From Motilibacter peucedani (GTDB lineage: Bacteria > Actinomycetota > Actinomycetes > Motilibacterales > Motilibacteraceae), in NCBI RefSeq assembly GCF_003634695.1, contig NZ_RBWV01000009.1:372001-436000 (forward strand): a DNA stretch of 64,000 bases, written 5' to 3'. Below are positions 1 to 64,000 of this stretch, piece after piece (within the stretch, counting starts at the first letter, position 1; each line of letters starts with the position of its first letter). The notes beneath the pieces were generated by a model, which saw nothing but the letters and a program-made list of their open reading frames with translations, did not search any database and was not told where the DNA came from. The position numbers and the translations under genes were made by a program.

Positions 1-2195
1 GACTCGGCCCGGTCGCTGCCCGGGTCCATGCCCAGCAGCAGGTCGGCACGTGCGGCCATCAGCTGGAGCAGGGTTCCGTCGGGCTGCAGGACCAGAGGCG
101 GCGGGTGACCTGCGTTCGACCAGCACACGGTGGTGCCGCCGCCCGGCAGGTCGTCGATGCGCGCGACCACCGCAGTGGCGGTGACGCCGACCTGCAGCGT
201 CTCCATCGCGCCGTCCACCGCGCGCAGCACGTCGGCGGGTCCGGCACCGGTCGTCGCAGCGACGGTGCGCAGCATGGTGCGCACCTGGCCCATGGCGGCA
301 GCGGCGGCCGTGTCGTGGCCGACGACGTCACCGATGGCGAGCACGAGGCCCCCGTCGGGCTGGCGGAAGGCGTCGTACCAGTCGCCGCCCACCTGCGCGG
401 CCTCGGCTGCAGGCGAGTAGCGCACGACGATCTCGGCGCCCGGCAGCGGAGGCGGGTCGCTGAGCAGCGAGCGCTGCAGCTCCTCGGCGAGGTCGCGCTG
501 CTGGCGGTAGAGCCGCGAGCTGTCCAGCGCCAGGCCGGATCGCACGGCGACCTCGTGGGCCGTCGTGAGCTCCTCGTCGGTGATGGGCCCGCGCCCCACT
601 CCGTTGAAGAGCGAGAGGAGACCGAGCGTCCGGCCACCGCCCTTGAGCGGCAGCACGACGAAGGAGTCCGGTGCCAGCTCGGCGACGAGCTCGCGCGCGG
701 TGCCGGGCCGCAGCACCTCGCGCAGGGCGGCGCTGGCCCCTTCGCGCAGCGACACGGTGGTGCCGGTGCGCAGCGAGCGGAAGAGGTACGCGTCGTCGAG
801 CAGCGCTGCGAACCGCACCTCTGCGTACCTCACCGTCAGCGGCAGCGCGGCCGGGTCGACGTGCGCGTAGCCGATGTCGTGCAGCTGCGGCCGGTGGGTG
901 GCGCCCGGGCGGGCGCCCTCGCCCTCGACGAGGGTGACCAGGCACCAGTCGGCCAGTGCCGGCACGACCAGCTCGGCCAGCCGGGCGACGGCGACCTCCG
1001 CCTCCACCGTGCTGGTCAGCTCGGTGGCGACCTCGGCCAGGAGCGTCGCGCGCAGGGCTGCGTGCTCCGCCTTCTCCTGCGCGAGGCGGCGGGCGGTGAT
1101 GTCGAGGAAGTAGACCGCGACGCCGTCCGGGTCGGGCCAGGCCTGCACCTCGTACCACGCGTCGAGGGGCTCGGGGTAGTAGGCCTCGAAGCTGCTCGCC
1201 TCGCGCTGCTCCATCGCACGGGCGTAGTGCACCTCGAACTCGGTGCCCACCGCGAGGGGGAAGAGCTCCCAGATGCCGCCACCGACCAGGTCGGCCCGCG
1301 ACGCGCCGAGCAGCTGCTCGGCCCGGGCGTTGACGTAGGCGAAGCGCCAGTCGCGGTCGAGCAGGAAGAACGCCGCGCTCATCGACTCGAGCACGCGGGA
1401 GACGCGGGCGTCGAACTCGCGGGCCAGCGTCGTGTCGTAGGCGGCCCCGAGCAGCCGGGTGCTCCTGCCCTGCTCGTCGACGAGCGCGCGGCCGCGGGCG
1501 ACGATCCAGCGCATCTCGCCCTCGGGCGGGACGACGCGGTACTCCAGCGCGAACTCGCCGCCGGTCTCGACAGTGCCCTCGACCGCGCGCATGACGCGCT
1601 CGCGGTCGTCGGGGTGCACGCCGGCGGCGAACGCCTCGATGCTGGCGCCGAATCCGTCGCGGTCGTAGCCGAACAGCTGGAGCATCCGCTCGTCCCACTC
1701 GAGCCGGCCCGTGACGAGGTCCCAGTCGAACGTGCCGACGCCGGCGGCGTCCACCGCGAGCTCCCACGCCACGCGCCGGGCGGCCGGATCGACGCCAGGG
1801 GCAGCGAGCTCGAGCTCCGCGGTCGCGGAGGCCGCGATCTCGCGCAGGAGCGCCACGTCGGCCTCGGACCACGCGCGTGGTCCGGCTTCCGACACCGAGA
1901 GCACGCCGACGACCTCACCGGACAGCCTCGCGAGGGGCACGCCGACGTAGGCGCCCGTGGACGCCGGGTCGAGGCGGCGGACGCGGGAGTCGGCGGCGGC
2001 GTCGACCACGACGAGCGCCTCGCCCTCCGCCACCACCAGCGCGTCGAGCGAGCCGGTCGGCACGTCGGCGAGCTGCAGGAGCCGCCCGGAGCTCGACCCG
2101 AGCAGGCGGGCGGCGAGCTGGGCGAGGCGGTCGGTCGCGCGGGTGCCCGGGACGCGGGCCCCGTCGACGCCAGGGCAGAGCGGCGATGCACTCAC
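1..2195 (-). CDS. PAS/GAF-domain PP2C (SpoIIE-type) serine phosphatase, 3' end cut by window edge
   Basis: About 731 residues are visible, read leftwards from a GTG at 2195; the frame stays open to base 1, so the C-terminus lies outside. Order seen: GAF-like region (about 20-115), PAS with an HPDDRERV segment (135-245), second PAS (250-365), second GAF (375-540), then a SpoIIE/PP2C domain from about 550 with the metal-binding motifs GGDWYDAF (near 600) and AIGDVVGHD. Proteins of this build are soluble sensors that dephosphorylate anti-anti-sigma factors of the SpoIIAA/RsbV type in partner-switching stress pathways; the ligand cannot be read from sequence. An anti-sigma-like ATPase occurs far away at 42000-42443 and may or may not be connected. 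Another GTG lies in frame eight codons upstream (2219), so the exact start is uncertain. Confidence 0.88.
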   Translation of the reverse strand, partial: MSASPLCPGVDGARVPGTRATDRLAQLAARLLGSSSGRLLQLADVPTGSLDALVVAEGEALVVVDAAADSRVRRLDPASTGAYVGVPLARLSGEVVGVLSVSEAGPRAWSEADVALLREIAASATAELELAAPGVDPAARRVAWELAVDAAGVGTFDWDLVTGRLEWDERMLQLFGYDRDGFGASIEAFAAGVHPDDRERVMRAVEGTVETGGEFALEYRVVPPEGEMRWIVARGRALVDEQGRSTRLLGAAYDTTLAREFDARVSRVLESMSAAFFLLDRDWRFAYVNARAEQLLGASRADLVGGGIWELFPLAVGTEFEVHYARAMEQREASSFEAYYPEPLDAWYEVQAWPDPDGVAVYFLDITARRLAQEKAEHAALRATLLAEVATELTSTVEAEVAVARLAELVVPALADWCLVTLVEGEGARPGATHRPQLHDIGYAHVDPAALPLTVRYAEVRFAALLDDAYLFRSLRTGTTVSLREGASAALREVLRPGTARELVAELAPDSFVVLPLKGGGRTLGLLSLFNGVGRGPITDEELTTAHEVAVRSGLALDSSRLYRQQRDLAEELQRSLLSDPPPLPGAEIVVRYSPAAEAAQVGGDWYDAFRQPDGGLVLAIGDVVGHDTAAAAAMGQVRTMLRTVAATTGAGPADVLRAVDGAMETLQVGVTATAVVARIDDLPGGGTTVCWSNAGHPPPLVLQPDGTLLQLMAARADLLLGMDPGSDRAE

Positions 2196-2286
2196 GTCGT
2201 CGGCCCCTTCGCCCAGCACCGCAGTTCGTCGCAGTTCGTCGCGGCACGGTCGTGGCGCGGGTCCGGGGGACCGTCCGTGGACGATC

Positions 2287-2727
2287 CTAGTCGGGAAGGC
2301 GCCGGCCTCGGGCACGCTTCGGCGAAGCGGCCCGACCGGCCGAGCGGTCCCTCCGCGCGCCGAGGACGCCGCCGACGGCGAGCGCAGCGAGCAGGAGCGC
2401 GGCCGCCAGCCACGGCCACGGCGACCACTCGTCGGTGCAGGTGGTGCTCCCGGCTGCATCGGTGCTGCACACGGTCCCGGGCCCGTTGCGGTTGAGCCAG
2501 GCGACGAGCAGCAGGCAGGCCGCGAGCCCCAGCAGCAGGCCCAGGGCAGCGCGACCGCTGCCGTGGTGGCGCACGGCGACCCAGCCCAGGAGCACGGCAC
2601 CCGCGACGCCGGCCAGGCTCCAGGCGGTGAAGGCGGCGAGCAGCGTCGCCGACGAGCACACCCCCGCGAGGGCCCACAGGACGACGTGCAGCACCGTCGG
2701 CCGGGCCGGCACGTGCGTCGCTGCCAT
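2287..2727 (-). CDS. small membrane protein, unknown function
   Basis: 146 residues from an ATG preceded by a good GGAGG ribosome site. Three hydrophobic segments are visible (about 12-33, 37-62 and 92-114); between the last two lies a short outward or inward loop with two cysteines (TVCSTDAAGSTTC) that could form a disulphide. The C-terminus is Arg/Lys rich (RRDRSAGRAASPKRARGRR), suggesting a cytoplasmic tail. It is divergent from bioY with 67 bp between the starts. I do not recognise the family, and the position gives no functional clue beyond a shared promoter region. Confidence 0.6.
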   Translation of the reverse strand: MAATHVPARPTVLHVVLWALAGVCSSATLLAAFTAWSLAGVAGAVLLGWVAVRHHGSGRAALGLLLGLAACLLLVAWLNRNGPGTVCSTDAAGSTTCTDEWSPWPWLAAALLLAALAVGGVLGARRDRSAGRAASPKRARGRRLPD

Positions 2728-2794
2728 CGCCGCCTCCAGGGGAGCGAGCCGTCGCAGCGACGCTACTCCTGCCGAGGTGGCAGGCTGCACCTCC

Positions 2795-3379
2795 ATGAGC
2801 TCGCTGAACCCCGCACTCCGCCCCGCCCGGGTCGTGGCCGACCTGCTCCCGCGCAGGGCCGCCGTCGACGTCGCCCTCGTCGCGGTCGCGGCCGCGCTGA
2901 CCGGCCTGTCCGCGCAGGTCTCCATCCCGTGGTGGCCGGTCCCCCTGACGCTGCAGACCTTCGCCGTGCTGCTCGCCGGCAGCTCGCTCGGCGCGGCGCG
3001 CGCCAGCGCCGCGATGGTGCTCTACGCCGGCGCCGGCGTCGCCGGCGTCCCGTGGTTCGCCAAGCACACCAGCGGCTGGGGCGGCCCGACCTTCGGCTAC
3101 GTCCTCGGCTTTGTCGCGGCCGCGCTGGTCGTGGGCCTGCTCAGCGAGCGGCTCAGCACCCGCAAGCCCGTGCAGGTGCTGGCGGCGTTCGCGCTCGGCA
3201 GCGTCGTGGTCTACGCGTTCGGCGCCTCGTGGCTGAAGCAGGACCTGGGCGTCAGCTGGTCGCAGGCGGCCGACCTCGGCATCTGGAAGTTCCTCCCGGG
3301 CGACGCGGTCAAGGCGCTGGCCGCCGCGGGCCTGCTGCCCGCCACGTGGGCGCTCGTCGACCGCGTACGCCGCGGCTGA
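2795..3379 (+). CDS. bioY: BioY biotin transporter, substrate-binding S component
   Basis: 194 residues, all-helical membrane protein with the BioY signature in its first third: after helix 1 come WWPVPLTLQTFAVLLAG and GAARASAAMVLYAGAGVAG, then the GGPTFGYVLGFVAAALVVG segment. BioY is the high-affinity biotin-binding S component of ECF transporters. The ATPase and T component (BioM, BioN or shared EcfAAT) are not next to it, so it probably uses a shared energising module or works alone, as reported for some BioY proteins. Start chosen at the ATG at 2795, which fits the family length. The next gene begins 3 bp after its stop, so the two are probably cotranscribed. No obvious BirA operator was found in the 67-bp upstream gap. 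Confidence 0.93.
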   Translation: MSSLNPALRPARVVADLLPRRAAVDVALVAVAAALTGLSAQVSIPWWPVPLTLQTFAVLLAGSSLGAARASAAMVLYAGAGVAGVPWFAKHTSGWGGPTFGYVLGFVAAALVVGLLSERLSTRKPVQVLAAFALGSVVVYAFGASWLKQDLGVSWSQAADLGIWKFLPGDAVKALAAAGLLPATWALVDRVRRG

Positions 3380-3382
3380 GCC

Positions 3383-4357
3383 GTGCACGCCGTCGTCGTC
3401 GAGGAGCCGGGCGGGCCGGAGGCCTGCCACTGGCGCGAGGTGCCCGACGCCGTCGCCGGGCCGGGCGAGGTCCTGGTCGAGGTGGCGGCCAGCGCGGTCA
3501 ACCGTGCCGACCTGCTCCAGCGGCAGGGGCACTACCCGCCGCCGCCGGGGGCGTCGGACTACCTCGGCCTCGAGTGCAGCGGCCGGGTCCGCGCGCTCGG
3601 TGACGGGGTGTCGGGCTGGTCCGTTGGCGACGAAGTGTGTGCGCTGCTGGCCGGCGGCGGCTACGCCGAGCTCGTCGCCGTGCCTGCGGGCCAGCTGCTG
3701 CCGGTGCCCTCCGGCGTCGAGCTGGCGGCCGCGGCCGCGCTGCCCGAGGTCGCGTGCACGGTGTGGTCCAACCTGTCGATGGTCGCCGGCCTGCGCGCCG
3801 GCGAGACGCTGCTGGTCCACGGCGGCGCCGGCGGCATCGGCACGACGGCCGTCCAGGTCGGCGTCGCGCTCGGCGCGACGGTCGTCGCGACGGCCGGCAC
3901 CGAGGCCAAGCGCGCGGTGTGCCGGGAGCTCGGCGCCGCGTACGCGCTCGACTACCACGGCGACTGGCCCGCCGAGGTGCAGTCGGCGACCGACGGCTCC
4001 GGCGCCGACGTCGTCCTCGACGTCATGGGCGCCTCCTACCTCGGCCCGAACGTCGCCGCGCTGGCGAGCGACGGGCGGCTCGTGGTCATCGGCATGCAGG
4101 GCGGCCGGCGCGGCGAGCTCGACCTCGGCGCCCTGATGACCAAGCGGGCCAGCGTCCACGTCACCGCGCTGCGCTCGCGGCCGCTGGAGCAGAAGGCACG
4201 GATCGTCGCCGAGGTGCGCGAGCACGTCTGGCCGATGGTCGCCGACGGGCGGCTGCGCGTGCAGCTCGACTCGACCTACGCCCTGCCGTTCGCCGCCGAC
4301 GCCCACCGCCGGCTCGAGAGCGGCGAGGTCACGGGCAAGGTGCTGCTCGTCCGCTAG
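3383..4357 (+). CDS. zinc-independent NAD(P)H quinone oxidoreductase (MDR superfamily, PIG3-like)
   Basis: 324 residues from a GTG 3 bp after bioY. The N-terminal GroES-like domain contains NRADLLQRQGHYPPPPGASD and LGLECSG, typical of the PIG3/quinone oxidoreductase branch; the Rossmann domain has VHGGAGGIGTTAVQ at about 147-160, the NADPH-binding loop. The cysteines that hold structural or catalytic zinc in alcohol dehydrogenases are absent. Enzymes of this branch reduce quinones or enones with NADPH in the cytosol; the physiological substrate is unknown. It ends about 50 bp before bpa. Confidence 0.9.
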   Translation: MHAVVVEEPGGPEACHWREVPDAVAGPGEVLVEVAASAVNRADLLQRQGHYPPPPGASDYLGLECSGRVRALGDGVSGWSVGDEVCALLAGGGYAELVAVPAGQLLPVPSGVELAAAAALPEVACTVWSNLSMVAGLRAGETLLVHGGAGGIGTTAVQVGVALGATVVATAGTEAKRAVCRELGAAYALDYHGDWPAEVQSATDGSGADVVLDVMGASYLGPNVAALASDGRLVVIGMQGGRRGELDLGALMTKRASVHVTALRSRPLEQKARIVAEVREHVWPMVADGRLRVQLDSTYALPFAADAHRRLESGEVTGKVLLVR

Positions 4358-4407
4358 AGCGCGGGCCCGGTGCGCCTCGGTCGCCGACGCGGGGCAGGAT
4401 GGGAGGC

Positions 4408-4950
4408 ATGAGCGAGCCGACCTCCGACGCCGACGTCCCCCGACTGCTGGTCGTGTCGCAGGACGGCTCGGCCGTCCCGGCACCTGCCGAGCAGGCTGCC
4501 GAGGAGCGCCCCGACCGCCCGGTCACCGAGCTGGTCGAGCAGCCGGCGAAGGTCATGCGCATCGGCAGCATGGTCAAGCAGCTGCTCGAGGAGGTGCGCA
4601 GTGCGCCCCTCGACGAGGCCAGCCGCGTACGTCTGCGCCAGGTCCACGCCACCTCGCTCAAGGAGCTCGAGGACGGCCTCGCTCCAGAGCTGATCGAGGA
4701 GCTCGAGCGCATCACGCTGCCGTTCACCGACGACGAGGTGCCCTCGGACGCCGAGCTCCGGGTCGCCCAGGCCCAGCTGGTCGGCTGGCTCGAGGGGCTG
4801 TTCCACGGCATCCAGACCGCGATGTTCGTGCAGCAGATGGAGGCCCGCGCCGCCATGGAGGCGCAGGCCCGGCGCGCGCTGCCCGGTGGCGGCAGCGGTC
4901 CGCTCGGCGGCGGCGAGCCCGAGGGCCGGCCCACGGGCCAGTACCTCTGA
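4408..4950 (+). CDS. bpa: bacterial proteasome activator Bpa/PafE
   Basis: 180 residues. The core matches the Bpa/PafE (DUF2587) family: a helical region with KVMRIGSMVKQLLEEVR and a long second helix around ELRVAQAQLVGWLEGLFHGI, ending in the C-terminal GQYL tail that docks into the alpha-ring pockets of the 20S proteasome. The family forms dodecameric rings that open the proteasome gate without ATP and help degrade unfolded proteins and the repressor HspR in mycobacteria. The first 45 or so residues are acidic and probably disordered. Start ATG at 4408 has GGGAGG directly upstream, and a CAGGAT box 7 nt before the ATG could also give a leaderless message. No proteasome subunit, Pup or Mpa gene is in the window. 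Confidence 0.93.
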   Translation: MSEPTSDADVPRLLVVSQDGSAVPAPAEQAAEERPDRPVTELVEQPAKVMRIGSMVKQLLEEVRSAPLDEASRVRLRQVHATSLKELEDGLAPELIEELERITLPFTDDEVPSDAELRVAQAQLVGWLEGLFHGIQTAMFVQQMEARAAMEAQARRALPGGGSGPLGGGEPEGRPTGQYL

Positions 4951-4983
4951 CGCCAGCCCCTCCCCGGGCGGTGACCTGGACGC

Positions 4984-5346
4984 TCAGCCCGCCGCCAGCA
5001 CCAGGCCCACGGCGACGAGTACGAGCGCCGTCAGCCCGTGCACCCCGAGCGCCGTCCCGAGCCGCCCGCTGCGCGTCGTCACGATGAGTCCGTCGCCGAC
5101 GGGGGTCAGCGCCGCCGCGACGAGGGCCCAGCCCATCGCCGACGTGCCGGCAGCCGCCCAGACGGTGAGCACGACCACCCCTGAGGTGATGTCGCGCACG
5201 CCCTTGATCGCGGTCAGCGCCCGGAGGTCGTCCGCCGCCACGCCGAAGTCAGTCGTGGCTCGGGCGGGCGTGACCAGGAAGCGGGCGCCGAGCACGACGA
5301 TGGCGACGCTGGCGAGGACGGCGATGATGAGGGCAGTGGCGTGCAT
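4984..5346 (-). CDS. DUF4267-type small membrane protein
   Basis: 120 residues with four predicted membrane spans. The ATG at 5346 is chosen because AGAAGGA lies just upstream; the longer frame upstream runs through the promoter and operator. Sequence features such as ARFLVTPARATTDFGV, IKGVRDITSGVVVL and ALTPVGDGLIV are typical of DUF4267, a family usually found next to TetR regulators. Function unknown. It is transcribed away from the TetR gene at 5465 with a 118-bp shared control region, so it is the most likely target of that regulator. Confidence 0.8.
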   Translation of the reverse strand: MHATALIIAVLASVAIVVLGARFLVTPARATTDFGVAADDLRALTAIKGVRDITSGVVVLTVWAAAGTSAMGWALVAAALTPVGDGLIVTTRSGRLGTALGVHGLTALVLVAVGLVLAAG

Positions 5347-5375
5347 AAGAGGTGTCCTTCTCTGAAGTTGCTGTC

Positions 5376-5399
5376 TAGCGACGTTATATAACGCCGCTA
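5376..5399. promoter_or_regulatory. TetR operator candidate, 24-bp near-perfect palindrome
   Basis: Dyad centred between 5387 and 5388: perfect 10-bp core GTTATATAAC at 5383-5392 flanked by TAGCG(A/G)C and G(C/T)CGCTA arms, 22 of 24 positions symmetric. It lies in the only AT-rich stretch between the DUF4267 gene and the TetR gene and overlaps possible -10 boxes on both strands (TATAAC leftwards, TATAAT at 5398-5403 rightwards). Binding by the adjacent TetR protein is inference. Confidence 0.7.
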
Positions 5400-5452
5400 T
5401 AATCAACCGCAAGCCTCACCAAGAATTTCCCGAGAATGTTGCCTAACAGTGC

Positions 5453-5458
5453 TAGCCT
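5453..5458 (+). promoter_or_regulatory. -10 box (TAGCCT) of a leaderless tetR transcript
   Basis: TAGCCT ends 6 nt before the GTG at 5465, so the transcript would start at the first base of the start codon. The same arrangement recurs at other genes in this window. Confidence 0.5.
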
Positions 5459-5464
5459 TCGTCC

Positions 5465-5995
5465 GTGTCCCCACGTCGCGCACCCGACCTCGGCTCCCGC
5501 CGAGAGGCGATCGTCGCCGCCGCTCGCGACGTCGCCGAGCGCGAGGGCTGGCCCGCCGTCACCATGCGCCGGCTCGCGGCCTCGCTCGGCGTCACCCAGC
5601 CGGTGCTCTACTCGGCCTTCGCGGGCCGCCAGGCACTGGTCGACGCCGTGGCGCTGAGCGGGTTCGAGGACCTGGCGGCGACTCTGCGTGCCGCTGACCC
5701 GTCACCGCTCGAGCGGATGCGTGCCTACCTCGACTTCGCCGCCGCCCGGCCGTGGCTCTACGAATCGATGTTCACGCTGCCGCTCGAGCTGCACTTCGCC
5801 GGTGACGACACCCCGCAGCCGCTGCACGACGCCTTCGCCGAGGTCCACACCGCTTTCCCGGACTCCGACGGGACGCGGGCCGAGGTCGCCTGGTCGCTGC
5901 TCCACGGGCTGGCCACGCTGCAGGCCAGCGGGCGCCTCCGCGCAGGGCAGGCGGAATCTCGGCTCGAGCTGGCGCACCGGCTGCTCACCGCCTGA
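5465..5995 (+). CDS. TetR-family transcriptional regulator
   Basis: 176 residues. N-terminal helix-turn-helix at about 14-58 (IVAAARDVAEREGWPAVTMR, then RLAASLGVTQPVLYSAFAGR), followed by an all-helical ligand and dimer domain resembling the C-terminal region often seen in TetR proteins with DUF4267 partners. GTG start at 5465 has no ribosome site but has a TAGCCT box 6 nt upstream, consistent with leaderless translation. Expected to repress the divergent membrane protein gene and itself through the 24-bp palindrome. Effector unknown. Confidence 0.9.
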   Translation: MSPRRAPDLGSRREAIVAAARDVAEREGWPAVTMRRLAASLGVTQPVLYSAFAGRQALVDAVALSGFEDLAATLRAADPSPLERMRAYLDFAAARPWLYESMFTLPLELHFAGDDTPQPLHDAFAEVHTAFPDSDGTRAEVAWSLLHGLATLQASGRLRAGQAESRLELAHRLLTA

Positions 5996-6015
5996 CCCGC
6001 CTTGCGCTGCGACCG

Positions 6016-6558
6016 TCAGCCCAATCCGGGCAGCGCCCTCGACACCTCCGCCCCCAACTCTCGAGGGACCTCTCGGCCGTCCCGCCCGTTCGCCCGCAGG
6101 TCGCTGCACCCGCCACGCGGCCAGAGGACGAGCTGGCCGAAACCCGCGCGGACCTCGAACCACAGCTCGAGCTCAGCACCGTCGTCGGCGGGGCAGCTGA
6201 AGGTTCCGTGGGCGTAGATCGAGGCGGTGCAGCGTTGATCGCCACTGCTAGCCGCCGAGCGACGACCGGGCCGAGGGTCCGCCAGGCGAGGCGGCGCGAC
6301 TCGTTGTAGCCAGGCAACCAAGCCAGGACGAGCCTCAGCGGCGCCTGGTCGAGCTCGAGGAGCGGCCCGCCCGCGGCTGCGAGCTGGCGGGGGTCCGTGA
6401 TGCGGCAGGAGTGCCGGGTCGACACGACGTGCGGGAGGCGGGGCCGGCGTCAGCGGCACGAGTTCACTGCGGGGCGGCTGCCACGGCGGCACCCCGGCGC
6501 AGCCTGCTAGGCAGACGACCAGGACCAGCGGCGCGGCGAGGCGCCGACGACGACGCAT
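6016..6558 (-). CDS. putative lipoprotein with a displaced reading frame in its middle
   Basis: The open frame gives 180 residues starting with a lipoprotein signal (RRRRR, hydrophobic stretch, LVVCLAGC at about 12-20). The ends of this frame have GC-rich third codon positions, but between about 6240 and 6430 the GC-rich wobble pattern and a sensible peptide (for example LRLVLAWLPGYNESRRLAWR) are found in another minus-strand frame. The simplest reading is two compensating indels that shift the frame out and back, either real or sequencing errors. The C-terminal part has several cysteines (CTASIYAHGTFSC, GGCSD). It resembles small secreted actinobacterial proteins of unknown function; I cannot name a family. 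Confidence 0.5.
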   Translation of the reverse strand: MRRRRRLAAPLVLVVCLAGCAGVPPWQPPRSELVPLTPAPPPARRVDPALLPHHGPPPARSRGRAAPRARPGAAEARPGLVAWLQRVAPPRLADPRPGRRSAASSGDQRCTASIYAHGTFSCPADDGAELELWFEVRAGFGQLVLWPRGGCSDLRANGRDGREVPRELGAEVSRALPGLG

Positions 6559-6686
6559 GCGGCTATGACGCGGCCGGCCAGCCGACGGTTCCGCCGGGAA
6601 TCGCTGCGGGTTCAGGCCGCTCCGTCCCACGAGCAGCGCGGACGAGGGCGGGGCATCAGCGCCCCGCCCTCGAGCAACGGCTCCGC

Positions 6687-9600
6687 CTACCCCGCGAGCA
6701 ATGGGTCCAATAGCCCGGCGAGCCGCTCCTTCGCGGCGGCGCTCACCTTCGAGACCTTGGCGCCAGCGACCGCGCTCCTGAACTGCTGCAGCGCCGTACG
6801 CAGCCCGGTCGCGTCGCCCGCCGCCTGCGCCGACTCCGCCGTGGTGAGCAGCGCCTGCAGGTCGCGGGCGCTGCTCGAGGCGATGTCGCCGCTGCGCGCG
6901 AGCTCACCGGTCGCCTGGCGCAGGGCCGAGACGCCCGTCGGCAGGCCGAGCCCGGACTGCAGGAGCGCGCGCAGGCGGTCGCGCCCCGCGGCGTCGAGCT
7001 TCGACGCGCCCTCCGCCTCCGCTGTCCTGAGCAGTGCCCGGATCCTCGCGGCCGAGGCGGCCGAGCCGTCTTCGGCGGCGAGCGCCGACGCGAGACCGGT
7101 CACGTCACGGCCGAGGCTCGCCGCCACGTCCCCGCGCGTCGCGAGGTCGTAGCCGACGGCGTCGACGGCCGACGCGTACGACGTCTGCGGCGGGGCGTCC
7201 GCGGCCGCCGCACCCCACGAGGTGTCGGCGGTCGAGCGCAGCGCGTAGGAGATCGTGCCGCCCTTCGCCACGAACGACGCAGGCACCCACGGCTTGGTCG
7301 ACGTCTGGCCGTCGACGCTGACTCCCGCGATGTAGGCGTTGTCCGCCGACGCGTCGGGCGCGTCGATCGTGATGTCGACGCCGTTGGCGCGGTGCACGAC
7401 GGCCCGCGGGAACAGCGGCGTGGTCAGCACGAGGTCGGCGCGCGTCGGGACGCCGGGATACATGCCGAGGGCCGAGAACACCAGCCACGACGACATGGTG
7501 CCGGCGTCGTCGTTGCCCGGGATGCCGCCCGTCGTGTTGGTCCAGAGCCGGTCGATCTCGGCGCGGACCGTCGCCTGCGTCTTCCACGGCGCCCCGAGGT
7601 AGCTGTAGATGTAGGGCGCGTGGATGTCCGGCTCGTTGGTCGGGTCGTACTTCGTGGCGTTGCGGCCGGTGAGGTCGAAGTCGCCGTTGGTGGCGTGGAA
7701 GAAGTCGTCCAGCCGCTTCACCGCGACCTCGTTGCCGCCCATCGCCCGCGCGAGGCTGGTGACGTCGGAGTAGACCATCCAGGTGTAGCGCGCGCTCGTG
7801 CCCTCGACGAAGCCGTTCTCCGTGGCGGGCGTGAACCCGCTCGACCAGGCGCCGGTCGAGCTGCGGTCGCGCATGTAGCCGCTGAAGACCGGCGGCGCCG
7901 GGGGCAGTGCGCCGTTGAGGTCGTCGCTCAGCTGCAGCTCGGCGAGCTGGGTGAGCGGCGCGCCGCTGTTGGCGGTGACGTCGAGGCGGTAGTAGGTGAA
8001 CGAACCAGGGTGTGCCACCGAGAACTGCCGTGTCTGCCCGCGGTCCGAGAAGGCCTGCCCGTTCTGCGAGTCCACCGTGGTCCACGTCGTGCCGTCGTTC
8101 GAGCCCTGCAGCGCCCAGTCGCGCGGGTCGCGGGTCGGGGCGTCGTTGGCGCTCGTGAGCGCGTAGGCGATGACCGTCCGCGGACCGTCCAGCCGGTACT
8201 GCACCCGGCCGGTGGGGAAGTGCGTCAGCCACTTGCTGCTGACGTCGAGGTCGTTGAGGCTCGACGCCACCTCACCGGGCGGGTTCTCCTCGCTGGCCGA
8301 GATCTCGCGCACGTGCGAGGTGAGCGTGCCCGGCAGTGCCCACGACAGCGGGTTGGGCACGGGGCCGGCGAGGTCGTCGGTGAGCTGCAGCTCGGCGAGC
8401 TGGGTGTAGGGCTCACCGCTGTTGGCGGTCACGTTGAGCCGGTAGGCGGAGTACGCGCCGGGCGTCGTCACCGAGAACTGCTTGGTCTGGAAGCGGTCCG
8501 CGAAGGTCTGGCCGGAGCGCGAGTCCACTGTGGTCCAGGTCTTCCCGCCGTCGTTCGACCCCTGCAGGGTCCAGTCGCGCGGGTCGCGGCCGGGCGCGTC
8601 GTTGGCGCTCGTGAGCGCGTAGGACACGACCTTGACCGGGCTGGCGAAGGAGTACTGCACCCAGCCGGCGATCGCGGGGGTGAGCCACTTGCTGCCGGCA
8701 TCGCCGTCGTTGAGCCGCGCGCCGACCTCGTCGGGCGGGTTCTCGTCACTGGCCTTGACCGAGGTGACCGACTGGCGCAGCGTCCCCGGGATGGCGAGCT
8801 GCTCCGTCGTGGCCGTCGGGTCGAACACGTTGCGCCAGCTCTGCGACCGGGCGAGGAACGTCTCCGCGGTGCCCGTCTCGCCGAGCGCGCCGGCGAGCTG
8901 CGAGAGGCCGTAGTCGGCCGCCGCGTCCTCCAGCGTCTCGGACGCAGCGCCCCAGCAGTGGCAGTCGTCCGAGGGGACGTGGCCGAGCTGCTGGTAGCGG
9001 TCGACCGAGGGTCGCTGGCCGACGCACTCGACGTTGCAGCCGGCGTCGCTCAGGTCGTCCGGCGTCGCTACCGTGGCCGCCTTGACGAGCGAGTCGAACG
9101 CACCGCGGACGTCGAAGCTGCGCCCGCCGAACGCGTACACCGCCGCGACCGCCGCGGCCGCGGGATCGCCTGACATGACGCTGGTCTTGCCGTTCTGCAG
9201 CAGCCAGCGGTCCCAGTTCCCACCGCGCTGCTTCGCCAGGTTGAACAGCGACTGGGCGTAGTCGCTCGCCATGCCGGGGTCGAGCAGCGAGAGCAGCTGG
9301 ATCTGCGCGCGGTACTGGTCCCAGCCGGAGAACGTGGCGTACTCCGCGTGCTGACCCGGCTCGAGGGAGTGCGTCTCGCGGTCCGCGCCCTGGTAGCGCC
9401 CGTCGACGTCGCTGGCGAGCGTCGGCTCGAGCATCGCGTGGTAGAGCGCGGTGTAGAAGACGCTGCGCTGGTCGTCGGTGCCGCCTCCGATCTGGACGCG
9501 CCCCAACGCGTCCTTCCACTGCGCGTGCGCTGCCGCGCGGGTCGCGTCGAACGACTGCGCCCCCGGGTTCTCCGCCGCGAGGTTCTTCTCCGCGCCGGCG

Positions 9601-10535
9601 ACGCTGACGTAGGAGACGGCGACCTTGAGACCCACGTGCGTGGTCCCGGGCGCGAAGGTGACGTAGCCACCGGAGCCGCGGCCAGCGTTGGGGTTGCCGC
9701 CGGCGTCGTAGCCGGTGCCCCCGCTGGCCGAGGTCGAGCCGGGGCTCAGCGTGCCGTCCTTCCACGTGCCGACGGCTGCGAAGGGCGTGTCGAAGTGGGC
9801 CGTGAAGTAGACGGTGTAGTTGTCCTTGCGGTTGTTCTCGCTCTGCGGCCCGCAGAAGTTGCCGCTGTCGACTGAGCCGCTGACCGTGCCGGTGGCCCGG
9901 TCGATCGAGACCGTCGCGCCCGCGCTGCCGCTCTCGGCCATCGAGGTGCGGAACAGCATGCTCGCTGGCTTGTCACCCGGGAACGCGAAGCGGCCGCTGC
10001 CCGTGCGGGCGGTGCTCGTCAGCTCGACGCCTGCGCCGCTCGCCAGGCGCACGCCGTAGTAGCCGGCGCTCGCCGTCTCGTCCGTGTGCGCGTACGTGCT
10101 GGCGTACTTCGCGTCGCCCGTGTCCGACGCGGGCGAGCTGTCGACGGCACCGACGTAGGGCATCACCGGGAGCTCGCCCTCGGCGCCGGAGCAGCCGACG
10201 CCCGACAGGTGCGTCAGCCCGAAGCCGCGGATGCGCGGGGCGGTGTAGTCGTAGCCGCCGGGCGCCGGGTTCGAGACCTGGTTGCCGAAGGAGGTCTGCG
10301 GGCTCCACGACAGCAGGCCGAACGGCACGACGGCGCCGGGGTAGACGTTGCCCGCGTTGGTCGTACCGATCATCGGGTTCACGTAGGCCGCCGGGTCGAC
10401 CACCAGCGGCACCTGCGCGGCCGCCGAGGCGGGCGCGGCGGCAACGGTCGCGGCGGTGACCGCGACGGCGACGGCGGACGCTGCCAGCCGGGCCCGGGCA
10501 GCCGGTCGTCGGCGTGGGAAGGGGGTTCGGTGCAT
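6687..10535 (-). CDS. secreted GH92 alpha-mannosidase with two internal discoidin (F5/8 C, CBM32-like) domains
   Basis: 1282 residues. A signal peptide (about 1-38, cut near ASAAAQ) is followed by the GH92 N-terminal sandwich (NPMIGTTNAGNVYPGAVVPF) and an alpha/alpha barrel (FSGWDQYRAQIQLLSLLDPG). Conserved late motifs are NEPDIHAPYIYSYLG near 966 and GNDDAGTMSSW near 1005, which carry the general acid and base region of the family. GH92 enzymes are calcium-dependent inverting exo-mannosidases (alpha-1,2, -1,3, -1,4 or -1,6) acting on N-glycans, yeast mannan or mannosylated surface polymers. Unusually, two 151-residue discoidin domains (about 590-735 and 741-886) sit inside the catalytic barrel, between FDPTATTEQL and FSGYMRDRS. 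About 180 helical residues follow the catalytic part. No transporter is adjacent; a palindromic operator lies upstream. Confidence 0.93.
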   Translation of the reverse strand: MHRTPFPRRRPAARARLAASAVAVAVTAATVAAAPASAAAQVPLVVDPAAYVNPMIGTTNAGNVYPGAVVPFGLLSWSPQTSFGNQVSNPAPGGYDYTAPRIRGFGLTHLSGVGCSGAEGELPVMPYVGAVDSSPASDTGDAKYASTYAHTDETASAGYYGVRLASGAGVELTSTARTGSGRFAFPGDKPASMLFRTSMAESGSAGATVSIDRATGTVSGSVDSGNFCGPQSENNRKDNYTVYFTAHFDTPFAAVGTWKDGTLSPGSTSASGGTGYDAGGNPNAGRGSGGYVTFAPGTTHVGLKVAVSYVSVAGAEKNLAAENPGAQSFDATRAAAHAQWKDALGRVQIGGGTDDQRSVFYTALYHAMLEPTLASDVDGRYQGADRETHSLEPGQHAEYATFSGWDQYRAQIQLLSLLDPGMASDYAQSLFNLAKQRGGNWDRWLLQNGKTSVMSGDPAAAAVAAVYAFGGRSFDVRGAFDSLVKAATVATPDDLSDAGCNVECVGQRPSVDRYQQLGHVPSDDCHCWGAASETLEDAAADYGLSQLAGALGETGTAETFLARSQSWRNVFDPTATTEQLAIPGTLRQSVTSVKASDENPPDEVGARLNDGDAGSKWLTPAIAGWVQYSFASPVKVVSYALTSANDAPGRDPRDWTLQGSNDGGKTWTTVDSRSGQTFADRFQTKQFSVTTPGAYSAYRLNVTANSGEPYTQLAELQLTDDLAGPVPNPLSWALPGTLTSHVREISASEENPPGEVASSLNDLDVSSKWLTHFPTGRVQYRLDGPRTVIAYALTSANDAPTRDPRDWALQGSNDGTTWTTVDSQNGQAFSDRGQTRQFSVAHPGSFTYYRLDVTANSGAPLTQLAELQLSDDLNGALPPAPPVFSGYMRDRSSTGAWSSGFTPATENGFVEGTSARYTWMVYSDVTSLARAMGGNEVAVKRLDDFFHATNGDFDLTGRNATKYDPTNEPDIHAPYIYSYLGAPWKTQATVRAEIDRLWTNTTGGIPGNDDAGTMSSWLVFSALGMYPGVPTRADLVLTTPLFPRAVVHRANGVDITIDAPDASADNAYIAGVSVDGQTSTKPWVPASFVAKGGTISYALRSTADTSWGAAAADAPPQTSYASAVDAVGYDLATRGDVAASLGRDVTGLASALAAEDGSAASAARIRALLRTAEAEGASKLDAAGRDRLRALLQSGLGLPTGVSALRQATGELARSGDIASSSARDLQALLTTAESAQAAGDATGLRTALQQFRSAVAGAKVSKVSAAAKERLAGLLDPLLAG
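7921..8793 (-). repeat. tandem duplication of a discoidin-domain coding unit, period 453 bp
   Basis: Units at about 7921-8340 and 8374-8793 align at an offset of exactly 453 bp (151 codons). Both contain the same order of strings, for example CTGCAGCTCGGCGAGCTGGG, the Asn-rich TANSG segment and SKWLT. The two copies have diverged at many positions, so this is a domain duplication that has been kept rather than a fresh copy. Confidence 0.85.
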
Positions 10536-10610
10536 CGAAGGCGTCTCCTCGCTACGGCCCTCCCCGACGCCGCAGGCCGCGATGCGCCCGCGCCACCGGT
10601 GACAGCGTCG

Positions 10611-10626
10611 TCACTCGATCGAGTGA
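10611..10626. promoter_or_regulatory. operator candidate: perfect 16-bp palindrome upstream of the GH92 gene
   Basis: TCACTCGATCGAGTGA is fully symmetric and lies 76 bp before the start of the mannosidase gene, directly downstream of a promoter-like TTGACC/TAGGGT pair. A repressor bound here would cover the transcription start. The regulator is not encoded nearby; its family cannot be read from the site. Confidence 0.6.
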
Positions 10627-10627
10627 G

Positions 10628-10655
10628 ACCCTAGTGGTTCGTTGCCACAGGTCAA
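10628..10655 (-). promoter_or_regulatory. sigma-70-type promoter for the GH92 gene
   Basis: On the minus strand, TTGACC (10650-10655) and TAGGGT (10628-10633) are separated by 16 bp. The predicted start falls inside the 16-bp palindrome at 10611-10626. Confidence 0.5.
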
Positions 10656-10672
10656 CAGTCCCGTCTCGCGTG

Positions 10673-11005
10673 TCAGACGGCCGCCTCCACCGCGGTGCAG
10701 ACCACCCAGCCCACGACCAGCACTACGGCGACGACCGACCACCCGGCGAGAGCCCCCCCGACACCGGCCGCGCCGACCATCGCTCCACGGGCGAGGGTCG
10801 CCGCGGACGGTCGCAGTGGCAGCCGCGCCCGCGGCGACAGGAACGTCCCCCACAAGCCGGCCCACGCCAGGACGGCGACGGTCGCGACCGCGGCACCAGC
10901 GACGCCTCCGGAGCCGACGTGCCAGCCCCAGCGCGCCACGCACGCGATCGCGACCACCTCCAGGACGAACACCCCGGCGAGGACTCCGGCACGCAGACCC
11001 GTCAT
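10673..11005 (-). CDS. DUF2568 (YrdB-like) small membrane protein
   Basis: 110 residues, four hydrophobic segments, with WGTFLSPRARLPL in the loop after the second span, the hallmark of the DUF2568/YrdB family of unknown function. The ATG overlaps the stop of the upstream phosphotransferase gene (ATGA), so the two are translationally coupled. Any longer in-frame start would be buried in that gene. Family assignment is by motif only. Confidence 0.7.
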   Translation of the reverse strand: MTGLRAGVLAGVFVLEVVAIACVARWGWHVGSGGVAGAAVATVAVLAWAGLWGTFLSPRARLPLRPSAATLARGAMVGAAGVGGALAGWSVVAVVLVVGWVVCTAVEAAV

Positions 11006-12027
11006 GCGTCGAGAGCCTCCTCGCACCAGCCGGCCAGGTGGCGCAGCGCCACGCCGCGCTGGCGGTAGAGGTGCGTCGCGTCCGCCGGGCGGTGGTAGGC
11101 GGCGTGCTCCTGGTCGGCGGCCCTCGCGAGCATCAGCGGCAGGAGCCACGCGTACTTGACGCAGGAGGCGACGACCCCTAGGCGGGCGTCGCGCTCGGCG
11201 CCGTCCCACCCCCCGTCACGGAGACCGGAGAGGTAGGCCGGCCAGCACGCCGCCTCCAGCTCGGCGAGCCGCTCGGCCGGCCAGAACAGGTCGAACACCG
11301 CGTCCGGGAGGTAGTTGCCGAGGTCCTCGCCGACCGCGCCGTCACCCGCGAAGGACCAGTCCAGCAGCACGACCTCGCCGTCCGGCCGGCGGATGCAGTT
11401 GGCCACCCAGGCGTCGAGGTGGCACAGGGTGCGCGGCAGCTTCTCCATGCGCGTCAGGAGCTCGTCGCGGTGCCTCTCGAGCCGGGTCCAGCGCTGCCGC
11501 AGGTCGGGCGGCCACGTCTCGCGGACGAGGGGCGCCGCCCACGCCTCGTCGCTGTCGACCAGCGTCAGGTCGCCCGGCCGACTGGTGGAGTAGGCGCGCA
11601 GGAAGCCCGACGACGCCCAGCCCGGGAGCAGTTGCGGCGGTGAGGCCTGCCAGCGCCCGAGGGCCGCCGCGACCGCCACGTGGTCGTCGAGCGTGAACTC
11701 CGCCCCAGGCGTACCGGTCACGTCCTCGAGCCAGAGGCTCGCACCGCCTGGCTCGTCGACGACCCCGGCCGCCGCGAGGCCCAGACCGGTGCCGCCCAGG
11801 GATGCGCGCAGGTCGCGGTCGCGGTAGACCTCCGCCTCGCGCGCCCAGTAGTTCCAGTCCTGGCGCGCCGTCGAGGACGCCCAGTGGGAAGGAGCGTCGA
11901 CGGTCCCCGGCCGGCGCAGCTGCTTGTGGACGCGGGTGGTGCCGTCACTGCTGCGCACCCGCTCGACGACGCCCGTGGTCGCGTTGCTCGGGTTGAACCT
12001 CAGCGGCTCTCGATGCTCGACCGGCAC
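11002..12027 (-). CDS. APH-family small-molecule phosphotransferase
   Basis: 341 residues with the aminoglycoside/choline kinase fold. The catalytic loop LCHLDAWVANCIRR (HxDxxxxN) is near 217-230 and the metal-binding Asp follows in VVLLDWSFAG. ATP-binding N-lobe with VERVRSSDGTTRVHKQLRR. Members of this branch phosphorylate aminoglycosides, choline, homoserine, sugars or unknown metabolites; nothing here fixes the substrate and resistance should not be assumed. The start GTG has a CACGAT box 6 nt upstream, compatible with leaderless expression. Overlaps the DUF2568 gene by 4 bp. Confidence 0.8.
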   Translation of the reverse strand: MPVEHREPLRFNPSNATTGVVERVRSSDGTTRVHKQLRRPGTVDAPSHWASSTARQDWNYWAREAEVYRDRDLRASLGGTGLGLAAAGVVDEPGGASLWLEDVTGTPGAEFTLDDHVAVAAALGRWQASPPQLLPGWASSGFLRAYSTSRPGDLTLVDSDEAWAAPLVRETWPPDLRQRWTRLERHRDELLTRMEKLPRTLCHLDAWVANCIRRPDGEVVLLDWSFAGDGAVGEDLGNYLPDAVFDLFWPAERLAELEAACWPAYLSGLRDGGWDGAERDARLGVVASCVKYAWLLPLMLARAADQEHAAYHRPADATHLYRQRGVALRHLAGWCEEALDA

Positions 12028-12031
12028 GGCG

Positions 12032-12340
12032 TCATCGTGTCACCGGAGGGTGCACGGGAACGTCGTACGCGGTGATGAACTCCCGCGCGGCGCTGACGGC
12101 AGCGGCCGCGACGTCGGGCTCGTGGTCGCCCTCGAGCAGGTCGTTCGACCCGAGGGCGCCGAGCCGGATCGCCGCCCACGCGTCGGCCACCGCGGCGAGC
12201 ACTGCTGGGCGCGCGACGGGACGGGCGAGCTGCTCGGCGGCGAGCGACGCGACCCAGTCAGCGTCGAACGACCCCTGCGGCGGCGCGAAGACGCGCTCGC
12301 CCTCGACATATCCGTCACCCAGGCGGCCAGACGTTCGCAT
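12032..12340 (-). CDS. hypothetical protein, about 100 residues
   Basis: 102 residues, soluble, mostly helical, with no recognised motif: it runs from GRLGDGYVEGERVFAPPQG through EQLARPVARPAVLAAVADAW to FITAYDVPVHPPVTR. Coding support comes from GC-rich wobble positions and a TAGCCT box exactly 6 nt before the ATG. It ends 4 bp before the phosphotransferase gene starts and may share its transcript. Function unknown. Confidence 0.6.
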   Translation of the reverse strand: MRTSGRLGDGYVEGERVFAPPQGSFDADWVASLAAEQLARPVARPAVLAAVADAWAAIRLGALGSNDLLEGDHEPDVAAAAVSAAREFITAYDVPVHPPVTR

Positions 12341-12346
12341 GCGTCG

Positions 12347-12352
12347 AGGCTA
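12347..12352 (-). promoter_or_regulatory. -10 box (TAGCCT) 6 nt before the ATG at 12340
   Basis: Minus-strand TAGCCT followed by CGACGC and ATG; predicts a leaderless transcript for the hypothetical gene and the phosphotransferase downstream. Confidence 0.5.
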
Positions 12353-12387
12353 GGACGACGGTGCGCCGCGCGCGACCGGTGCACGAC

Positions 12388-13238
12388 CTAGTGGCCCGAG
12401 CTCTCGTAGCGCACGAGCCCCCGCCGGAAGAGCCACGCGCCCAGGCCGAGGCAGTACGCCGCGACCAGCGGGGTGAGCAGGCCGACCTGCCAGAGGTGCC
12501 GGTCCTGAAGCAGAGCGGTCGCGGGCAGGAAGCTCATGAACGCGTACGGCAGCGCCACCGTCAGCACGATCCGCACCCGTTCTCGATGTTCGCCTTCGCG
12601 ATGCACACGCTCGGCGAGCTCGCCCGCTTCCCGCTCACGATCTACGGCATCGGCGGTGAGCTGAGCCAGAAGCCCGCGCAGTTCGTCGCGAGGTTCAGCC
12701 CGACCTTCACCAGGACTGCGCTCAGCAGCAGGACGGCCGCGAGCACGACCCGCCCGGGGCTCCAGTCGACGTCGACGTGCACGAGCGCGGCCACGAGCAG
12801 CCCGCCCCCGACGGCCAGGTTGCCGAGGCCGTTCATGCCGACCTGCGAGCTCAGGACCTGCAGCATCGGCGAGTACGGCCGCACCAGTGCCACGTCGAGC
12901 TCGCCGGTGTTGACGGTCCACGCGAGGCTCCACGCGCCCTGTGCCAACAGCACCGCGACGCCCTCGCCGACGGCGACCAGCGAGTAGATGAGGGCGAGGT
13001 CCCAGAACCGCCAGCCGTTGAACTGCGGGATCGCCCGGAAGACCGCCGACAGCAGCACCACTCCGACGCCCTGCGTCAGGAGGGCGGCGACGGTGAGCAC
13101 CCAGAAGTCCCGCTCGTACTCGAGGGTCGAGCGCAGGTGCGCGCCGAGGCAGCGCCGGTAGAGCCAGACCGCCCGGCGCAGGCGCGCGGTCGGCGTCGCC
13201 GCCAGCGGGGGCAGGACCTCCCACGCGTCCGTCGCCAC
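12388..13238 (-). pseudogene. ABC-2-type permease (second exporter permease), broken by an internal inversion
   Basis: GTG at 13238, 4 bp downstream of the first permease gene. The N-terminal two thirds read normally (membrane spans such as DLALIYSLVAVGEGVAVLLAQ, then LVRPYSPMLQVLSSQVG) until NCAGFW, then hit a stop at 12642. The C-terminal 45 residues (VRIVLTVALPYAFMSFLPAT and on to 12388) are in another frame. The missing middle, MHTLGELARFPLTIYG, is present but on the opposite strand at 12601-12648. The gene is therefore intact in content but has about 80 bp flipped, with a net frame change. The product would be truncated by roughly 80 residues and probably inactive. Partner of the ATPase at 14070 and the permease at 13243. 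Confidence 0.82.
12577..12659 (+). other. inverted segment inside the ABC-2 permease gene
   Basis: On the plus strand this stretch encodes MFAFAMHTLGELARFPLTIY, the amphipathic stretch expected in ABC-2 family permeases between NCAGFW and VRIVLTVALPYAF, both of which are encoded on the minus strand on either side. Boundaries are approximate. No long inverted repeats flank it; the only similarity is a weak CnCACC match. Confidence 0.75.
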
Positions 13239-13242
13239 CTGG

Positions 13243-14073
13243 TCAGCCCCCGTGCACCGTGAGCTGGCGGCTCGCAGCGCTCCACAGCGCGCGCGTCCCG
13301 AGCCACAGCGCGACTGTCCAGGCCGCCTGCACCGCGACGGCGACGACTGCCGCACGGCCGTCCAGCTCGCCGGCGAAGAGCAGCGCCGGCGTGGACGCCA
13401 TGCCGGCGAAGGGCAGCGCCGCGGCCAGCACGTGCAGCCAGTGCGGCAGGAACGCCAGCGGCACGAGCGCACCGGAGAACAGCGACACGAGCGCGACGCG
13501 TCCCGCCTGGACGCCGACGTAGTTCTGCGTCCAGAACACCGCCATCGCGCTCGCGTAGACGATGCCGAACCGCAGCGGCAGCACGAGCAGGACGCTCAGC
13601 ACCAGCAGCGGCAGGGTGCCGAGCGGCGGGCCGGGGATGCCACCGAAGGCCACTGCCGCGACCGCCACGACGACGAGCGCGGTCCCCAGCTCGTAGACCG
13701 CGAAGCCCACAGCCTCCGCGAAGCGTGCGGCCTGGTAGTCCACCGGGCGGACGAGGTCGAGGGCGACCTCGCCGCGCTGGATGCGGAACGCCATGCGGTA
13801 GTCGACCCAGCTCGACGGTAGCGAGCCTGCCGCGAACGCCACCAACAGGTACGCCTTCATGTGCGGCCAGTCGAACCCCTGCGAGGTGGCGCTGGAACCC
13901 AGCACTGCGTGCCACAGGTAGAGCATCGCCAGCGCTGAGAACACCGACGCCAGCACGCCGAACAGGAAGGTGACCTGGTAGGCCAGCAAGGAGCGCAGCG
14001 CCGCGCGGGCCAGTGCCCGGTAGGCGACGAGCGGCGCCCCGCGTCGCAGGGCGGGCAGCGCCCCGGGGATCAC
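13243..14073 (-). CDS. ABC-2-type transporter permease
   Basis: 276 residues, six predicted membrane helices, of the ABC-2 family typified by actinobacterial daunorubicin-like or uncharacterised exporters (COG4587). The DYRMAFRIQRGEVALDLVRP segment is the characteristic coupling region before the second membrane block. Its ATG overlaps the stop of the ATPase gene (ATGA), and the second permease begins 4 bp after its stop, giving an operon ATPase, permease 1, permease 2. Since the second permease is disrupted, this subunit may have lost its partner. Substrate unknown. Confidence 0.88.
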   Translation of the reverse strand: MIPGALPALRRGAPLVAYRALARAALRSLLAYQVTFLFGVLASVFSALAMLYLWHAVLGSSATSQGFDWPHMKAYLLVAFAAGSLPSSWVDYRMAFRIQRGEVALDLVRPVDYQAARFAEAVGFAVYELGTALVVVAVAAVAFGGIPGPPLGTLPLLVLSVLLVLPLRFGIVYASAMAVFWTQNYVGVQAGRVALVSLFSGALVPLAFLPHWLHVLAAALPFAGMASTPALLFAGELDGRAAVVAVAVQAAWTVALWLGTRALWSAASRQLTVHGG

Positions 14074-15089
14074 GCGACCCCCTCCGCCCCCGGGCGCAGC
14101 TCGCCGGCGTAGACCTTGCGCACGACGTCCTCGATCGCGGGCTCGTCGATGCGTACGTCCACGACCTCCGCCTCTGCGGAGGCTGCGGCGAGCACGTCGA
14201 CCGCGCTGACCGCCAGCCGGTCGAACGTGACGGTCAGCTCCCGGTCGGTGGCACCGTCGGACACCCGTGCGAGCGGGAGGCGGGCGGCGATCCCGCCCGC
14301 CGACGCCGGCGGCTCGGCCAGGGTCAGGTGCATGACCCGGTCACGGGCGTACGCGTCCTTCACCGCCTGCAGGTCGCCGTCGTAGACGATGCGGCCGCCG
14401 TCGAGGATGACCAGCCGTCGGCAGATGTCCTCGATGTCGCCGAGGTCGTGCGTCGTGAGCATGACCGTCGTGCCGTCGGCGACGATCTGCCTGACGAAGG
14501 CGCGCACGCGGTCCTTGACGGCGAGGTCGAGCCCGATCGTGGGCTCGTCGAGGTAGACGATCGAGGGCTCGTGGACGAGCGCCGCGGCGAGGTCGGCCCG
14601 CATGCGCTGGCCGAGCGAGAGCTTGCGGGCCGTCGTAGGGAGCAGCTCGCCCAGCTCCAGGACGGCGTCGAGGCGCTCGAGCACCTGGGCGTAGCGCTTC
14701 GGGCCGATCCCGTGCATGTCGCGCAGCAGCGCGAGGGAGTCCTGCACCGGCAGGTCCCACCACAGCTGGGTGCGTTGGCCGAAGACCACGCCGATGCGCC
14801 GCGCGTTCTCGACCCGGTTCTCGTGCGGCACGAGCCCGGCCACCCGCACTGAGCCCGCAGTCGGCACCAGGATGCCGCTCAGCATCTTGACCGTCGTCGA
14901 CTTGCCGGCGCCGTTGGGGCCGACGTATGCCACCGCCTCTCCGGCCTCCACCGCGAGATCGACGCCGGCCACGGCCACCTGCTCGGTGTAGCGACGCCGC
15001 ACGAGGTGGCGCAGCGACCCCCGCAGTCCCGGGTCCTTGTCGGGGCGGCGGAACACCTTGGTCAGACCCTCGGCCTCCAGCAGCGGCAC
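14070..15089 (-). CDS. ABC transporter ATP-binding protein (ABC-2 exporter)
   Basis: 339 residues. Walker A GPNGAGKST near 57-65, Q-loop FGQRTQLWWDLPVQD, signature LSLGQRMRADLAAALVHEP, Walker B IVYLDEPTIGLD and switch His in TTHDLGDIEDICRR. After about residue 235 comes a C-terminal extension common to this exporter subfamily. The FGQRTQLWWDLP Q-loop is diagnostic for the ATPases that pair with two COG4587/COG3694 permeases. It is the first gene of the exporter operon. Substrate not predictable. Confidence 0.92.
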   Translation of the reverse strand: MPLLEAEGLTKVFRRPDKDPGLRGSLRHLVRRRYTEQVAVAGVDLAVEAGEAVAYVGPNGAGKSTTVKMLSGILVPTAGSVRVAGLVPHENRVENARRIGVVFGQRTQLWWDLPVQDSLALLRDMHGIGPKRYAQVLERLDAVLELGELLPTTARKLSLGQRMRADLAAALVHEPSIVYLDEPTIGLDLAVKDRVRAFVRQIVADGTTVMLTTHDLGDIEDICRRLVILDGGRIVYDGDLQAVKDAYARDRVMHLTLAEPPASAGGIAARLPLARVSDGATDRELTVTFDRLAVSAVDVLAAASAEAEVVDVRIDEPAIEDVVRKVYAGELRPGAEGVA

Positions 15090-15101
15090 CCGGCGAGTGT
15101 G

Positions 15102-15147
15102 CCAGCCGCGGAGCGGCTGGGACCAGTGCTTTCCGGAAGGTTTCCGG
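15102..15147 (-). terminator. two adjacent hairpins downstream of the PEP-mutase-like gene
   Basis: CCAGCCG-cggag-CGGCTGG (15102-15120, perfect 7-bp arms) and CCGGAA-ggt-TTCCGG (15133-15147) fill the gap between the stop at 15163 and the exporter ATPase start at 15089. No U tract. They probably separate the two transcription units. Confidence 0.45.
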
Positions 15148-15162
15148 CTGGGGAGCGGCGGC

Positions 15163-15975
15163 TCAGCCGCCGAAGCGGCGCTGCATCTGCGCGTAGCCCA
15201 GCGCCCCGTCGAGGAAGCCCAGCGTCCCCGTGGCGAGCAGCTCGCGGCCCGCGCGCTCGAGCCCTGAGTACGCGGCCCGCGCCAGGCCGCCGCCCAGGCT
15301 GACCCTGCGTACCCCGAGCGAGAGCAGCGTAGCTGCGTCGATCGTGCCGGCCAGCCCGGCGACGACGTTGAGCGGACCAGGGATGGCGTCCACCAGGCGC
15401 CGGATCGTGTCGGCGTCGGCGACGCCCGGCACGAAGACGCAGTCCGCCCCGGCGGCGAGGTAGCGCCGCGCCCGCTCGACCGTGTCGTCGAAGGGGTCGT
15501 GGCGAGCGCCGACGAAGTAGGTGTCGGTGCGGGCGTTCAGCACGAACGAGGCTCGGGGCGCCGCCGCCCGTGCTGCGGCGACGCGGTCCGCGCCGTCGTC
15601 CACGTCGAGCAGCCGGCCCTCCACGACGTCCTCCAGGTTGGCACCGACGGCACCGAGCTCCACGGCGCGCGCGACGGTCCTCCCGACCCCGGCCGGGGAG
15701 TCGGCGTACCCCGCTTCGAGGTCGGCGGTCACCGGCACGCGTACTGCAGCGACGATGCGGCCGACCTCCTCCAGCACGTCGTCCCTGCCGAGCGCTCCCC
15801 CGTCGGGCACCCCGCGGGACCACGCGATGCCCGCGCTGGTCGTCGCGACGGCAGGGAAGCCGACCTGCTCGAGGATGCGCGCGGACCCGGCGTCCCAGGC
15901 GTTCGGGAGCACGAACCCCGCGCCGGAGTGGAGGGCCAGCAGCGCAGCGGCCTTGCGCGTCGAGTCGGTGGTCAT
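15163..15975 (-). CDS. isocitrate lyase/PEP mutase superfamily enzyme
   Basis: 270 residues forming the expected barrel: substrate loop VLPNAWDAGSARI near 19-31, metal-binding Asp in VTADLEAGY, NLEDVVEG, and ARTDTYFVG. The isocitrate lyase cysteine motif KKCGH is absent, so it is not an isocitrate lyase. It belongs to the carboxyphosphonoenolpyruvate phosphonomutase or oxaloacetase-like group commonly annotated as PEP mutase family; the natural substrate is unknown. Monocistronic by context: a separate gene lies 18 bp upstream on the same strand and hairpins lie downstream. Confidence 0.85.
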   Translation of the reverse strand: MTTDSTRKAAALLALHSGAGFVLPNAWDAGSARILEQVGFPAVATTSAGIAWSRGVPDGGALGRDDVLEEVGRIVAAVRVPVTADLEAGYADSPAGVGRTVARAVELGAVGANLEDVVEGRLLDVDDGADRVAAARAAAPRASFVLNARTDTYFVGARHDPFDDTVERARRYLAAGADCVFVPGVADADTIRRLVDAIPGPLNVVAGLAGTIDAATLLSLGVRRVSLGGGLARAAYSGLERAGRELLATGTLGFLDGALGYAQMQRRFGG

Positions 15976-15993
15976 GCGGACCAGCGTCCCGCG

Positions 15994-16638
15994 TCAGCGC
16001 CCTGCTGCCCAGGCGATCCCGCCGAGCACGTGCCCGAGGAACGTCGGGTCCGACCAGACCTCAGCGTGGTGGCCCAGCGCGGTGTACCAGGAGCGGCCGG
16101 CGCCGACCGGGCGGCACCAGGCCTGCGGGTGCCGGCCGGGCATCGTGAACTCGCCCGGCTCGTACGTGCTCTCGTCGACCGTGAGCAGCAGCTGCAGGTC
16201 GTCGCGGAGGGAGCTCACCGCGTACCACTCGTCGTTGAAGCGCCAGGGGTCCGGCAGCCCGGCCGTCGACGGGTGCGACGCGTCCGCCACGCGCACCTCG
16301 GCGTCCTGGCAGCCCTGCGGGTGGCTGAGGAAGCGCGCGCCGACGAGCTCGGCGTAGAAGTCCCACGACGTCTCGGCGGCCGAGGCGCCGTGCACGCCGA
16401 CGAAGCCACCGCCCGCCTCGACGAAGCGCCGGAGCTCGGCGCGACCGGCGTCGTCGAGCACGTCGCCGGTGGCAGAGAGGAAGAGCACGACGTCGTACGC
16501 GTCGAGCGAGTGCAGCGCCGACGGCTCCTCGCTCGCGACGACCTGCAGGCCGTCGGCCTGCTCGAGCGCCCGCACGCCGGCCGGGATCGAGTCGTGCCGG
16601 TAGCCGGTGGTGCGGGAGTAGACGAGCACTCGGGTCAT
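15994..16638 (-). CDS. ThuA-like domain protein
   Basis: 214 residues with the class I glutamine-amidotransferase-like fold of ThuA proteins: N-terminal RVLVYSRTTGYRHDSIPAG, a central LSATGDVL, GGGFVGVHGASAA near 91-103 and HPQGCQDAEVRV. C-terminal WYTALGHHAEVW is typical. The nucleophile Cys of true amidotransferases is replaced in this family. ThuA proteins are linked to sugar (trehalose) or glycan turnover, but catalytic roles remain unproven. The start lies 17 bp from the divergent SUOX-like gene, and the gap is filled by a perfect 15-bp palindrome. Confidence 0.85.
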   Translation of the reverse strand: MTRVLVYSRTTGYRHDSIPAGVRALEQADGLQVVASEEPSALHSLDAYDVVLFLSATGDVLDDAGRAELRRFVEAGGGFVGVHGASAAETSWDFYAELVGARFLSHPQGCQDAEVRVADASHPSTAGLPDPWRFNDEWYAVSSLRDDLQLLLTVDESTYEPGEFTMPGRHPQAWCRPVGAGRSWYTALGHHAEVWSDPTFLGHVLGGIAWAAGR

Positions 16639-16653
16639 GGGAGACAGTCTCCC
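16639..16653. promoter_or_regulatory. perfect palindrome filling the ThuA/SUOX divergent gap
   Basis: GGGAGACAGTCTCCC has 7-bp arms around one base and begins right at the ATG of the minus-strand gene, two bases short of the ATG of the plus-strand gene. Each strand contains a weak xAxxxT -10 hexamer 7 nt before its start (GACAGT rightwards, GAGACT leftwards). The element may be an operator, a symmetrical pair of leaderless promoters, or both. Confidence 0.5.
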
Positions 16654-16655
16654 GC

Positions 16656-17249
16656 ATGGGTTCCTTCTCGCCCGGCTTCACCGGCCGCCGCCGCCAGCCC
16701 GACCTGCCGCCCGGGCAGTACCTCGAGGAGGGCTTCCCGGTGCTCAGCGCCGGTCCGACGCCCCGCATCTCGACCGACGACTGGTCGTTCGTCGTCCGCG
16801 ACGAGGTCGGGCGCGAGACGGCGATCGACTGGGCAGGGCTCATGGCGCTGCCGCAGGAGGACGTCCACGTCGACATCCACTGCGTCACCCGCTGGTCCAA
16901 GCTCGGCACCGACTGGCGCGGCGTGTCCCTCGACGCCGTGCTCGAGCCGGTCGAGACGGCGGCCGACTTCGTGATGGTGCGCTCCTACGGCGGCTACACC
17001 ACCAACCTGCCGCTCGAGGACCTGCTCGACGGCAAGGCGTGGATCGCCTACGAGTTCGAGGGCGAGCCGCTGCACCCCGAGCACGGCGGGCCGGCCCGGC
17101 TGCTCGTGCCGCACCTCTACTTCTGGAAGTCGGCGAAGTGGGTCCACGGGCTCGACCTGCGCCTCGAGGACGCCCCCGGCTTCTGGGAGCAGGCCGGCTA
17201 CCACGACTACGGCGACCCGTGGCGCGAGCAGCGCTACCAGGGCGACTGA
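16656..17249 (+). CDS. SUOX-family molybdopterin oxidoreductase, cytoplasmic single-domain form
   Basis: 197 residues with no signal peptide. The molybdenum-ligand cysteine is in DIHCVTRWSKLGTDWRGVSL near 73-92, followed by RSYGGYTTNLPLEDLL and PARLLVPHLYFWKSAKWV, all hallmarks of sulfite-oxidase/MsrP-type pterin domains. The Mo-dimer domain of eukaryotic sulfite oxidases is absent, and MsrP proteins are normally Tat exported, so this is a cytosolic variant. The following gene, 10 bp downstream, encodes a flavin reductase that could feed it electrons. Substrate unknown; S- or N-oxide reduction is a reasonable guess. Confidence 0.88.
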   Translation: MGSFSPGFTGRRRQPDLPPGQYLEEGFPVLSAGPTPRISTDDWSFVVRDEVGRETAIDWAGLMALPQEDVHVDIHCVTRWSKLGTDWRGVSLDAVLEPVETAADFVMVRSYGGYTTNLPLEDLLDGKAWIAYEFEGEPLHPEHGGPARLLVPHLYFWKSAKWVHGLDLRLEDAPGFWEQAGYHDYGDPWREQRYQGD

Positions 17250-17259
17250 CCCGCTGACG

Positions 17260-17997
17260 GTGGCCTGGAACTGGCACCCCGCGACGCTGGTCGAGAGGGT
17301 GCAGGAGACCAGCACGGCCTTCACGCTGCACCTGGACGTCCCAGAGTGGCCGGGGCACCTGGCGGGGCAGCACCTCGACGTGCGGCTGACCGCACCCGAC
17401 GGCTACACCGCCGCACGCAGCTACTCGATCGCCTCGGCGCCCGACGGCGAGCGCGTGCAGATCACCGTGCAGCGGGTCGACGACGGCGAGGTGTCGCCCT
17501 ACCTCGCCGACGAGCTGCCGGTCGGCGCCTCGGTGGAGGTGTCACGCCCGCGGGGCGGCTGGTTCGTGTGGCGCGGCGACGACCCGGCGCCGCTGCTCCT
17601 GGTCGGCGGCGGGTCGGGCGTGGTGCCGCTGATGGCGGTGCTGCGTACGCGGCTGGCGCTGCCACCGTCCGCGCCGGGCGCGGCCGCACCCGTGCGCCTC
17701 GTCTACTCCGCGCGCACGCCGGCCGACGTGATCTACGCCGACGAGCTCGCGCGCCACGCCGGCGCCCCCGGCGTCGAGGTGCTGCTCACCTACACCCGCG
17801 AGGCGCCCGACGGCGCGCAGGTCGGGCGGCTCGGACCGGCTCGGCACGCCGAGATCGACGTCCCACCGCCGGCGCTGGCATCACGCGCGTACGTTTGTGG
17901 TCCCAACGGCTTCGTCGAAGCGGTCGCCAGCACCCTGGTCGAGCTCGGTCACGACCCGCGGCTCGTGCGCACGGAGCGGTTCGGGCCGACCGGCTGA
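17260..17997 (+). CDS. ferredoxin-NADP reductase-like flavoprotein, no iron-sulfur domain
   Basis: 245 residues. FAD-binding RSYSIAS (RxYS type) near 48-54, NAD(P)-binding VGGGSGVVPLMAVLR near 113-127, and C-terminal YVCGPNGFVEAV near 211-222 for NAD(P) contact. It resembles the reductase part of flavohaemoglobin or phenol hydroxylase reductases but lacks a 2Fe-2S ferredoxin domain. GTG start 10 bp after the SUOX-like gene. The pair is likely a two-protein redox system in which this subunit transfers electrons from NAD(P)H to the molybdoprotein. Confidence 0.87.
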   Translation: MAWNWHPATLVERVQETSTAFTLHLDVPEWPGHLAGQHLDVRLTAPDGYTAARSYSIASAPDGERVQITVQRVDDGEVSPYLADELPVGASVEVSRPRGGWFVWRGDDPAPLLLVGGGSGVVPLMAVLRTRLALPPSAPGAAAPVRLVYSARTPADVIYADELARHAGAPGVEVLLTYTREAPDGAQVGRLGPARHAEIDVPPPALASRAYVCGPNGFVEAVASTLVELGHDPRLVRTERFGPTG

Positions 17998-18063
17998 CCT
18001 GCATGACAGATGTCATGGCGCTGACCCGCGCTTCGGCACGGGCGCAGCGGCCGGCTCCGCCGC

Positions 18064-18069
18064 TACCGT
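18064..18069 (+). promoter_or_regulatory. -10 box (TACCGT) 7 nt before the ATG at 18077
   Basis: TACCGT, seven bases, then ATG with no ribosome site; a leaderless start is likely. Confidence 0.4.
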
Positions 18070-18076
18070 CTCGGCC

Positions 18077-18439
18077 ATGGGCTTCTTCTCGATGTCGACC
18101 ACCGGCTCCACCTCGCGCCACCTGGCGCTGCTCGGCGGCCTGCGCCGCAGCGGGACGTGGGAGGTGCCGCCGCGGCTCCAGGTGTTCGCGGCGGTGGGAG
18201 GCGCGGACCTCGACCTGACGCAGGCGACCCTGCCGCCGGTCACCGAGATCACGAAGATCTCGCTGGTCGGCGGGCTGCGGGTGCGCGTGCCCGCGCACGT
18301 GCGGGTGGAGGTCGAGGGCTTCTCGCTGGTCGGGCCGCGGCCCTCGTCGCCCGTCGGGCCAGCGGCCGGGCCCGACGTGCCGGTCGTGCGCCTGCGCGCC
18401 TACGGTGCCTTCGGGGGTGTGGCCGTCGTCACGTCGTGA
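18077..18439 (+). CDS. LiaF-like C-terminal (cell-wall-active antibiotics response) domain protein
   Basis: 120 residues. Repeated beta pattern FAAVGGADLDLTQA, ITKISLVGGLRVRVP, VEVEGFSLVGPR and LRAYGAFGGVAVV resembles the beta-helical C-terminal domain of LiaF/VraT-like proteins (DUF2154-type), without the membrane segment. Such domains appear as free proteins in actinobacteria; function unknown, possibly envelope stress sensing. Its stop overlaps the start of the PAS-GGDEF gene (GTGA), so the two are translationally coupled. Confidence 0.65.
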   Translation: MGFFSMSTTGSTSRHLALLGGLRRSGTWEVPPRLQVFAAVGGADLDLTQATLPPVTEITKISLVGGLRVRVPAHVRVEVEGFSLVGPRPSSPVGPAAGPDVPVVRLRAYGAFGGVAVVTS

Positions 18440-19314
18440 CGTACGGTCTGCAGGTGGACTCTGGCTTCGACCGCGTCTTCCGCACCCTCGTGGAGACCGC
18501 GCCCATGGCGATCCTGCTGGTCGTCGACGGGCAGATCGCCTACGCGAACTCCACCGCCGAGCAGACGCTGGGGGTGGGCCCGGGCGAGGCCGAGGGCCTG
18601 GCCGCCGAGACCCTCGTGCACCCCGACCACCTCGAGGTCGCCCGGCACCGGGCCCGCGAGCTGCTCGCCGGCCGCCCGCTCGCCGGGTCGGCCGAGATCG
18701 CGGTGGTGCGGCCCGACGGCCAGGTCGTGCGCGTCGAAGAGGTGTCCTCGACCGTCGAGGTCGGCGGGCGGCGGGGCATCTACGTCATGGCGTGCGACGT
18801 CACCGAGCGGGCGCGCCGAGAGGCGCACTTCGCCCACCTCGCGACTCACGACGGGCTGACCGGGCTGCCCAACCGGCTGCTGCTGCAGGACCGCCTGGAG
18901 CAGGCGCTGGCCCGCGTCGGGCGCGGGGTCGCCGCCGTCCTGCTGCTCTTCGTCGACCTCGACGGCTTCAAGGGGGTCAACGACCAGCTCGGCCACGCGG
19001 CGGGCGACGCGGTGCTCGTCCAGGTCGGCGAGCGGCTGCGCGGGGCGGTCCGGACGATGGACACCGTCGCGCGGCTCTCGGGCGACGAGTTCGTCGTGGT
19101 CGCCGAGCTCGAGCTGCTCGAGCTGGCCGACAGCGTGCGAGAGCGGCTCGACACCGCGCTCGCCCCGGCCTACGAGATCGACGGAGCGCGGGTCGAGGTC
19201 GGCGCGAGCATCGGGCAGCTCGTGCTCGACACCCCGCGGTCGGCCCAGGAGGCCCTGGTCGAGGCCGACCGCAGGATGTACGCGGCGAAGCCGTCGCGCA
19301 CGCTCAGGCCGTGA
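18436..19314 (+). CDS. PAS-GGDEF protein, probable diguanylate cyclase
   Basis: 292 residues from a GTG overlapping the previous stop. PAS domain at about 10-125 (ETAPMAILLVVDGQIAYANS through DVTERARREAHF), then a GGDEF domain at about 130-290: ATHDGLTGLPNRLLL, VDLDGFKGVNDQLGHAAGD and active-site loop ARLSGDEFVVV. The first Gly of GGDEF is Ser, a substitution found in active cyclases. No EAL domain. No RxxD inhibitory site precedes the loop (residues there read AVRTMDTVARL). It would make c-di-GMP in response to a PAS input. Soluble; no membrane anchor. Confidence 0.9.
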   Translation: MTYGLQVDSGFDRVFRTLVETAPMAILLVVDGQIAYANSTAEQTLGVGPGEAEGLAAETLVHPDHLEVARHRARELLAGRPLAGSAEIAVVRPDGQVVRVEEVSSTVEVGGRRGIYVMACDVTERARREAHFAHLATHDGLTGLPNRLLLQDRLEQALARVGRGVAAVLLLFVDLDGFKGVNDQLGHAAGDAVLVQVGERLRGAVRTMDTVARLSGDEFVVVAELELLELADSVRERLDTALAPAYEIDGARVEVGASIGQLVLDTPRSAQEALVEADRRMYAAKPSRTLRP

Positions 19315-19585
19315 CCTCGACGCCCTTCCAGAAGGCCACCCGGTCGCGGATCAGCGCGGCGGCGTCCTTCGGCTCCGGGTAGTACCACGCGGCGTCCCGG
19401 TTCTCGGCACCGTCGACGACGAGGCTGTAGTAGCTCGCCGTGCCCTTCCACGGGCACACCGAGTGCGTGTCGCTGTCCTTGAGCACCTCGGGTCGCACGG
19501 ACTCGCGCGGGAAGTAGTGGTTGCCCTCGACCACGACCGTGTCGTCCGACTCTGCCACGACCGCACCGTTCCACGTCGCCTTCAT
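19304..19585 (-). CDS. DUF427 domain protein
   Basis: 93 residues from an ATG preceded by AAGGAGC. Matches DUF427: MKATWNGAVVAESDDTVVVE, NHYFPRESV, CPWKGTASYYSLVVDG and AAWYYPEPKDAA. Structure predicted as a small beta-tent; function unknown. Its stop overlaps the convergent GGDEF gene by 11 bp. A second, longer DUF427 protein is at 33979-34476. Confidence 0.88.
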   Translation of the reverse strand: MKATWNGAVVAESDDTVVVEGNHYFPRESVRPEVLKDSDTHSVCPWKGTASYYSLVVDGAENRDAAWYYPEPKDAAALIRDRVAFWKGVEVTA

Positions 19586-19740
19586 GCGTTGCTCCTTCGT
19601 CTCGTCCTGCATCGACCGCTCTAGCGCTCGCCCTAGACGGGCCCAGACGCCTTCATACCGTCCGAGAGACGCGGCCGCCATCGGGGATGAACCCGCGAGA
19701 GCGGCCGCTGTCTCCTCTGGGACAACAGAAGGAGGACGCC

Positions 19741-20856
19741 ATGCGTTCCGCACCTCGCAGCGTCGTCGCCCTCATCGCCGTCGTGCTCGCCCTCGTCGCG
19801 GGCCTGCTCGTCCCCGGCCCGGCCGACGCGCTCGGGCCGGCGACGGGCACCGAGACACAGCTCGTGGCCCTCACCGTCACACCGTCGCGCACGTCCCTGG
19901 TCGGCGCACAGCTCGCCACGGTGACCGTGACCGCTCACCTGGTCGATCCCGACCCCGGGGGCGTGAAGACCGGCACCGCGACCGTCGGCGCTGACATGGG
20001 AGCGACCTGCCCGTGCGTCGCCCTCGGTGAGACGACCGCCGCGCCGCAGTTCTCCCCGTTGCGCGTCGTCAGCCTGCGGCTCTCCTCGGGCACCGCCAAC
20101 GACGGCGTCTGGCAGGGCACGACCTTCCTCGGCGCGGGCAACGCGGGCCGGTGGACCGCGAACCGCATCATCGCCGGCGACCTGCGCACGTGGGGCCTCA
20201 TGTGGAGCGACTGGGTCGACCTCGACCGCATGGTCCCCGCAGAGCCTCAGTTCGTCCTCCAGGGTCGCGACTGGCCGGTGCTGAGCATCCGGCTGCCCAC
20301 GCGTACGGTCCCGGTCGGCACCTCCTACGTCGTCAGCGGCGCAGCGTCCTCGAGCGCGACCCACCGGCCCGTGCCGCGCCTCCGGCTCGCGCTCAAGCGC
20401 GGCGACTGCGGCAGCAGCGACATGGGCGGCGGCACGTTCGTCCGGTGGGTCCGGACCGACGCGCACGGACGGTGGTCCGCGTCCGTGCGCGACGCCGACT
20501 ACGGGTGGTGCGTGCGCTTCGGCGAGTCGCCCGGCGCCGTCAACGCCGCGAGCTACGCGCAGGCGACGGGCGTCGTGGTGCGGGCCCGGGTCACCACCAG
20601 CCGCACCCGCGTGACCACCCGCTTGGGGAAGGCCTTCCGCCTGACCGGCACCTACGCGCCGGTGAACGACGGCGTGCAGGTGGACGAGCGGGTCGGCCGC
20701 TCGTGGAAGTTCGCGGCCGACCGCATCGACACGCGGGCCGGGCGCTACACCGCGACCGTCACCCCGCACCGGCGAGGCCGGCTCGTCTACCGGGTCCGCG
20801 CCGGGGGCAACGTCTCCGTCGCGGCCGCCGTGACGATCCAGGTGGAGGTGGTCTGA
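19741..20856 (+). CDS. secreted beta-rich protein, unknown function
   Basis: 371 residues starting with a signal peptide (MRSAPRSVVALIAVVLALVA, cleavage near ADALG). The ATG at 19741 has GGAGG upstream. The mature protein looks beta-rich with Ig-like or Big-like repeats: VALTVTPSRTSLVGAQLATVTVTAHLVDP, then RTVPVGTSYVVSGAASS and TRLGKAFRLTGTYAPVNDGV. Cysteines in PCPCVAL and RGDCGSS. A similar layout is seen in actinobacterial secreted proteins with no known role. The next gene begins 2 bp after the stop, so the two are almost certainly cotranscribed and exported together. Confidence 0.7.
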   Translation: MRSAPRSVVALIAVVLALVAGLLVPGPADALGPATGTETQLVALTVTPSRTSLVGAQLATVTVTAHLVDPDPGGVKTGTATVGADMGATCPCVALGETTAAPQFSPLRVVSLRLSSGTANDGVWQGTTFLGAGNAGRWTANRIIAGDLRTWGLMWSDWVDLDRMVPAEPQFVLQGRDWPVLSIRLPTRTVPVGTSYVVSGAASSSATHRPVPRLRLALKRGDCGSSDMGGGTFVRWVRTDAHGRWSASVRDADYGWCVRFGESPGAVNAASYAQATGVVVRARVTTSRTRVTTRLGKAFRLTGTYAPVNDGVQVDERVGRSWKFAADRIDTRAGRYTATVTPHRRGRLVYRVRAGGNVSVAAAVTIQVEVV

Positions 20857-20857
20857 C

Positions 20858-22699
20858 GTGCGCCGCACGATCGTTCCGGTCCTGTCGGCAGCCCTGCTGG
20901 GGCTGACAGCCCCGCCTGCCTCGGCCGACACGGGCGGGACGCCGACCGCGACCCCCGCTCCGGAGGCGGTCTACGTGGTCGCGCGCTCGTGGCCGGGCTA
21001 CTACGACACCAACGTGCAGGAGGTGTGGGCGGTCTCGCCCGACGGCGCCCGCCGGGAGCTGGTCGGTGCGGTGCGCGGCACCGTCGCCGCGGTCGGGCCG
21101 ACGGGCGACCGGGTCGCCGCCTGGGACGCGACCGACGACACCACCGCGCGGACACTGTTCGTCAGCGGTCTGGACGGCCGGTCGAGGCGCGCCGTCGCAC
21201 GCTTCGGGGCGGACTCCTTCGGCGGCGAGGTCTCGTGGTCGGCCGACGGGACCACCCTGCTCGTCAGCGAGGGCGACAAGCTGTGGCTCGCCCACGTCGA
21301 CGGCGAGCCGCCGGTCGAGGTCGCGCACTCGGAGGGCCTGTCGGGCGCGGCGTTCGACCCGCACGACAGCGGCGCCTACGTCGCCAGCACCGGCAGGCAG
21401 GTCGTGCACGCCCGCCTCGGTGAGGTGCCCGTGCCGGTGCCCGGCACCGAGTCCGAGGGGTCCACCGCGGCGCGACTCTCGCCCGACGGCTCGCGACTCG
21501 CGTTCTCGCGGTTCCGCTGGACCGACGCGACGCACAAGACGGCGGTCAACGACGTCGTCGTGCAGGCCCTCGACGGCTCGCAGCAGACCGTGCTCTCCTC
21601 CACCGAGCTGCCTGCCGGCACCACGTGGTCCGCTGACGGCACGTCGCTCTACGGCCTGCGGGGCGTCAACCCTCCGGGGCAGAGCTTCGGCCCTGCGGAC
21701 GTGTTCCGCTCGCCGCTCGACGGCTCGGTCGCGGTCGACGTGACGGAGACCCCCGACCTCGACGAGGTGGCGCTCATGGGGGTCGGGACGAGGTCGGCCT
21801 GGGCGGCAGCGCCGACGGTCAACAGCATCGAGCTCGCCGCGAGCGCACTGACGCTGTCCTTCACGCCTGCGACCGGGACCACCGTGCGCGTCTACACCTC
21901 GCCGAGCCTGGTGCCCGCCGCACCGGGGACCCTGGTGGCCGACGCCGCCACGAGCCCGCTGGCCGTCCCGGTCGAGCCCGACGAGGCGGTGACGCTGACC
22001 CTGGTGTCGATCGACGCCTCTGGGACGGAGGTCGGTCGCGCAGTGGCGCACGCCGAGGCCGTCCGGCCGGCCGTCGTGACGCTTCCTCCGACGACGTCCA
22101 CGGCCACGGCGGACCTCGCCTTCCCCGTCTCCTTCTTCCCACCCGACGAGCGGCTCATCACCAGCTACGACGCCGAGTACGCGGTGCGTAGCCCCAGCGG
22201 CGCCCTGTCTGCCTGGACGACCTACCAGCAGACCGGCTCGTTCGCTCCGGCGCGCCCCGGCACGACCTACGTCCTGCGGGCGCGCGTCCACGACCGCTTC
22301 GGCAACGCGGGCGGCTGGGTGGTCGGGCCTGCCGCGTCGGTGCCGTTCGACGACACGGCCGGCCGCTACTCCGCGGGCTGGCGCCTGCAGCACGTCAAGA
22401 GCCGGTTCCTCGGGACGCTGCACACCACCAGCCGCCCCGGCTTCTCAGTGGTCTTCCGTGGCACGGGCAGCCAGCTGCGTCTGGTCGGAGACCGCGGCCC
22501 GACCGCGCTGCGGTTCCGGGTCTACGTCGACGGCAGGGCCGTCGCGGTGGTCGACCCGCGTGCGGCGCGCGCGGCCGTGCGCAAGGTCCTCTGGTCGACG
22601 CACGGTCTGCGGCGGGGGCGCCACGTCGTGAAGGTCGTCGCGTTGAAGACGCCGCACGGTCGTACGTTGGCGCTCGACGGCTTCGTCGCGGCGCCCTAG
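20858..22699 (+). CDS. secreted WD40-like/TolB propeller protein with Fn3-like and C-terminal jelly-roll-like domains
   Basis: 613 residues. Signal peptide at about 1-23 (VLSAALLGLTAPPASA). Residues 35-320 contain PD40/TolB-type blades (VWAVSPDGARRELVG, VSWSADGTTLLVSEGDKLW, ARLSPDGSRLAFSRF, TWSADGTSLYGLRG). An Fn3-like segment around 410-500 includes AYD-like core YDAEYAVRSPSG and GTTYVLRARVHDRFGNAGGW. The last 110 residues (GFSVVFRGTGSQLRLVGDRG to RGRHVVKVVAL) resemble a carbohydrate-binding or adhesin-like sandwich. No catalytic motif recognised. GTG start 2 bp after the previous secreted protein; a functional pair is likely. Confidence 0.75.
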   Translation: MRRTIVPVLSAALLGLTAPPASADTGGTPTATPAPEAVYVVARSWPGYYDTNVQEVWAVSPDGARRELVGAVRGTVAAVGPTGDRVAAWDATDDTTARTLFVSGLDGRSRRAVARFGADSFGGEVSWSADGTTLLVSEGDKLWLAHVDGEPPVEVAHSEGLSGAAFDPHDSGAYVASTGRQVVHARLGEVPVPVPGTESEGSTAARLSPDGSRLAFSRFRWTDATHKTAVNDVVVQALDGSQQTVLSSTELPAGTTWSADGTSLYGLRGVNPPGQSFGPADVFRSPLDGSVAVDVTETPDLDEVALMGVGTRSAWAAAPTVNSIELAASALTLSFTPATGTTVRVYTSPSLVPAAPGTLVADAATSPLAVPVEPDEAVTLTLVSIDASGTEVGRAVAHAEAVRPAVVTLPPTTSTATADLAFPVSFFPPDERLITSYDAEYAVRSPSGALSAWTTYQQTGSFAPARPGTTYVLRARVHDRFGNAGGWVVGPAASVPFDDTAGRYSAGWRLQHVKSRFLGTLHTTSRPGFSVVFRGTGSQLRLVGDRGPTALRFRVYVDGRAVAVVDPRAARAAVRKVLWSTHGLRRGRHVVKVVALKTPHGRTLALDGFVAAP

Positions 22700-23514
22700 G
22701 TGCCGGTGCGCTCCGCGGCGTGACGCTCGGCGACGACGCCCTCGAGGAGGACGGCCACTCCGTCGTCGTCGTTGCTCGCCGTGACGAGCTCGACGGCGGC
22801 CAGCACGTCGGGGTGGGCGTTGGCGACGGCGTAGGCGGTGCCGGCCCACGCCAGCATCGGCAGGTCGTTGGGCATGTCACCGACGGCGACGACCTGCTCC
22901 GGCCCGAGGCCGCGCTCCTCGCAGAAGCGCGCCAGGGTGCTGGCCTTGGTGACGCCGGCTGCCGAGATCTCGAGCAGCGCGTGCGGGCCGCGCGTGGAGT
23001 GCGTCGCGGTCACGGTGTCGCCGAGCACCTCGCGGGCAGCTTCGAGCAGCTCGTCGGAGTCGTGGTCGCTCGAGCGCACGAGCAGCTTCGCCACCGGCGA
23101 GTCGACCAGCTCGGCGATGGCGGCGACGCGCACGTCGGGCATGTCGGCGTCGGAGACGTAGTCGGCCTCGCGGCCGAAGCTGGTCGCCGTCTCGACGGCG
23201 AAGCGGACGCCGGGGAACGCGGCGCGCAGGTCCTCGGCCGCCTGGCGCGCGACCTCGACCGAGATGGGGAACGACTCGACGACCTGCTCGGTGTGCAGGT
23301 CGTAGACGAGGGCGCCGTTGGTGCAGATCGCCAGGCCGGAGCCGCCGGTCGCCCGGGCCACGTCGCCGAGCCAGCGCGGTGGGCGGCCGGTCACGAAGAC
23401 GACCGTGACCCCCGCCTGCTCCGCAGCCCGGATGGCCTCGACCGAGCGCTGCGAGATCGAGCCGTCGGAGCGTACGAGCGTGCCGTCGAGGTCGGAGGCG
23501 AGCAGCTCGATCAC
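22696..23514 (-). CDS. Cof-type HAD hydrolase (downstream copy)
   Basis: 272 residues. Motif I ASDLDGTLVRSDG near 6-18, motif II VFVTGRPP, Lys of motif III in KASTLARFCEERG, motif IV VVAVGDMPNDLPMLAWAG. Cap domain of the C2B type, as in Cof/YidA sugar-phosphate phosphatases. GTG at 23514 overlaps the stop of the upstream HAD gene. The substrate is probably a phosphorylated sugar or nucleotide; not determinable. Its 3' end overlaps the convergent secreted-protein gene by 4 bp. Confidence 0.9.
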   Translation of the reverse strand: MIELLASDLDGTLVRSDGSISQRSVEAIRAAEQAGVTVVFVTGRPPRWLGDVARATGGSGLAICTNGALVYDLHTEQVVESFPISVEVARQAAEDLRAAFPGVRFAVETATSFGREADYVSDADMPDVRVAAIAELVDSPVAKLLVRSSDHDSDELLEAAREVLGDTVTATHSTRGPHALLEISAAGVTKASTLARFCEERGLGPEQVVAVGDMPNDLPMLAWAGTAYAVANAHPDVLAAVELVTASNDDDGVAVLLEGVVAERHAAERTGT

Positions 23515-24308
23515 GCGAACCACCGCTCCAGCGCGGCCGCGCAGCCGTCGGCCTCGAAGTCCTCGGTCACCAGATCCGCGGCGTCCTGCACCTCGGCGGG
23601 CGCGTGGCCCATCGCCACGCCGACCCCGGCCCACTGCAGCATCTCGAGGTCGTTGCGCCCGTCGCCGACAGCCAGCACGCCCGTCTGCGCGACGCCGAGC
23701 CGCTCGCACACGGTGGCGAGCGCCGTGGCCTTGCTCACCCCGACGGGAGTGAGGTCGAGCCACGCGTCGTAGCCGACGGCGTACGACACGTCCTGCAGCC
23801 CGAGGCGAGCGATGATCTCGAGGAAGTGCTCGGACTCGTGCTCAGGACTGCGCAGCACGACCCGCGTCACCGGCTCCTCGACCAGCGCGTCGATGTCGAG
23901 GACCACCTGCTCGCCGGTCAGCTCACCCGGCGGGAACGGCGCGCTCACGTGGTAGCCGACCCCGAGCTCCTCGACCGCGACCAGGGCACCCGGCACCTCG
24001 CGCCGCAGGACCTCGAGCGCCGGACGGGCGTCGAAGGTGACGGTGTCGGTGACCACCGGCGGGTCGAGCGTCGCGATGACCGTGCCGTTGCTGCACACCA
24101 GCCAGCCGTCGGCGAGGCCGAGCTCCGCGGCGACCGGGCGGGTGCCGAGCACCGAGCGACCGGTCGAGAGCACGAGGGGTACGCCTGCGGCCCGGACCGC
24201 CGCCACGGCCGCGCGCACCCGCGGCGAGATCGACTCGTCCGGCGCCACGACGGTGCCGTCGAGGTCGAGGGCGACCAGTGCCGGCCGCCACGAGGGGTCG
24301 AGCGGCAC
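23511..24308 (-). CDS. Cof-type HAD hydrolase (upstream copy)
   Basis: 265 residues. Motif I ALDLDGTVVAPDESIS near 13-28, VLSTGRSV, KATALATVCERLG and LAVGDGRNDLEMLQWAG. Clearly homologous to the next gene downstream, so a tandem duplication is likely; the two have diverged strongly in the cap. Starts with GTG immediately after the serS stop, no gap, which couples it to seryl-tRNA synthetase expression. The serS-HAD pairing recurs in actinobacteria. Confidence 0.9.
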   Translation of the reverse strand: MPLDPSWRPALVALDLDGTVVAPDESISPRVRAAVAAVRAAGVPLVLSTGRSVLGTRPVAAELGLADGWLVCSNGTVIATLDPPVVTDTVTFDARPALEVLRREVPGALVAVEELGVGYHVSAPFPPGELTGEQVVLDIDALVEEPVTRVVLRSPEHESEHFLEIIARLGLQDVSYAVGYDAWLDLTPVGVSKATALATVCERLGVAQTGVLAVGDGRNDLEMLQWAGVGVAMGHAPAEVQDAADLVTEDFEADGCAAALERWFA

Positions 24309-25577
24309 TCAGCGCCCCGCGACCGGCTCGAGCACGTCGCGGCCGACGTAGGGGCGCAGCACCTCGGGCACCACGACCGAGCCGTCGGCCTGCTGGAAGT
24401 TCTCGAGCACAGCCACGACGATGCGCGGCACCGCGACCAGGGTGCCGTTGAGCGTGGCGACCGGGCGGGTGCCGCTCTCGTCGCGGAAGCGGGTGCGCAG
24501 CCGGCGGGCCTGGAACTCGGTGCAGTTGGAGGTCGAGGTGACCTCGCGGTAGCGGCCCTGCGTCGGCACCCACGCCTCGCAGTCGAACTTGCGCGCGGCG
24601 CTCGAGCCGAGGTCGCCGGTGGCGACGTCGATCACGCGGAACGGCAGGCCGATCTGCGTGAGCACGGCCTTCTCGTGCTCGAGCAGGCGCTCGTGCTCGT
24701 CCTTGGCGTCCTCCGGGCGGCAGAAGACGAACATCTCGACCTTGTCGAACTGGTGCACGCGGATGATCCCGCGGGTGTCGCGGCCGTGGGCGCCGGCCTC
24801 CTTGCGGAAGCACGCCGAGTAGGCCGCGTAGCGCAGCGGCAGCGCGCCGCCGTCGAGGATCTCGTCCATGTGGAACGCGGCCAGCGGCACCTCGGAGGTG
24901 CCCACGAGGTAGAGGCCCTCGTCCTCGAGGTGGTAGACGTCGCCCGCCGCCTGGCCGAGGAAGCCGGTGCCCTCCATGGCCTCGGGGCGCACGAGCACCG
25001 GGGGCAGCACGGGCGTGAATCCCGCACGCACCGAGTAGTCCTGGCCGAAGCGCACGATCGCGTTGGCGAGCAGGGCACCCACGCCGGTGAAGAAGTAGAA
25101 CCGCGAGCCCGACACCTTGGCGCCGCGCTCGAGGTCGATGGCGCCGAGGCGCTGCCCGATCTCGACGTGGTCGCGCGGCTCGAAGTCGAAGGCGGTCGGG
25201 GTGCCGACCTCCTCGACGAGCCGGAAGTCGTCCTCGCCGCCGACGGGGGCGTCCGGGTCGACGACGTTGGAGACCGCGAGCAGCGCGGCGTCAGCAGTCG
25301 CGGCGGCCTCGCCCGCGGCGGACTCCGCGGCGCGTACGTCCTGCGAGAGCGCCTTGGTACGCGTCAGCAGCTCGGCCTTCTCGTCGCCCTTCGCCTTCGC
25401 GACCTGGGCGCCGAGCGCCTTCTGCTCGGCGCGGAGGGCCTCGAAGCGGGACAGGGCCGCCCGGCGGGCGGAGTCGGCTTCGACCAGGGCGTAGACGAGC
25501 GACTCGTCCTCTCCGCGGGCCCGCTGGCTCGCGCGCACGGCGTCAGGGTCTTCACGGAGGAGCCGCAGGTCGATCAC
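24309..25577 (-). CDS. serS: seryl-tRNA synthetase
   Basis: 422 residues, normal bacterial length. N-terminal tRNA-binding coiled coil at about 28-105 ([20 protein letters not shown] onward). Class II motifs: motif 1 around [17 protein letters not shown], motif 2 [20 protein letters not shown], motif 3 [29 protein letters not shown] holds serine-binding residues. Start GTG at 25577 chosen from the conserved [15 protein letters not shown]-terminus; a TAGGCT box lies 7 nt upstream along with GGAGG. First gene of a serS-HAD-HAD operon. Essential cytosolic enzyme. Confidence 0.98.
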
Positions 25578-25584
25578 GCCTCCG

Positions 25585-25590
25585 AGCCTA
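25585..25590 (-). promoter_or_regulatory. -10 box (TAGGCT) 7 nt before the serS start
   Basis: Minus-strand TAGGCT-CGGAGGC-GTG. The spacer also contains a GGAGG that is too close to the GTG to serve well as a ribosome site. Confidence 0.45.
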
Positions 25591-25706
25591 ACGGTCGCCG
25601 CCGGTCCGGCCCTTTCGGGATGTATCCGCTCAGGGTCTGGACATCGCCCGTGGTCGCCGGCAGGTTGTCGGTCGACGCGACCCCCGACCCCGATGCGGAG
25701 ACCCAC

Positions 25707-26432
25707 ATGCGCAGCCAGCTCTTCAGCCAGGAATTCCTCGAACGCACCTCGCCCGAGTCGTTCGCGCTGCAGAACAGCAAGATGCTCAAGGTGCGGCTGC
25801 AGGCCGCGACGGTGATGGCGCGGCAGGGCTCGATGGTCGCGTTCCAGGGCGACGTGCGCTTCGACTACCAGTCGGCCGGCGGCATCGGCAAGGTGATCAA
25901 GAAGGCCGTCACGGGCGAGGGCCTCGACGTCATGAGCTGCACCGGCAGCGGTGACGTGTTCTTCGCCGACAACGCCGCCGACGTGCACGTCTTCGACCTC
26001 GACGGCTCCGACGGGCTCTCGGTCAACGGCGCCAACGTGCTCGCCTTCGAGCCGCAGCTGAAGTGGGACATCAAGATGATCGGCAGCGCGGGCATGCTCG
26101 GCGGCGGGCTCTTCAACACCGTCTTCACCGGCACCGGCAAGCTGGCGATCACCACCAAGGGCACGCCCGTCGTGCTCCAGGTCGACGCGCCCACCTTCGT
26201 CGACACCGACGCTGTGGTCGCCTGGTCGGCATCGCTGCAGACCTCGCTGCGCTCGGGCGGGTTCAAGCCCGGCGCGCTGATCGGCCGCACCTCCGGCGAG
26301 GCGTTCCAGCTCGGCTTCGCCGGCCAGGGCTTCGTCATCGTCCAGCCCTCGGAGAACGTCCGCGCCGGCGGCGGCTCGGGCGGCGGCGCCACGGGCGGCA
26401 TCGGCGGCATGCTCGGCCGCCTCGGCGGCTAG
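25707..26432 (+). CDS. AIM24 family protein
   Basis: 241 residues. Contains the AIM24/TIGR00266 beta-prism pattern: [74 protein letters not shown] and C-terminal [20 protein letters not shown]. The protein ends in a Gly-rich tail ([17 protein letters not shown]). Family function is unknown in bacteria; the yeast member is mitochondrial, and bacterial ones are sometimes next to stress genes. ATG at 25707 with CGGAG upstream. Divergent from serS with 129 bp between starts. Confidence 0.88.
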
Positions 26433-26450
26433 CCCCTCCTGCGGAGCGAC

Positions 26451-26509
26451 GTTTGGCACGATGTGACTCCTCGCCAATCAGATGGGCAAGAAGTCACATC
26501 GTGCCAAAC
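26451..26509. terminator. long hairpin between convergent genes (bidirectional terminator or REP-like element)
   Basis: Arms GTTTGGCACGATGTGACT (26451-26468) and its exact complement (26492-26509) continue inward with two mismatches to a 25-bp stem and a 9-nt loop. It occupies most of the 90-bp gap between the AIM24 gene and the sugar permease gene, which converge. There is no U tract. The length and perfection of the arms exceed a normal terminator. Confidence 0.6.
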
Positions 26510-26522
26510 AGCGGGCGGAGCG

Positions 26523-27572
26523 CTAGAGGCGCTGGCGGCGGGTGAGGTAGGTCTGGATGACCACCACGACGACCAGGAACGCGCCGTTGACGACCGGCTG
26601 CCAGTTGGCGTTGCTCAGGTTGAGCTGGTTGATGATGTTGGCGATCACGCCGAGGAGCAGGACGCCGGCGAGCGTGCCGCCCGTGGTGCCGGCGCCGCCG
26701 GTGAGCAGCGTGCCACCGATGACCACGGCCGAGATCGCGGTCAGCTCGAAGCCGACGCCGATGTTGGGCACGCCCGAGGACGACTGGGCCGCCTGCATAG
26801 CCCCGCCGAAGCCGGCCAGCAGGCCCGACATGACGTAGACCCACATCTTGGTGCGCGCCACGGGCAGGCCCATCAGCCGGGCGGCGTCCTCGTTGCTGCC
26901 CATGGCGAGCACGGTCTGTCCGAAGCGCGTGCGCTGCAGCAGCAGGGTGCCGAGCGCGAACAGCCCGATGGCGATCCACACCGGCCACGGCAGGCCGAGC
27001 ACCGAGCCCTGGCCCATCGTGGCGAAGTGCGAGCCCGACGGCACGACGTGGACGACGCTGCCCTCTGTGGTGAGAGCGAGGTCGAGTCCGCGGGCCGCCA
27101 GCAGGGTCGTCAGCGTCACGATGAACGGCGCCATGCCGAACGATGTGATCAGGACGCCGTTGAGCAGCCCGATCGCTCCGCACACCACCAGCGGAAGCAC
27201 CAGGGCGAGCAGCACGCTGTGCTCGGAGCCCCAGGCGGCGAGCACGCCACCCAGCGCGAACACCGAGCCGACCGACAGGTCGATGCCGCCGGTGAGGATG
27301 ACGAACGTCATGCCGAGCGCGACCACCGCCGTGAACGAGCTCGTCAGCGCGATGTTGCGCAGGTTGTCGACGCTGCCGAACGAGTCGAAGGCGAACGACG
27401 CCACGATGCCGGTCAGCACCAGCACGACGAGCGAGCCGCGGCGCTGGGCGACCTCCGCGTACTTCTCGTAGCGCGTCAGCACCAGGCCGGTGGGCGCGTC
27501 GGCGGACGCACCGGCCGGGCCCGCGCCGGTCTCCTCGACCCCGACTCCAGGACTCTGCATACCGGTGCTCAC
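26523..27572 (-). CDS. CUT2 sugar ABC transporter permease 2 (YjfF/YtfT-like)
   Basis: 349 residues; about ten membrane spans. Family motifs: LGMTFVILTGGIDLSVGSVFAL near 113-134, the BPD_transp_2 signature, and GSNEDAARLMGLPVARTK, the coupling loop that contacts the ATPase. Starts with GTG overlapping the previous permease stop by GTGA. About 45 polar N-terminal residues precede the first span. With the preceding permease it forms a heterodimeric channel, as in the galactofuranose transporter YtfQRT-YjfF. Last gene of the operon, ending at the long hairpin. Confidence 0.9.
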   Translation of the reverse strand: MSTGMQSPGVGVEETGAGPAGASADAPTGLVLTRYEKYAEVAQRRGSLVVLVLTGIVASFAFDSFGSVDNLRNIALTSSFTAVVALGMTFVILTGGIDLSVGSVFALGGVLAAWGSEHSVLLALVLPLVVCGAIGLLNGVLITSFGMAPFIVTLTTLLAARGLDLALTTEGSVVHVVPSGSHFATMGQGSVLGLPWPVWIAIGLFALGTLLLQRTRFGQTVLAMGSNEDAARLMGLPVARTKMWVYVMSGLLAGFGGAMQAAQSSSGVPNIGVGFELTAISAVVIGGTLLTGGAGTTGGTLAGVLLLGVIANIINQLNLSNANWQPVVNGAFLVVVVVIQTYLTRRQRL

Positions 27573-28525
27573 GCCTTCCGTCCGAGCTGTGCGTAGACCG
27601 CGACCGCGATGATGGCCGCCTGCACGAGCTGCGCGGCCGAGTCCTTGAGGTTGTGCGCGATCAGCGTCGAGTGGATCAGCTGCATGAGGATCGCTCCGGC
27701 GACGGTGCCCACGATCTTGACGCGGCCGCCGGAGAGCGGGGTGCCACCGACGACGACGGCGGTGATGGCGCTGAGCTCGATCAGGTTGCCGAGGGTGTTG
27801 GGCGTGCTGGCCGTGAGCCGCGCGGTGGCGAGCACGCCGGCCAGCGCCGCGAGGGCCGCGGACACGACGTAGACGGTGATCAGCGTACGCCGCACCGGCA
27901 GTCCGGCGAGCTCGCTCGCCACGCGGTTGCCGCCGATCGAGACGACCTGGCGGCCGAACGTCGTGCGCCGCACGACGAACGCGACGACCACCGTGATCAC
28001 GACCGCGATCAGCACGAGGTAGGGGATGCCGGCGACGCTGTTGGCGCCCAGGTCGAGCAGGGTGCCGTTGCGGATGTCGGCCTGGTTGTCGAGGATGATG
28101 TTGGCCAGCCCGCGGATGCCGATCAGCGAGGCGAGCGTCGCGACGATCGGCTGCAGCCCGATGTAGGACACCAGCCAGCCGTTGAGCAGCCCGACCAGCA
28201 CCCCGCCGACCAGGCAGACCAGCACGGCCGGCACCACGCCGTAGCCGAGGTAGGTCGGGAGCAGGGCCGAGGCCAGCGCCATCACCGAGCCGACCGAGAG
28301 GTCGATGCCCTCGGTGCCGATGACCAGCGCCATGCCGAGCGCCACGATGACGACCGGCACCACCTGGATCAGCTGGGTTCGCAGGTTGTCGACGGTCACG
28401 AAGTTGTCGGTGAACGCCAGGTCGATCAGGAGCAGGACGACGAGCGCGGCGTAGACGCCGTTGTCCTGCATCCACCCCGGCCGCAGCCGTGGCAGCGTGC
28501 GGGGGGCGATGGCCTCACTCGCCAT
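27569..28525 (-). CDS. CUT2 sugar ABC transporter permease 1 (YtfT-like)
   Basis: 318 residues; BPD_transp_2 motif LGMALVIGTEGIDLSVGSVMAL near 62-83 and coupling loop GGNRVASELAGLPVRRT. Having two distinct permease genes in one operon, rather than one permease acting as a homodimer, points to the YtfT/YjfF arrangement. The ATG overlaps the 3' end of the ATPase gene by 11 bp. Sugar specificity is inferred from the binding protein, not from this sequence. Confidence 0.9.
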   Translation of the reverse strand: MASEAIAPRTLPRLRPGWMQDNGVYAALVVLLLIDLAFTDNFVTVDNLRTQLIQVVPVVIVALGMALVIGTEGIDLSVGSVMALASALLPTYLGYGVVPAVLVCLVGGVLVGLLNGWLVSYIGLQPIVATLASLIGIRGLANIILDNQADIRNGTLLDLGANSVAGIPYLVLIAVVITVVVAFVVRRTTFGRQVVSIGGNRVASELAGLPVRRTLITVYVVSAALAALAGVLATARLTASTPNTLGNLIELSAITAVVVGGTPLSGGRVKIVGTVAGAILMQLIHSTLIAHNLKDSAAQLVQAAIIAVAVYAQLGRKA

Positions 28526-30062
28526 GGGTGTCTCCTCCGGAGGTCTTCGCGGCCAGCAGGTCGAGCAGGTGGCCCTCGGTCACGTCCTCGCCGGAGACGG
28601 TGCCGACGACGCCGCCCTCCTTGAGCACGACGATGCGGTCGGAGCCCTCGATGAGCTCCTCGGTCTCGCTCGAGATGAGCACGACGGCCAGGCCCTCCTC
28701 GGCGAGCTCGGCGATGAGCGCCTGCACCTCGGCCTTCGCGCCGACGTCGATGCCGCGCGTGGGCTCGTCGAGCAGCAGGACCTTGGGCTTGGTGCACAGC
28801 CAGCGCGCGAGCAGCACCTTCTGCTGGTTGCCGCCGCTGAGCTGGGAGACCAGCTGGTCGGGCGAGGACGCCTTGATGCGCAACCGCTTGATGAAGGTCT
28901 CGACGATGCGGTCCTGCTTGGCGCGGGAGACGAGCCCGCCCTTGGACAGCTGCGGCAGCGCGGCGAGCACGATGTTCTCGCGCACGGAGAGGTTGGGGAT
29001 GATGCCCTCGACCTTGCGGTCCTCGGAGAGCAGCGCGATGCCGGCGCCGAGCGCCGCGGCGGTGCTGTGCTTCTTGACGTGCTTGCCGTCGACCACCACC
29101 TCGCCGCCGTCGAGCGGCAGCGCGCCCACGATCGCCTTGGCGGTCTCGCTGCGGCCGGCCCCGAGCAGACCACCCAGACCGACGACCTCGCCGGGGGCGA
29201 CGTCGAACGAGATGCCGTGCAGGGCGTGCTTGCTGGTCAGGTCGCGCACCGAGAGCACCGGCCGGCCGTCGCGCGCGTGGCCGCCGCTGAGCTCGGTGCG
29301 GCCCGCGGCGCGCACCGTGGAGACCTCGCGGCCCAGCATCATCGAGACGAGCTCGAGCCGGGTCAGCCCGGCGAGCTCCCCGGTGTGCACGACGCGGCCG
29401 TCGCGCATGACCGTCACCTGCTTGCAGATGCGGTAGAGCTCGTCCATCTTGTGGCTGACGTAGATGATCGCCACGCCCTGGGCGTTGAGCTGCGAGATGA
29501 CGCCGAACAGGATCTCGACCTCGCGCGGCTCGAGCGAGCTGGTCGGCTCGTCCATGATGACGACGCGCGCGTCGATGGACACCGCGCGGGCCAGGGCGAC
29601 CATCTGCTGCAGACCGAGCCCCAGCGAGCGCAGCTGTCGCGTGACGTCGACGTGCACGCCGTACCTGCCGAGCAGCTCGGCCGCCTCGCGGTTCATGCGC
29701 GCGAAGTCGATGAGCCCCAGCCGGTTGCGCGGCTCGCGCCCCAGGTAGATGTTGCGCGCCAGGCTCTGCAGCGGGATGAGGTTGACCTCTTGGTAGATCG
29801 TGCTGATCCCGGCGTCCTGCGCGGCGGCCGGGCGGGCGAACCGCACGGGTGAGCCGTTGTAGCGCAGCTCGCCCGAGTCGGGCTGGTAGACGCCGGTGAG
29901 CACCTTGATCAGCGTCGACTTGCCGGCGCCGTTCTCGCCCACGACGGCATGGACGTCACCCGGGCGCAGCGAGAACGACACGGAGTCGAGGGCGAGCACG
30001 CCCGGGAACTGCTTGACGACGTCGACGACCTCGAGCACGGGCCCGGCGGCGGGCTGGTCCAC
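28515..30062 (-). CDS. CUT2 sugar ABC transporter ATP-binding protein (two ATPase domains)
   Basis: 515 residues with two nucleotide-binding domains. Domain 1: Walker A GENGAGKSTLIK near 44-55, signature LGLGLQQMVALARAVS, Walker B VVIMDEPTSS. Domain 2 from about 255: degenerate Walker A GLLGAGRSETAK, signature LSGGNQQKVLLARWLC and LLLDEPTRGID. This asymmetry is typical for the RbsA/MglA/YtfR family. Located between the binding-protein gene and the two permeases; 151 bp with a strong hairpin separate it from the binding-protein gene. Confidence 0.93.
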   Translation of the reverse strand: MDQPAAGPVLEVVDVVKQFPGVLALDSVSFSLRPGDVHAVVGENGAGKSTLIKVLTGVYQPDSGELRYNGSPVRFARPAAAQDAGISTIYQEVNLIPLQSLARNIYLGREPRNRLGLIDFARMNREAAELLGRYGVHVDVTRQLRSLGLGLQQMVALARAVSIDARVVIMDEPTSSLEPREVEILFGVISQLNAQGVAIIYVSHKMDELYRICKQVTVMRDGRVVHTGELAGLTRLELVSMMLGREVSTVRAAGRTELSGGHARDGRPVLSVRDLTSKHALHGISFDVAPGEVVGLGGLLGAGRSETAKAIVGALPLDGGEVVVDGKHVKKHSTAAALGAGIALLSEDRKVEGIIPNLSVRENIVLAALPQLSKGGLVSRAKQDRIVETFIKRLRIKASSPDQLVSQLSGGNQQKVLLARWLCTKPKVLLLDEPTRGIDVGAKAEVQALIAELAEEGLAVVLISSETEELIEGSDRIVVLKEGGVVGTVSGEDVTEGHLLDLLAAKTSGGDTHGE

Positions 30063-30143
30063 GGTTCTCCTTGCAGGTGCAGGTGTGCGGAGCCTCGGAC
30101 GCCGGATGGTACGCAGTGGTGCGCCCCGGCGCCGACGCTGGGG

Positions 30144-30185
30144 CGCCGCCCCGCCCGGAAGGGGACACGACCGGGCGGGGCGGCG
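30144..30185 (-). terminator. strong GC hairpin between binding-protein and ATPase genes (attenuator candidate)
   Basis: Perfect 14-bp arms CGCCGCCCCGCCCG (30144-30157) and CGGGCGGGGCGGCG (30172-30185), 14-nt loop. Such hairpins just after the binding-protein gene usually stabilise its mRNA or cut read-through so that the binding protein is made in excess over membrane subunits. Confidence 0.65.
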
Positions 30186-30213
30186 AGCTCGCGCTGTGGC
30201 TGGTGCGCCAGGC

Positions 30214-31368
30214 TCAGAAGGCCTTGGAGACGCCGGCCTTCGCGTTGTCGGCGTCGTACTGGCCGTCGGAGATGATGACGTTGGCCGGGATCGCCTTGCC
30301 GGCGAAGAAGTCGGTCAGCGTGGAGAACGCCAGCGGACCGAAGCGGGGGTTCGACTCGATGACCGCGTTGTACTTGCCGTCGACGATGGCCTGGACCGCG
30401 TTCTTGGTGCCGTCGATCGAGACGACCTTGACGTCCTTGCCCGGCGTCTTGCCGGCGGCCTTGATGGCGACGATGGCCCCGAGGCCCATCTCGTCGTTCT
30501 CGGCGTAGACCGCGTTGATGTCCGGGTGCGCCTGGAGCAGGGTCTCCATGACGGCCTGGCCCTTGTCGCGGGCGAACTCGCCGGTCTGCTGGGCGACGAT
30601 CTTGATGCCGGGGGCGCTCTTGACCTGGTCGACGAAGCCCGAGGTGCGGTCGGTGGTGACGTTGTTGCCCGACGAGCCGAGCAGCACCGCGACGTTGGCC
30701 TTGCCACCGGTCGCCTTGATGAGGGCGTCGGCCGCGCGCTTGCCCTGGTCGACGAAGTTCGACCCGATGAAGGTGAGGTAGTCGGTGCAGGGCGTCGCGT
30801 TGACCTTGCGGTCGATCGTGACGACCGGGATGTGCTTGGCAGCAGCGGCCTTCAGGGCCGGCTCGAGGCCGTCGCTGTTGAGCGGCGCGACGATGAGGGC
30901 CTGCGCGCCCTGCGTGATCATCTGCTGGATGTCGGAGATCTGCTTCGACAGCTGGGAGTTCGCGTCGGTGTGCAGGAGCTTCTTGACGCCGAGCTTCTTG
31001 GCCTCGTCCTGGATGGACTTGGTCTCCGCGATGCGGAAGGCGGCCGTCTCGGGCTCGGACTGGGAGAAGCCGACGACCGCGTCCTTGAGGTCGATCTTCG
31101 TGGCACCGGTGGACTGCAGCGTGCAGCCGGCGTCGGAGGCGGCGTCGCCGGAGGCGGCGGGCGCAGAGGACGCTGCGTCAGAGGCGGCGGGCGCCGAGCT
31201 TGCGGCGGGGGCAGCCGCTGCGGCGCCGTCGGACGACGCGGCCGCCGGGCTGTCCGAGCTGCTGGAGTCCGACTTCGCGCACGCGGTGGCCGAGAGGGCC
31301 AGGGCGAGCGACGCGACACCGATGCCGGCGCGACGGATGGCCACCGAAGTGGGCAGAAGGGCGCTCAT
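30214..31368 (-). CDS. sugar-binding lipoprotein of a CUT2 transporter, galactofuranose (YtfQ)-like
   Basis: 384 residues. Lipoprotein signal with lipobox LSATAC (Cys at about 29), then a long Ala/Ser/Asp-rich linker (residues 33-80). The binding domain resembles YtfQ: VVGFSQSEPETAAFRIAETK, IQQMITQGAQALIVAPLNS, IPVVTIDRKVN, DRTSGFVDQVKSAPGIKIVAQQTG, QAVMETLLQAHPDINAVYAENDEM and VVSIDGTKNAVQAIVDG. YtfQ binds the furanose form of galactose; with a GH43 enzyme upstream a furanose sugar (galactofuranose or arabinofuranose) is a reasonable ligand. ATG at 31368 chosen because the signal peptide begins there. First gene of the transporter operon. Confidence 0.9.
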   Translation of the reverse strand: MSALLPTSVAIRRAGIGVASLALALSATACAKSDSSSSDSPAAASSDGAAAAAPAASSAPAASDAASSAPAASGDAASDAGCTLQSTGATKIDLKDAVVGFSQSEPETAAFRIAETKSIQDEAKKLGVKKLLHTDANSQLSKQISDIQQMITQGAQALIVAPLNSDGLEPALKAAAAKHIPVVTIDRKVNATPCTDYLTFIGSNFVDQGKRAADALIKATGGKANVAVLLGSSGNNVTTDRTSGFVDQVKSAPGIKIVAQQTGEFARDKGQAVMETLLQAHPDINAVYAENDEMGLGAIVAIKAAGKTPGKDVKVVSIDGTKNAVQAIVDGKYNAVIESNPRFGPLAFSTLTDFFAGKAIPANVIISDGQYDADNAKAGVSKAF

Positions 31369-31455
31369 TGACCGTCTACTCCTTGAGAGTCTGCTGCTGA
31401 GGTCGAGCGGACGCGTCGGCGGTGCTCGCCGGGAGCGCGTGCTCGTGTGGCAGGG

Positions 31456-31485
31456 ACACTGCCAGGCCGCGATCACAGGTGTCAA
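31456..31485 (-). promoter_or_regulatory. promoter of the furanose transporter operon
   Basis: Minus strand TTGACA (31480-31485), 18-bp spacer, CAGTGT (31456-31461). Predicted start about 80 bp before the binding-protein ATG. A dyad CCGATC-N6-GATCGG at 31489-31506 lies just upstream of the -35 box. Confidence 0.5.
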
Positions 31486-31543
31486 CAACCGATCAGTAAC
31501 GATCGGGACACGCACGCCTGCCCCAGCACCCCGCTCAGCGTGG

Positions 31544-31557
31544 TGTGAACGTTCTCA
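31544..31557. promoter_or_regulatory. LacI-type operator candidate
   Basis: TGTGAACGTTCTCA has a central CG and a perfect GAACGTTC core, 6 of 7 symmetric pairs, the typical shape of LacI-family sugar operators in actinobacteria. It lies 187 bp upstream of the binding-protein gene and about 33 bp past the GH43 stop. No LacI gene is in the window. Confidence 0.5.
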
Positions 31558-31590
31558 TCCGGTTCGCGGGCGGCAAACGCTCATCCCCGG

Positions 31591-32505
31591 TCAGGCCGCG
31601 TCCCAATCCGGACGCGGACCGTTCGCGTCCCAGCCCAGCGGCACGACGTAGGGCTGGCGCCGCGTACGCGTCGTGTCGTAGGCGTGGAAGACCAGGTGGT
31701 CGTCGCCCGCGGCGTCGGTGAGGACGCTGTTGTGGCCCGGGCCGATCAGCCCTGCTACGCCGGTGTGCAGGACGCTGGCGCCGGAGCCCACGAGCGACCA
31801 CGGCCCGGTGACCGCGTCGGCGACAGCGAGCCCGACGCCGTAGGTGTCGTCCTGGAAGTTGCCGGCGGAGAAGAACATCCAGTAGCGGCCGGCGCGGTGG
31901 ACGACGTGCGGTCCCTCCAGCGTGTGCCAGTCGTAGCGAGCGCCGTAGATCTCGCGGTCGGCCTCGAAGCGCTGCCAGTCGGCCGTCGCGCGCAGGAGCA
32001 GCTGAGGACTTCCCGCCAGCGAGGTCGGCGACTCGAGCCGCTGCACGGCCAGGACCGTGCCCGGCCGCTCACCGCTCAGCTCGTCGGTGGCGAAGAACAG
32101 CCACCACGTGCCGTCACGGTCCTGGAACGGCGACGGGTCGATGGCGAAGGGCAGGTCGGGGCTGAGGTCGACGCCCGCGTCGACGAAGGGGCCGAGCGGG
32201 TCGCGTGAGGTCGCCACGCGCAGGTGGTGCGCGGACTGCTCGCTGCCGACCGAGTAGTACATGACCCACGTGCCGTCCACGTGCGCGACCTCCGGCGCCC
32301 AGTAGCTCGCCTGCGGCGGCTCGTCGGCCAGCCGCTCGAGGGCGCCGCCCCGGTCGGTCCACGTCACGAGGTCGGGCGAGCTCAGGACCTGGAAGGCCCG
32401 GTCGCCGCCCGGGCCGCCGGTGCCGTACATGACGTAGCCGTCGGGCACGCGCAGCGCGAAGGGGTCGGCGCACGTGCCGGTCCAGACGGGGGCGGGAGTC
32501 GTCAC
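31591..32505 (-). CDS. GH43-family glycoside hydrolase
   Basis: 304 residues, no signal peptide, so probably cytosolic. Five-bladed propeller with the expected acidic triad positions: CADPFALRVPDGYVMYGTG near 11-29 (base Asp), FAIDPSPFQDRDGTWWLFF (pKa-tuning Asp) and HTLEGPHVVHRAGRYWMFFS (acid Glu). GH43 enzymes cleave arabinofuranosyl, xylosyl or galactofuranosyl linkages. GTG at 32505 has GAGGAG upstream. It sits on the same strand upstream of a furanose-type importer, so it may hydrolyse imported oligosaccharides. The 222-bp gap carries its own promoter, so coexpression depends on shared regulation. Confidence 0.9.
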   Translation of the reverse strand: MTTPAPVWTGTCADPFALRVPDGYVMYGTGGPGGDRAFQVLSSPDLVTWTDRGGALERLADEPPQASYWAPEVAHVDGTWVMYYSVGSEQSAHHLRVATSRDPLGPFVDAGVDLSPDLPFAIDPSPFQDRDGTWWLFFATDELSGERPGTVLAVQRLESPTSLAGSPQLLLRATADWQRFEADREIYGARYDWHTLEGPHVVHRAGRYWMFFSAGNFQDDTYGVGLAVADAVTGPWSLVGSGASVLHTGVAGLIGPGHNSVLTDAAGDDHLVFHAYDTTRTRRQPYVVPLGWDANGPRPDWDAA

Positions 32506-32544
32506 GGTGCTCCTCTGCAACGTTGGACACGAGCGTCTGACAGC

Positions 32545-33153
32545 ATGGCACCCGTGCCGACCAGCCTGCTCGTGGACTACGGCTGCGTGATCAGCCTTCC
32601 CCAGCCCGCCGCCGCCGTACGCGCGCTCGAGACCGCGGTCCCCGACGTCGCGCCGGTCGACTTCTGGCACGGCTACTGGGACCTCCGGCTCGACTACGAC
32701 CGCGGGATGCCCGACCTCGACTACTGGAGCGGCGTCCTGGGCCGCCCGGCCACCGAGGCGGAGTCGACGCGGCTGACCGAGCTCGACATCGCCGGCTGGA
32801 GCACCGTGGACGAGCGCGTGACGGCCCTGCTCGACCGCGCCGTCGACGCCGGCGTGCCGCTCGGGCTGCTGTCCAACGCCCCCGTCACCATGGCCCGGGC
32901 GCTGGAGGCGGCCCCGTGGGCCGCCCGCTTCACGAGCCTCACGTTCAGCGGCGACCTGCGCGTGGCCAAGCCGGACGCCGAGGCCTACCTCGCGGCGGCC
33001 CGCGCGCTGGGGGCGCACCCCTCCGAGGTCGTCTTCGTCGACGACCGCCCCGAGAACATCGCCGGCGCGCACGCGGTCGGCATGACCGCGCTGCACCACA
33101 CCAGCGCCGACGCGCTCGAGCGCGACCTGGGCCGCCACCTCCCGCTGCGCTGA
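32545..33153 (+). CDS. HAD-IA family hydrolase
   Basis: 202 residues. Motif I is LLVDYGCVIS (nucleophile Asp with a Gly-Cys replacing the usual xDGT), motif II LGLLSNAPV, motif III Lys in VAKPDAEAYLAAARALG, motif IV VVFVDDRPENIAGAHAVGM. These match HAD-IA phosphatases of the YihX/epoxide-hydrolase-N type. Substrate unknown. Starts 39 bp from the divergent GH43 gene; the following SDR gene has its own leaderless promoter. Confidence 0.87.
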   Translation: MAPVPTSLLVDYGCVISLPQPAAAVRALETAVPDVAPVDFWHGYWDLRLDYDRGMPDLDYWSGVLGRPATEAESTRLTELDIAGWSTVDERVTALLDRAVDAGVPLGLLSNAPVTMARALEAAPWAARFTSLTFSGDLRVAKPDAEAYLAAARALGAHPSEVVFVDDRPENIAGAHAVGMTALHHTSADALERDLGRHLPLR

Positions 33154-33160
33154 CTCGACG

Positions 33161-33166
33161 TAGCCT
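33161..33166 (+). promoter_or_regulatory. -10 box (TAGCCT) 6 nt before the SDR start
   Basis: TAGCCT-GCGCGC-ATG; predicts a leaderless transcript for the SDR gene. Confidence 0.5.
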
Positions 33167-33172
33167 GCGCGC

Positions 33173-33943
33173 ATGCCACGAGTCCTCGTCACCGGGTCCA
33201 CCCAGGGCATCGGCCTGCAGACCGCGCGCGACCTGGTCGCGGCCGGCGCCGACGTCGTCCTGCACGCCCGCACGCCCGAGAAGGCCGAGCAGGCCCAGCG
33301 CGACGTCCCAGGTGCGTCCGGCGTGGTCGTCGGCGACCTGTCGTCGGTCGACGCACTGCGCGAGGTGGCCGAGCAGGCGGCGGAGGAGGGCGCGTACGAC
33401 GCCGTCATCCACAACGCCGGGCTCGGCGCCAGCCCCACGCGCGTCGAGACCGCCGACGGGCTGAGCGAGATCTTCGCGGTCAACGTGCTGGCGCCCTACG
33501 TGCTCACGGCGCTGCTCCCGCCCCCTCGTCGGCTGGTCCTCCTCACCTCCGGCCTGCAGGCGCAGGGCAAGCTCCGCCTCGACGACCTGCAGTGGAGCTC
33601 CCGGCGCTGGCACGGCATGCAGGCCTACAGCGACTCGAAGCTGCACGACGTCGTGCTCGCGCTGTGGTTCGCGCGCCGCTGGCCGCAGGTGAGCAGCAAC
33701 GCGGTCGACCCCGGCTGGATCAAGACCCGCATGGGCGGTGCGGGCGCGACCGACGAGCTGCCCGAGGGCGCCGAGACGCAGGTCTGGCTCGCGACCTCCG
33801 ACGAGCCGGCGGCGCTCGGGTCCGGGCGCTACCTGCGCCGGCGCCGCGAGCTCGAGCCCAACCCGCAGGCGCTCGACGAGTCGCTGCAGGACGCGCTGGT
33901 CGAGCGCCTCGCCGAGCTCTCGGGCGTGCAGCCGCCGACGTAG
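33173..33943 (+). CDS. short-chain dehydrogenase/reductase
   Basis: 256 residues. Cofactor motif VTGSTQGIGLQTARDL near 5-20, HNAGLG near 81-86, catalytic YSDSK near 152-156 and the VDPGWIKTRMGG loop. Arg in HARTPEKA after beta-2 suggests NADP preference. Classical SDR without a substrate clue; C-terminal extension with RRRRELEPNPQAL. No operon partner is obvious. Confidence 0.9.
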   Translation: MPRVLVTGSTQGIGLQTARDLVAAGADVVLHARTPEKAEQAQRDVPGASGVVVGDLSSVDALREVAEQAAEEGAYDAVIHNAGLGASPTRVETADGLSEIFAVNVLAPYVLTALLPPPRRLVLLTSGLQAQGKLRLDDLQWSSRRWHGMQAYSDSKLHDVVLALWFARRWPQVSSNAVDPGWIKTRMGGAGATDELPEGAETQVWLATSDEPAALGSGRYLRRRRELEPNPQALDESLQDALVERLAELSGVQPPT

Positions 33944-33978
33944 TCCCCGGGGTGCGCACGGGCGGGTGCTGACCGACG

Positions 33979-34476
33979 ATGACAGGCATGCAGCGAGAGG
34001 TCCCCGGCCCGGGGCAGCAGTCGGTGTGGGACTTCCCGCGCCCGCCGGCCGTCGAGGCCAGCTCCCGCCGGGTCGTCGTCGAGCTCGGCGGAGCTCCCGT
34101 CGCCCGCACGTCGCGGGCGCTGCGGGTGCTCGAGACGAGCCACCCGCCGGTGTTCTACGTGCCCTTCGAGGACGTCGAGCCCGGTGCCCTGGAGCCGGCG
34201 CCCGGGTCGTCGTGGTGCGAGTTCAAGGGGCGGGCGGCGTACGTCGACGTGGTCGCGGGCGGGCAGCGGGCCGCCGCTGCCGGCTGGCACTACCCCGACC
34301 CCTCGCCCGGCTACGAGCTGCTGCGCGGCCACGTCGCGTTCTACCCCGGCCGGATGGGCCGCTGCCTCGTCGACGGCGAGCTGGTGCTGGCGCAGGAGGG
34401 CGACTTCTACGGCGGGTGGATCACCTCCGAGGTCGTCGGGCCGTTCAAGGGCGGCCCGGGCACGCGCGGCTGGTGA
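33979..34476 (+). CDS. DUF427 domain protein, longer paralogue
   Basis: 165 residues. DUF427 core: FYVPFEDVEPGALEPAPGSS, WCEFKGRAAYVDVV and AGWHYPDPSPGYELLRGHVA, with C-terminal VLAQEGDFYGGWITSEVVGPFKGGPGTRGW. About 40 residues precede the domain. A second ATG at 33988 follows a GACGAT box by 7 nt and may be the true start. Function unknown; related to the 93-residue DUF427 protein at 19304. Confidence 0.85.
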   Translation: MTGMQREVPGPGQQSVWDFPRPPAVEASSRRVVVELGGAPVARTSRALRVLETSHPPVFYVPFEDVEPGALEPAPGSSWCEFKGRAAYVDVVAGGQRAAAAGWHYPDPSPGYELLRGHVAFYPGRMGRCLVDGELVLAQEGDFYGGWITSEVVGPFKGGPGTRGW

Positions 34477-34483
34477 CGCGCGC

Positions 34484-35425
34484 TCAGTACGCGGCGCCCT
34501 CCTCGCGCACGCGGGCCAGCCACGCCTGCGCCTCGCGGAACCGCGCGTCGGCCTGCGCGCGCTCGGCCGGCGCGGGCGCGACGCCCGCCCGCCGGTAGGA
34601 GCCGAGGTAGCGGACCTCCGCGCACACGCGGCGCAGTCCCATCAGCGCCTCGCCGACGGGCGCGTCGTCGACGTGGCCGTCGCAGTCGATGAAGAAGCGG
34701 TAGTGCCCGAGCCGCTCACCGGTCGGCCGCGACACGATCGTCGTCATGTTGACCCCACGCACGCTGAGCTCCTCGAGGATCTGCATGAGCGCGCCCGGGT
34801 GGTCGTGGCGGATGTAGCAGACCAGCGTCGTGCGGTCGGCGCCCGTCGGCAGCGGCGGCGGCACCGGGCGGCTCAGCAGCGCGAAGCGCGTCACCGCGTC
34901 GGGGTTGTCGCCGACCTGGTCGGCCAGCACCTCGAGCCCGTAGGTCGTCGCCGCGATGCGGGCCGAGAGCGCCGCGTCGTAGGCCGCCGTGCCGGTCGCG
35001 AGCGCCTCGGCCGCCGCCGCCGTCGACGACGCGGTGACGTAGGCCGCCCCGGGCAGCGTCTGCGACAGCCAGCGCCGGCACTGGGCCTCGGCGTGCGGGT
35101 GGGTGCCGACACGCCGCACGTCGTCGAGGGACGTGCCCCGCCGGGCGAGCAGCGCGAAGTTGACCGGCAGCAGCACCTCGGCGGTGATCACGAGCGGAGC
35201 CCCGCCGGCGAGGTCGTCGAGCGTCGCGGGCACCGCGCCCTCGACGCTGTTCTCGATCGGCACCATGGCGAGGTCCGCCGCCCCGCCGCGGACGGCGTCG
35301 AGTGCCAGGGGCACCGTCGCGTACGGCGTCAGCACCGAGCCCTCGGCCGGCGAGGTGGAGCGCAGCGCAGCCTCGGTGAACGTGCCCGCGGGACCGAAGT
35401 AGGCGTACGTCGTCGGCTCGGTCAC
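34484..35425 (-). CDS. pheA: prephenate dehydratase
   Basis: 313 residues. Catalytic domain at about 6-185 with YFGPAGTFTEAAL, VPIENSVEGAVPATLDDL and HPHAEAQCRRWL; the Thr-Arg-Phe active site occurs in AVTRFALLSRP. ACT domain at about 200-275 holds the Phe-binding motif HPGALMQILEELSVRGVNMT. Converts prephenate to phenylpyruvate, feedback-inhibited by Phe. No chorismate mutase domain, as usual in actinobacteria. GTG at 35425 overlaps the stop of the DUF4446 gene. Confidence 0.96.
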   Translation of the reverse strand: MTEPTTYAYFGPAGTFTEAALRSTSPAEGSVLTPYATVPLALDAVRGGAADLAMVPIENSVEGAVPATLDDLAGGAPLVITAEVLLPVNFALLARRGTSLDDVRRVGTHPHAEAQCRRWLSQTLPGAAYVTASSTAAAAEALATGTAAYDAALSARIAATTYGLEVLADQVGDNPDAVTRFALLSRPVPPPLPTGADRTTLVCYIRHDHPGALMQILEELSVRGVNMTTIVSRPTGERLGHYRFFIDCDGHVDDAPVGEALMGLRRVCAEVRYLGSYRRAGVAPAPAERAQADARFREAQAWLARVREEGAAY

Positions 35426-35922
35426 CGGCGCGCGCCCTCGCCGCGCCGCGCGAACGACACGGCCTGCTCCTCCTCGGGCGAGAGGGCGTGCTCGCTGGCG
35501 CCGGCCTTCACGCCCTTGGCGTAGGTGCGGGTCTCGGAGCGCCCGTTGATCGAGGTGAGCACCACGCCGTCGCCGCCGTCGTCGAGCAGCGCGGCGGAGA
35601 ACGAGAGCCGTCCGCCCATGTCGCCGAAGGCGTCGTAGCGGACGACGGCCACGTGGCGCAGGGAGTCGGCCACCTCGGCGCGGGCCCTGCGCGCCTCGGC
35701 CATCGCGGCGGCGGTCTCGGCGCGCACCTCGGCGACCTGCGCCGACTGGCGCGCCATCAGCGTGAGGACGTCGTGCCCGCCCTCGGCCCCGAGCACCGCG
35801 AGCTGTCGGCGGGTCGAGCGCAGGCGGAGCAGGGCCCAGGCCGCGAGCAGCAGCGCCAGGGCGGCCACGACGCACGCGACGAGCGCGACCGTGCCGGCGT
35901 CGTGGGCACTCAGGTCTGGCAC
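35422..35922 (-). CDS. DUF4446 protein
   Basis: 166 residues. One N-terminal membrane helix (about 10-32), a coiled-coil-like stretch (VAEVRAETAAAMAEARRARA) and the conserved DUF4446 tail HVAVVRYDAFGDMGGRLSFSAALLDDGGDGVVLTSI plus YAKGV (given in parts: YDAFGDMGG and SALLDD-like). This family pairs with pheA in many actinobacteria; function unknown. Start GTG at 35922 follows a TACGAT box by 6 nt, so the DUF4446-pheA transcript is probably leaderless. Confidence 0.85.
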   Translation of the reverse strand: MPDLSAHDAGTVALVACVVAALALLLAAWALLRLRSTRRQLAVLGAEGGHDVLTLMARQSAQVAEVRAETAAAMAEARRARAEVADSLRHVAVVRYDAFGDMGGRLSFSAALLDDGGDGVVLTSINGRSETRTYAKGVKAGASEHALSPEEEQAVSFARRGEGARR

Positions 35923-35928
35923 GCGGCG

Positions 35929-35934
35929 ATCGTA
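35929..35934 (-). promoter_or_regulatory. -10 box (TACGAT) 6 nt before the DUF4446 start
   Basis: Minus-strand TACGAT-CGCCGC-GTG; leaderless promoter candidate for the DUF4446-pheA operon. Confidence 0.5.
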
Positions 35935-36014
35935 TCCAGAGGTGGCGACGGGACCCCCGTACCCGTCGCCATCCTCCACAGAGGAAGAGGGCGGCGGGCG
36001 GCCGTTGATACAGC

Positions 36015-37316
36015 TCAGTGGTGCTCGGACAGGGCGAGGCCCTGCTCTGCCTCGTCGACCGGCGCGGCCTGCCCGTCGCGGTCCGGCGCCGGGCGGGTCC
36101 CTCCGCGCAGCACGAGCACGTGGACGGCGACGAAGATGAGCACGGCCCCGGCGCTGAAGGAGGACTGCGCGAGGCGCTCGAGCGGCAGGGGGGCGGCACC
36201 GGCGTACATCCAGCGCCCGGCGCGCCAGGGCAGCTCGAGCGGCGCGCAGTAGAGCAGCCAGACCGCGACCCCTGCGGCCGTGCGCAGCCGGGCGCGGCCG
36301 TCGCCCACCAGCCCGAGCATCGCCGGCACGACCCAGACCATGTGGTGGAGCCAGGCGATGGGCGAGACGAGCACGGTGAGCAGGCCGACGACCGCGACGG
36401 CCAGCACCTGCTCGCCCGCGCGCGACAGCTTGGCCGCCAGCCACAGGCCGTAGGCCGTGACGGCGGTGCCGATGACGCCCCAGAGCAGGTGCCCCCCGGT
36501 GCCGGAGGGGCCGAGCCGCGCCGCCGCGCCGATGATCGAGCCGTTGTAGGCGATGCTCGTGCTGCCGATGCGCGAGGAGTCGAAGAACGCCTGGCCCCAG
36601 TAGACGAACGTCGCGTGCGGCACGACCAGAGCCGTGCCGACCGTGAGCACCACCGCCGACACGACCGCGCCGCGCGCCTCCCGGAGACGCCCGGCCAGCA
36701 CGTAGAACACGGCGAACAGCGCAGGGGTCAGCTTGATCGCCGCGGCTGCACCGACGAGCGAGCCGGGCACCCAGCGGCCGCGGCGGGTGACGTCGACCAG
36801 GCACAGGGCCGTGAGCGCGACGCCGACCTGGCCGAAGTAGAGCCCGTCGTCGACCGGCAGGGTCCAGCACCCTGCGGTGGTCAGCGCCGCCAGCGCGACG
36901 GGAGCCGCGTCGCCGCAGCGGGCCAGCAGCGGCCGCGCGCTGATCGCGGTGACCAGCACCATCAGCGCCACCTGGACCACGACCCACGCGCCCTGCGCGA
37001 CGCCGAAGGGCACCATCGCGAGCGGCACGGCGACCACGGCCGCGAACGGCGGGTAGGTGAACGGCAGCAGGTTCGGCACGTCGGTGACGTAGTCGTAGAG
37101 CGAGCGGCCCTGCAGCAGCGACTGGCCCGCCGCGCGGTAGACCTCGAGGTCGACGTTGCGCCGCCAGGCGGCCACGTCGAGGTCGGGCACGAGCACCGGC
37201 CCGACGCCGAGCAGCAGCACCGCGACGCCGAGCAGCCACCACGACCACGGGATGCCCGACCAGGGCCCCGACGTCCGCGGACCTGCGCCGGAGCGGGGTC
37301 GGGGAGCCGGCTGCAC
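36015..37316 (-). CDS. GT87-family (GT-C) polyprenol-phosphate-dependent glycosyltransferase
   Basis: 433 residues, about ten membrane spans. The first periplasmic loop has NVDLEVYRAAGQSLLQGRSLYD, where the acidic residue after the first span is the catalytic candidate, and later LPFTYPPFAAV and SPIAWLHHMVW, all typical of GT87 mannosyltransferases that use polyprenyl-phosphate-mannose outside the membrane for PIM, LM or related polymers. GTG at 37316 with a TACGCT box 7 nt upstream. A second GT-C enzyme lies at 39439. Confidence 0.87.
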   Translation of the reverse strand: MQPAPRPRSGAGPRTSGPWSGIPWSWWLLGVAVLLLGVGPVLVPDLDVAAWRRNVDLEVYRAAGQSLLQGRSLYDYVTDVPNLLPFTYPPFAAVVAVPLAMVPFGVAQGAWVVVQVALMVLVTAISARPLLARCGDAAPVALAALTTAGCWTLPVDDGLYFGQVGVALTALCLVDVTRRGRWVPGSLVGAAAAIKLTPALFAVFYVLAGRLREARGAVVSAVVLTVGTALVVPHATFVYWGQAFFDSSRIGSTSIAYNGSIIGAAARLGPSGTGGHLLWGVIGTAVTAYGLWLAAKLSRAGEQVLAVAVVGLLTVLVSPIAWLHHMVWVVPAMLGLVGDGRARLRTAAGVAVWLLYCAPLELPWRAGRWMYAGAAPLPLERLAQSSFSAGAVLIFVAVHVLVLRGGTRPAPDRDGQAAPVDEAEQGLALSEHH

Positions 37317-37323
37317 GGCCCTC

Positions 37324-37329
37324 AGCGTA
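37324..37329 (-). promoter_or_regulatory. -10 box (TACGCT) 7 nt before the GT87 start
   Basis: Minus-strand TACGCT-GAGGGCC-GTG. A TAGCCT box for the divergent gene lies at 37357-37362, about 36 nt before its GTG. Confidence 0.4.
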
Positions 37330-37397
37330 CGGCGCGGCACCGTCGGTGCCAGCCCGTAGCCTGCTCGTCGACAACCGGACGGCGAGGGGGCGGGCGC

Positions 37398-39494
37398 GTG
37401 CATCGAGCAGTCGTACGCGTGCTGCTCGCCTGCGCGCTGGCCGCGGTCGCGCTGTGCACCGGGCTGACCGCTCCCGCGCAGGCGGCCCCGGGCGACCGCC
37501 CGCTGGTCGTCCTCGGGGTCGGCGGCCTGCGCTGGGACCAGCTCTCGTCGAGCTCGACGCCGGGGCTCTGGTCGCTGCTCGACGGCGCCGCGCTCGGCTC
37601 GCTGGTGACGCGCACGGCGCGGCCGGTGACCTGCCCGAGCGACGGCTGGCTGACCATCGGCGCCGGCCGCCGGGCCCAGGCCGTGGCCCACAGCGGCCCT
37701 GCGGGCAGCCGCGAGCGGTGCCCTGCCCAGGGCCCGGGCGTCCGGGCCGGCTCCGGCACGGCCTCGGTCGCGGGCTGGGCCGGGATCCTGGCGCGGGCCG
37801 ACCGCTCGGACTTCGACGCGCAGCCGGGCCTGCTCGGCGAGACCCTGGCGGCCGCCGACCGCTGCGCCCTCGCGGTCGGGCCCGGCGCTGCGCTCGCGCT
37901 GGCCACGCGCGACGGCTCCGTCGTGCGCTACCTCGGCTCGGCCGCCGAGCTGGACGGCCCGGCGCTGACCACCTGCCCGGTGACCGTGGTCGACCTGGGC
38001 ACGACCGACGACCTGGGCGCTGCGGACGCCGCCGCGGAGCGGCTGGCGCAGCTGGCGCGCTCCGCCGGAGCCGACACGCTGCTGCTCGGGGTGTCCGGCG
38101 ACGGGCGGAGCTCCACCCCCCACCTCGGGGTCGCCGCCTACGCGGAGGCGGGCGCTTCCGGGCGGTGGCTGACCAGCCGGTCGACCCGGCGACCGACGCT
38201 CTCGCAGCTCACCGACCTGGCTCCGACGCTGCTCGACCGGCTCGCCGTGCCGCTGCCCGACACGCTGATCGGTGCGCGGCTCACGCCCGGCGACGTCCGC
38301 CCGGCTGCTCAGCAGGCCGTGGAGCGGCTGGTGCGCGACGACTCCGACGAGCAGACCGCCCGCCGCACCCAGGCGTGGTTCTGGACCGCGCTGCTCGTGC
38401 TGCAGGTGCTGCTCTACCTCGCCGTCGGCGTGGCACTGGGCCGGTCGTGGGCCGGGCCGGCGGTGCGGCAGCGCGCGGTCGGGCTGGCGCGGCTGGCTTC
38501 GTTGGTGTTCGGCGCGGTGCCCGTCGCGACCTTTCTGGCCGACCTCGTGCCGTGGGAGCGCAGCGGCGCGCCCACGCTCGTGCTCATCGCCGTGGTGCTG
38601 GCCTTCGCCGGGCTGACCGCGGCGCTGGCCGTGGCCGGCCCGTGGCGGCGCCGGCCGCTCGGCCCGCCGACGGTGGTCGGGGCGGTGACCGGTCTAGTGA
38701 TCGGCGTCGACGTCGTGCTGGGCGGCTCGCTGCAGGAGGGCAGCCTGATGGGCTACTTCCCGACGGTGGCCGGCCGCTTCTTCGGGCTGGGCAACCAGGC
38801 GTTCTCGCTGTTCGCGACCGGCGCGCTGCTGGGCGCGGCCGGTGCGGCCGCCGCGCTGCTGGCCGCCGGCCGCAGCCGGGTCCTGGCCGCCGCGGCGGTC
38901 GGCGTCGTGGGCCTGGCGACCCTGGTGGTCGACGGGTCGCCGGGGCTGGGCGCCGACGTGGGCGGCGTGCTGGCGATCGTGCCGGGCTTCGCCGTGCTGT
39001 GCCTGCTGGTCGCCGGGCGCCGGCTCTCGGTCGGCCGGCTGGCTGCCGCGGGAGCCGCCGCGGTCGCCGCGCTCGCGGCGCTCGCAGCCCTCGACGCCGC
39101 CCGGCCTGCGGAGTCGCGGACGCACCTCGGCAGGTTCGCGCGCGACGTGGCCGGCGGCCGCGCGGTCGACGTCCTGCAGCGCAAGGCCGACGCCAACCTC
39201 GGCCTGCTCGTCAGCAGTCCGCTGACCCTGCTGCTGCCGGCGGCCTTCGCCTTCATCGTGCTGGTGCTGCGCCGCCCGGCCCGCTGGCACGCGCCCGCCC
39301 TGGCCAGCGCCTACGACCGCGAGCCGCTGCTCCGGCCCCTGCTCGTCGCCTTCCTGGTGCTGCAGGTGCTCGGCTTCGCCCTCAACGACTCGGGGGTGGC
39401 GATCCCGGCCGTCGCGCTCATGGTGGTCGTGCCGCTGCTCATCGCGGCGAGCGCGCAGGCGCTGCGGCTCGACGCCGCTGCCGCCCCGGGCTGA
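37398..39494 (+). CDS. large membrane protein with an alkaline-phosphatase-like extracytoplasmic domain
   Basis: 698 residues. Signal segment (about 8-30) then an extracytoplasmic domain of about 320 residues beginning PLVVLGVGGLRWDQLSSSS, with SDGWLTIGAGRRA and GVSGDGRSS, reminiscent of alkaline-phosphatase superfamily phosphodiesterases. Residues 340-690 have about eight or nine membrane helices with the conserved GYFPTVAGRFFGLGNQAF and GSPGLGADVGGVL. Proteins with this layout are common next to glycosyltransferases in actinobacteria and may modify cell wall glycolipids; no activity is established to my knowledge. GTG start at 37398. Overlaps the convergent GT-C gene by 56 bp. Confidence 0.75.
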   Translation: MHRAVVRVLLACALAAVALCTGLTAPAQAAPGDRPLVVLGVGGLRWDQLSSSSTPGLWSLLDGAALGSLVTRTARPVTCPSDGWLTIGAGRRAQAVAHSGPAGSRERCPAQGPGVRAGSGTASVAGWAGILARADRSDFDAQPGLLGETLAAADRCALAVGPGAALALATRDGSVVRYLGSAAELDGPALTTCPVTVVDLGTTDDLGAADAAAERLAQLARSAGADTLLLGVSGDGRSSTPHLGVAAYAEAGASGRWLTSRSTRRPTLSQLTDLAPTLLDRLAVPLPDTLIGARLTPGDVRPAAQQAVERLVRDDSDEQTARRTQAWFWTALLVLQVLLYLAVGVALGRSWAGPAVRQRAVGLARLASLVFGAVPVATFLADLVPWERSGAPTLVLIAVVLAFAGLTAALAVAGPWRRRPLGPPTVVGAVTGLVIGVDVVLGGSLQEGSLMGYFPTVAGRFFGLGNQAFSLFATGALLGAAGAAAALLAAGRSRVLAAAAVGVVGLATLVVDGSPGLGADVGGVLAIVPGFAVLCLLVAGRRLSVGRLAAAGAAAVAALAALAALDAARPAESRTHLGRFARDVAGGRAVDVLQRKADANLGLLVSSPLTLLLPAAFAFIVLVLRRPARWHAPALASAYDREPLLRPLLVAFLVLQVLGFALNDSGVAIPAVALMVVVPLLIAASAQALRLDAAAAPG

Positions 39495-40923
39495 GCCCGG
39501 CCACCAGCACGGCAGCCACCACGGCCCAGGCCCACCACGGCGCGACGTCGCGGCGAAGCACGAGCGTGAGGTGCTCGACCCCGGCCGACAGCCCCTCCAC
39601 CCGACCGGGCACGTACGCCGCAGCCAGCACCGCGGCGTGGGCGACCAGCAGCGCCGCCGCACGAGCCGACCGGGCGGCGCTGGGTGCGATCAGCGCGAGC
39701 GGCGCCCAGGCGATCGCGTCGTACCACGGCAGCGCGTAGGGCGCGGCCAGCACGTAGGCCGTGCCGAGCAGCAGCCAGGCGCGCGCCGCGTCGGCGCTCC
39801 GGTCGCTCCGCGCCGCCTCCGGCAGCAGGCGGTGCAGGGCCGCGACCAGGGCCAAGGCGAGGAGGACGGCACCGACGCGTACGAGCCAGCGCGACGTGCC
39901 GAAGCCGAGCGGCCCGTCGAGCGCGTGCGCCACCGGCCCCCACGGCGAGGCGAGGCTGACCATCTTGGCCGCGGGGCCGGTGCGGCTCAGGGCGTGCGGA
40001 CCGGCGAGGGCGTACGCGGTGGCGACGACCCCCGCCGCCCCGACGAGCGCCCGCACGACCGCCGGCCGCTCGCGCCGCACCGCCCAGAGCACCGCGAGCA
40101 GCACGACGCCGAACGGCAGCTTGACCGACAGCGCTGCGCCCGCCAGGGCTCCCGCGAGCAGGGGTCCCCACCGCCCGGGGCGCCGCAGCAGCAGGACCGC
40201 GGCGACGGCCGGCAGCGCCGCGAGCGCGTCGACGTGGGCGCCGGCCACCAGCGCCCAGAGCAGCAGCGGGTTCAGCCCCCACAGCAGCAGCGGCAGCGGG
40301 TCGTCGGGGAAGGCGCGGGCCAGCGCTGCGCCCACCAGCGCGAACGCGGCGCCGAACAGCAGCGACAGCGCCCAGACGACGTGGCGCACGGAGTCGCCGC
40401 CGACCACCGCCGCACCGGCCATCGCGGCGGTGGCCACCGGGCCGTAGACCGAGGGCGTCGAGCGCCACGGCGGCCGCACGGCGCTGACGACCGGGTCGCG
40501 GTCCGAGCGCCAGGCGTCGGGCGCGACGGCGTACGCGTCGCCACCCTGCACCGTGATCCGGCCGTAGGCCGCGTAGCTGAGGTGGTCCGCCGAGCCCATC
40601 GGCGGCACCAGGGCGAGCAGGCCGACAGCGGCGCACGAGCCGGCGAGCAGGGCACGCACGCGCGGGCGCCATCCGGCGCGTACGGCGACGACGGCCGCGA
40701 CCGATCCGGCGGTGCCGACAGCCAGTGCCAGCCAGAGCAGGGCGGTGACCGTTGCGGAGGACGCGCCGGCCCGTGCCGACCAGGGGGGCAGGACGCCTCG
40801 TGGACCGAGCGGCGGCGTCGCGGCGCTGTCGCCGAGGGCGCCGACGACGACCAGGAGGGCGACGGACAGGGCGACACCCGCGAGCCCGAGCCGGCCCTGT
40901 GTCCCGCCTCGCGAGCTGGGCAC
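39439..40923 (-). CDS. polyprenol-phosphomannose-dependent mannosyltransferase, MptA/MptB-like GT-C
   Basis: 494 residues, about twelve spans. MptB-type first loop MGSADHLSYAAYGRITVQGG with DAYAVAPDAW after it, PSVYGPVATAAMAG, LLLWGLNPLLLWALVAGAHVDAL and LPWYDAIAWAPLAL. These enzymes extend the alpha-1,6-mannan core of lipomannan or related lipoglycans outside the membrane. It starts 9 bp after the GT2 gene upstream and shares its transcript. Its C-terminus overlaps the convergent gene; the last 15 residues (Arg/Ala rich) may not be conserved. Confidence 0.87.
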   Translation of the reverse strand: MPSSRGGTQGRLGLAGVALSVALLVVVGALGDSAATPPLGPRGVLPPWSARAGASSATVTALLWLALAVGTAGSVAAVVAVRAGWRPRVRALLAGSCAAVGLLALVPPMGSADHLSYAAYGRITVQGGDAYAVAPDAWRSDRDPVVSAVRPPWRSTPSVYGPVATAAMAGAAVVGGDSVRHVVWALSLLFGAAFALVGAALARAFPDDPLPLLLWGLNPLLLWALVAGAHVDALAALPAVAAVLLLRRPGRWGPLLAGALAGAALSVKLPFGVVLLAVLWAVRRERPAVVRALVGAAGVVATAYALAGPHALSRTGPAAKMVSLASPWGPVAHALDGPLGFGTSRWLVRVGAVLLALALVAALHRLLPEAARSDRSADAARAWLLLGTAYVLAAPYALPWYDAIAWAPLALIAPSAARSARAAALLVAHAAVLAAAYVPGRVEGLSAGVEHLTLVLRRDVAPWWAWAVVAAVLVAGLSPGRQRRRAAAPARSPR

Positions 40924-40931
40924 TGCCGGGT

Positions 40932-41732
40932 TCAGCGGCCGAGGCGGCGCAGGCGCGCGGGCACGAGGTCCTCGCGCAGGCCGGCGCGCGGCGGCAGTGC
41001 ACCGCGGGCCGCAAGAGCGCGGGCGACGTCACGCCACTGCTTGGCCCGGTGCAGCTGGCCGCGCCAGTCGTTGCCCGTGGCGCGGTGGGCGACGTCGACG
41101 TCGAGCTCGGCCACGCGGAACCGCCCGCGCAGCAGGTCGACGGTCATGCCGGCCTCGACCCCGAACCCGGGCGCCAGGGGCAGCGCCGCGTCGAAGGCCG
41201 CGCGGGTCATCGCCCGCTGGCCCGACAGCGGCTGGCGCGGCTCCCAGCCCGAGACCGTGCGGATGCCGTCGCGCGCCAGGCGCACGACGAACCCGTGGCC
41301 GCCCGCCGACCCGCCGTCGGGCCGGACCTGCGGCGGGAGCACCCCGATCGCCAGGTCGAGCTCGCCCTCGGCGACCGGGGCCAGCAGCGGCTCCAGCCGG
41401 GTGGCGCTCGCACCGAGGTCGGCGTCGGCGAGGAGGAGGTTGCGGGAGGTGCCCTCCCGCGCGTCGATCGCGGCGACCAGCGCAGCGCCGGTCTCGAGCG
41501 CCGCCGCCTTGCCGCGCGTGCGTTCATGGCGCGCGACCAGCGCGCCGGCGGACTCGGCCGCGGTGCGCGTGGCGTCGGTGGAGCCGTCGTCGACCACGAC
41601 GACGAGGTCGACGGCTTCGAGGGCGGCGAGGGCTGCGACGGTGGCGGCGATGCGGTCCTGCTCGTCGAGGGCGGGAACGACCGCGGCGAAGGAGGCGGTC
41701 TCGCCGGGGGTGCTGCTCGCGTCGCTGGTCAC
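40932..41732 (-). CDS. GT2 family glycosyltransferase
   Basis: 266 residues. GT-A fold with AAVVPALDEQDRIAATVAAL near 16-35, VVVDDGSTDATRTAAE, LLADADLGASA (DxD-like) and a RQPLSGQRAMTR acceptor-loop motif like that of glucosyl-3-phosphoglycerate or undecaprenyl-phosphate sugar transferases. No membrane spans. GTG at 41732 has a TAGCCT box 7 nt upstream, a leaderless candidate. Cotranscribed with the MptB-like gene, 9 bp downstream. Probably makes a nucleotide-sugar-derived donor or acceptor for the GT-C enzymes. Confidence 0.87.
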   Translation of the reverse strand: MTSDASSTPGETASFAAVVPALDEQDRIAATVAALAALEAVDLVVVVDDGSTDATRTAAESAGALVARHERTRGKAAALETGAALVAAIDAREGTSRNLLLADADLGASATRLEPLLAPVAEGELDLAIGVLPPQVRPDGGSAGGHGFVVRLARDGIRTVSGWEPRQPLSGQRAMTRAAFDAALPLAPGFGVEAGMTVDLLRGRFRVAELDVDVAHRATGNDWRGQLHRAKQWRDVARALAARGALPPRAGLREDLVPARLRRLGR

Positions 41733-41739
41733 GGCGCGA

Positions 41740-41745
41740 AGGCTA
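41740..41745 (-). promoter_or_regulatory. -10 box (TAGCCT) 7 nt before the GT2 start
   Basis: Minus-strand TAGCCT-TCGCGCC-GTG; leaderless promoter for the GT2/MptB-like operon. Confidence 0.5.
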
Positions 41746-41864
41746 CTGCTCGACCGGCCGCCACGGCGGGGAGCTGGGGACCCGAGCGCTGCAGACGGGG
41801 GATGCAGCAGCGCCCGGGCTGAGCCCGACCTTACAACGATGCACCTGTTGCGTCTGCACCGACT

Positions 41865-41932
41865 CCGCGGTTGCGTTCGGCGCGTGAGGCGTGATCTGAG
41901 TCACACGATCCGCCATGCTCGCGCAACCGCGG
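41865..41932. repeat. inverted repeat with 11-bp arms in the 41.7-42.0 kb gap
   Basis: CCGCGGTTGCG (41865-41875) and CGCAACCGCGG (41922-41932) flank 46 bp that contain a Crp-like site. The 267-bp gap shows no gene; besides these elements I see nothing else in it. Confidence 0.5.
41890..41905. promoter_or_regulatory. Crp/GlxR-like site
   Basis: CGTGATCTGAGTCACA matches TGTGA-N6-TCACA at nine of ten arm positions. It lies about 160 bp upstream of the GT2 gene at 41732. Binding is inference. Confidence 0.45.
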
Positions 41933-41999
41933 CCGAAGTGCGTGAGTTCGTCCTGCTCTGGTCCCCCGAGGTCACGCGAACCCGTTCTCGCGACCGGGC

Positions 42000-42443
42000 T
42001 CAGGACCGATCGGACGACCGCCGCACCGTACGCGCGTCGAGGTCGATGACGGCCCAGACGGTGGTCTCGGGGCCCTGCTCGCGCACGCCCCAGTCGGCGG
42101 AGAGCCGGCGCACGACGCCGAGGCCGCGGCCGCCGGCGGAGGTCGCGCTCTGCTGCTGGAGCCGTGGGCGCGTGACCCCGCCGCCGTCGGTCACCTGGAG
42201 CGCGAGCCGGCCGTCCTCGAGGGCCCAGCTGACGCGTACCTTGCCGTCGGGCAGCGGGCGTGCGTGCTTGAGCGCGTTGCTCACCATCTCGGAGAGCACG
42301 AGCACGGAGACGTCGACGACGTCGTCGTCGACGCCGCGGCGGGCGAGGTCGTCCTGGACGCGACTGCGCGCCTCGCGCACGCTGGCGGAGTCGTGCGGCA
42401 CCGAGATCTCACCGGTGCCGACCGCGTCGGGAACCACGAGCAC
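42000..42443 (-). CDS. anti-sigma-factor-like ATP-binding protein (RsbW/HATPase_c_2)
   Basis: 147 residues. GHKL fold: N-box VSVLVLSEMVSNALKHARP near 43-61, ALQVTDGGGVTRP near 80-92 and G-box SAGGRGLGVVRRLSADWG near 101-118. Members act as anti-sigma kinases that bind a sigma factor or phosphorylate an anti-sigma antagonist; many actinobacterial copies are orphans. GTG start with GGAGGAG upstream. It could be switched by a PP2C such as the protein at 1-2195, but no direct link is shown. Confidence 0.85.
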   Translation of the reverse strand: MLVVPDAVGTGEISVPHDSASVREARSRVQDDLARRGVDDDVVDVSVLVLSEMVSNALKHARPLPDGKVRVSWALEDGRLALQVTDGGGVTRPRLQQQSATSAGGRGLGVVRRLSADWGVREQGPETTVWAVIDLDARTVRRSSDRS

Positions 42444-42522
42444 AGCTCCTCCCCGGACGCACCTGCCCCTGAGACCGGAAGTGCCCGACCGGGCGGGCGC
42501 TCAAACGGTCTGGGCCTGCCGG

Positions 42523-43497
42523 CTAGGGATCTCTTCGCTCGTCTAGCGCTTCGGCTAGATCGCGTTCGCGGGGGCGAGACTCGGTCTCGAGGTAGTAGAC
42601 CGGCCGGCCCTGCGCCTGCTCGAACAGCCGTCCGAGGTACTCGCCCAGCAGGCCCACGCACAGCAGCTGGACCGCGCCCAGGAACAGCACGGCGAGCAGC
42701 ACCGAGGTCCAGCCGGGCACGACGTGGCCGGCGAGCCGCGCGACGATCGCCCACAGCCCCAGTAGGAACGCGACCGCCGAGCCGCCGCCGCCGAGCCACG
42801 TGGCCCAGCGCAGCGGGGCACCCGTGAAGGCGGTGACGCTGTCGAGCCCGAGCCGCACCATCTTGCTGAGCGGGTAGTGCGTGCGCCCGGCCGCCCGCGG
42901 CTCGCGGACGTAGTCGACGCTCGCGCTCGGGTAGCCGAGCCAGGGCACCAGCAGCCGGTAGACGCGGTGGCGCTCGGGCAGCTCGAGCAGGTCGCGCACC
43001 ACCGCCCGGCTCATCAGCCGGAAGTCGCCGGCATGGGCCGGGATGTCGGCGCCTGCCACGCGGCGCATCACGCGGTAGTAGACGCGCGCCGATCCCCGCT
43101 TGAACCACGAGTCGCTCGCCCGGCTGGCACGCACGGCATAGACGACGTCGACGCCTTCGCGCCGGGCAGCGCCGACGAGCTCGGCGATGACCTCGGGTGG
43201 GTCCTGCAGGTCGGCGTCGATCGTGACGACGAGCTCGCCGCGCGAGGCCTCCAGCCCCGCGGTGATCGCGGCCTGGTGGCCGGCGTTGCGACGCAGCCGG
43301 AGCGTACGCAGCTGCGGCCACCGCGCCGCGGCCGCGGCGAGCACCTCGCGGGTGCCGTCGGTGCTGCCGTCGTCGACGGCGAGCAGCTCGTAGTCGACGC
43401 CGAGGGCGTCGAGCACCGGGCGGGTGCGCGCGGCGAACAGGTCGAAGACCTCGACCTCGTTGAAGACCGGGACGACGACGCTGAGCACGGGCGTCAC
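42523..43497 (-). CDS. GT2 polyprenyl-phosphate sugar transferase (GtrB/ArnC-like)
   Basis: 324 residues. N-terminal GT-A domain: LSVVVPVFNEVEVFDLFAA near 5-23, AVDDGSTDGT, VTIDADLQDPPEV, AHAGDFRLMSR and HRVYRLLVPWLG. Two C-terminal membrane helices at about 228-290, then a cytosolic tail. The family transfers glucose, galactose or an aminosugar to undecaprenyl phosphate for use outside the membrane. GTG overlaps the stop of the AAA ATPase gene (GTGA). It opens the polysaccharide region on this strand. Confidence 0.9.
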   Translation of the reverse strand: MTPVLSVVVPVFNEVEVFDLFAARTRPVLDALGVDYELLAVDDGSTDGTREVLAAAAARWPQLRTLRLRRNAGHQAAITAGLEASRGELVVTIDADLQDPPEVIAELVGAARREGVDVVYAVRASRASDSWFKRGSARVYYRVMRRVAGADIPAHAGDFRLMSRAVVRDLLELPERHRVYRLLVPWLGYPSASVDYVREPRAAGRTHYPLSKMVRLGLDSVTAFTGAPLRWATWLGGGGSAVAFLLGLWAIVARLAGHVVPGWTSVLLAVLFLGAVQLLCVGLLGEYLGRLFEQAQGRPVYYLETESRPRERDLAEALDERRDP

Positions 43498-44672
43498 GAG
43501 TCGGCCGGCTGGCGGCGCAGGAAGCGGCCGAAGTGCGGGACCGTGAACGCGATGGAGCCGCGCTCGGCCGAGAAGACGAGCCCCTTCTTGATCAGCCCGT
43601 CGCGCACGGGCGACAGGCTGGCAGGCTTGCGGCCGAGCTGCGTCGCGACCGCGCTGGTCAGGACCGCGACGTCGCCCTCGGCGAGCTCGGCCATGGCGCG
43701 CATGTAGTCGCGCTCGGCGGGCGTCGCGCGGTCGTAGCGGCTGCCGAAGAAGCCGACGGCCAGCTCCTCCTCGGCGCTGGGGACCGCGACGCGTACGTCG
43801 TCCGCCGTGATCGGCGTCGCGGGCGCGGTGTCCCACACCGTCTTGCCGTAGGCCTGCACGAAGTAGGGGTAGCCGTCGGTCGCCGCGTAGAGCGCCGCGA
43901 GCGCCTCCTCGTCGAACTCGGCGCCCTCCTCCTTGGCCGGCGTCGTCAGCGCGCGGTCGAACTCGGCCCGGTCGAGCCGGTCGATGCGGGCGTAGCGGAA
44001 CAGCCGCTCGGAGTAGGACTTGCTGGCGCTCAGCGTGGCCGGCAGGTGGGGGAGCCCGGCGCCGACGACCACAAGCGGTGCACCGGTCTGGCTGAGCTCG
44101 TGGCAGGCGGCGCAGAGGGCGTCGACGTCGCCTGGCGGGAGGTCCTGCATCTCGTCGAGGAACAGCGCGATGCCGGTGCCGACGTCCTGCGCGATGCTGG
44201 CGGCGTCGGTGAGCAGCTCGACCAGGTCGATCTCGAGGTCACCGGTGTCGGCGCGGCCCTTGGCCGGCAGCACGTCGATGCCCGGGTGCCAGCGGCCGGT
44301 GCCGCTCTTGAGGGCGAAGGCCTTGAGCGTGGCGAGGAACGCCTCGACGCGCTCGGGGTCGCGGTGGCGCGGGGCGAGCTCCCGGACGGCGAGGTGGAGC
44401 GCGCTGCTCAGCGGGCCGCGGAAGGACTGGCCCGGGCGGGCCTCGATCTTGCCGGTGCCCCACAGGCGCGTGATCGCGGCTGACCGCAGGGCGTTGAGGA
44501 GCACGGTCTTGCCGACGCCCCGCAGGCCGACGAGCACCAGGCTGCGCTCCGGGCGGCCCTTCGCCACGCGCTCGAGCACCACGTCGAAGGCGTCCAGCTC
44601 GCGGTCGCGGCCGGCCAGCTCGGGCGGGCGCTGGCCGGCGCCGGGGGCGTACGGGTTGCGGACGGGGTCCAT
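43494..44672 (-). CDS. AAA/ORC1-like P-loop ATPase
   Basis: 392 residues. Walker A LVGLRGVGKTVLLNALRS near 46-63; Walker B ALFLDEMQDLPPGD near 164-177; sensor-like VVVGAGLPHLP; C-terminal winged-helix-like region with VATQLGRKPASLSPVRDGLIKKG. It resembles the ATPase family annotated as ORC1/Cdc6-like or 'ATP-binding protein' widespread in actinobacteria, without a known role. ATG at 44672 chosen because the upstream extension is a frame through a pseudogene. Coupled by GTGA to the GT2 gene. Confidence 0.85.
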   Translation of the reverse strand: MDPVRNPYAPGAGQRPPELAGRDRELDAFDVVLERVAKGRPERSLVLVGLRGVGKTVLLNALRSAAITRLWGTGKIEARPGQSFRGPLSSALHLAVRELAPRHRDPERVEAFLATLKAFALKSGTGRWHPGIDVLPAKGRADTGDLEIDLVELLTDAASIAQDVGTGIALFLDEMQDLPPGDVDALCAACHELSQTGAPLVVVGAGLPHLPATLSASKSYSERLFRYARIDRLDRAEFDRALTTPAKEEGAEFDEEALAALYAATDGYPYFVQAYGKTVWDTAPATPITADDVRVAVPSAEEELAVGFFGSRYDRATPAERDYMRAMAELAEGDVAVLTSAVATQLGRKPASLSPVRDGLIKKGLVFSAERGSIAFTVPHFGRFLRRQPADS

Positions 44673-44789
44673 GGCTAGGAGCGTATCCGGGCGTCTAGCG
44701 GTGACCCTAGAGCGACACAGCCACCGCGCCGCGGCGCGGCGAACACACGTCGGACTCGGCGTGGGTGATCGGGTGCCCGGAGCGGTGCT

Positions 44790-45187
44790 GCCGGAGTCAC
44801 GACACGCGGGACGTCGCCCTTGACGAGGCCGACGATGTTGACGCAGTAGAGCAGCGCAGAGGCCGCGCCCCACACCACCGCCCCAGGCGGCCGGAGCCGA
44901 AGACCGCAAGCGTCAGCACGGAGGTCACGACCGGCGTCACGACGAGCATGGGCAGCAGCCGAGCCGCGCGGCCCAGGTAGAAGGCGGCGAGGCCGCCCGG
45001 GTGAGAGCCGACTGCCGCAGCACCAACGTGATGATCAAGAAGCCCGACAAGGTGCAAGCAGATCGAGACACCGACGTGCCCGCCGACGAGCTTCGCAACG
45101 CCGGGCGTGGTGGAGCATGACGCCGAGGATGGCCACAGCACGGATGCCGTCGATCCCCCGGGCCAGTAGCCGAGCCGATCGGGTGAC
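44790..45187 (-). pseudogene. acyltransferase-3 (OafA-like) gene remnant
   Basis: The first third of a membrane O-acyltransferase can be read by hopping frames: GIDGIRAVAILGVMLHHA (with the catalytic His), then GVAKLVGGHVGVSIC, then LSGFLIITLVLRQS, then LAAFYLGRAARLLPMLVV, then ASALLYCVNIVGLVKGD. At least four frame changes mean advanced decay. The rest of the gene is missing, with the AAA ATPase gene beginning at 44672. The whole stretch 44673-45293 has no other gene that I can support. It is a different subfamily from the intact acyltransferase next to it. Confidence 0.75.
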
Positions 45188-45293
45188 GACGGTGCGGTGA
45201 CGGGTCGCCCGTCGACGCCGGAGGAGTGGGTCACCGCCCAAGGACCCGTGACCGGGAGTGGCCGTGTCGCCGACGCAGTCCTCCTGCCAGCCC

Positions 45294-46346
45294 CTACCGG
45301 CCGCCCAGCAGCACGGTGCTGAGGACCTTCGACCGCCTGAGCAGCAGCACCGACACCGCCAGGGAGCCCGCGATGGCGGCCGCCGCTACGGGCACGACCG
45401 CGAGGCCCGGGATGTGCCAGCGGAAGAAGTAGACGTGGATCGCGTAGACGTCCAGAGTGAAGGGCGCCAGCCACAGCAGCGGGATGAGCAGGGCCCGCCG
45501 CCACCGCAGGACCGCGGCCACGACGGTGAAGCACGCGGCGATGCCGAGGCAGGGCACGAGGTACTCGTAGGCCTTCAGAACCGGGTGGTCGAGCGAAGAC
45601 AGGTGAGCCGTAGAGAGTCGCTCCGACAGCCGCGCGGCGAAGTTGGGGTCTGCGTTGCGCCGCCACGTGAGGGCCAGCGGCAGGAACGCCAGCGCGGGCA
45701 CGACCCCCCACCAGAGGTGCCACGGCACCCGGGCCCGCTTGAGCAGGTAGCCCGCGAAGAAGAAGAACAGGTGCCAGCGCAGCAGCACCGCGCCGTAGGC
45801 CGTCACCGGCGCCTCGTAGACCAGGACGAAGACCAGGACGAAGGACGCCAGCCCGACCAGGCGCTCGAGGCGCACCGCCACGCCCAGCGCGCAGTAGCAG
45901 AGGAACAGCACCCACAGGAACCAGAGCCCGAAGTCAGGCGAGCGGACCAGCTGCTTGACGTAGGCGGCGACTCCGATGTCGTCCCAGCGGTGCAGCACGA
46001 CGTAGCTGACGGCGTACCACGCGGCGAACGGCACCACCAGGGTCCGAGCCCGGCGCCAGATGCTCGCGGCGCTGACCAGGTCGCGGGAGTAGGCGGCGGC
46101 GACACCGCTGAGGAACATGAACAGCGGCATGTGGAACGAGTAGATGACCCGGAAGACCGGGTTCGCGTCGAAGTCCCCGGTCGTGTCCTCGAGGCCGTGG
46201 CCCACCACCACCAGCACGATCGCCAGACCCTTGAGGGCGTCGAGGAGCACGTCGCGCCGCGACCCCGCCCGGGCGGCCGGAGCGGTCGGGTCACCGGCCG
46301 GGACCTCGGCCGCTCCGGCGACCGACCGCTCGAGCGGCGCAGTCAT
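45294..46346 (-). CDS. acyltransferase-3 family membrane protein (fucose 4-O-acetylase-like)
   Basis: 350 residues, about ten spans. LLDALKGLAIVLVVVGHGLED near 33-53 carries the catalytic His; SFHMPLFMFLSGVAAAYSRD near 71-90; FLWVLFLCYCALG and FTLDVYAIHVYFF near the end. It belongs to the branch called acyltransferase 3 / fucose 4-O-acetylase-like, which moves an acetyl group across the membrane onto a glycan. With fucose-related genes in the same locus, fucose or another sugar of the polysaccharide is a sensible target. Its ATG overlaps the stop of a 13-codon upstream reading frame. Confidence 0.88.
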   Translation of the reverse strand: MTAPLERSVAGAAEVPAGDPTAPAARAGSRRDVLLDALKGLAIVLVVVGHGLEDTTGDFDANPVFRVIYSFHMPLFMFLSGVAAAYSRDLVSAASIWRRARTLVVPFAAWYAVSYVVLHRWDDIGVAAYVKQLVRSPDFGLWFLWVLFLCYCALGVAVRLERLVGLASFVLVFVLVYEAPVTAYGAVLLRWHLFFFFAGYLLKRARVPWHLWWGVVPALAFLPLALTWRRNADPNFAARLSERLSTAHLSSLDHPVLKAYEYLVPCLGIAACFTVVAAVLRWRRALLIPLLWLAPFTLDVYAIHVYFFRWHIPGLAVVPVAAAAIAGSLAVSVLLLRRSKVLSTVLLGGR

Positions 46347-46384
46347 CGGTCCGCGCGCGGGCCGCCGCGCCGCCGTCCCTGCAT
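46343..46384 (-). CDS. possible 13-residue leader peptide coupled to the acyltransferase
   Basis: ATG at 46384 preceded by TAGGGT with a 6-nt spacer (a leaderless layout), encoding MQGRRRGGPRADR and ending in a TGA that overlaps the acyltransferase ATG. It has no ribosome site. Translation by a leaderless ribosome followed by reinitiation would explain how the acyltransferase, which lacks a good ribosome site, is expressed. Confidence 0.35.
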   Translation of the reverse strand: MQGRRRGGPRADR

Positions 46385-46390
46385 GCCAGA

Positions 46391-46396
46391 ACCCTA
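46391..46396 (-). promoter_or_regulatory. -10 box (TAGGGT) for the acyltransferase transcript
   Basis: Minus-strand TAGGGT-TCTGGC-ATG (ATG of the 13-codon frame). Confidence 0.4.
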
Positions 46397-46521
46397 GCCC
46401 TGCACGTTGCACAGGGTCCACGACGCCGTAGGCGGGACGGCGGGCACCGGTACGCTGGGGCGCCGCTGCGGCCCCGTCGCGTCGCGGTGCCCCGGACCCG
46501 ATCCTCGGAGGACAGCGCACG

Positions 46522-48051
46522 GTGCGAGCTCTTCTCCGCGACGGACGGCTCGCCGGGCTCGTCGCCCACTGGAGCCTGCTGGCCCTGGTCGCCGTGACGC
46601 TCGTGATCCGCCCGCTGGTCGACGCCTCCGGGCTCCCCAGCGTCGCGGAGAACGCCAACGCCGTGCTCGCCTTCGTGGCGGCCGCGTCGGTCGCCGCCCT
46701 GGTGGCTGCGAACTGGTCCGCGCAGACGGCCTCGGTCCGGCGGGCGACCGCAGCGTTCGCGGCGCTGGTCGTCGCGACGGCGGCCTCCTGGGTGGCCGGC
46801 TCGCCGCGCAGCCTGGCGAGCCTGGGCCTGGGGCTGGGGCTGGTGCTCCTGCTGCCGGGCGCCCTGCTGCTGGCAGCCGTCGCCAGCGCCTCCGCGCACG
46901 GCGGCCTCGACGTGCTGCTGCTGAAGCTGGCAGTGCTCCTGCAGGTGGCCTTCGGCCTGTTCCAGTACTTCCACGAGTCGGTCGCCGACCGCGCCCCGTT
47001 CGCCGCCGACGCCGTGAACGGCACGACCTCCCACAACTTCTGGCCCGCCTTCGCGCTGCCGGCCGCCACGGTCCTGGCCCTGCTGGTGCGCGGCTCGTGG
47101 CGGACCGCGTGGCCGGTGGCCGTGGTGACCCTGTCGGTCTACGCCGAGGCCAAGGCAGCGCTGGTCGTCTGGGTGCCGCTGCTCCTCCTGCTCGCCGTGC
47201 TGAGCGCGGCGCGGGTGGTGCGCACCCGTCTCGCGCGGGGGGATCGCGCCAGCTCGGCCGCCGAGGTCCAGGGCCTGCTGGTCGTGGCGGCAGCAGCCGC
47301 CGTGCTCATGGGCGGTCTCGCCTACACACCCTCGGTCGAGGGCACGTGGCAGGTCTTCAAGGGCCATGCCACCGAGCTCGACGCCTTCGCGCACGACCAG
47401 CCGACGGCCGAGACCGGCACCCCGGCCGCGACGCTGCGCGACGCGCTCACGACGCTCGGCCACGACGTGCCCGCGTCACCACGCACCTTCCTGCTCGGGC
47501 TCGGCCCGGCCAACTCGGTGAGCCACGCCGCCGAGGTGGCCGCGTCGGGCGGCAAGGGGTCGACGCACCTGCCGGCCCCCGGGCCGGTCGCGCGCCTACT
47601 GCTCGGCACCAAGGGCCAGCTGCAGTTCGAGGACGCCCAGAGCAGCCTGCTCGGCGTCTGGGGGGACCTCGGCGCCGTAGGTGCGCTGCTCTACCTGCTC
47701 TCCCTCGGCCTGTCAGCGTGGGCCGCCCTGACCGTCGTGCTCGCGCGCCGCACCGACGTGCTGCGTCGGGCGCTCATGGTGGTGCTGGTGCCGCTCGGTG
47801 TCCTGGGCGCCTCGTCGGCGCTCGACTGGAGCGAACAGGCGAGCATCGTGCTGCCGGTCGCGCTCGTGGTCGTCGTCGCCGTCAGCAGCGGCGACGAGGG
47901 CCCGCTCGCCGTCGGAGCGGGAGATCGTCGGAAGGTAGGATCCGCGGGTGCGCGTATTGGTGGTCCACAACCGGTACCGCAGCGTCAACCCCTCCGGCGA
48001 GAACCGCGTCGTCGACCTCGAGGTGGAGGAGCTCCGGCGCGCCGGGCATGA
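46522..48051 (+). CDS. O-antigen polymerase/ligase-like membrane protein
   Basis: 509 residues with about ten spans. A Wzy/WaaL-like extracytoplasmic loop appears after the sixth span or so: GTWQVFKGHATELDAFAHDQ through FLLGLGPANSVSHAAEVAAS, and SLLGVWGDLGAVGALLYLL after it. Low similarity typical of these polymerases, so polymerase versus ligase cannot be decided. GTG with GGAGGA upstream. The last 35 or so residues (from about 475) overlap the next gene by 104 bp and look like reading in a non-native frame (Arg/Pro/Gly rich), so the C-terminus may have been extended by a lost stop. Confidence 0.75.
   Translation: MRALLRDGRLAGLVAHWSLLALVAVTLVIRPLVDASGLPSVAENANAVLAFVAAASVAALVAANWSAQTASVRRATAAFAALVVATAASWVAGSPRSLASLGLGLGLVLLLPGALLLAAVASASAHGGLDVLLLKLAVLLQVAFGLFQYFHESVADRAPFAADAVNGTTSHNFWPAFALPAATVLALLVRGSWRTAWPVAVVTLSVYAEAKAALVVWVPLLLLLAVLSAARVVRTRLARGDRASSAAEVQGLLVVAAAAAVLMGGLAYTPSVEGTWQVFKGHATELDAFAHDQPTAETGTPAATLRDALTTLGHDVPASPRTFLLGLGPANSVSHAAEVAASGGKGSTHLPAPGPVARLLLGTKGQLQFEDAQSSLLGVWGDLGAVGALLYLLSLGLSAWAALTVVLARRTDVLRRALMVVLVPLGVLGASSALDWSEQASIVLPVALVVVVAVSSGDEGPLAVGAGDRRKVGSAGARIGGPQPVPQRQPLRREPRRRPRGGGAPARRA
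47936..47941 (+). promoter_or_regulatory. -10 box (TAGGAT) 6 nt before the GT4 start
   Basis: TAGGAT-CCGCGG-GTG, inside the 3' end of the upstream membrane-protein gene; leaderless candidate for the four-gene GT operon. Confidence 0.45.
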
Positions 48052-49132
48052 CGTCGCCACGTACGTCCGCGACAGCGACGAGCTCGAGACCATGGGCACG
48101 GCGGAGAAGCTGAGGTCGGTCGTCGCGCCGGTCCGCTCGCCGCGCGCTGTCCACGACGTGGCCCGGCTGCTGGCCACCCACCGCTCGCAGGTGCTGCACC
48201 TCCACAACCCCTACCCGCTGGTGTCGCTCTCGGTCGTCGACACGGCGAGGGCGCACGGCGTACCCGTCGTGCAGACGGTCCACAACCACCGGCACACCTG
48301 CATGAAGGGCACCTACCTGCGCGACGGGCACGAGTGCCGCGACTGCCTCGTGTCGGGCACCCCGCTGCCCGGAGTGCGGCACCGCTGCTACCGCGACTCG
48401 TTGCCCCAGAGCGTCGTCATGGCCACCGCGCTGGTGACGCACCGGCGCACGCTCGACCGCATCGACAGGTTCATCGCTCTGACGCCCGAGATCCGCGAGA
48501 GCCTCCTGCAGCGGGGCACTGACCCCGCCCGCATCGTCGTCAAGCCGAACGCCGTGCCCGACCCGGGCTCACCGGCGCCACTCGGGCGCTCGGTGACCTA
48601 CATCGGGCGCGTGTCGCGCGAGAAGGGCGTCCTGGCGCTGCTGGACGCCTGGACCCGGCTGCCCGCGCAGCGAGGGAGGCAGCTGCGCATCGCAGGTGCC
48701 GGACCCGAGTCCGACGAGATCGCCCGCCGGGCGGTCGACCGCGACGACGTCGAGGTGCTCGGCCTGCTCGACCCCGACGGCGTCCGCCGGGTGCTGGAGG
48801 ACTCGGCCCTGGTCGTCGTCCCCTCGCTCTGGGCCGAGGCGCTCCCGCTGGTCGTGCTGGAAGCCATGGCGGCCGGACGGCCGCTCCTCGTGACCGACCA
48901 GGGCGGCCTCCCGGCGGTCGTCGGCTCCGAGACCGGGCTCGTCGTGCCCGCGAGCGTCGACGGGATCGAGGGTGGCCTGGCGACGCTGCTCTCCGACCGC
49001 GCGCTGCTCGAGCAGCGCGGGAGCGCCGCACGAGCCGCCTACGAGCAGCGCTACTCCCCGAGCGTCGTCACCCGCGAGCTGGTGGCCGTCTACGAGTCGG
49101 TCGTGGCCGGCAGCGCCGGGGCGGCCGCGTGA
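47948..49132 (+). CDS. GT4 family glycosyltransferase
   Basis: 394 residues. N-terminal domain VLVVHNRYRSVNPSGENRVV; a Cys/His cluster HTCMKGTYLRDGHECRDC around 117-134 that recurs in a subgroup of GT4 enzymes; C-terminal donor domain with TYIGRVSREKGVLALLDAW near 218-236 and the EX7E-type segment LPLVVLEAMAAGRPLL near 298-313. Retaining GT-B transferase using an NDP-sugar. First of four genes (GT4, GT4, polymerase-like, GT2) linked by 4-bp overlaps. Sugar specificity unknown. Confidence 0.92.
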   Translation: MRVLVVHNRYRSVNPSGENRVVDLEVEELRRAGHDVATYVRDSDELETMGTAEKLRSVVAPVRSPRAVHDVARLLATHRSQVLHLHNPYPLVSLSVVDTARAHGVPVVQTVHNHRHTCMKGTYLRDGHECRDCLVSGTPLPGVRHRCYRDSLPQSVVMATALVTHRRTLDRIDRFIALTPEIRESLLQRGTDPARIVVKPNAVPDPGSPAPLGRSVTYIGRVSREKGVLALLDAWTRLPAQRGRQLRIAGAGPESDEIARRAVDRDDVEVLGLLDPDGVRRVLEDSALVVVPSLWAEALPLVVLEAMAAGRPLLVTDQGGLPAVVGSETGLVVPASVDGIEGGLATLLSDRALLEQRGSAARAAYEQRYSPSVVTRELVAVYESVVAGSAGAAA

Positions 49133-50127
49133 CGGGTCGGGCCGGTGCGCCGCTGGTCGTGGTGAGCAACTACTCCGGCGGCATCCGGCGCTACGTCTGG
49201 CTGGCCGCTGCCGCCGCCCCTGGCGAGGTGCAGGAGCTCGACAGCGCCGGCCCGCTGCCCGCCAAGGTGCGCCGGCTGCGCCGGCTGCTGCACGAGCGCA
49301 GCGGCTCGGAGGTGGTCGTCACCCACGGCGTCGCGGCAGGGGTGGCCGCGCGACTGCGCGGGCGACGCCATCGCGAGTCGGTCCATGTCGAGTTCTGGCA
49401 CGGCGACCCCTTCTTCCTGTCGCCGCGCAAGCGCGTCGTCTTCGACGCCGCCCGTCGCGTGGGGCGTGCGCCCGACCTGCAGGTCTTCGTGCACGAGGGC
49501 CTCCGTCCGCTCTACGCCGACCGCTCCGTCCGCAGCGTGGTCCTGCCCAACACCGTCCCGCTGGCCGAGGCCGCGTCCGGGCAGCGCGAGCGCGTCGTGC
49601 TCTACCTCGGCCGCTACTCCGCCGAGAAGGGCGTCGAGGACCTCCTCGCTGCCTGGCGGCTGCTCGGCGGCCCGTCCACCGGTGGGCCGGCTGCCGAGGG
49701 GTGGCGGCTGCAGCTGCACGGCGACGGCGACCTGCCAGGTGGTGACCCGGCCGGGTCGCCGGCGCTGCGCGTCGGAGGCCCCACCGAAGACCCGCTCGCC
49801 GAGCTGGCGCGCGCGTCGCTGCTCGTCGTGCCCAGCCACGCGGAGTGCTCGCCCTACGTCGCGCTCGAGGCCCTGGCCTCGGCCACCCCCCTCGTCGCGA
49901 CCTCCGTCGGCGACCTGCCCGAGACGGCCGGCAGTTCGGGCGCCGGGTGGCTGGTCGACCCGCGCGAGCCGGCTGCCCTGGCAGCCTCGATCGCCGCCGC
50001 GACGGCCGTGGGTGACGCCGAGCTGCGCCGCCGCGGCGAGCTCGGACGTGCCTGGCTGGCCCGGTCGCGACCCTTCGACGCCTGGTCGGCAGCCGTGTCG
50101 GCGCTCTACGCAGGAGAGGCCCCGTGA
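49129..50127 (+). CDS. GT4 family glycosyltransferase
   Basis: 332 residues, short N-terminal domain. VVVSNYSGGIRRYVWLAAAA near 9-28, VEFWHGDPFFLSPRKRV near 84-100, donor domain VVLYLGRYSAEKGVEDLLAAW near 155-175, EX7E region ECSPYVALEALASATPLVAT near 238-257. GTGA overlap with the GT4 gene before and ATG-type overlap with the polymerase-like gene after. Retaining transferase; specificity unknown. Confidence 0.9.
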   Translation: MTGRAGAPLVVVSNYSGGIRRYVWLAAAAAPGEVQELDSAGPLPAKVRRLRRLLHERSGSEVVVTHGVAAGVAARLRGRRHRESVHVEFWHGDPFFLSPRKRVVFDAARRVGRAPDLQVFVHEGLRPLYADRSVRSVVLPNTVPLAEAASGQRERVVLYLGRYSAEKGVEDLLAAWRLLGGPSTGGPAAEGWRLQLHGDGDLPGGDPAGSPALRVGGPTEDPLAELARASLLVVPSHAECSPYVALEALASATPLVATSVGDLPETAGSSGAGWLVDPREPAALAASIAAATAVGDAELRRRGELGRAWLARSRPFDAWSAAVSALYAGEAP

Positions 50128-51461
50128 CGACGCTGCGGACGATCATCCGGCCGCCCAGGACGGCGGCCCGCGGCCGTCACGCCCGCGGCGACGCGCCGGG
50201 CTCCCCGCTGCTGGCCTCCCTCGCCCTGCTCGCAGCCCTGTGCTGGCTGCTCGCCACCGGCCGCTGGGGCGCCTACGTCGGCCTGCCCCACGACCGGCTC
50301 TTCGCCACCGACATCGCTCTCGGGGCGTCGGCGCTCGCGCTGCTGCCTCACCTGCGTACGCAGGCGCGGGGCCTGCGACGCCTGGCGCGCGACCCCCTGG
50401 CGGTCGTGATGCTCGCCCTGTTCGCCTGGTGCACGGTGCGCTTCCTGTCGCCGCTGCACTGGACGCACGACGGGCTGCGCGACTACGTGCCCTACGGCTA
50501 CGCGCTGGTGGCCCTGCTCGCGGTGCTGACCCGGTCCTGGCGCCGGCTGCGGGCCTGGCACGTCGGGGTGGTGCTCGTCGCCCACCTCGTCTGGGTCTAC
50601 TACAGCGCCCGGATCCTCGCGCGCTGGGACACCCCGGTGCTCGGACCCATCCGCATGTTCACCCTCCGCACGGACTTCGAGGCGATGGTCTTCGGGCTCG
50701 GGGGCATCTTCTCGCTGCTCCAGCTGCTGCGCCCCTCCCACTGGGCGGCACGCGCCGGCTGGCTGGCCCTCGGCCTGGCCAGTTTCTACGAGCTGCTGCA
50801 GCAGAACAACCGGGCCTCCGTCGTCGCCACGGCCGTCGGCATCGTGGGCGTCGGCCTGCCGCTCGCCGTCCGGCTGCTCTCGACGCCGCGACTGTCCCGC
50901 TGGCACAAGGCCGCCTTGGCTGCGCTGACGCTCGTCGTCGTGGTGGTCGGCGGCATCCTGTCTGCCCACTCCCCGACCGTGGTCAAGATCCAGAACACGC
51001 TCAACGGCAAGGAGGAGGGAACGGTCCAGGCCCGTCAGGAGGTCTACCGGCGCGTCGTGCACCACGCCACGTCCTCGCCCTCGCACGTGCTCGTGGGCGA
51101 CGGGTTCGGCCCCGACTTCCTCGAGGAGATCGGAGCCGCGCGCTACTACGAAGCGTCCTACGACCGGGTGCGCGCGCCGCACGACATCGTCCTCAACACC
51201 CTGGCCCGCACCGGCTTCCCAGGTGCCGTCCTGCACGCCGGCGTCATACTGCTGGCCATGGTCTCGGCGGTCCGCGCCCTCTGGCGGCCCAACCGGTCGC
51301 CCGGGCTCCAGCTCGCCGCGGTGTCCGTGCTCGTGGTGCCCGTCGTCGCCCTCTTCGGCGTCATCCTCGAGTCGCCGTTCGGGGCGGTGCCGTACTTCTG
51401 GGCGGTGGGGACCCTGCTCGCGGCGCTCAGCTTCGGTGACGAGGCCGAGGTCGATCAGTGA
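50124..51461 (+). CDS. O-antigen ligase/polymerase-like membrane protein
   Basis: 445 residues with about eleven spans. Large extracytoplasmic loop at about 285-365 with EEGTVQARQEVYRRVVHHAT, VLVGDGFGPDFLEEIG and RAPHDIVLNTLARTGFPGAVLH, matching the Wzy_C/WaaL pattern in which an Arg and a His in this loop are essential. It is the second such protein in the locus. One may polymerise repeat units and the other attach the polymer or terminate it. Overlaps both neighbouring transferase genes by 4 bp. Confidence 0.85.
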   Translation: MTTLRTIIRPPRTAARGRHARGDAPGSPLLASLALLAALCWLLATGRWGAYVGLPHDRLFATDIALGASALALLPHLRTQARGLRRLARDPLAVVMLALFAWCTVRFLSPLHWTHDGLRDYVPYGYALVALLAVLTRSWRRLRAWHVGVVLVAHLVWVYYSARILARWDTPVLGPIRMFTLRTDFEAMVFGLGGIFSLLQLLRPSHWAARAGWLALGLASFYELLQQNNRASVVATAVGIVGVGLPLAVRLLSTPRLSRWHKAALAALTLVVVVVGGILSAHSPTVVKIQNTLNGKEEGTVQARQEVYRRVVHHATSSPSHVLVGDGFGPDFLEEIGAARYYEASYDRVRAPHDIVLNTLARTGFPGAVLHAGVILLAMVSAVRALWRPNRSPGLQLAAVSVLVVPVVALFGVILESPFGAVPYFWAVGTLLAALSFGDEAEVDQ

Positions 51462-52423
51462 GCCTCCACGCCGGGGGCCCTGCACCGACCAGCGGTGAAC
51501 GGCCCCGGGTGTCGGTGCTGCTGCCGGTCTACAACGCCGGCGAGTTCCTCGCGCCGGCGGTCGAGAGCGTGCTGCAGCAGCAGGACGTCGAGCTCGAGCT
51601 GCTCGCGCTCGACGACGGGTCGACCGACGGGTCCGGCGACTACCTCGACCGCCTCGACGACCCGCGCGTCACCGTGGTGCACCAGCCCAACGCGGGACTG
51701 GTCGCCACGCTCCAGCGCGGGCTCCAGCTCGCCTCCCACCCCCTCGTCGCACGGATGGACGCCGACGACCTGTCGCGACCCGGCCGGCTGCGGCGCCAGG
51801 CCGAGGCCCTGCTCGCCGACCCGGCCCTCGCTGCGGTGGCGTGCTGCTTCGCGACCGTGGACGACGGTGGGCGGCGGCTGCGCGAGACGCACCTCTACGG
51901 CGACCCCGCGCTGCTGCGGCGCCAGCTCTACTTCCGCAACGTGCTGCCGCACGGTGCCGTCATGATGCGCAAGGAGCTGGCGCTGGCGGTGGGCGGCTAC
52001 CGCGAGGTCGGCCCGGCCGAGGACTACGACCTCTGGTGCCGCCTGTCGGACGTCGCGAGCATCGGGGCGCTGCCAGAGGTGCTCTACGACCACCGCTCGA
52101 ACCCGGGCGGGGTGAGCCAGACCGGCAGGGAGCGCCAGCTGCAGAGCCTCGCCTCGCTGCGCGCGCAGCTGCACGCACGGTCCCCTTTGCGCCTGCCCGG
52201 ACCGCTGGCCGTGGCGCGGGAGGGCAGCCGCCTGGTGGACCAGCAACCGCGGTGCCCGGACCTCGCGGCCAGCTACGCGTTCGACTGCGTAGGCCTCGCG
52301 GTGACGCTCGCGCGCCGGCATCGCTGGCTGCAGGCGGCGCGTGCAGCGCTCGGCGCCGCCGCCTTCGGCGCCGCGCGGCCGCGTGCGCTGCACGGCGCCT
52401 GGCAGCTCGCGCGCAGCGGCTGA
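51458..52423 (+). CDS. GT2 family glycosyltransferase
   Basis: 321 residues. GT-A domain: VSVLLPVYNAGEFLAPAVES near 18-37, ALDDGSTDGSGDYLDRL, and RMDADDLSRPGRLRRQ (DxD). Catalytic region AEDYDLWCRLSDVA. No membrane span. C-terminal Ala-rich helical tail. Inverting transferase, last of the rightward four-gene operon; converges on the minus-strand GT2 gene 4 bp away. Confidence 0.9.
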   Translation: MSLHAGGPAPTSGERPRVSVLLPVYNAGEFLAPAVESVLQQQDVELELLALDDGSTDGSGDYLDRLDDPRVTVVHQPNAGLVATLQRGLQLASHPLVARMDADDLSRPGRLRRQAEALLADPALAAVACCFATVDDGGRRLRETHLYGDPALLRRQLYFRNVLPHGAVMMRKELALAVGGYREVGPAEDYDLWCRLSDVASIGALPEVLYDHRSNPGGVSQTGRERQLQSLASLRAQLHARSPLRLPGPLAVAREGSRLVDQQPRCPDLAASYAFDCVGLAVTLARRHRWLQAARAALGAAAFGAARPRALHGAWQLARSG

Positions 52424-52427
52424 GCCG

Positions 52428-53306
52428 TCAGCGCGATCCCGGTCGCGCCCGCAGGGCGGTGCCGCCCAGCGCCTTGAGCCGGCGGCCCGACGACAGCGCA
52501 CGGGCGACCGCTCGCGCGCCGCGCTCGGAGGTCTCGGCGAGCAGCGCTGCCCGCACCCCGCGGCCCAGCGCCTGTTCCGCCAACTCGAGCGGGCGCCCGG
52601 CCTCGCGCCGCCAGAGGACGAAGTCCAGCCAGGCGGCCTGCTGGCCGGGGTGCACGGCGAACTCCTCCGCGCCCCGGATGCTGGTCGAGGGCTCGTCGGT
52701 GTAGCGCACGAGCGGCTCGTCGATGCCGCTCCAGTCGTGCGACGTGGCTACGCGCAGCCACGTGGCGTAGTCCTCGCAGCCGCGCACCGAGTAGGACGCC
52801 GCCACTCCGCCGACCGACAGGAGCACGTCGCGGCGCAGCAGCACGGTGCTGTTGATGACGCTGTTGACCTTCACGAGGTCGGCGAGGGCGAGCGTGGCGG
52901 GCAGCCCGTCGAGCACGCGGCCCGCGACCTGGCCGTCGACGACGCGGTCCGCGTTCGAGCACAGCGCGACGGCGCCGGTCCGGGCCGCCTGCTGCAGCTG
53001 TCGCTCCAGCCGCTCGGGAGCCCACGTGTCGTCGGAGTCGAGGAACGCGACCCAGTCGGTGTCCAGCACCGCCACGCCGGCGTTGCGGCTGCGGCCCGGC
53101 AGCGCGGTGCGCGGCGCCTTGACCAGCGTCGCCAGTCCGGCGAGGCGGATCTCCAGCGCCTCGACGGTCGCCGACGAGCTGCCGTCGTCGACCACGACGA
53201 CCTGGTCGGCGGGCCGCGTCTGCTCCAGGACGCTGCGCACCGCGCGCTCGGTCTCGTCGACGCGCTCGTAGGTCGGGATCACGACGCCGACTGTGGGCGT
53301 GGGCAC
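52428..53306 (-). CDS. GT2 family glycosyltransferase
   Basis: 292 residues. TVGVVIPTYERVDETERAVR near 4-23, VVDDGSSSAT, VAFLDSDDTWAPERL (DxD) and CEDYATWLRVA. Start GTG at 53306 has GAGGAG upstream. Soluble inverting transferase. Located downstream of the GT11 gene on the same strand with a 73-bp gap. Likely adds a sugar to the same repeat unit; specificity unknown. Confidence 0.9.
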   Translation of the reverse strand: MPTPTVGVVIPTYERVDETERAVRSVLEQTRPADQVVVVDDGSSSATVEALEIRLAGLATLVKAPRTALPGRSRNAGVAVLDTDWVAFLDSDDTWAPERLERQLQQAARTGAVALCSNADRVVDGQVAGRVLDGLPATLALADLVKVNSVINSTVLLRRDVLLSVGGVAASYSVRGCEDYATWLRVATSHDWSGIDEPLVRYTDEPSTSIRGAEEFAVHPGQQAAWLDFVLWRREAGRPLELAEQALGRGVRAALLAETSERGARAVARALSSGRRLKALGGTALRARPGSR

Positions 53307-53379
53307 CAGGGGCTCCTCGGAGGTCGACGGGCTGCGGGGTGGGCGGTCGTGCGGAGCGGTTCGGGCGCGACGGCGCCCC

Positions 53380-54330
53380 TCAGCGGCCCGAGAAGGTGCG
53401 CCGGTCGAGGGTCAGCCACGAGGGCGGCAGCAGGTCACGGTCGCTGACGGTCGGCTCGTCGAACCACGGGCGCGGCGAGACGACCGGACGCCCGGGGCGC
53501 TGCCCCGACCAGCCGCCCCACCAGGAGAAGGAGCTGTTGGCGGTGACGAGGGCCGGCGCGGCCCTCATCAGGAGCAGCTCGTCGACGGCGTCCATGCCGG
53601 GCTGTGCGAGCGGCACGAGCTCGCCCAGGTCGGAGAGCTCCTCGAGCGCGAGCGGCAGGTCGTCGCTCAGCAGCAGCAGCGGCCCCGAGAACCCGCAGCG
53701 GCGCAGGAGTCCGACCGCCTCGCGGTAGTACTGCGCTCCAGCAAGGCCGTGGTAGCCCGCCGCCGCGAGGTAGTCACCGCGGCGCACGTGCACGACGACG
53801 GCACCGGGGTCGATGTCGACGGCCGCGAGCCGCTCGGCACGATGCTCGGCGAGGCGGCGGAAGTGGGCGTGCATCTGCTCGCTCACCGGCTCGACGTAGC
53901 GCCACGACTGGAAGTAGCCGAACAGGCAGCTGCCCGCAGGCTGGGCCAGCGCCTGCTGGTCGAAGGAGAACGCGGGCTCGCGGTAGCTGCACGCCCGAGG
54001 GGCGGCCCGGAACTTCTCGAGGAGGCCCGCGCCCGGGTGCTCGGCGTATCCGAGGTCGACCACCTCGGCGGGCAGTCCGAGGGAGTCGAGCAGCCACGGC
54101 CGGTCGTCGCGCTCGCGGTGCAGCCCGACGTCTACGCGCAGCTCCGCACCGGCTGCACGTGCTGCCGAGAGGCCCGCCGCGTAGATGAACAGCTGGTTGC
54201 CCAGACCGCCCTGCGAGTGCACGGTCACCGTGCCCTCGGCACCGTGGCCCGGCTGGCGCTCCGCGTAGGCCGTCAGCGCCCGGTGAGCGATCGTCCCGGC
54301 CGCGGACCGGGCGCTGCGCAGCGGGCTCAC
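53380..54330 (-). CDS. GT11 alpha-1,2-fucosyltransferase
   Basis: 316 residues with all GT11 hallmarks: VTVHSQGGLGNQLFIYAAGL near 35-54 (GDP-binding loop), motif I VVVHVRRGDYL near 178-188 and ANSSFSWWGGW near 264-274. The family transfers L-fucose from GDP-fucose to the 2-OH of a terminal galactose, making the H antigen Fuc alpha-1,2-Gal. About 30 residues precede the core. GTG overlaps the stop of the ABC exporter gene (GTGA). The gmd gene for GDP-fucose and a GT6 gene that could act on its product are within 4 kb. Cytosolic or peripheral membrane. Confidence 0.93.
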   Translation of the reverse strand: MSPLRSARSAAGTIAHRALTAYAERQPGHGAEGTVTVHSQGGLGNQLFIYAAGLSAARAAGAELRVDVGLHRERDDRPWLLDSLGLPAEVVDLGYAEHPGAGLLEKFRAAPRACSYREPAFSFDQQALAQPAGSCLFGYFQSWRYVEPVSEQMHAHFRRLAEHRAERLAAVDIDPGAVVVHVRRGDYLAAAGYHGLAGAQYYREAVGLLRRCGFSGPLLLLSDDLPLALEELSDLGELVPLAQPGMDAVDELLLMRAAPALVTANSSFSWWGGWSGQRPGRPVVSPRPWFDEPTVSDRDLLPPSWLTLDRRTFSGR

Positions 54331-56171
54331 GGGCCCACCCGCTCGGAGGTGAGGCCGGAGAGCTCGACCTGGCGGGCGAAGTCGGGCACGGCAGCCCCCA
54401 CCTCGTCGAAGGTCCCGTGCGCCACGAGGTACCCCTCGCGGAAGAACAGCACCTGGTCGGCCTCCCTGACCGTGGAGAGGCGGTGGGCGACGACGATCTT
54501 GGTCAGCCCCTCGAGCTGGGTGAGCGTCTCGGTGATGCGCGCCTCGGTCTCGACGTCGAGGGCGCTGGTCGCCTCGTCGAGGATGAGCACCTGCGGTCCG
54601 GTGAACAGCGCCCTGGCGATGCCCAGCCGCTGGCGCTGCCCGCCCGACAGGCCGGACCCCCCGTCACCGAGGGTGAAGTCGAGCCCGCCCGGCAGCTTGC
54701 GCACGACGTCGTCCATGGACGCCCGCCGCAGTGCGTCCCACACACGCTGGTCGGTGTCGGTGTCGTGGGGCACCCCGAGAGCGACGTTGTCGCGGATGGT
54801 CGCCGGCATGAGGAAGATCGACTGCGGCACGTAGCCGACGAGGCTCAGCCACTGGCGCCGCACGCCGCGCAGCGGCAGGCCGTCGACGCGCACCTCTCCC
54901 GCCGACGGCGGCAGCAGCCCGAGCAGGATGTCGACCAGCGTGCTCTTGCCCGAGCCCGAGGACCCGACGACGGCCGTCATCCGCCCGGCGGGCATGAGCA
55001 CCGAGACGTCCGTGAGCGCGTCGCGGTCGGCGCCGTCGTAGCGGAAGCCCACGCCCTCCAGGGCGACGCCCTGCGTCAGCTCCAGCTCGACGTCGAGCTC
55101 AGGCTCGTCGCGCGCCGCGCGCGCCTCGACGGCGAGGGCCTCGTCGAGCTGGCCCTGCAGGGCGAGGGCGCGCTCCCCGAAGGGCTGGCCGCTGCGGATC
55201 AGGGCGGCGCTGCTCTGCAGCCGTTGGAGGCTCGGCAACAGGCGGAACCCGGTGACGGCGAACAACGCGAGCCCGGACACGGCGCCCGAGAACCCGACGA
55301 AGGGCAGCTGGATCGCGAACGCGAAGGCCATGCCGAGCACGAGCGCGGACTCGAGGAAGTATCGCGGCAGGATGTTGAGGTAGGCGACCTCGGCGCGGCT
55401 GGCGGCACCGCGCGAGCGGATGTCGGACACCCGGTCGACGAAGTGGTCGGAGACCCCGCGGGTCACGACCTCGCGGAAGCCACCGAGGGCCCACTGGATG
55501 ACGATCATGCCGGAGCGAGTCGTGTCGACGTCGACCTCGCCCGCGCGGCGGGCGCGCGTACCGATCCACCGGTTGAGCACTGTCAGCACGACGGTGAAGT
55601 AGAGCAGCGACCCGAGCGCCACGAGGGGCGCGAGGAGCAGCAGCCCGACCGTCAGCATGGCCACCAGCACGAGCTCGGCGGCGATGAGGACGACCGGCGC
55701 GACCGCCTTCATGAGCAGCGCCTCGGAGCCCACGGTGATGTCGGTCATCACGTCGATGTAGCGACGAGGCAGGTGGAAGGTCAGGGGTGCGCGCATGAGC
55801 TTGGCCATGAGGCCGGAGGTGAGCGCCGCCTCCTGTCGGGCGAGGAACCGCATCACCCGGCGCAGGACGCCCGCCGCGAGGACCCCCTTGCCCACGAACA
55901 GCAGCACCACGACGATGCCCAACGTGCTGACGACCGCATTGGGTGAGCTGATGCCCACGTCCGACAGCGGCGTGCGCACGAAGCCCGGGATCGGCTTGAG
56001 CCGGTCCTCCTCGCTCGCCGAGCCCAGCGCCGTGATGCCCAGGACGAGCACGAGGGCCACCAGGTCGAGCACCGAGATCAGGGCCAGCGCGAGGACGACG
56101 AGACGGAGGTGACGCTGCGACCGCCGAGGCACCGTCCTGTACGCGGCCAGGAGGTACTGCTTCAGGGGCAT
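54327..56171 (-). CDS. ABC exporter with fused membrane and ATPase domains, PglK/MsbA-like flippase
   Basis: 614 residues from the ATG at 56171; a GTG 36 bp upstream (56207) is in frame but lacks support. Six-helix membrane domain at about 15-330, then ATPase: VVGSSGSGKSTLVDILLGLL, LVGYVPQSIFLMPATIRDNV, GLSGGQRQRLGIARALF, VLILDEATSALD and HRLSTV. Homodimeric type IV exporter. In polysaccharide loci without a Wzx gene, such ABC proteins (PglK) flip lipid-linked oligosaccharides. It is coupled to the GT11 gene by GTGA, which supports that role. Divergent from the GT6 gene with about 150 bp between. Confidence 0.88.
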   Translation of the reverse strand: MPLKQYLLAAYRTVPRRSQRHLRLVVLALALISVLDLVALVLVLGITALGSASEEDRLKPIPGFVRTPLSDVGISSPNAVVSTLGIVVVLLFVGKGVLAAGVLRRVMRFLARQEAALTSGLMAKLMRAPLTFHLPRRYIDVMTDITVGSEALLMKAVAPVVLIAAELVLVAMLTVGLLLLAPLVALGSLLYFTVVLTVLNRWIGTRARRAGEVDVDTTRSGMIVIQWALGGFREVVTRGVSDHFVDRVSDIRSRGAASRAEVAYLNILPRYFLESALVLGMAFAFAIQLPFVGFSGAVSGLALFAVTGFRLLPSLQRLQSSAALIRSGQPFGERALALQGQLDEALAVEARAARDEPELDVELELTQGVALEGVGFRYDGADRDALTDVSVLMPAGRMTAVVGSSGSGKSTLVDILLGLLPPSAGEVRVDGLPLRGVRRQWLSLVGYVPQSIFLMPATIRDNVALGVPHDTDTDQRVWDALRRASMDDVVRKLPGGLDFTLGDGGSGLSGGQRQRLGIARALFTGPQVLILDEATSALDVETEARITETLTQLEGLTKIVVAHRLSTVREADQVLFFREGYLVAHGTFDEVGAAVPDFARQVELSGLTSERVGP

Positions 56172-56318
56172 GCATCGGCTTCCGTCGAGGTCAGCCGCGC
56201 TCGTCACGGCCGGGACGGTCCCCTAGGGTACGCGGCGGCGCCGCACGCCCGGCGCACCGCGAGCGCTCGGCTACCCTCGCACGAGCGGTCGCGCCGTGAA
56301 GAGACGAAGGAGCTGGTC

Positions 56319-56372
56319 GTGCCCACAGAGGTGTCACCGACGTCGCAGCCGCACGCCGAGGGCACCGCGTGA
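56319..56372 (+). CDS. 17-residue upstream reading frame coupled to the GT6 gene
   Basis: GTG at 56319 with AAGGAG at 56307-56312 (6-nt spacing), encoding MPTEVSPTSQPHAEGTA and ending in TGA that overlaps the GT6 GTG start (GTGA). The GT6 gene itself lacks a ribosome site, so this frame probably delivers ribosomes to it. Confidence 0.45.
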   Translation: MPTEVSPTSQPHAEGTA

Positions 56373-57193
56373 CCAGATCCGTGGGACTGCTCGTCATCGC
56401 CACCGGCCGCTACGTCCAGTTCGCCGACGACCTCGTGCGCGACGTCGAGGAGCACCTGGTCGACGCGGCCGAGGTGACGCTCAACCTGTTCACCGACGCC
56501 GCGCCCGACGAGCTCGCCGCGCGTTGGCCCTCGCGGACGGTGCGCCTCAACGTGCTGCCGGTGCCGGCGCTGCGCTGGCCGGAGGCGTCGCTCTACCGCT
56601 ACGAGCTGTTCTCCCGAGCGGGGGACGACCTCGTCGGCGACGAGCTGGTCTACCTCGACTCCGACCTGCGCATCGTCCGCCCGTTCCTCGACCAGGTCCG
56701 GCCGGCCGACTGGCCCGGTCAGCTGGCGGCGGTGCGCCACCCCGGCTACTACCGCCCCCGCCAGGTGCGCCCTCGCGGCACCTGGGAGACCCGTCGCGAG
56801 TCGACGGCACGCGTGCCCCGGTGGCGGCAGCGGCGCTACGTCTGCGGCGGGGTGTGGATGGGCTCGCGCGGCTCGGTGCTCGGCATGAGCACGGAGCTCG
56901 CCGAGCACGTGCGCACCGACGCATCCCGCGGCGTCACCGCGGTCTGGCACGACGAGAGCCACTGGAACTGGTGGGTGGCCAACCGCCCGACGGCCGTGCT
57001 CGACCCCCGCTTCTGCTACGTCCCCGACTACCCCTGGCTGGAGGGACTCGATCCCTACGTGCTCGCGGTCGACAAGGGCGCGTCGTTCGTGCGCGAGGCG
57101 ACCGACGCCTCGGCGCGGACCGCCCTCATGGGCGGGCCGCCCGACGGCGGGCAGCGCGAAGCGCCCGAGGGCGGGCCCCACCCCTCCCCGTGA
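56369..57193 (+). CDS. GT6-family glycosyltransferase (ABO blood-group transferase family)
   Basis: 274 residues. GT6 motifs align in order with human GTA/GTB: LLVIATGRYVQFADDL near 7-22, FTDAAPDEL near 41, YLDSDL with the metal-binding DSD at 97-99, HPGYY at 124-128, YVCGGVWMGSRGSV near 157-170, TAVWHDESHWNWW near 190-202, RPTAVLDPRFCY near 206-217 and a final AVDKGASFVRE. GT6 enzymes add Gal or GalNAc in alpha-1,3 linkage to a terminal galactose, usually one carrying alpha-1,2-fucose. Many bacterial members have NxN in place of DxD; this one keeps DxD. It lacks a membrane anchor. The last 25 residues are low complexity and overlap a terminator hairpin. Confidence 0.9.
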   Translation: MTRSVGLLVIATGRYVQFADDLVRDVEEHLVDAAEVTLNLFTDAAPDELAARWPSRTVRLNVLPVPALRWPEASLYRYELFSRAGDDLVGDELVYLDSDLRIVRPFLDQVRPADWPGQLAAVRHPGYYRPRQVRPRGTWETRRESTARVPRWRQRRYVCGGVWMGSRGSVLGMSTELAEHVRTDASRGVTAVWHDESHWNWWVANRPTAVLDPRFCYVPDYPWLEGLDPYVLAVDKGASFVREATDASARTALMGGPPDGGQREAPEGGPHPSP

Positions 57194-57205
57194 GCCGGGG
57201 AGGGG
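57181..57205. terminator. bidirectional terminator between GT6 and gmd
   Basis: CCCCTCCCCG (57181-57190), loop TGAGC, CGGGGAGGGG (57196-57205). It overlaps the last codons of the GT6 gene and precedes the end of the convergent gmd gene. Confidence 0.65.
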
Positions 57206-57211
57206 CTGCGC

Positions 57212-58225
57212 TCACTTGTCGACGCGTACGTGCCGGCCGCTGAGCTGGTCCTCGAGCGACTGGCGGTCGGCGTCGACCATGAGCTCGGCGAGCGCGCGCC
57301 AGTCGGTCTTGGGCTCCCAGCCCAGGACCTCCTTGCACTTGGTCGGGTCGCCGATCAGCGCATCGACCTCGGAGGGGCGCTCGTAGCGCGGGTCGGTGCG
57401 GACGTACTGCTGGTAGTCGAGCCCGGCCCGGGCGAAGGAGACCTCGCAGAAGTCGCGCACGGTCGCCGCACGGCCGGTCGCGACCACGTAGTCGTCGCCG
57501 GCGTCCTGCTGCAGCATCAGCCACTGCGCCTCGACGTACTCCTTGGCGTAGCCCCAGTCGCGCACCGCGTCCAGGTTGCCCAGGTAGAGCGCCTCCTGCA
57601 GCCCCGCCGCGATCCGCGCGACCGCCCGGGTGATCTTGCGGGTGACGAACGTCTCACCGCGGCGCGGGGACTCGTGGTTGAACAGGATCCCGTTGGTCGC
57701 GTGCATGCCGTAGGCCTCGCGGTAGTTCACCGTGGCCCAGTAGGCGTAGACCTTCGCCGCGCCGTACGGGGAGCGCGGGTGGAACGGAGTCGACTCGTTC
57801 TGCGGCGGCGGGGTCGAGCCGAACATCTCCGAGCTCGAGGCCTGGTAGAACCGGGTCGCCACCCCGCTCGCGCGGATCGCCTCGAGCAGCCGGATCGTGC
57901 CCAGCCCGGTCACGTCGCCGGTGTACTCCGGCATCTCGAAGCTGACCTTCACGTGGGACTGCGCGCCCAAGTGGTAGACCTCGTCGGGCTGCACGTCGCG
58001 CATCAGGTTGACCAGCATCGTCGCGTCGGACAGGTCACCGTGGTGCAGCACCATGTGCACGTCGGACTCGTGGGGGTCCTGGTAGATGTGGTCGATCCGG
58101 TCGGTGTTGAAGGTCGACGCCCGACGGATGATCCCGTGGACCTCGTAGCCCTTCTCCAGCAGCAGCTCGGCGAGGTACGAGCCGTCCTGGCCGGTCACAC
58201 CGGTGATGAGCGCAGACTTCGTCAT
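57212..58225 (-). CDS. gmd: GDP-mannose 4,6-dehydratase
   Basis: 337 residues from the ATG at 58225. NADP-binding [20 protein letters not shown] near 7-26, [19 protein letters not shown] near 31-49, active site [11 protein letters not shown] and [10 protein letters not shown] (YxxxK), [20 protein letters not shown] and [16 protein letters not shown]. Converts GDP-mannose to GDP-4-keto-6-deoxymannose, the precursor of GDP-fucose (via Fcl/WcaG), GDP-rhamnose or GDP-perosamine. The GT11 gene points to fucose. No Fcl/WcaG gene is in the window. A GACACT box 6 nt before the ATG could give a leaderless start. Confidence 0.96.
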
Positions 58226-58460
58226 TCGGAGAGTGTCCCCAGGGTGCGTGGACGCGGCATCGCCGCGGCTTCTGGCCGCCGAGTATTCCACGAGCGCCCT
58301 GGTGGGCGCCTCGAGCCGCTGCCGCAGGAGCCCTGGCGAGACGTTCCCGAGAAAAGTTCGCCGAGCACTGAACCTCGGCGTGGCCTCACCGTCTCACACC
58401 GGATGTTCTGCATTCTTCGGAGCGCGACCTCGGTCTCGTCCCACGCACGATGGAGGCCAC

Positions 58461-59412
58461 ATGAGCGCCCTGCTCGAGCCGACCCCTGGACGCCGCGGGG
58501 AGCGCGCTGCACGAGGCGGAGCCCAGGTCGCGGAGCCCGATGGTTCCCGTCAGACCGGTACAGTCCCTCAGATGCCCGCCGCCAGCCACGCCGCAGACGC
58601 CCGCTCGGGCCTGCGCCGCGCCCCGCGAGCCGACCGCGCTCGACTGCTCCAGGGCCTCGGCCCCCGCTTCCGCTTCGGCGAGGTCGAGCTCGTCGACTCC
58701 ACCGTCGACGAGGCGGCCGACGCCATCGTCGCCGCCGGCCTCGCGCGCCAGAGCGTGGGCATCCACATGTGCAACGCCTTCACGCTGACGATCGCGATGC
58801 GCGAGCCGCGCTACGCCGCGTCGCTCTCGCACCACTCCTTGAACCTCCCCGACGGCACCCCGCTCGTGTGGTTCAACCGCCTGGTCAACGGCCGCGCTCC
58901 GCGCGGGCCCGTGCGCGGCCCGAGCTTGATGAAGGCCGTGCTGGCACGCCCGGACGTGCGCCACTTCCTCCTCGGCGGCTCGGAGGCGGTGCTCGCCGAC
59001 CTGGAGCGTGAGATCAAGAGCACCTACCCCGACGCCCAGCTCGTCGGCGTGCTCGCCCCCCCCGTTCCGCGACCCGACCGAGCACGACGTCGAGGAGTAC
59101 GCCGCGCGCATCGCCGAGTCCGGCGCGCACGTCGTGTGGGTGGGCCTCGGCACTCCGCGCCAGGACAACCTGATCGCGGCCCTGACCGACCAGGTCTCGT
59201 GCGTGCTGGTCGGCGTCGGCGCGGCGTTCGACTTCCTGTCCGGCGCCAAGCCCGAGGCTCCGGCGTTCCTGCACGGCACCGGCCTCGAGTGGGTGCACCG
59301 CCTGCTCAGCGAGCCGCGGCGGCTGTGGCGGCGCTACCTCGTCTGCAACGCGCTCTTCCTGGCCTTCGCCGGCCGTGAGGCCGTGCGCCAGCGCAGGGAG
59401 ACCCGCGCCTAG
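58461..59412 (+). pseudogene. WecG/TagA/CpsF (GT26) glycosyltransferase with a frameshift in a C8 run
   Basis: Read with one base removed, it gives 316 residues. Before the shift: FGEVELVDSTVDEAADAIVA, VGIHMCNAFTLTIAMREP, SLNLPDGTPLVWFNRL and HFLLGGSEAVLADLEREI. After the C8 at 59056-59063 the correct frame continues with FRDPTEHDVEEYAARI, VVWVGLGTPRQDNLIAAL and GVGAAFDFLSGAKPEAPAF. The family adds ManNAcA, ManNAc or glucose to a lipid-linked aminosugar in teichoic acid or polysaccharide synthesis. Two possible starts: ATG at 58461 with GGAGG, or ATG at 58572 behind a TACAGT box (leaderless). The gap 58226-58460 upstream shows only these signals. Confidence 0.85.
58559..58564 (+). promoter_or_regulatory. 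-10 box (TACAGT) 7 nt before the internal ATG of the WecG-like gene
   Basis: TACAGT-CCCTCAG-ATG at 58572, in frame with the gene. Starting here would give 279 residues, close to family length. Confidence 0.4.
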
Positions 59413-59423
59413 CTCGGGCACGG

Positions 59424-59738
59424 CTAGCCGCGCACGACGGGCAGCCCCCGGGCCTCCCACTCGTCGAGCCCGCCCGCGAGGTTCAGGGCGTCGACGCCTT
59501 GGGCCCGCAGCCACGCCACGACCTGCGCGGAGCGTCCGCCCAGGTGGCACGCGACGACCAGCGGCCCGCTCTCGGGGACCACGATCTCGCCGGCCCGCGC
59601 CGACAGCTCGCTCAGCGGGATGTGCTGCGCGCGCTCCAGGTGGACCTCGTCCCACTCCGCCTGCTCGCGCACGTCGAGAACGGGTGTCCCTGGCACGACG
59701 TCGGCGGCGTCGATCGTCGGCAGCGCTCCGTAGACCAT
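59424..59738 (-). CDS. rhodanese-like domain protein
   Basis: 104 residues. PVLDVREQAEWDEVHLERAQ near 18-37, active-site loop ACHLGGRSAQV with the persulfide Cys near 63, and LAGGLDEWEARGLPVV near 87-102. Single-domain cytosolic sulfurtransferase; partner unknown. ATG at 59738 with TAGCGT 6 nt upstream, a leaderless candidate. The divergent FkbM gene starts 22 bp away, and the two -10 boxes overlap by two bases. Confidence 0.9.
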   Translation of the reverse strand: MVYGALPTIDAADVVPGTPVLDVREQAEWDEVHLERAQHIPLSELSARAGEIVVPESGPLVVACHLGGRSAQVVAWLRAQGVDALNLAGGLDEWEARGLPVVRG

Positions 59739-59744
59739 GTGCCC

Positions 59745-59754
59745 ACGCTAAGGT
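59745..59754. promoter_or_regulatory. overlapping divergent -10 boxes (TAGCGT leftwards, TAAGGT rightwards)
   Basis: Minus-strand TAGCGT (59745-59750) is 6 nt from the rhodanese ATG; plus-strand TAAGGT (59749-59754) is 6 nt from the FkbM GTG. They share the TA at 59749-59750. Confidence 0.55.
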
Positions 59755-59760
59755 CTGACG

Positions 59761-60534
59761 GTGCTGACACGACGCATCACCGCCGGTGTCCTACGACGGG
59801 TCTCCGACCTGGCCTACCGGGCGCACGGCGGTCGGAGCACCTGGCGCCTCGGCGTCCACGGCACACGGCAGCTCGACGCGCTGCGCGACCTCGAGCACCG
59901 CTTCGGCCTGCACGTGCGGACGGTCCTCTACGTCGGTGCCAACCGAGGGCAGGAGGTCGACCTGCTCTGCCTGGCCTTCCCCGAGGCGGTCGTGCACTGC
60001 TTCGAGCCGCAGAGCGAGTGCCAGGACGACCTGCGCGTCGTGGCGGCTCGTTGGCCGGGACGGGTCGAGGTGCACGCCGTCGCACTGTCCGACTCCGTCG
60101 GGGAGGCGACGCTGCGCCGCCCGAGCAGCCACGACCAGGCGGCCTCGCTGCTCGAGCCGGGGTCCGAGATGGCGGTGCAGTTCCCCCACGTCAACGGCTG
60201 GGCGGGCGAGGTCGTGAGAACTGACACCCTCGACCGCTGGGCGGCAGGGCGCACGCTCTCAGACGACGTCCTGCTCAAGATGGACGTCCAGGGTGCGGAG
60301 CCCCTGGTGCTCGACGGGGGGTCCGAGACGCTCCGGCGGGTACGCCTGGTCATCAGCGAGCTGGCGGTCGTCCCGACCTACGACGCGGCCCCCGACATGC
60401 ACACCATGTTCGACCGGCTGGGCGGTCTGGGCTTCCGCTACGGCGGCGAGCTGGAGCAAGTGCGTGGTCAGGATGTGACCGTGGTCGAGTTCGACGGCGC
60501 CTTCGTGCGCTCCCAGGTCTCGGGCGTCGTCTAG
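59761..60534 (+). CDS. FkbM family methyltransferase
   Basis: 257 residues. SAM-binding VLYVGANRGQEVDLLCLAFP near 57-76, CFEPQSECQDDLRVV near 83-97 and the FkbM tail LKMDVQGAEPLVLDGG near 171-186. FkbM enzymes O-methylate polyketides, glycopeptides or glycans; in a polysaccharide locus, sugar O-methylation is likely. GTG at 59761 is preceded by TAAGGT and a 6-nt spacer. Its last 4 bp overlap the convergent oleD gene. Confidence 0.88.
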   Translation: MLTRRITAGVLRRVSDLAYRAHGGRSTWRLGVHGTRQLDALRDLEHRFGLHVRTVLYVGANRGQEVDLLCLAFPEAVVHCFEPQSECQDDLRVVAARWPGRVEVHAVALSDSVGEATLRRPSSHDQAASLLEPGSEMAVQFPHVNGWAGEVVRTDTLDRWAAGRTLSDDVLLKMDVQGAEPLVLDGGSETLRRVRLVISELAVVPTYDAAPDMHTMFDRLGGLGFRYGGELEQVRGQDVTVVEFDGAFVRSQVSGVV

Positions 60535-61490
60535 CCCGCCGCGTACGACTCCGCCAGCAGGGCGAAGCCCTGCTCGAGGGGGACGGCCGGCTCCCACCGC
60601 AGCGCCCGCCGGGTCTCCCGCTGGTCGAACCAGTGCGCGGTCGAGAGCTGCTCGGCGAGGAAGCGCGTCATCGGCGGCTCGTCGTCGCCGCTCACCCGCG
60701 GTCCGACCACCGGCCACACCTTCTCGACCAGCGACCCGGCCGCCGCAGCGACCCGGAAGGGCACGTGCCGCGTGGGCGCCGGCGCACCCGCTGCTGCGCA
60801 GATGCGCTCGACGAGCTCGGCCAGCGGGCGCGGCTCGCCGTTGGTGACGACGTGGGCGGTGCCGGCGAGCTCCCGCGCCCGGTCCAGCGCGGCCACCATC
60901 GCATCGGCCGCGTTGGTGACGTAGGTCGTGTCCACCAGCGCCGCGCCGCTGCCGACGAGCGCGAGGCGCCCGGCGCGGGCGCGCGCGACGATGCGGGCGA
61001 CGAGCTGGGTGTCACCCGGTCCCCACACCAGGTGCGGACGCACCGCCACCGCTCCGGCCTCGAGCGCGAGCAGCTCGGCGGCGGCCTTGGTGCGCGCGTA
61101 GGAGCCGCGGGCGCGTACGGGGTCGGCCGGTCCCGCTCCCGCCCCGACCAGAGCGCGGCCGGCGTGCGCGACCGAGGGCGACGACACGAAGACGAACGGC
61201 ACGTCGCCGGCGGCGGCGAGCAGCCGCTGCGTACCGTCCACGTTCACGTGCCGGAACTCTGCCTGCGGGCCGGTCATCGAGACCTTGGCGGCGAGGTGCA
61301 CGACGCCGTCGACGCCGGCGCAGGCGCGCTCGACGGCTCCCCCGTCGGTGACCGAGCCGAGGACCTCCTCGACGCCGACGAGCCCGGAGGGGCGGCGCTG
61401 GAGGACGCGTACGTGGTCCCCGCGAGCCTGCAGCGCGCGGACCGTCGCGGCGCCGAGCATGCCGGACGCGCCGGTGACCAGCACGGTCAC
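60531..61490 (-). CDS. oleD: OleD-like NAD(P)-dependent 2-alkyl-3-ketoacid reductase
   Basis: 319 residues, extended SDR of the 3-beta-HSD type. VLVTGASGMLGAATVRALQA near 3-22, VVHLAAKVSM near 65-74, FVSSPSVAHAG and GSYARTKAAAELL (YxxxK) near 132-144, RPHLVWGPGDTQLV. Position directly after the oleBC fusion with GTGA overlap identifies it as OleD, which reduces the beta-keto acid from OleA to a beta-hydroxy acid before OleC makes the beta-lactone. Cytosolic; Ole proteins assemble in large complexes. Confidence 0.85.
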   Translation of the reverse strand: MTVLVTGASGMLGAATVRALQARGDHVRVLQRRPSGLVGVEEVLGSVTDGGAVERACAGVDGVVHLAAKVSMTGPQAEFRHVNVDGTQRLLAAAGDVPFVFVSSPSVAHAGRALVGAGAGPADPVRARGSYARTKAAAELLALEAGAVAVRPHLVWGPGDTQLVARIVARARAGRLALVGSGAALVDTTYVTNAADAMVAALDRARELAGTAHVVTNGEPRPLAELVERICAAAGAPAPTRHVPFRVAAAAGSLVEKVWPVVGPRVSGDDEPPMTRFLAEQLSTAHWFDQRETRRALRWEPAVPLEQGFALLAESYAAG

Positions 61491-64000
61491 GGCCGGCCGG
61501 CCCGCTCCCCGGCGAGCAGTCGCCCGGCCCAGCGGGCGACCCGGGTGCGCTCGATCTTCGAGTTGTGCCGGATGTCGGTGGGCAGCGCCGGCACGACGAG
61601 GACGGCGACGACGTCGACGCCGGCAGCGGCGCGTACGCGGTCGGCGAGCTCCACGGGCGCGACCCCCGCGCTCGTGGCGTGGGGCGTGGTCTCGGCGACG
61701 ACGACCGCGCGTTGGGCGCCAATGGGGCCGACGCCGACGAGCGCCGCGCGGGCGACGCCCTCGGCCGTCTCGACGCGCTGCTCGACGCCCACCGGCGGCA
61801 GCGGCCCGTCGGCCGTGGTCAGGACGTGGGCGAGGCGGCCCTCGACCCAGAGCCGGCCGTCGGCGTCGAGGTGGCCGACGTCGCCGGTGCGGTGCCAGCC
61901 GGCGTCGCGCGCGGAGGCCTGCTGCGCGAGCCACAGCTGGTCGTAGCCGCGCTTGACGTGCTCGCCCCGCACGGCGATCTCGCCAGATATGCCCACCTCG
62001 TCGGTCAGCGGGCCGGGTGCGGTGGCCGTGGCGGTCAGCGGCGCGATCGCCACCTCGACGCCCGCGACGGGTCGCCCGACGCAGACACCCTCGCCCTGAC
62101 CTGCCTTCTCGATCTCCTCGAGCGTGACGTCGGTGACGGGCAGCGCCTCGGTCATGCCGTAGGGCGTGTGCAGGCTCGCGGCGGGCAGCAGGTCCTGCAG
62201 CTGGCGCAGCAGCGGGACCGGCACGGGAGCGCCGGCGGAGAGCAGGGTGCGTACGCCGCCCAGCGCCGCCCGGGATGCCGGGCTCAGCTCGTCCGCCGAG
62301 GCGAGCACCGCGGCCAGCGCCGCCGGGGAGGCGAAGACGGTGGTCGCCTCGACCGCGGCGACCGCCTCGGCGAGGGTGCGTGCGCTCAGAGTCCGCGGAG
62401 CGGTGACGTCCATGTCGGGCACGGCGGACACGGCGCCGAGCGCCGGACCGAAGAGCGCGAAGGGCGCGAACGCCGCGACGAGACGCGTGCCCGGGCCGAC
62501 GTCGTAGGTCTCGGCGAGCAGGTCCCGGATGCGCGCGAGCTGGCCGAAGCTGTAGACGACGCCCTTGGCGGGCCCGGTCGAGCCCGAGGTGAACAGCACC
62601 GCGGCCTCGTCGTCGGGGCCCGGCGCCGGTGGCAGCTCCGCGCCCCGGCCGCGGCGGGCGACGTCGCGCAGGCTGAGCTCGACGCCGAGTGCGCGGGCCG
62701 TGACGCGGTCGAGGGGACCGGCGGCGATCCGCTGGCCCGGCCAGCCGAGCGCCCGGGCCGCGGCGAGGGCGCGCGGGATGCCGATGACGTGCTGCGGGCC
62801 GGCGCCGCGCACCGCGCGGTGGAGCCCACGGATGCCGAGCCCGGCGTCGGCCACGACGATGACCGCGCCGATGCGCAGGCAGGCGTAGAGCACGGCCGTG
62901 AGGTCGGCGCCCGGTGGGACGAGGAGCGCGACGCGGTCACCCCTGCGTACCCCGCTCTGCGCGAGCCCGGCGGCGAGCTCGTCGACGCGGCGGGCGAGCA
63001 TCGCCCAGCTGACCGTCCGCCCCGCGCCCGCCAGCTCCACCACCGCTGGCTCCTGCTCGCCCCTCCGCTCCTCCAGCCCTGCCCAGAGCGGGCGCGCCGC
63101 CGACGTTGATCGCCCTGGCCGATCGAACTCGTGCGAGGCCGACTCACGTTGCTCGGCCTGGCGCGAGGTTGATCGCCCTAGCCGATCAACATCGGGCCCG
63201 CTGGCACTGCCGAGCCAGGCGAAGAGGGTGGCGGCGACGTCCGCGTCCTCGGCCACCAGGTGGCCGGCGGTCTCGAAGCGGTGGACGTCGGCGTGGGGCA
63301 GCCGCGTGCGCAGGTCGCGGAGGTAGCGGTCGGAGAAGACGGGGTCGCGCGGGCCCCACAGGAGCAGCGCGGGCACGTCGGCGAGCTCGCCGAGGCGCGA
63401 GGCGACCGCCTCGAGCGCCGGAGCGGACGGGTGCGCGGGCGAGAGCGGGATGTCGTCGACGAACGCGCCGACGGCACCCCGCCGCCGCGCGCCGCGGTAG
63501 GGAGCGCGGTACGCAGCGGCGACGTCGCGCGCCAGGCGCGGGTGCGCGAGGGCGAGGGTGGTCTCGAGGAACGCGGGCGTGTCCACCGTGCCGAGGTGGA
63601 GCAGACCGCGGGCGTGCGCCACCCGGAGCGCGGGCGGCAGTCCCGCACCTGCGTCGGACACGGCCGTGTTGAGCAGGACGACACCGGCGAGCGACGAGCG
63701 GTGGGCTAGCGCCCAGCCCAGCGAGATGGCGCCGCCCCAGTCGTGGGCGACCGTCACGACCGGCCCGGACAGCGACAAGGCGTTAGAGACACGCGAGAGG
63801 TCGTCGACGCGCCGCTCGAGACGCCGCACCGTGCCGGTGCGCTCCGAGAAGCCCATGTCGAGGTGGTCGACGGCGAGGACGCGCCAGCCCTTCTCGGCGC
63901 CCAGCGCGAGCAGCGAGCGCCACAGGTAGGACCACGTCGGGTTGCCGTGGACGCACAGCAGCGTGCCCACGGGTTCGCCGGACAGCGACGGGGCGTTGTC
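61487..64000 (-). CDS. oleBC: OleBC fusion: beta-lactone decarboxylase plus beta-lactone synthetase, 5' end outside window
   Basis: The frame is open to base 64000; about 837 residues are visible. OleB half: alpha/beta hydrolase with VHGNPTWSYLW, nucleophile VAHDWGGAIS (Asp) and ETAGHLVAED (His), like haloalkane dehalogenases. Linker of about 45 residues. OleC half: AMP-forming superfamily with P-loop LFTSGSTGPAKGVVYS, PYGMTEALP and RTGDVGHLD. OleC turns the beta-hydroxy acid into a beta-lactone and OleB decarboxylates it to a cis-olefin, giving long-chain internal alkenes. Fusion of B and C is known in actinobacteria. OleA should lie beyond the right edge. The linker contains an 86-bp palindromic element. 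Confidence 0.9.
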   Translation of the reverse strand, partial: DNAPSLSGEPVGTLLCVHGNPTWSYLWRSLLALGAEKGWRVLAVDHLDMGFSERTGTVRRLERRVDDLSRVSNALSLSGPVVTVAHDWGGAISLGWALAHRSSLAGVVLLNTAVSDAGAGLPPALRVAHARGLLHLGTVDTPAFLETTLALAHPRLARDVAAAYRAPYRGARRRGAVGAFVDDIPLSPAHPSAPALEAVASRLGELADVPALLLWGPRDPVFSDRYLRDLRTRLPHADVHRFETAGHLVAEDADVAATLFAWLGSASGPDVDRLGRSTSRQAEQRESASHEFDRPGRSTSAARPLWAGLEERRGEQEPAVVELAGAGRTVSWAMLARRVDELAAGLAQSGVRRGDRVALLVPPGADLTAVLYACLRIGAVIVVADAGLGIRGLHRAVRGAGPQHVIGIPRALAAARALGWPGQRIAAGPLDRVTARALGVELSLRDVARRGRGAELPPAPGPDDEAAVLFTSGSTGPAKGVVYSFGQLARIRDLLAETYDVGPGTRLVAAFAPFALFGPALGAVSAVPDMDVTAPRTLSARTLAEAVAAVEATTVFASPAALAAVLASADELSPASRAALGGVRTLLSAGAPVPVPLLRQLQDLLPAASLHTPYGMTEALPVTDVTLEEIEKAGQGEGVCVGRPVAGVEVAIAPLTATATAPGPLTDEVGISGEIAVRGEHVKRGYDQLWLAQQASARDAGWHRTGDVGHLDADGRLWVEGRLAHVLTTADGPLPPVGVEQRVETAEGVARAALVGVGPIGAQRAVVVAETTPHATSAGVAPVELADRVRAAAGVDVVAVLVVPALPTDIRHNSKIERTRVARWAGRLLAGERAGRP
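63105..63190. repeat. 86-bp imperfect palindromic element within the oleBC linker
   Basis: Left end GTTGATCGCCCTGGCCGATC (63105-63124) and right end GATCGCCCTAGCCGATCAAC (63171-63190) are themselves near-dyads, and the whole block is self-complementary, with an inner pair AGGCCGA/TCGGCCT. It encodes the two DR.GRSTS-like peptides of the linker. It looks like a REP or MITE-type element fixed in frame inside the gene. Confidence 0.65.

Follow-up and report, generated by a model that had tools for sequence, protein, structure and literature searches.

How does a permease gene come to carry its own missing middle on the opposite strand? In the window analysed here (64,000 nucleotides of the Motilibacter peucedani contig NZ_RBWV01000009.1), an ABC-2 permease gene on the minus strand loses its reading frame, and the lost family segment lies on the plus strand at the same place. 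The locus therefore raises the question of what kind of event brought this about, how long ago, with what effect on the transporter, and whether the assembly is a faithful picture of the chromosome at this point.

The permease gene and its operon

The operon is read from the minus strand in the order ATPase, permease 1 and permease 2, the last running from about 13238 downwards, and both permeases match PF06182 (ABC2_membrane_6, ABC-2 family transporter protein):

14070-15089, minus strand: ABC transporter ATPase, intact, DrrA-like (PF00005, E 4.5e-24; the best NCBIfam model, TIGR01188, is below its cut-off)
13243-14073, minus strand: permease 1, intact (PF06182 positions 6-229)
12642-13238, minus strand: N-terminal part of permease 2, with a likely GTG start at 13236-13238 (PF06182 positions 2-141, E 1.6e-22; 83-84% amino acid identity to the ortholog)
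12391-12576, minus strand: C-terminal remnant of permease 2, VRIVLTVALPYAF...ESSGH, with its stop at 12388-12390 (PF06182 positions 168-229; 82% amino acid identity to ortholog residues 217-278)

No PF06182 gene was found in the genome besides permease 2 and its operon partner. Both belong to the family, but permease 2 has no full-length match in one frame: the profile matches it twice, in different frames, and positions 142-167 between the two matches are lacking on the coding strand, after which the gene is out of frame. Its minus-strand frame, ending in NCAGFWLSSPPMP (also given as LATNCAGFWLSSPPMP), closes at a stop codon at 12642-12644 that the flipped piece creates, and the family sequence resumes on the minus strand at VRIVLTVALPYAF (12576 downwards) in another frame than the N-terminal part. 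The gap of 26 profile positions corresponds to 78 bp, matching the size of the antisense piece, and the missing positions are found on the plus strand.

The reference for these comparisons is an ortholog from the same genus (G001:C4:188459-189295), an intact gene of 279 amino acids that matches PF06182 positions 2-229, reads WLASPFPMFAFSMHTLGELARFPITIYGMGVRVALTVALPYAF in one frame and is 83-84% identical to permease 2 over the N-terminal part. The outgroup consists of this one close ortholog, about 80% identical, on which the exact junctions depend. A search of the other three genomes of the family gave no ortholog, and among 395 genomes of the class the best relative is only 33% identical; because there are no additional close orthologs, the timing of the event cannot be refined further.

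The three-gene ABC cassette (12385-15116) has about 81% DNA identity to G001:C4:186579-189301, where the sequence past both ends is unaligned, and the two genomes of the genus carry it at different locations. Gene order between them is strongly scrambled (G000 C9 against G001 C1/C4), with almost no shared blocks beyond a few kb in the compared parts. Elsewhere in the window, positions 6690-10535 encode a large secreted protein of glycoside hydrolase family 92, in which two F5/8 type C domains are inserted between the two stretches that match the catalytic domain and a FIMAH domain lies at the C-terminus.

The inverted segment and its junctions

Comparison with the ortholog places the flipped piece and its edges as follows:

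12577-12655, plus strand: inverted segment, 79 bp, encoding PFSMFAFAMHTLGELARFPLTIYGIG opposite to the host gene (BLASTN 73/79; tblastn to ortholog residues 191-226)
12654-12655, no strand: junction toward the gene start, with 2 bp (CG) assignable to flank or segment (ortholog comparison)
12576-12577, no strand: junction toward the gene end, without clear microhomology (ortholog comparison)
12574-12577, plus strand: CACC, which pairs with GGTG at 12655-12658 as the left and right arms of an inverted repeat of 3-4 nt directly at the segment edges, 3 nt outward and 1 nt inward; not significant

Read in reverse complement, the segment corresponds to the intact ortholog at the same place and between collinear flanks, as expected of a microinversion. 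By BLASTN it matches the opposite strand of the ortholog at 92% of its positions (E ~1e-23 to 1e-24), the rest of the alignment being collinear; the DNA alignment of the operon against G001 is likewise collinear at about 80%, with 12577-12655 as the sole exception. The ortholog protein, compared with the genome by tblastn, matches the minus strand with residues 6-194, the plus strand with 191-226 and the minus strand again with 217-278. The derived state is the inverted order, the PF06182 profile having the order of the intact ortholog, which is the one close relative serving as outgroup. No uninverted second copy is present in the assembly.

A chance antisense similarity in a gene broken in some other way could be entertained, given that long open antisense frames are frequent in high-GC coding DNA (a 208-amino-acid plus-strand ORF lies here). 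The match, however, sits at the exact homologous position and fills the gap exactly, and the reverse complements of other aligned 79-mers of the operon agree at a mean of 32.5 of 79 positions (SD 3.4, maximum 49), against 73 for the segment (z ~12). The BLAST E-values and this operon null refute the chance explanation, whose probability is close to nil. The segment might also appear unusually conserved, with synonymous changes at 2 of 18 sites, but 6.9% of the other 79-bp operon windows are equally or more similar, and this candidate was rejected.

The interval between the conserved TTCTGGCTC and the GTGCGG codon pair measures 98 bp in this gene, against 96 bp in the ortholog, a net gain of 2 bp. 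One or a few bases appear to be duplicated at the edges, single-base statements being tentative against an ortholog about 20% diverged. The original prediction, made from the letters of the sequence and their open reading frames, thus fares well on the event itself: the microinversion of about 80 bp in an ABC-2 permease gene is borne out by the opposite-strand match, the loss of frame and the mutually out-of-frame flanks by the two intervals, the gain or loss of bases at a junction by the extra 2 bp, and the improbability of a chance match by the operon null. Of its coordinates, 12577-12659, the start is exact and the end lies 4 bp too far, at 12659 instead of 12655. It had also named close relatives with the same minus-strand sequence in a working permease as what would refute it; the one close relative has the uninverted order and an intact gene, which speaks against refutation.

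Possible origins of the inversion

A reversible, phase-variable segment flipped by a recombinase (an intragenic inverton) would likewise switch the gene off by inversion within it, and the genome encodes one serine recombinase of the resolvase/invertase family, though on a different contig. Invertons have inverted repeats of 10-40 nt (PMC11892184); like them, the present case is a short DNA segment inverted within a gene, but it has no arms, no nearby recombinase was found and the open frame is not recoverable. A repeat search at the segment edges gave no inverted-repeat arms of 10-40 nt: no perfect inverted pair near the edges is longer than 5 bp, a length that random positions equalled or exceeded in 58 of 60 trials, in agreement with the earlier statement that no long inverted repeats flank the segment. 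Among the neighbouring genes tested, which are metabolic or transport genes, no recombinase domain was found. Because of the 2-bp length difference, re-inversion cannot restore the frame. The switchable segment, raised earlier as an alternative, is disfavoured by this net change together with the missing repeat arms, and we consider it very improbable.

The abutting CACC/GGTG repeat is no better than chance: 3.5% of random positions reach a run of 4 in fixed register, and P rises to ~0.5 once slack is permitted as in the work on primates (PMC8755829). A perfect 12-bp palindrome, GGCGAGCTCGCC, lies near the segment middle (12613-12624); such palindromes are common in this 74% GC sequence (the window has 57, which gives an expectation of 0.07 per 79 bp), and it is unsupported as a cause.

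The explanation that we favour, and hold to be probable, is one recent microinversion by template switching or microhomology-mediated repair that inactivated the permease. In a single mutation, 79 bp of the gene would have been swapped for their own reverse complement with a net gain of 2 bp: at a single fork, or in the course of microhomology-mediated break-induced repair, a nascent strand would cross over to the complementary strand, copy about 79 nt backwards, and return displaced by a few bases, with small duplications at the edges as a result. Short inversions have been described as products of template switching (PMC7954356; in yeast genes, PMC8604942), and for microinversions with very short repeats a route by microhomology-mediated break-induced replication has been put forward (PMC8755829). 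We infer that template switching is the likeliest mechanism; microhomology-mediated break-induced replication would give the same product, and either route would leave junctions that are copied and non-conservative, like those observed. The net gain, the 2-bp ambiguity at one junction and the short duplications appear to fit copying better than a conservative cut-and-flip, and the edge duplications, tentatively, copying or fill-in better than a conservative flip. Against copying stand the length, which exceeds the 17-33 bp of the primate cases (PMC8755829), and the chance-level edge repeats.

Breakage followed by Ku-dependent end joining would also produce a real inversion, the fill-in of staggered ends supplying the extra bases. 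Ku is encoded in the genome (PF02735, E 5.8e-50), and the near-blunt junctions and net 2-bp gain fit this route, which nevertheless demands two breaks 79 bp apart and retention of the freed fragment. Copying is ranked above it because it takes one event and frees no 79-bp fragment, and end joining is accordingly judged improbable. The original preference for template switching over a recombinase hence stands as regards the recombinase, in view of the absent arms and the 2-bp change, whereas the template route would be the likeliest choice beside a possible Ku-dependent one.

With the inversion in place, translation of permease 2 would stop prematurely after about 198 residues, and the protein would lack what follows ortholog residue 191, including the last hydrophobic segments and a stretch that is cytoplasmic or serves in coupling.

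Age, isolation and meaning of the event

Divergence from the relative is similar in the two parts of permease 2 and in permease 1 next to it (N-terminal part, dN 0.108 and dS 0.55; C-terminal part, dN 0.088 and dS 0.45; permease 1, dN 0.114 and dS 0.54), which indicates that the gene was under selection until recently. In both remnants dN/dS is ~0.2, and the segment, translated in its own frame, has few changes, synonymous or nonsynonymous. Neither the remnants nor the neighbouring genes show signs of relaxed selection; the event is therefore recent relative to the split of the two species, or else an artefact.

An assembly, library or sequencing artefact, with the real chromosome uninverted, would account equally for this recency; assembly error had been raised in the original prediction as an alternative, and the genome is a draft in 17 contigs. 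Amplification is known to produce chimeric inverted molecules as by-products (PMC9484634). The site, however, lies deep inside a contig, at 384.6 kb of 740 kb and far from its ends, and the assembly holds no other copy. Where no repeats flank it, the balanced inversion of an internal segment of 79 bp is not known as a usual assembler error. In a comparison of 456 kb of the contig with about 1.77 Mb from the relative, 12577-12655 was the sole opposite-strand piece within a collinear match in the 103 kb that aligned to G001 at a level of at least 74%, a small part of the genome; a systematic assembly problem was rejected on this absence of a second microinversion. The assembly is thus presumably correct here, and an artefact unlikely.

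Taken as a recent microinversion, the locus adds one more case to a class of mutation that is already known. The primate microinversions analysed span 17-33 bp, are mostly pure and have repeats tightly at their edges (PMC8755829). As in those, a short segment has become its own reverse complement, very short repeats can suffice, and repair or copying has been proposed; unlike those, the present segment lies in a bacterial gene, measures 79 bp, comes with 2 additional bp and lacks significant repeats. The case also resembles the four-point template-switch model (PMC7954356) and the spacer inversions of yeast (PMC8604942), in which local reverse-strand copying inverts a piece within a gene, with possibly non-conservative junctions; the yeast inversions, however, comprise 2-5 bp between arms of >9 bp and keep the frame, whereas here the piece is long and armless and the gene is broken.

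The locus offers a clear, datable case of such a mutation in a coding gene of a bacterium: the sequences have diverged enough for the inversion to be proved, yet the gene has decayed too little for the event to be old. Microinversions resemble plain frameshifts to annotation pipelines, and their frequency in bacteria is therefore poorly known. It is a speculative and rather doubtful extension that gene inactivation by repeat-independent microinversions of about 80 bp is real and under-reported in Ku-carrying high-GC bacteria, where gene callers would record the outcome as commonplace truncations or frameshifts. Beyond the mutation class, the finding concerns one broken transporter in one strain, in which, judging from the coding sequence, the ABC-2 exporter is probably inactive.
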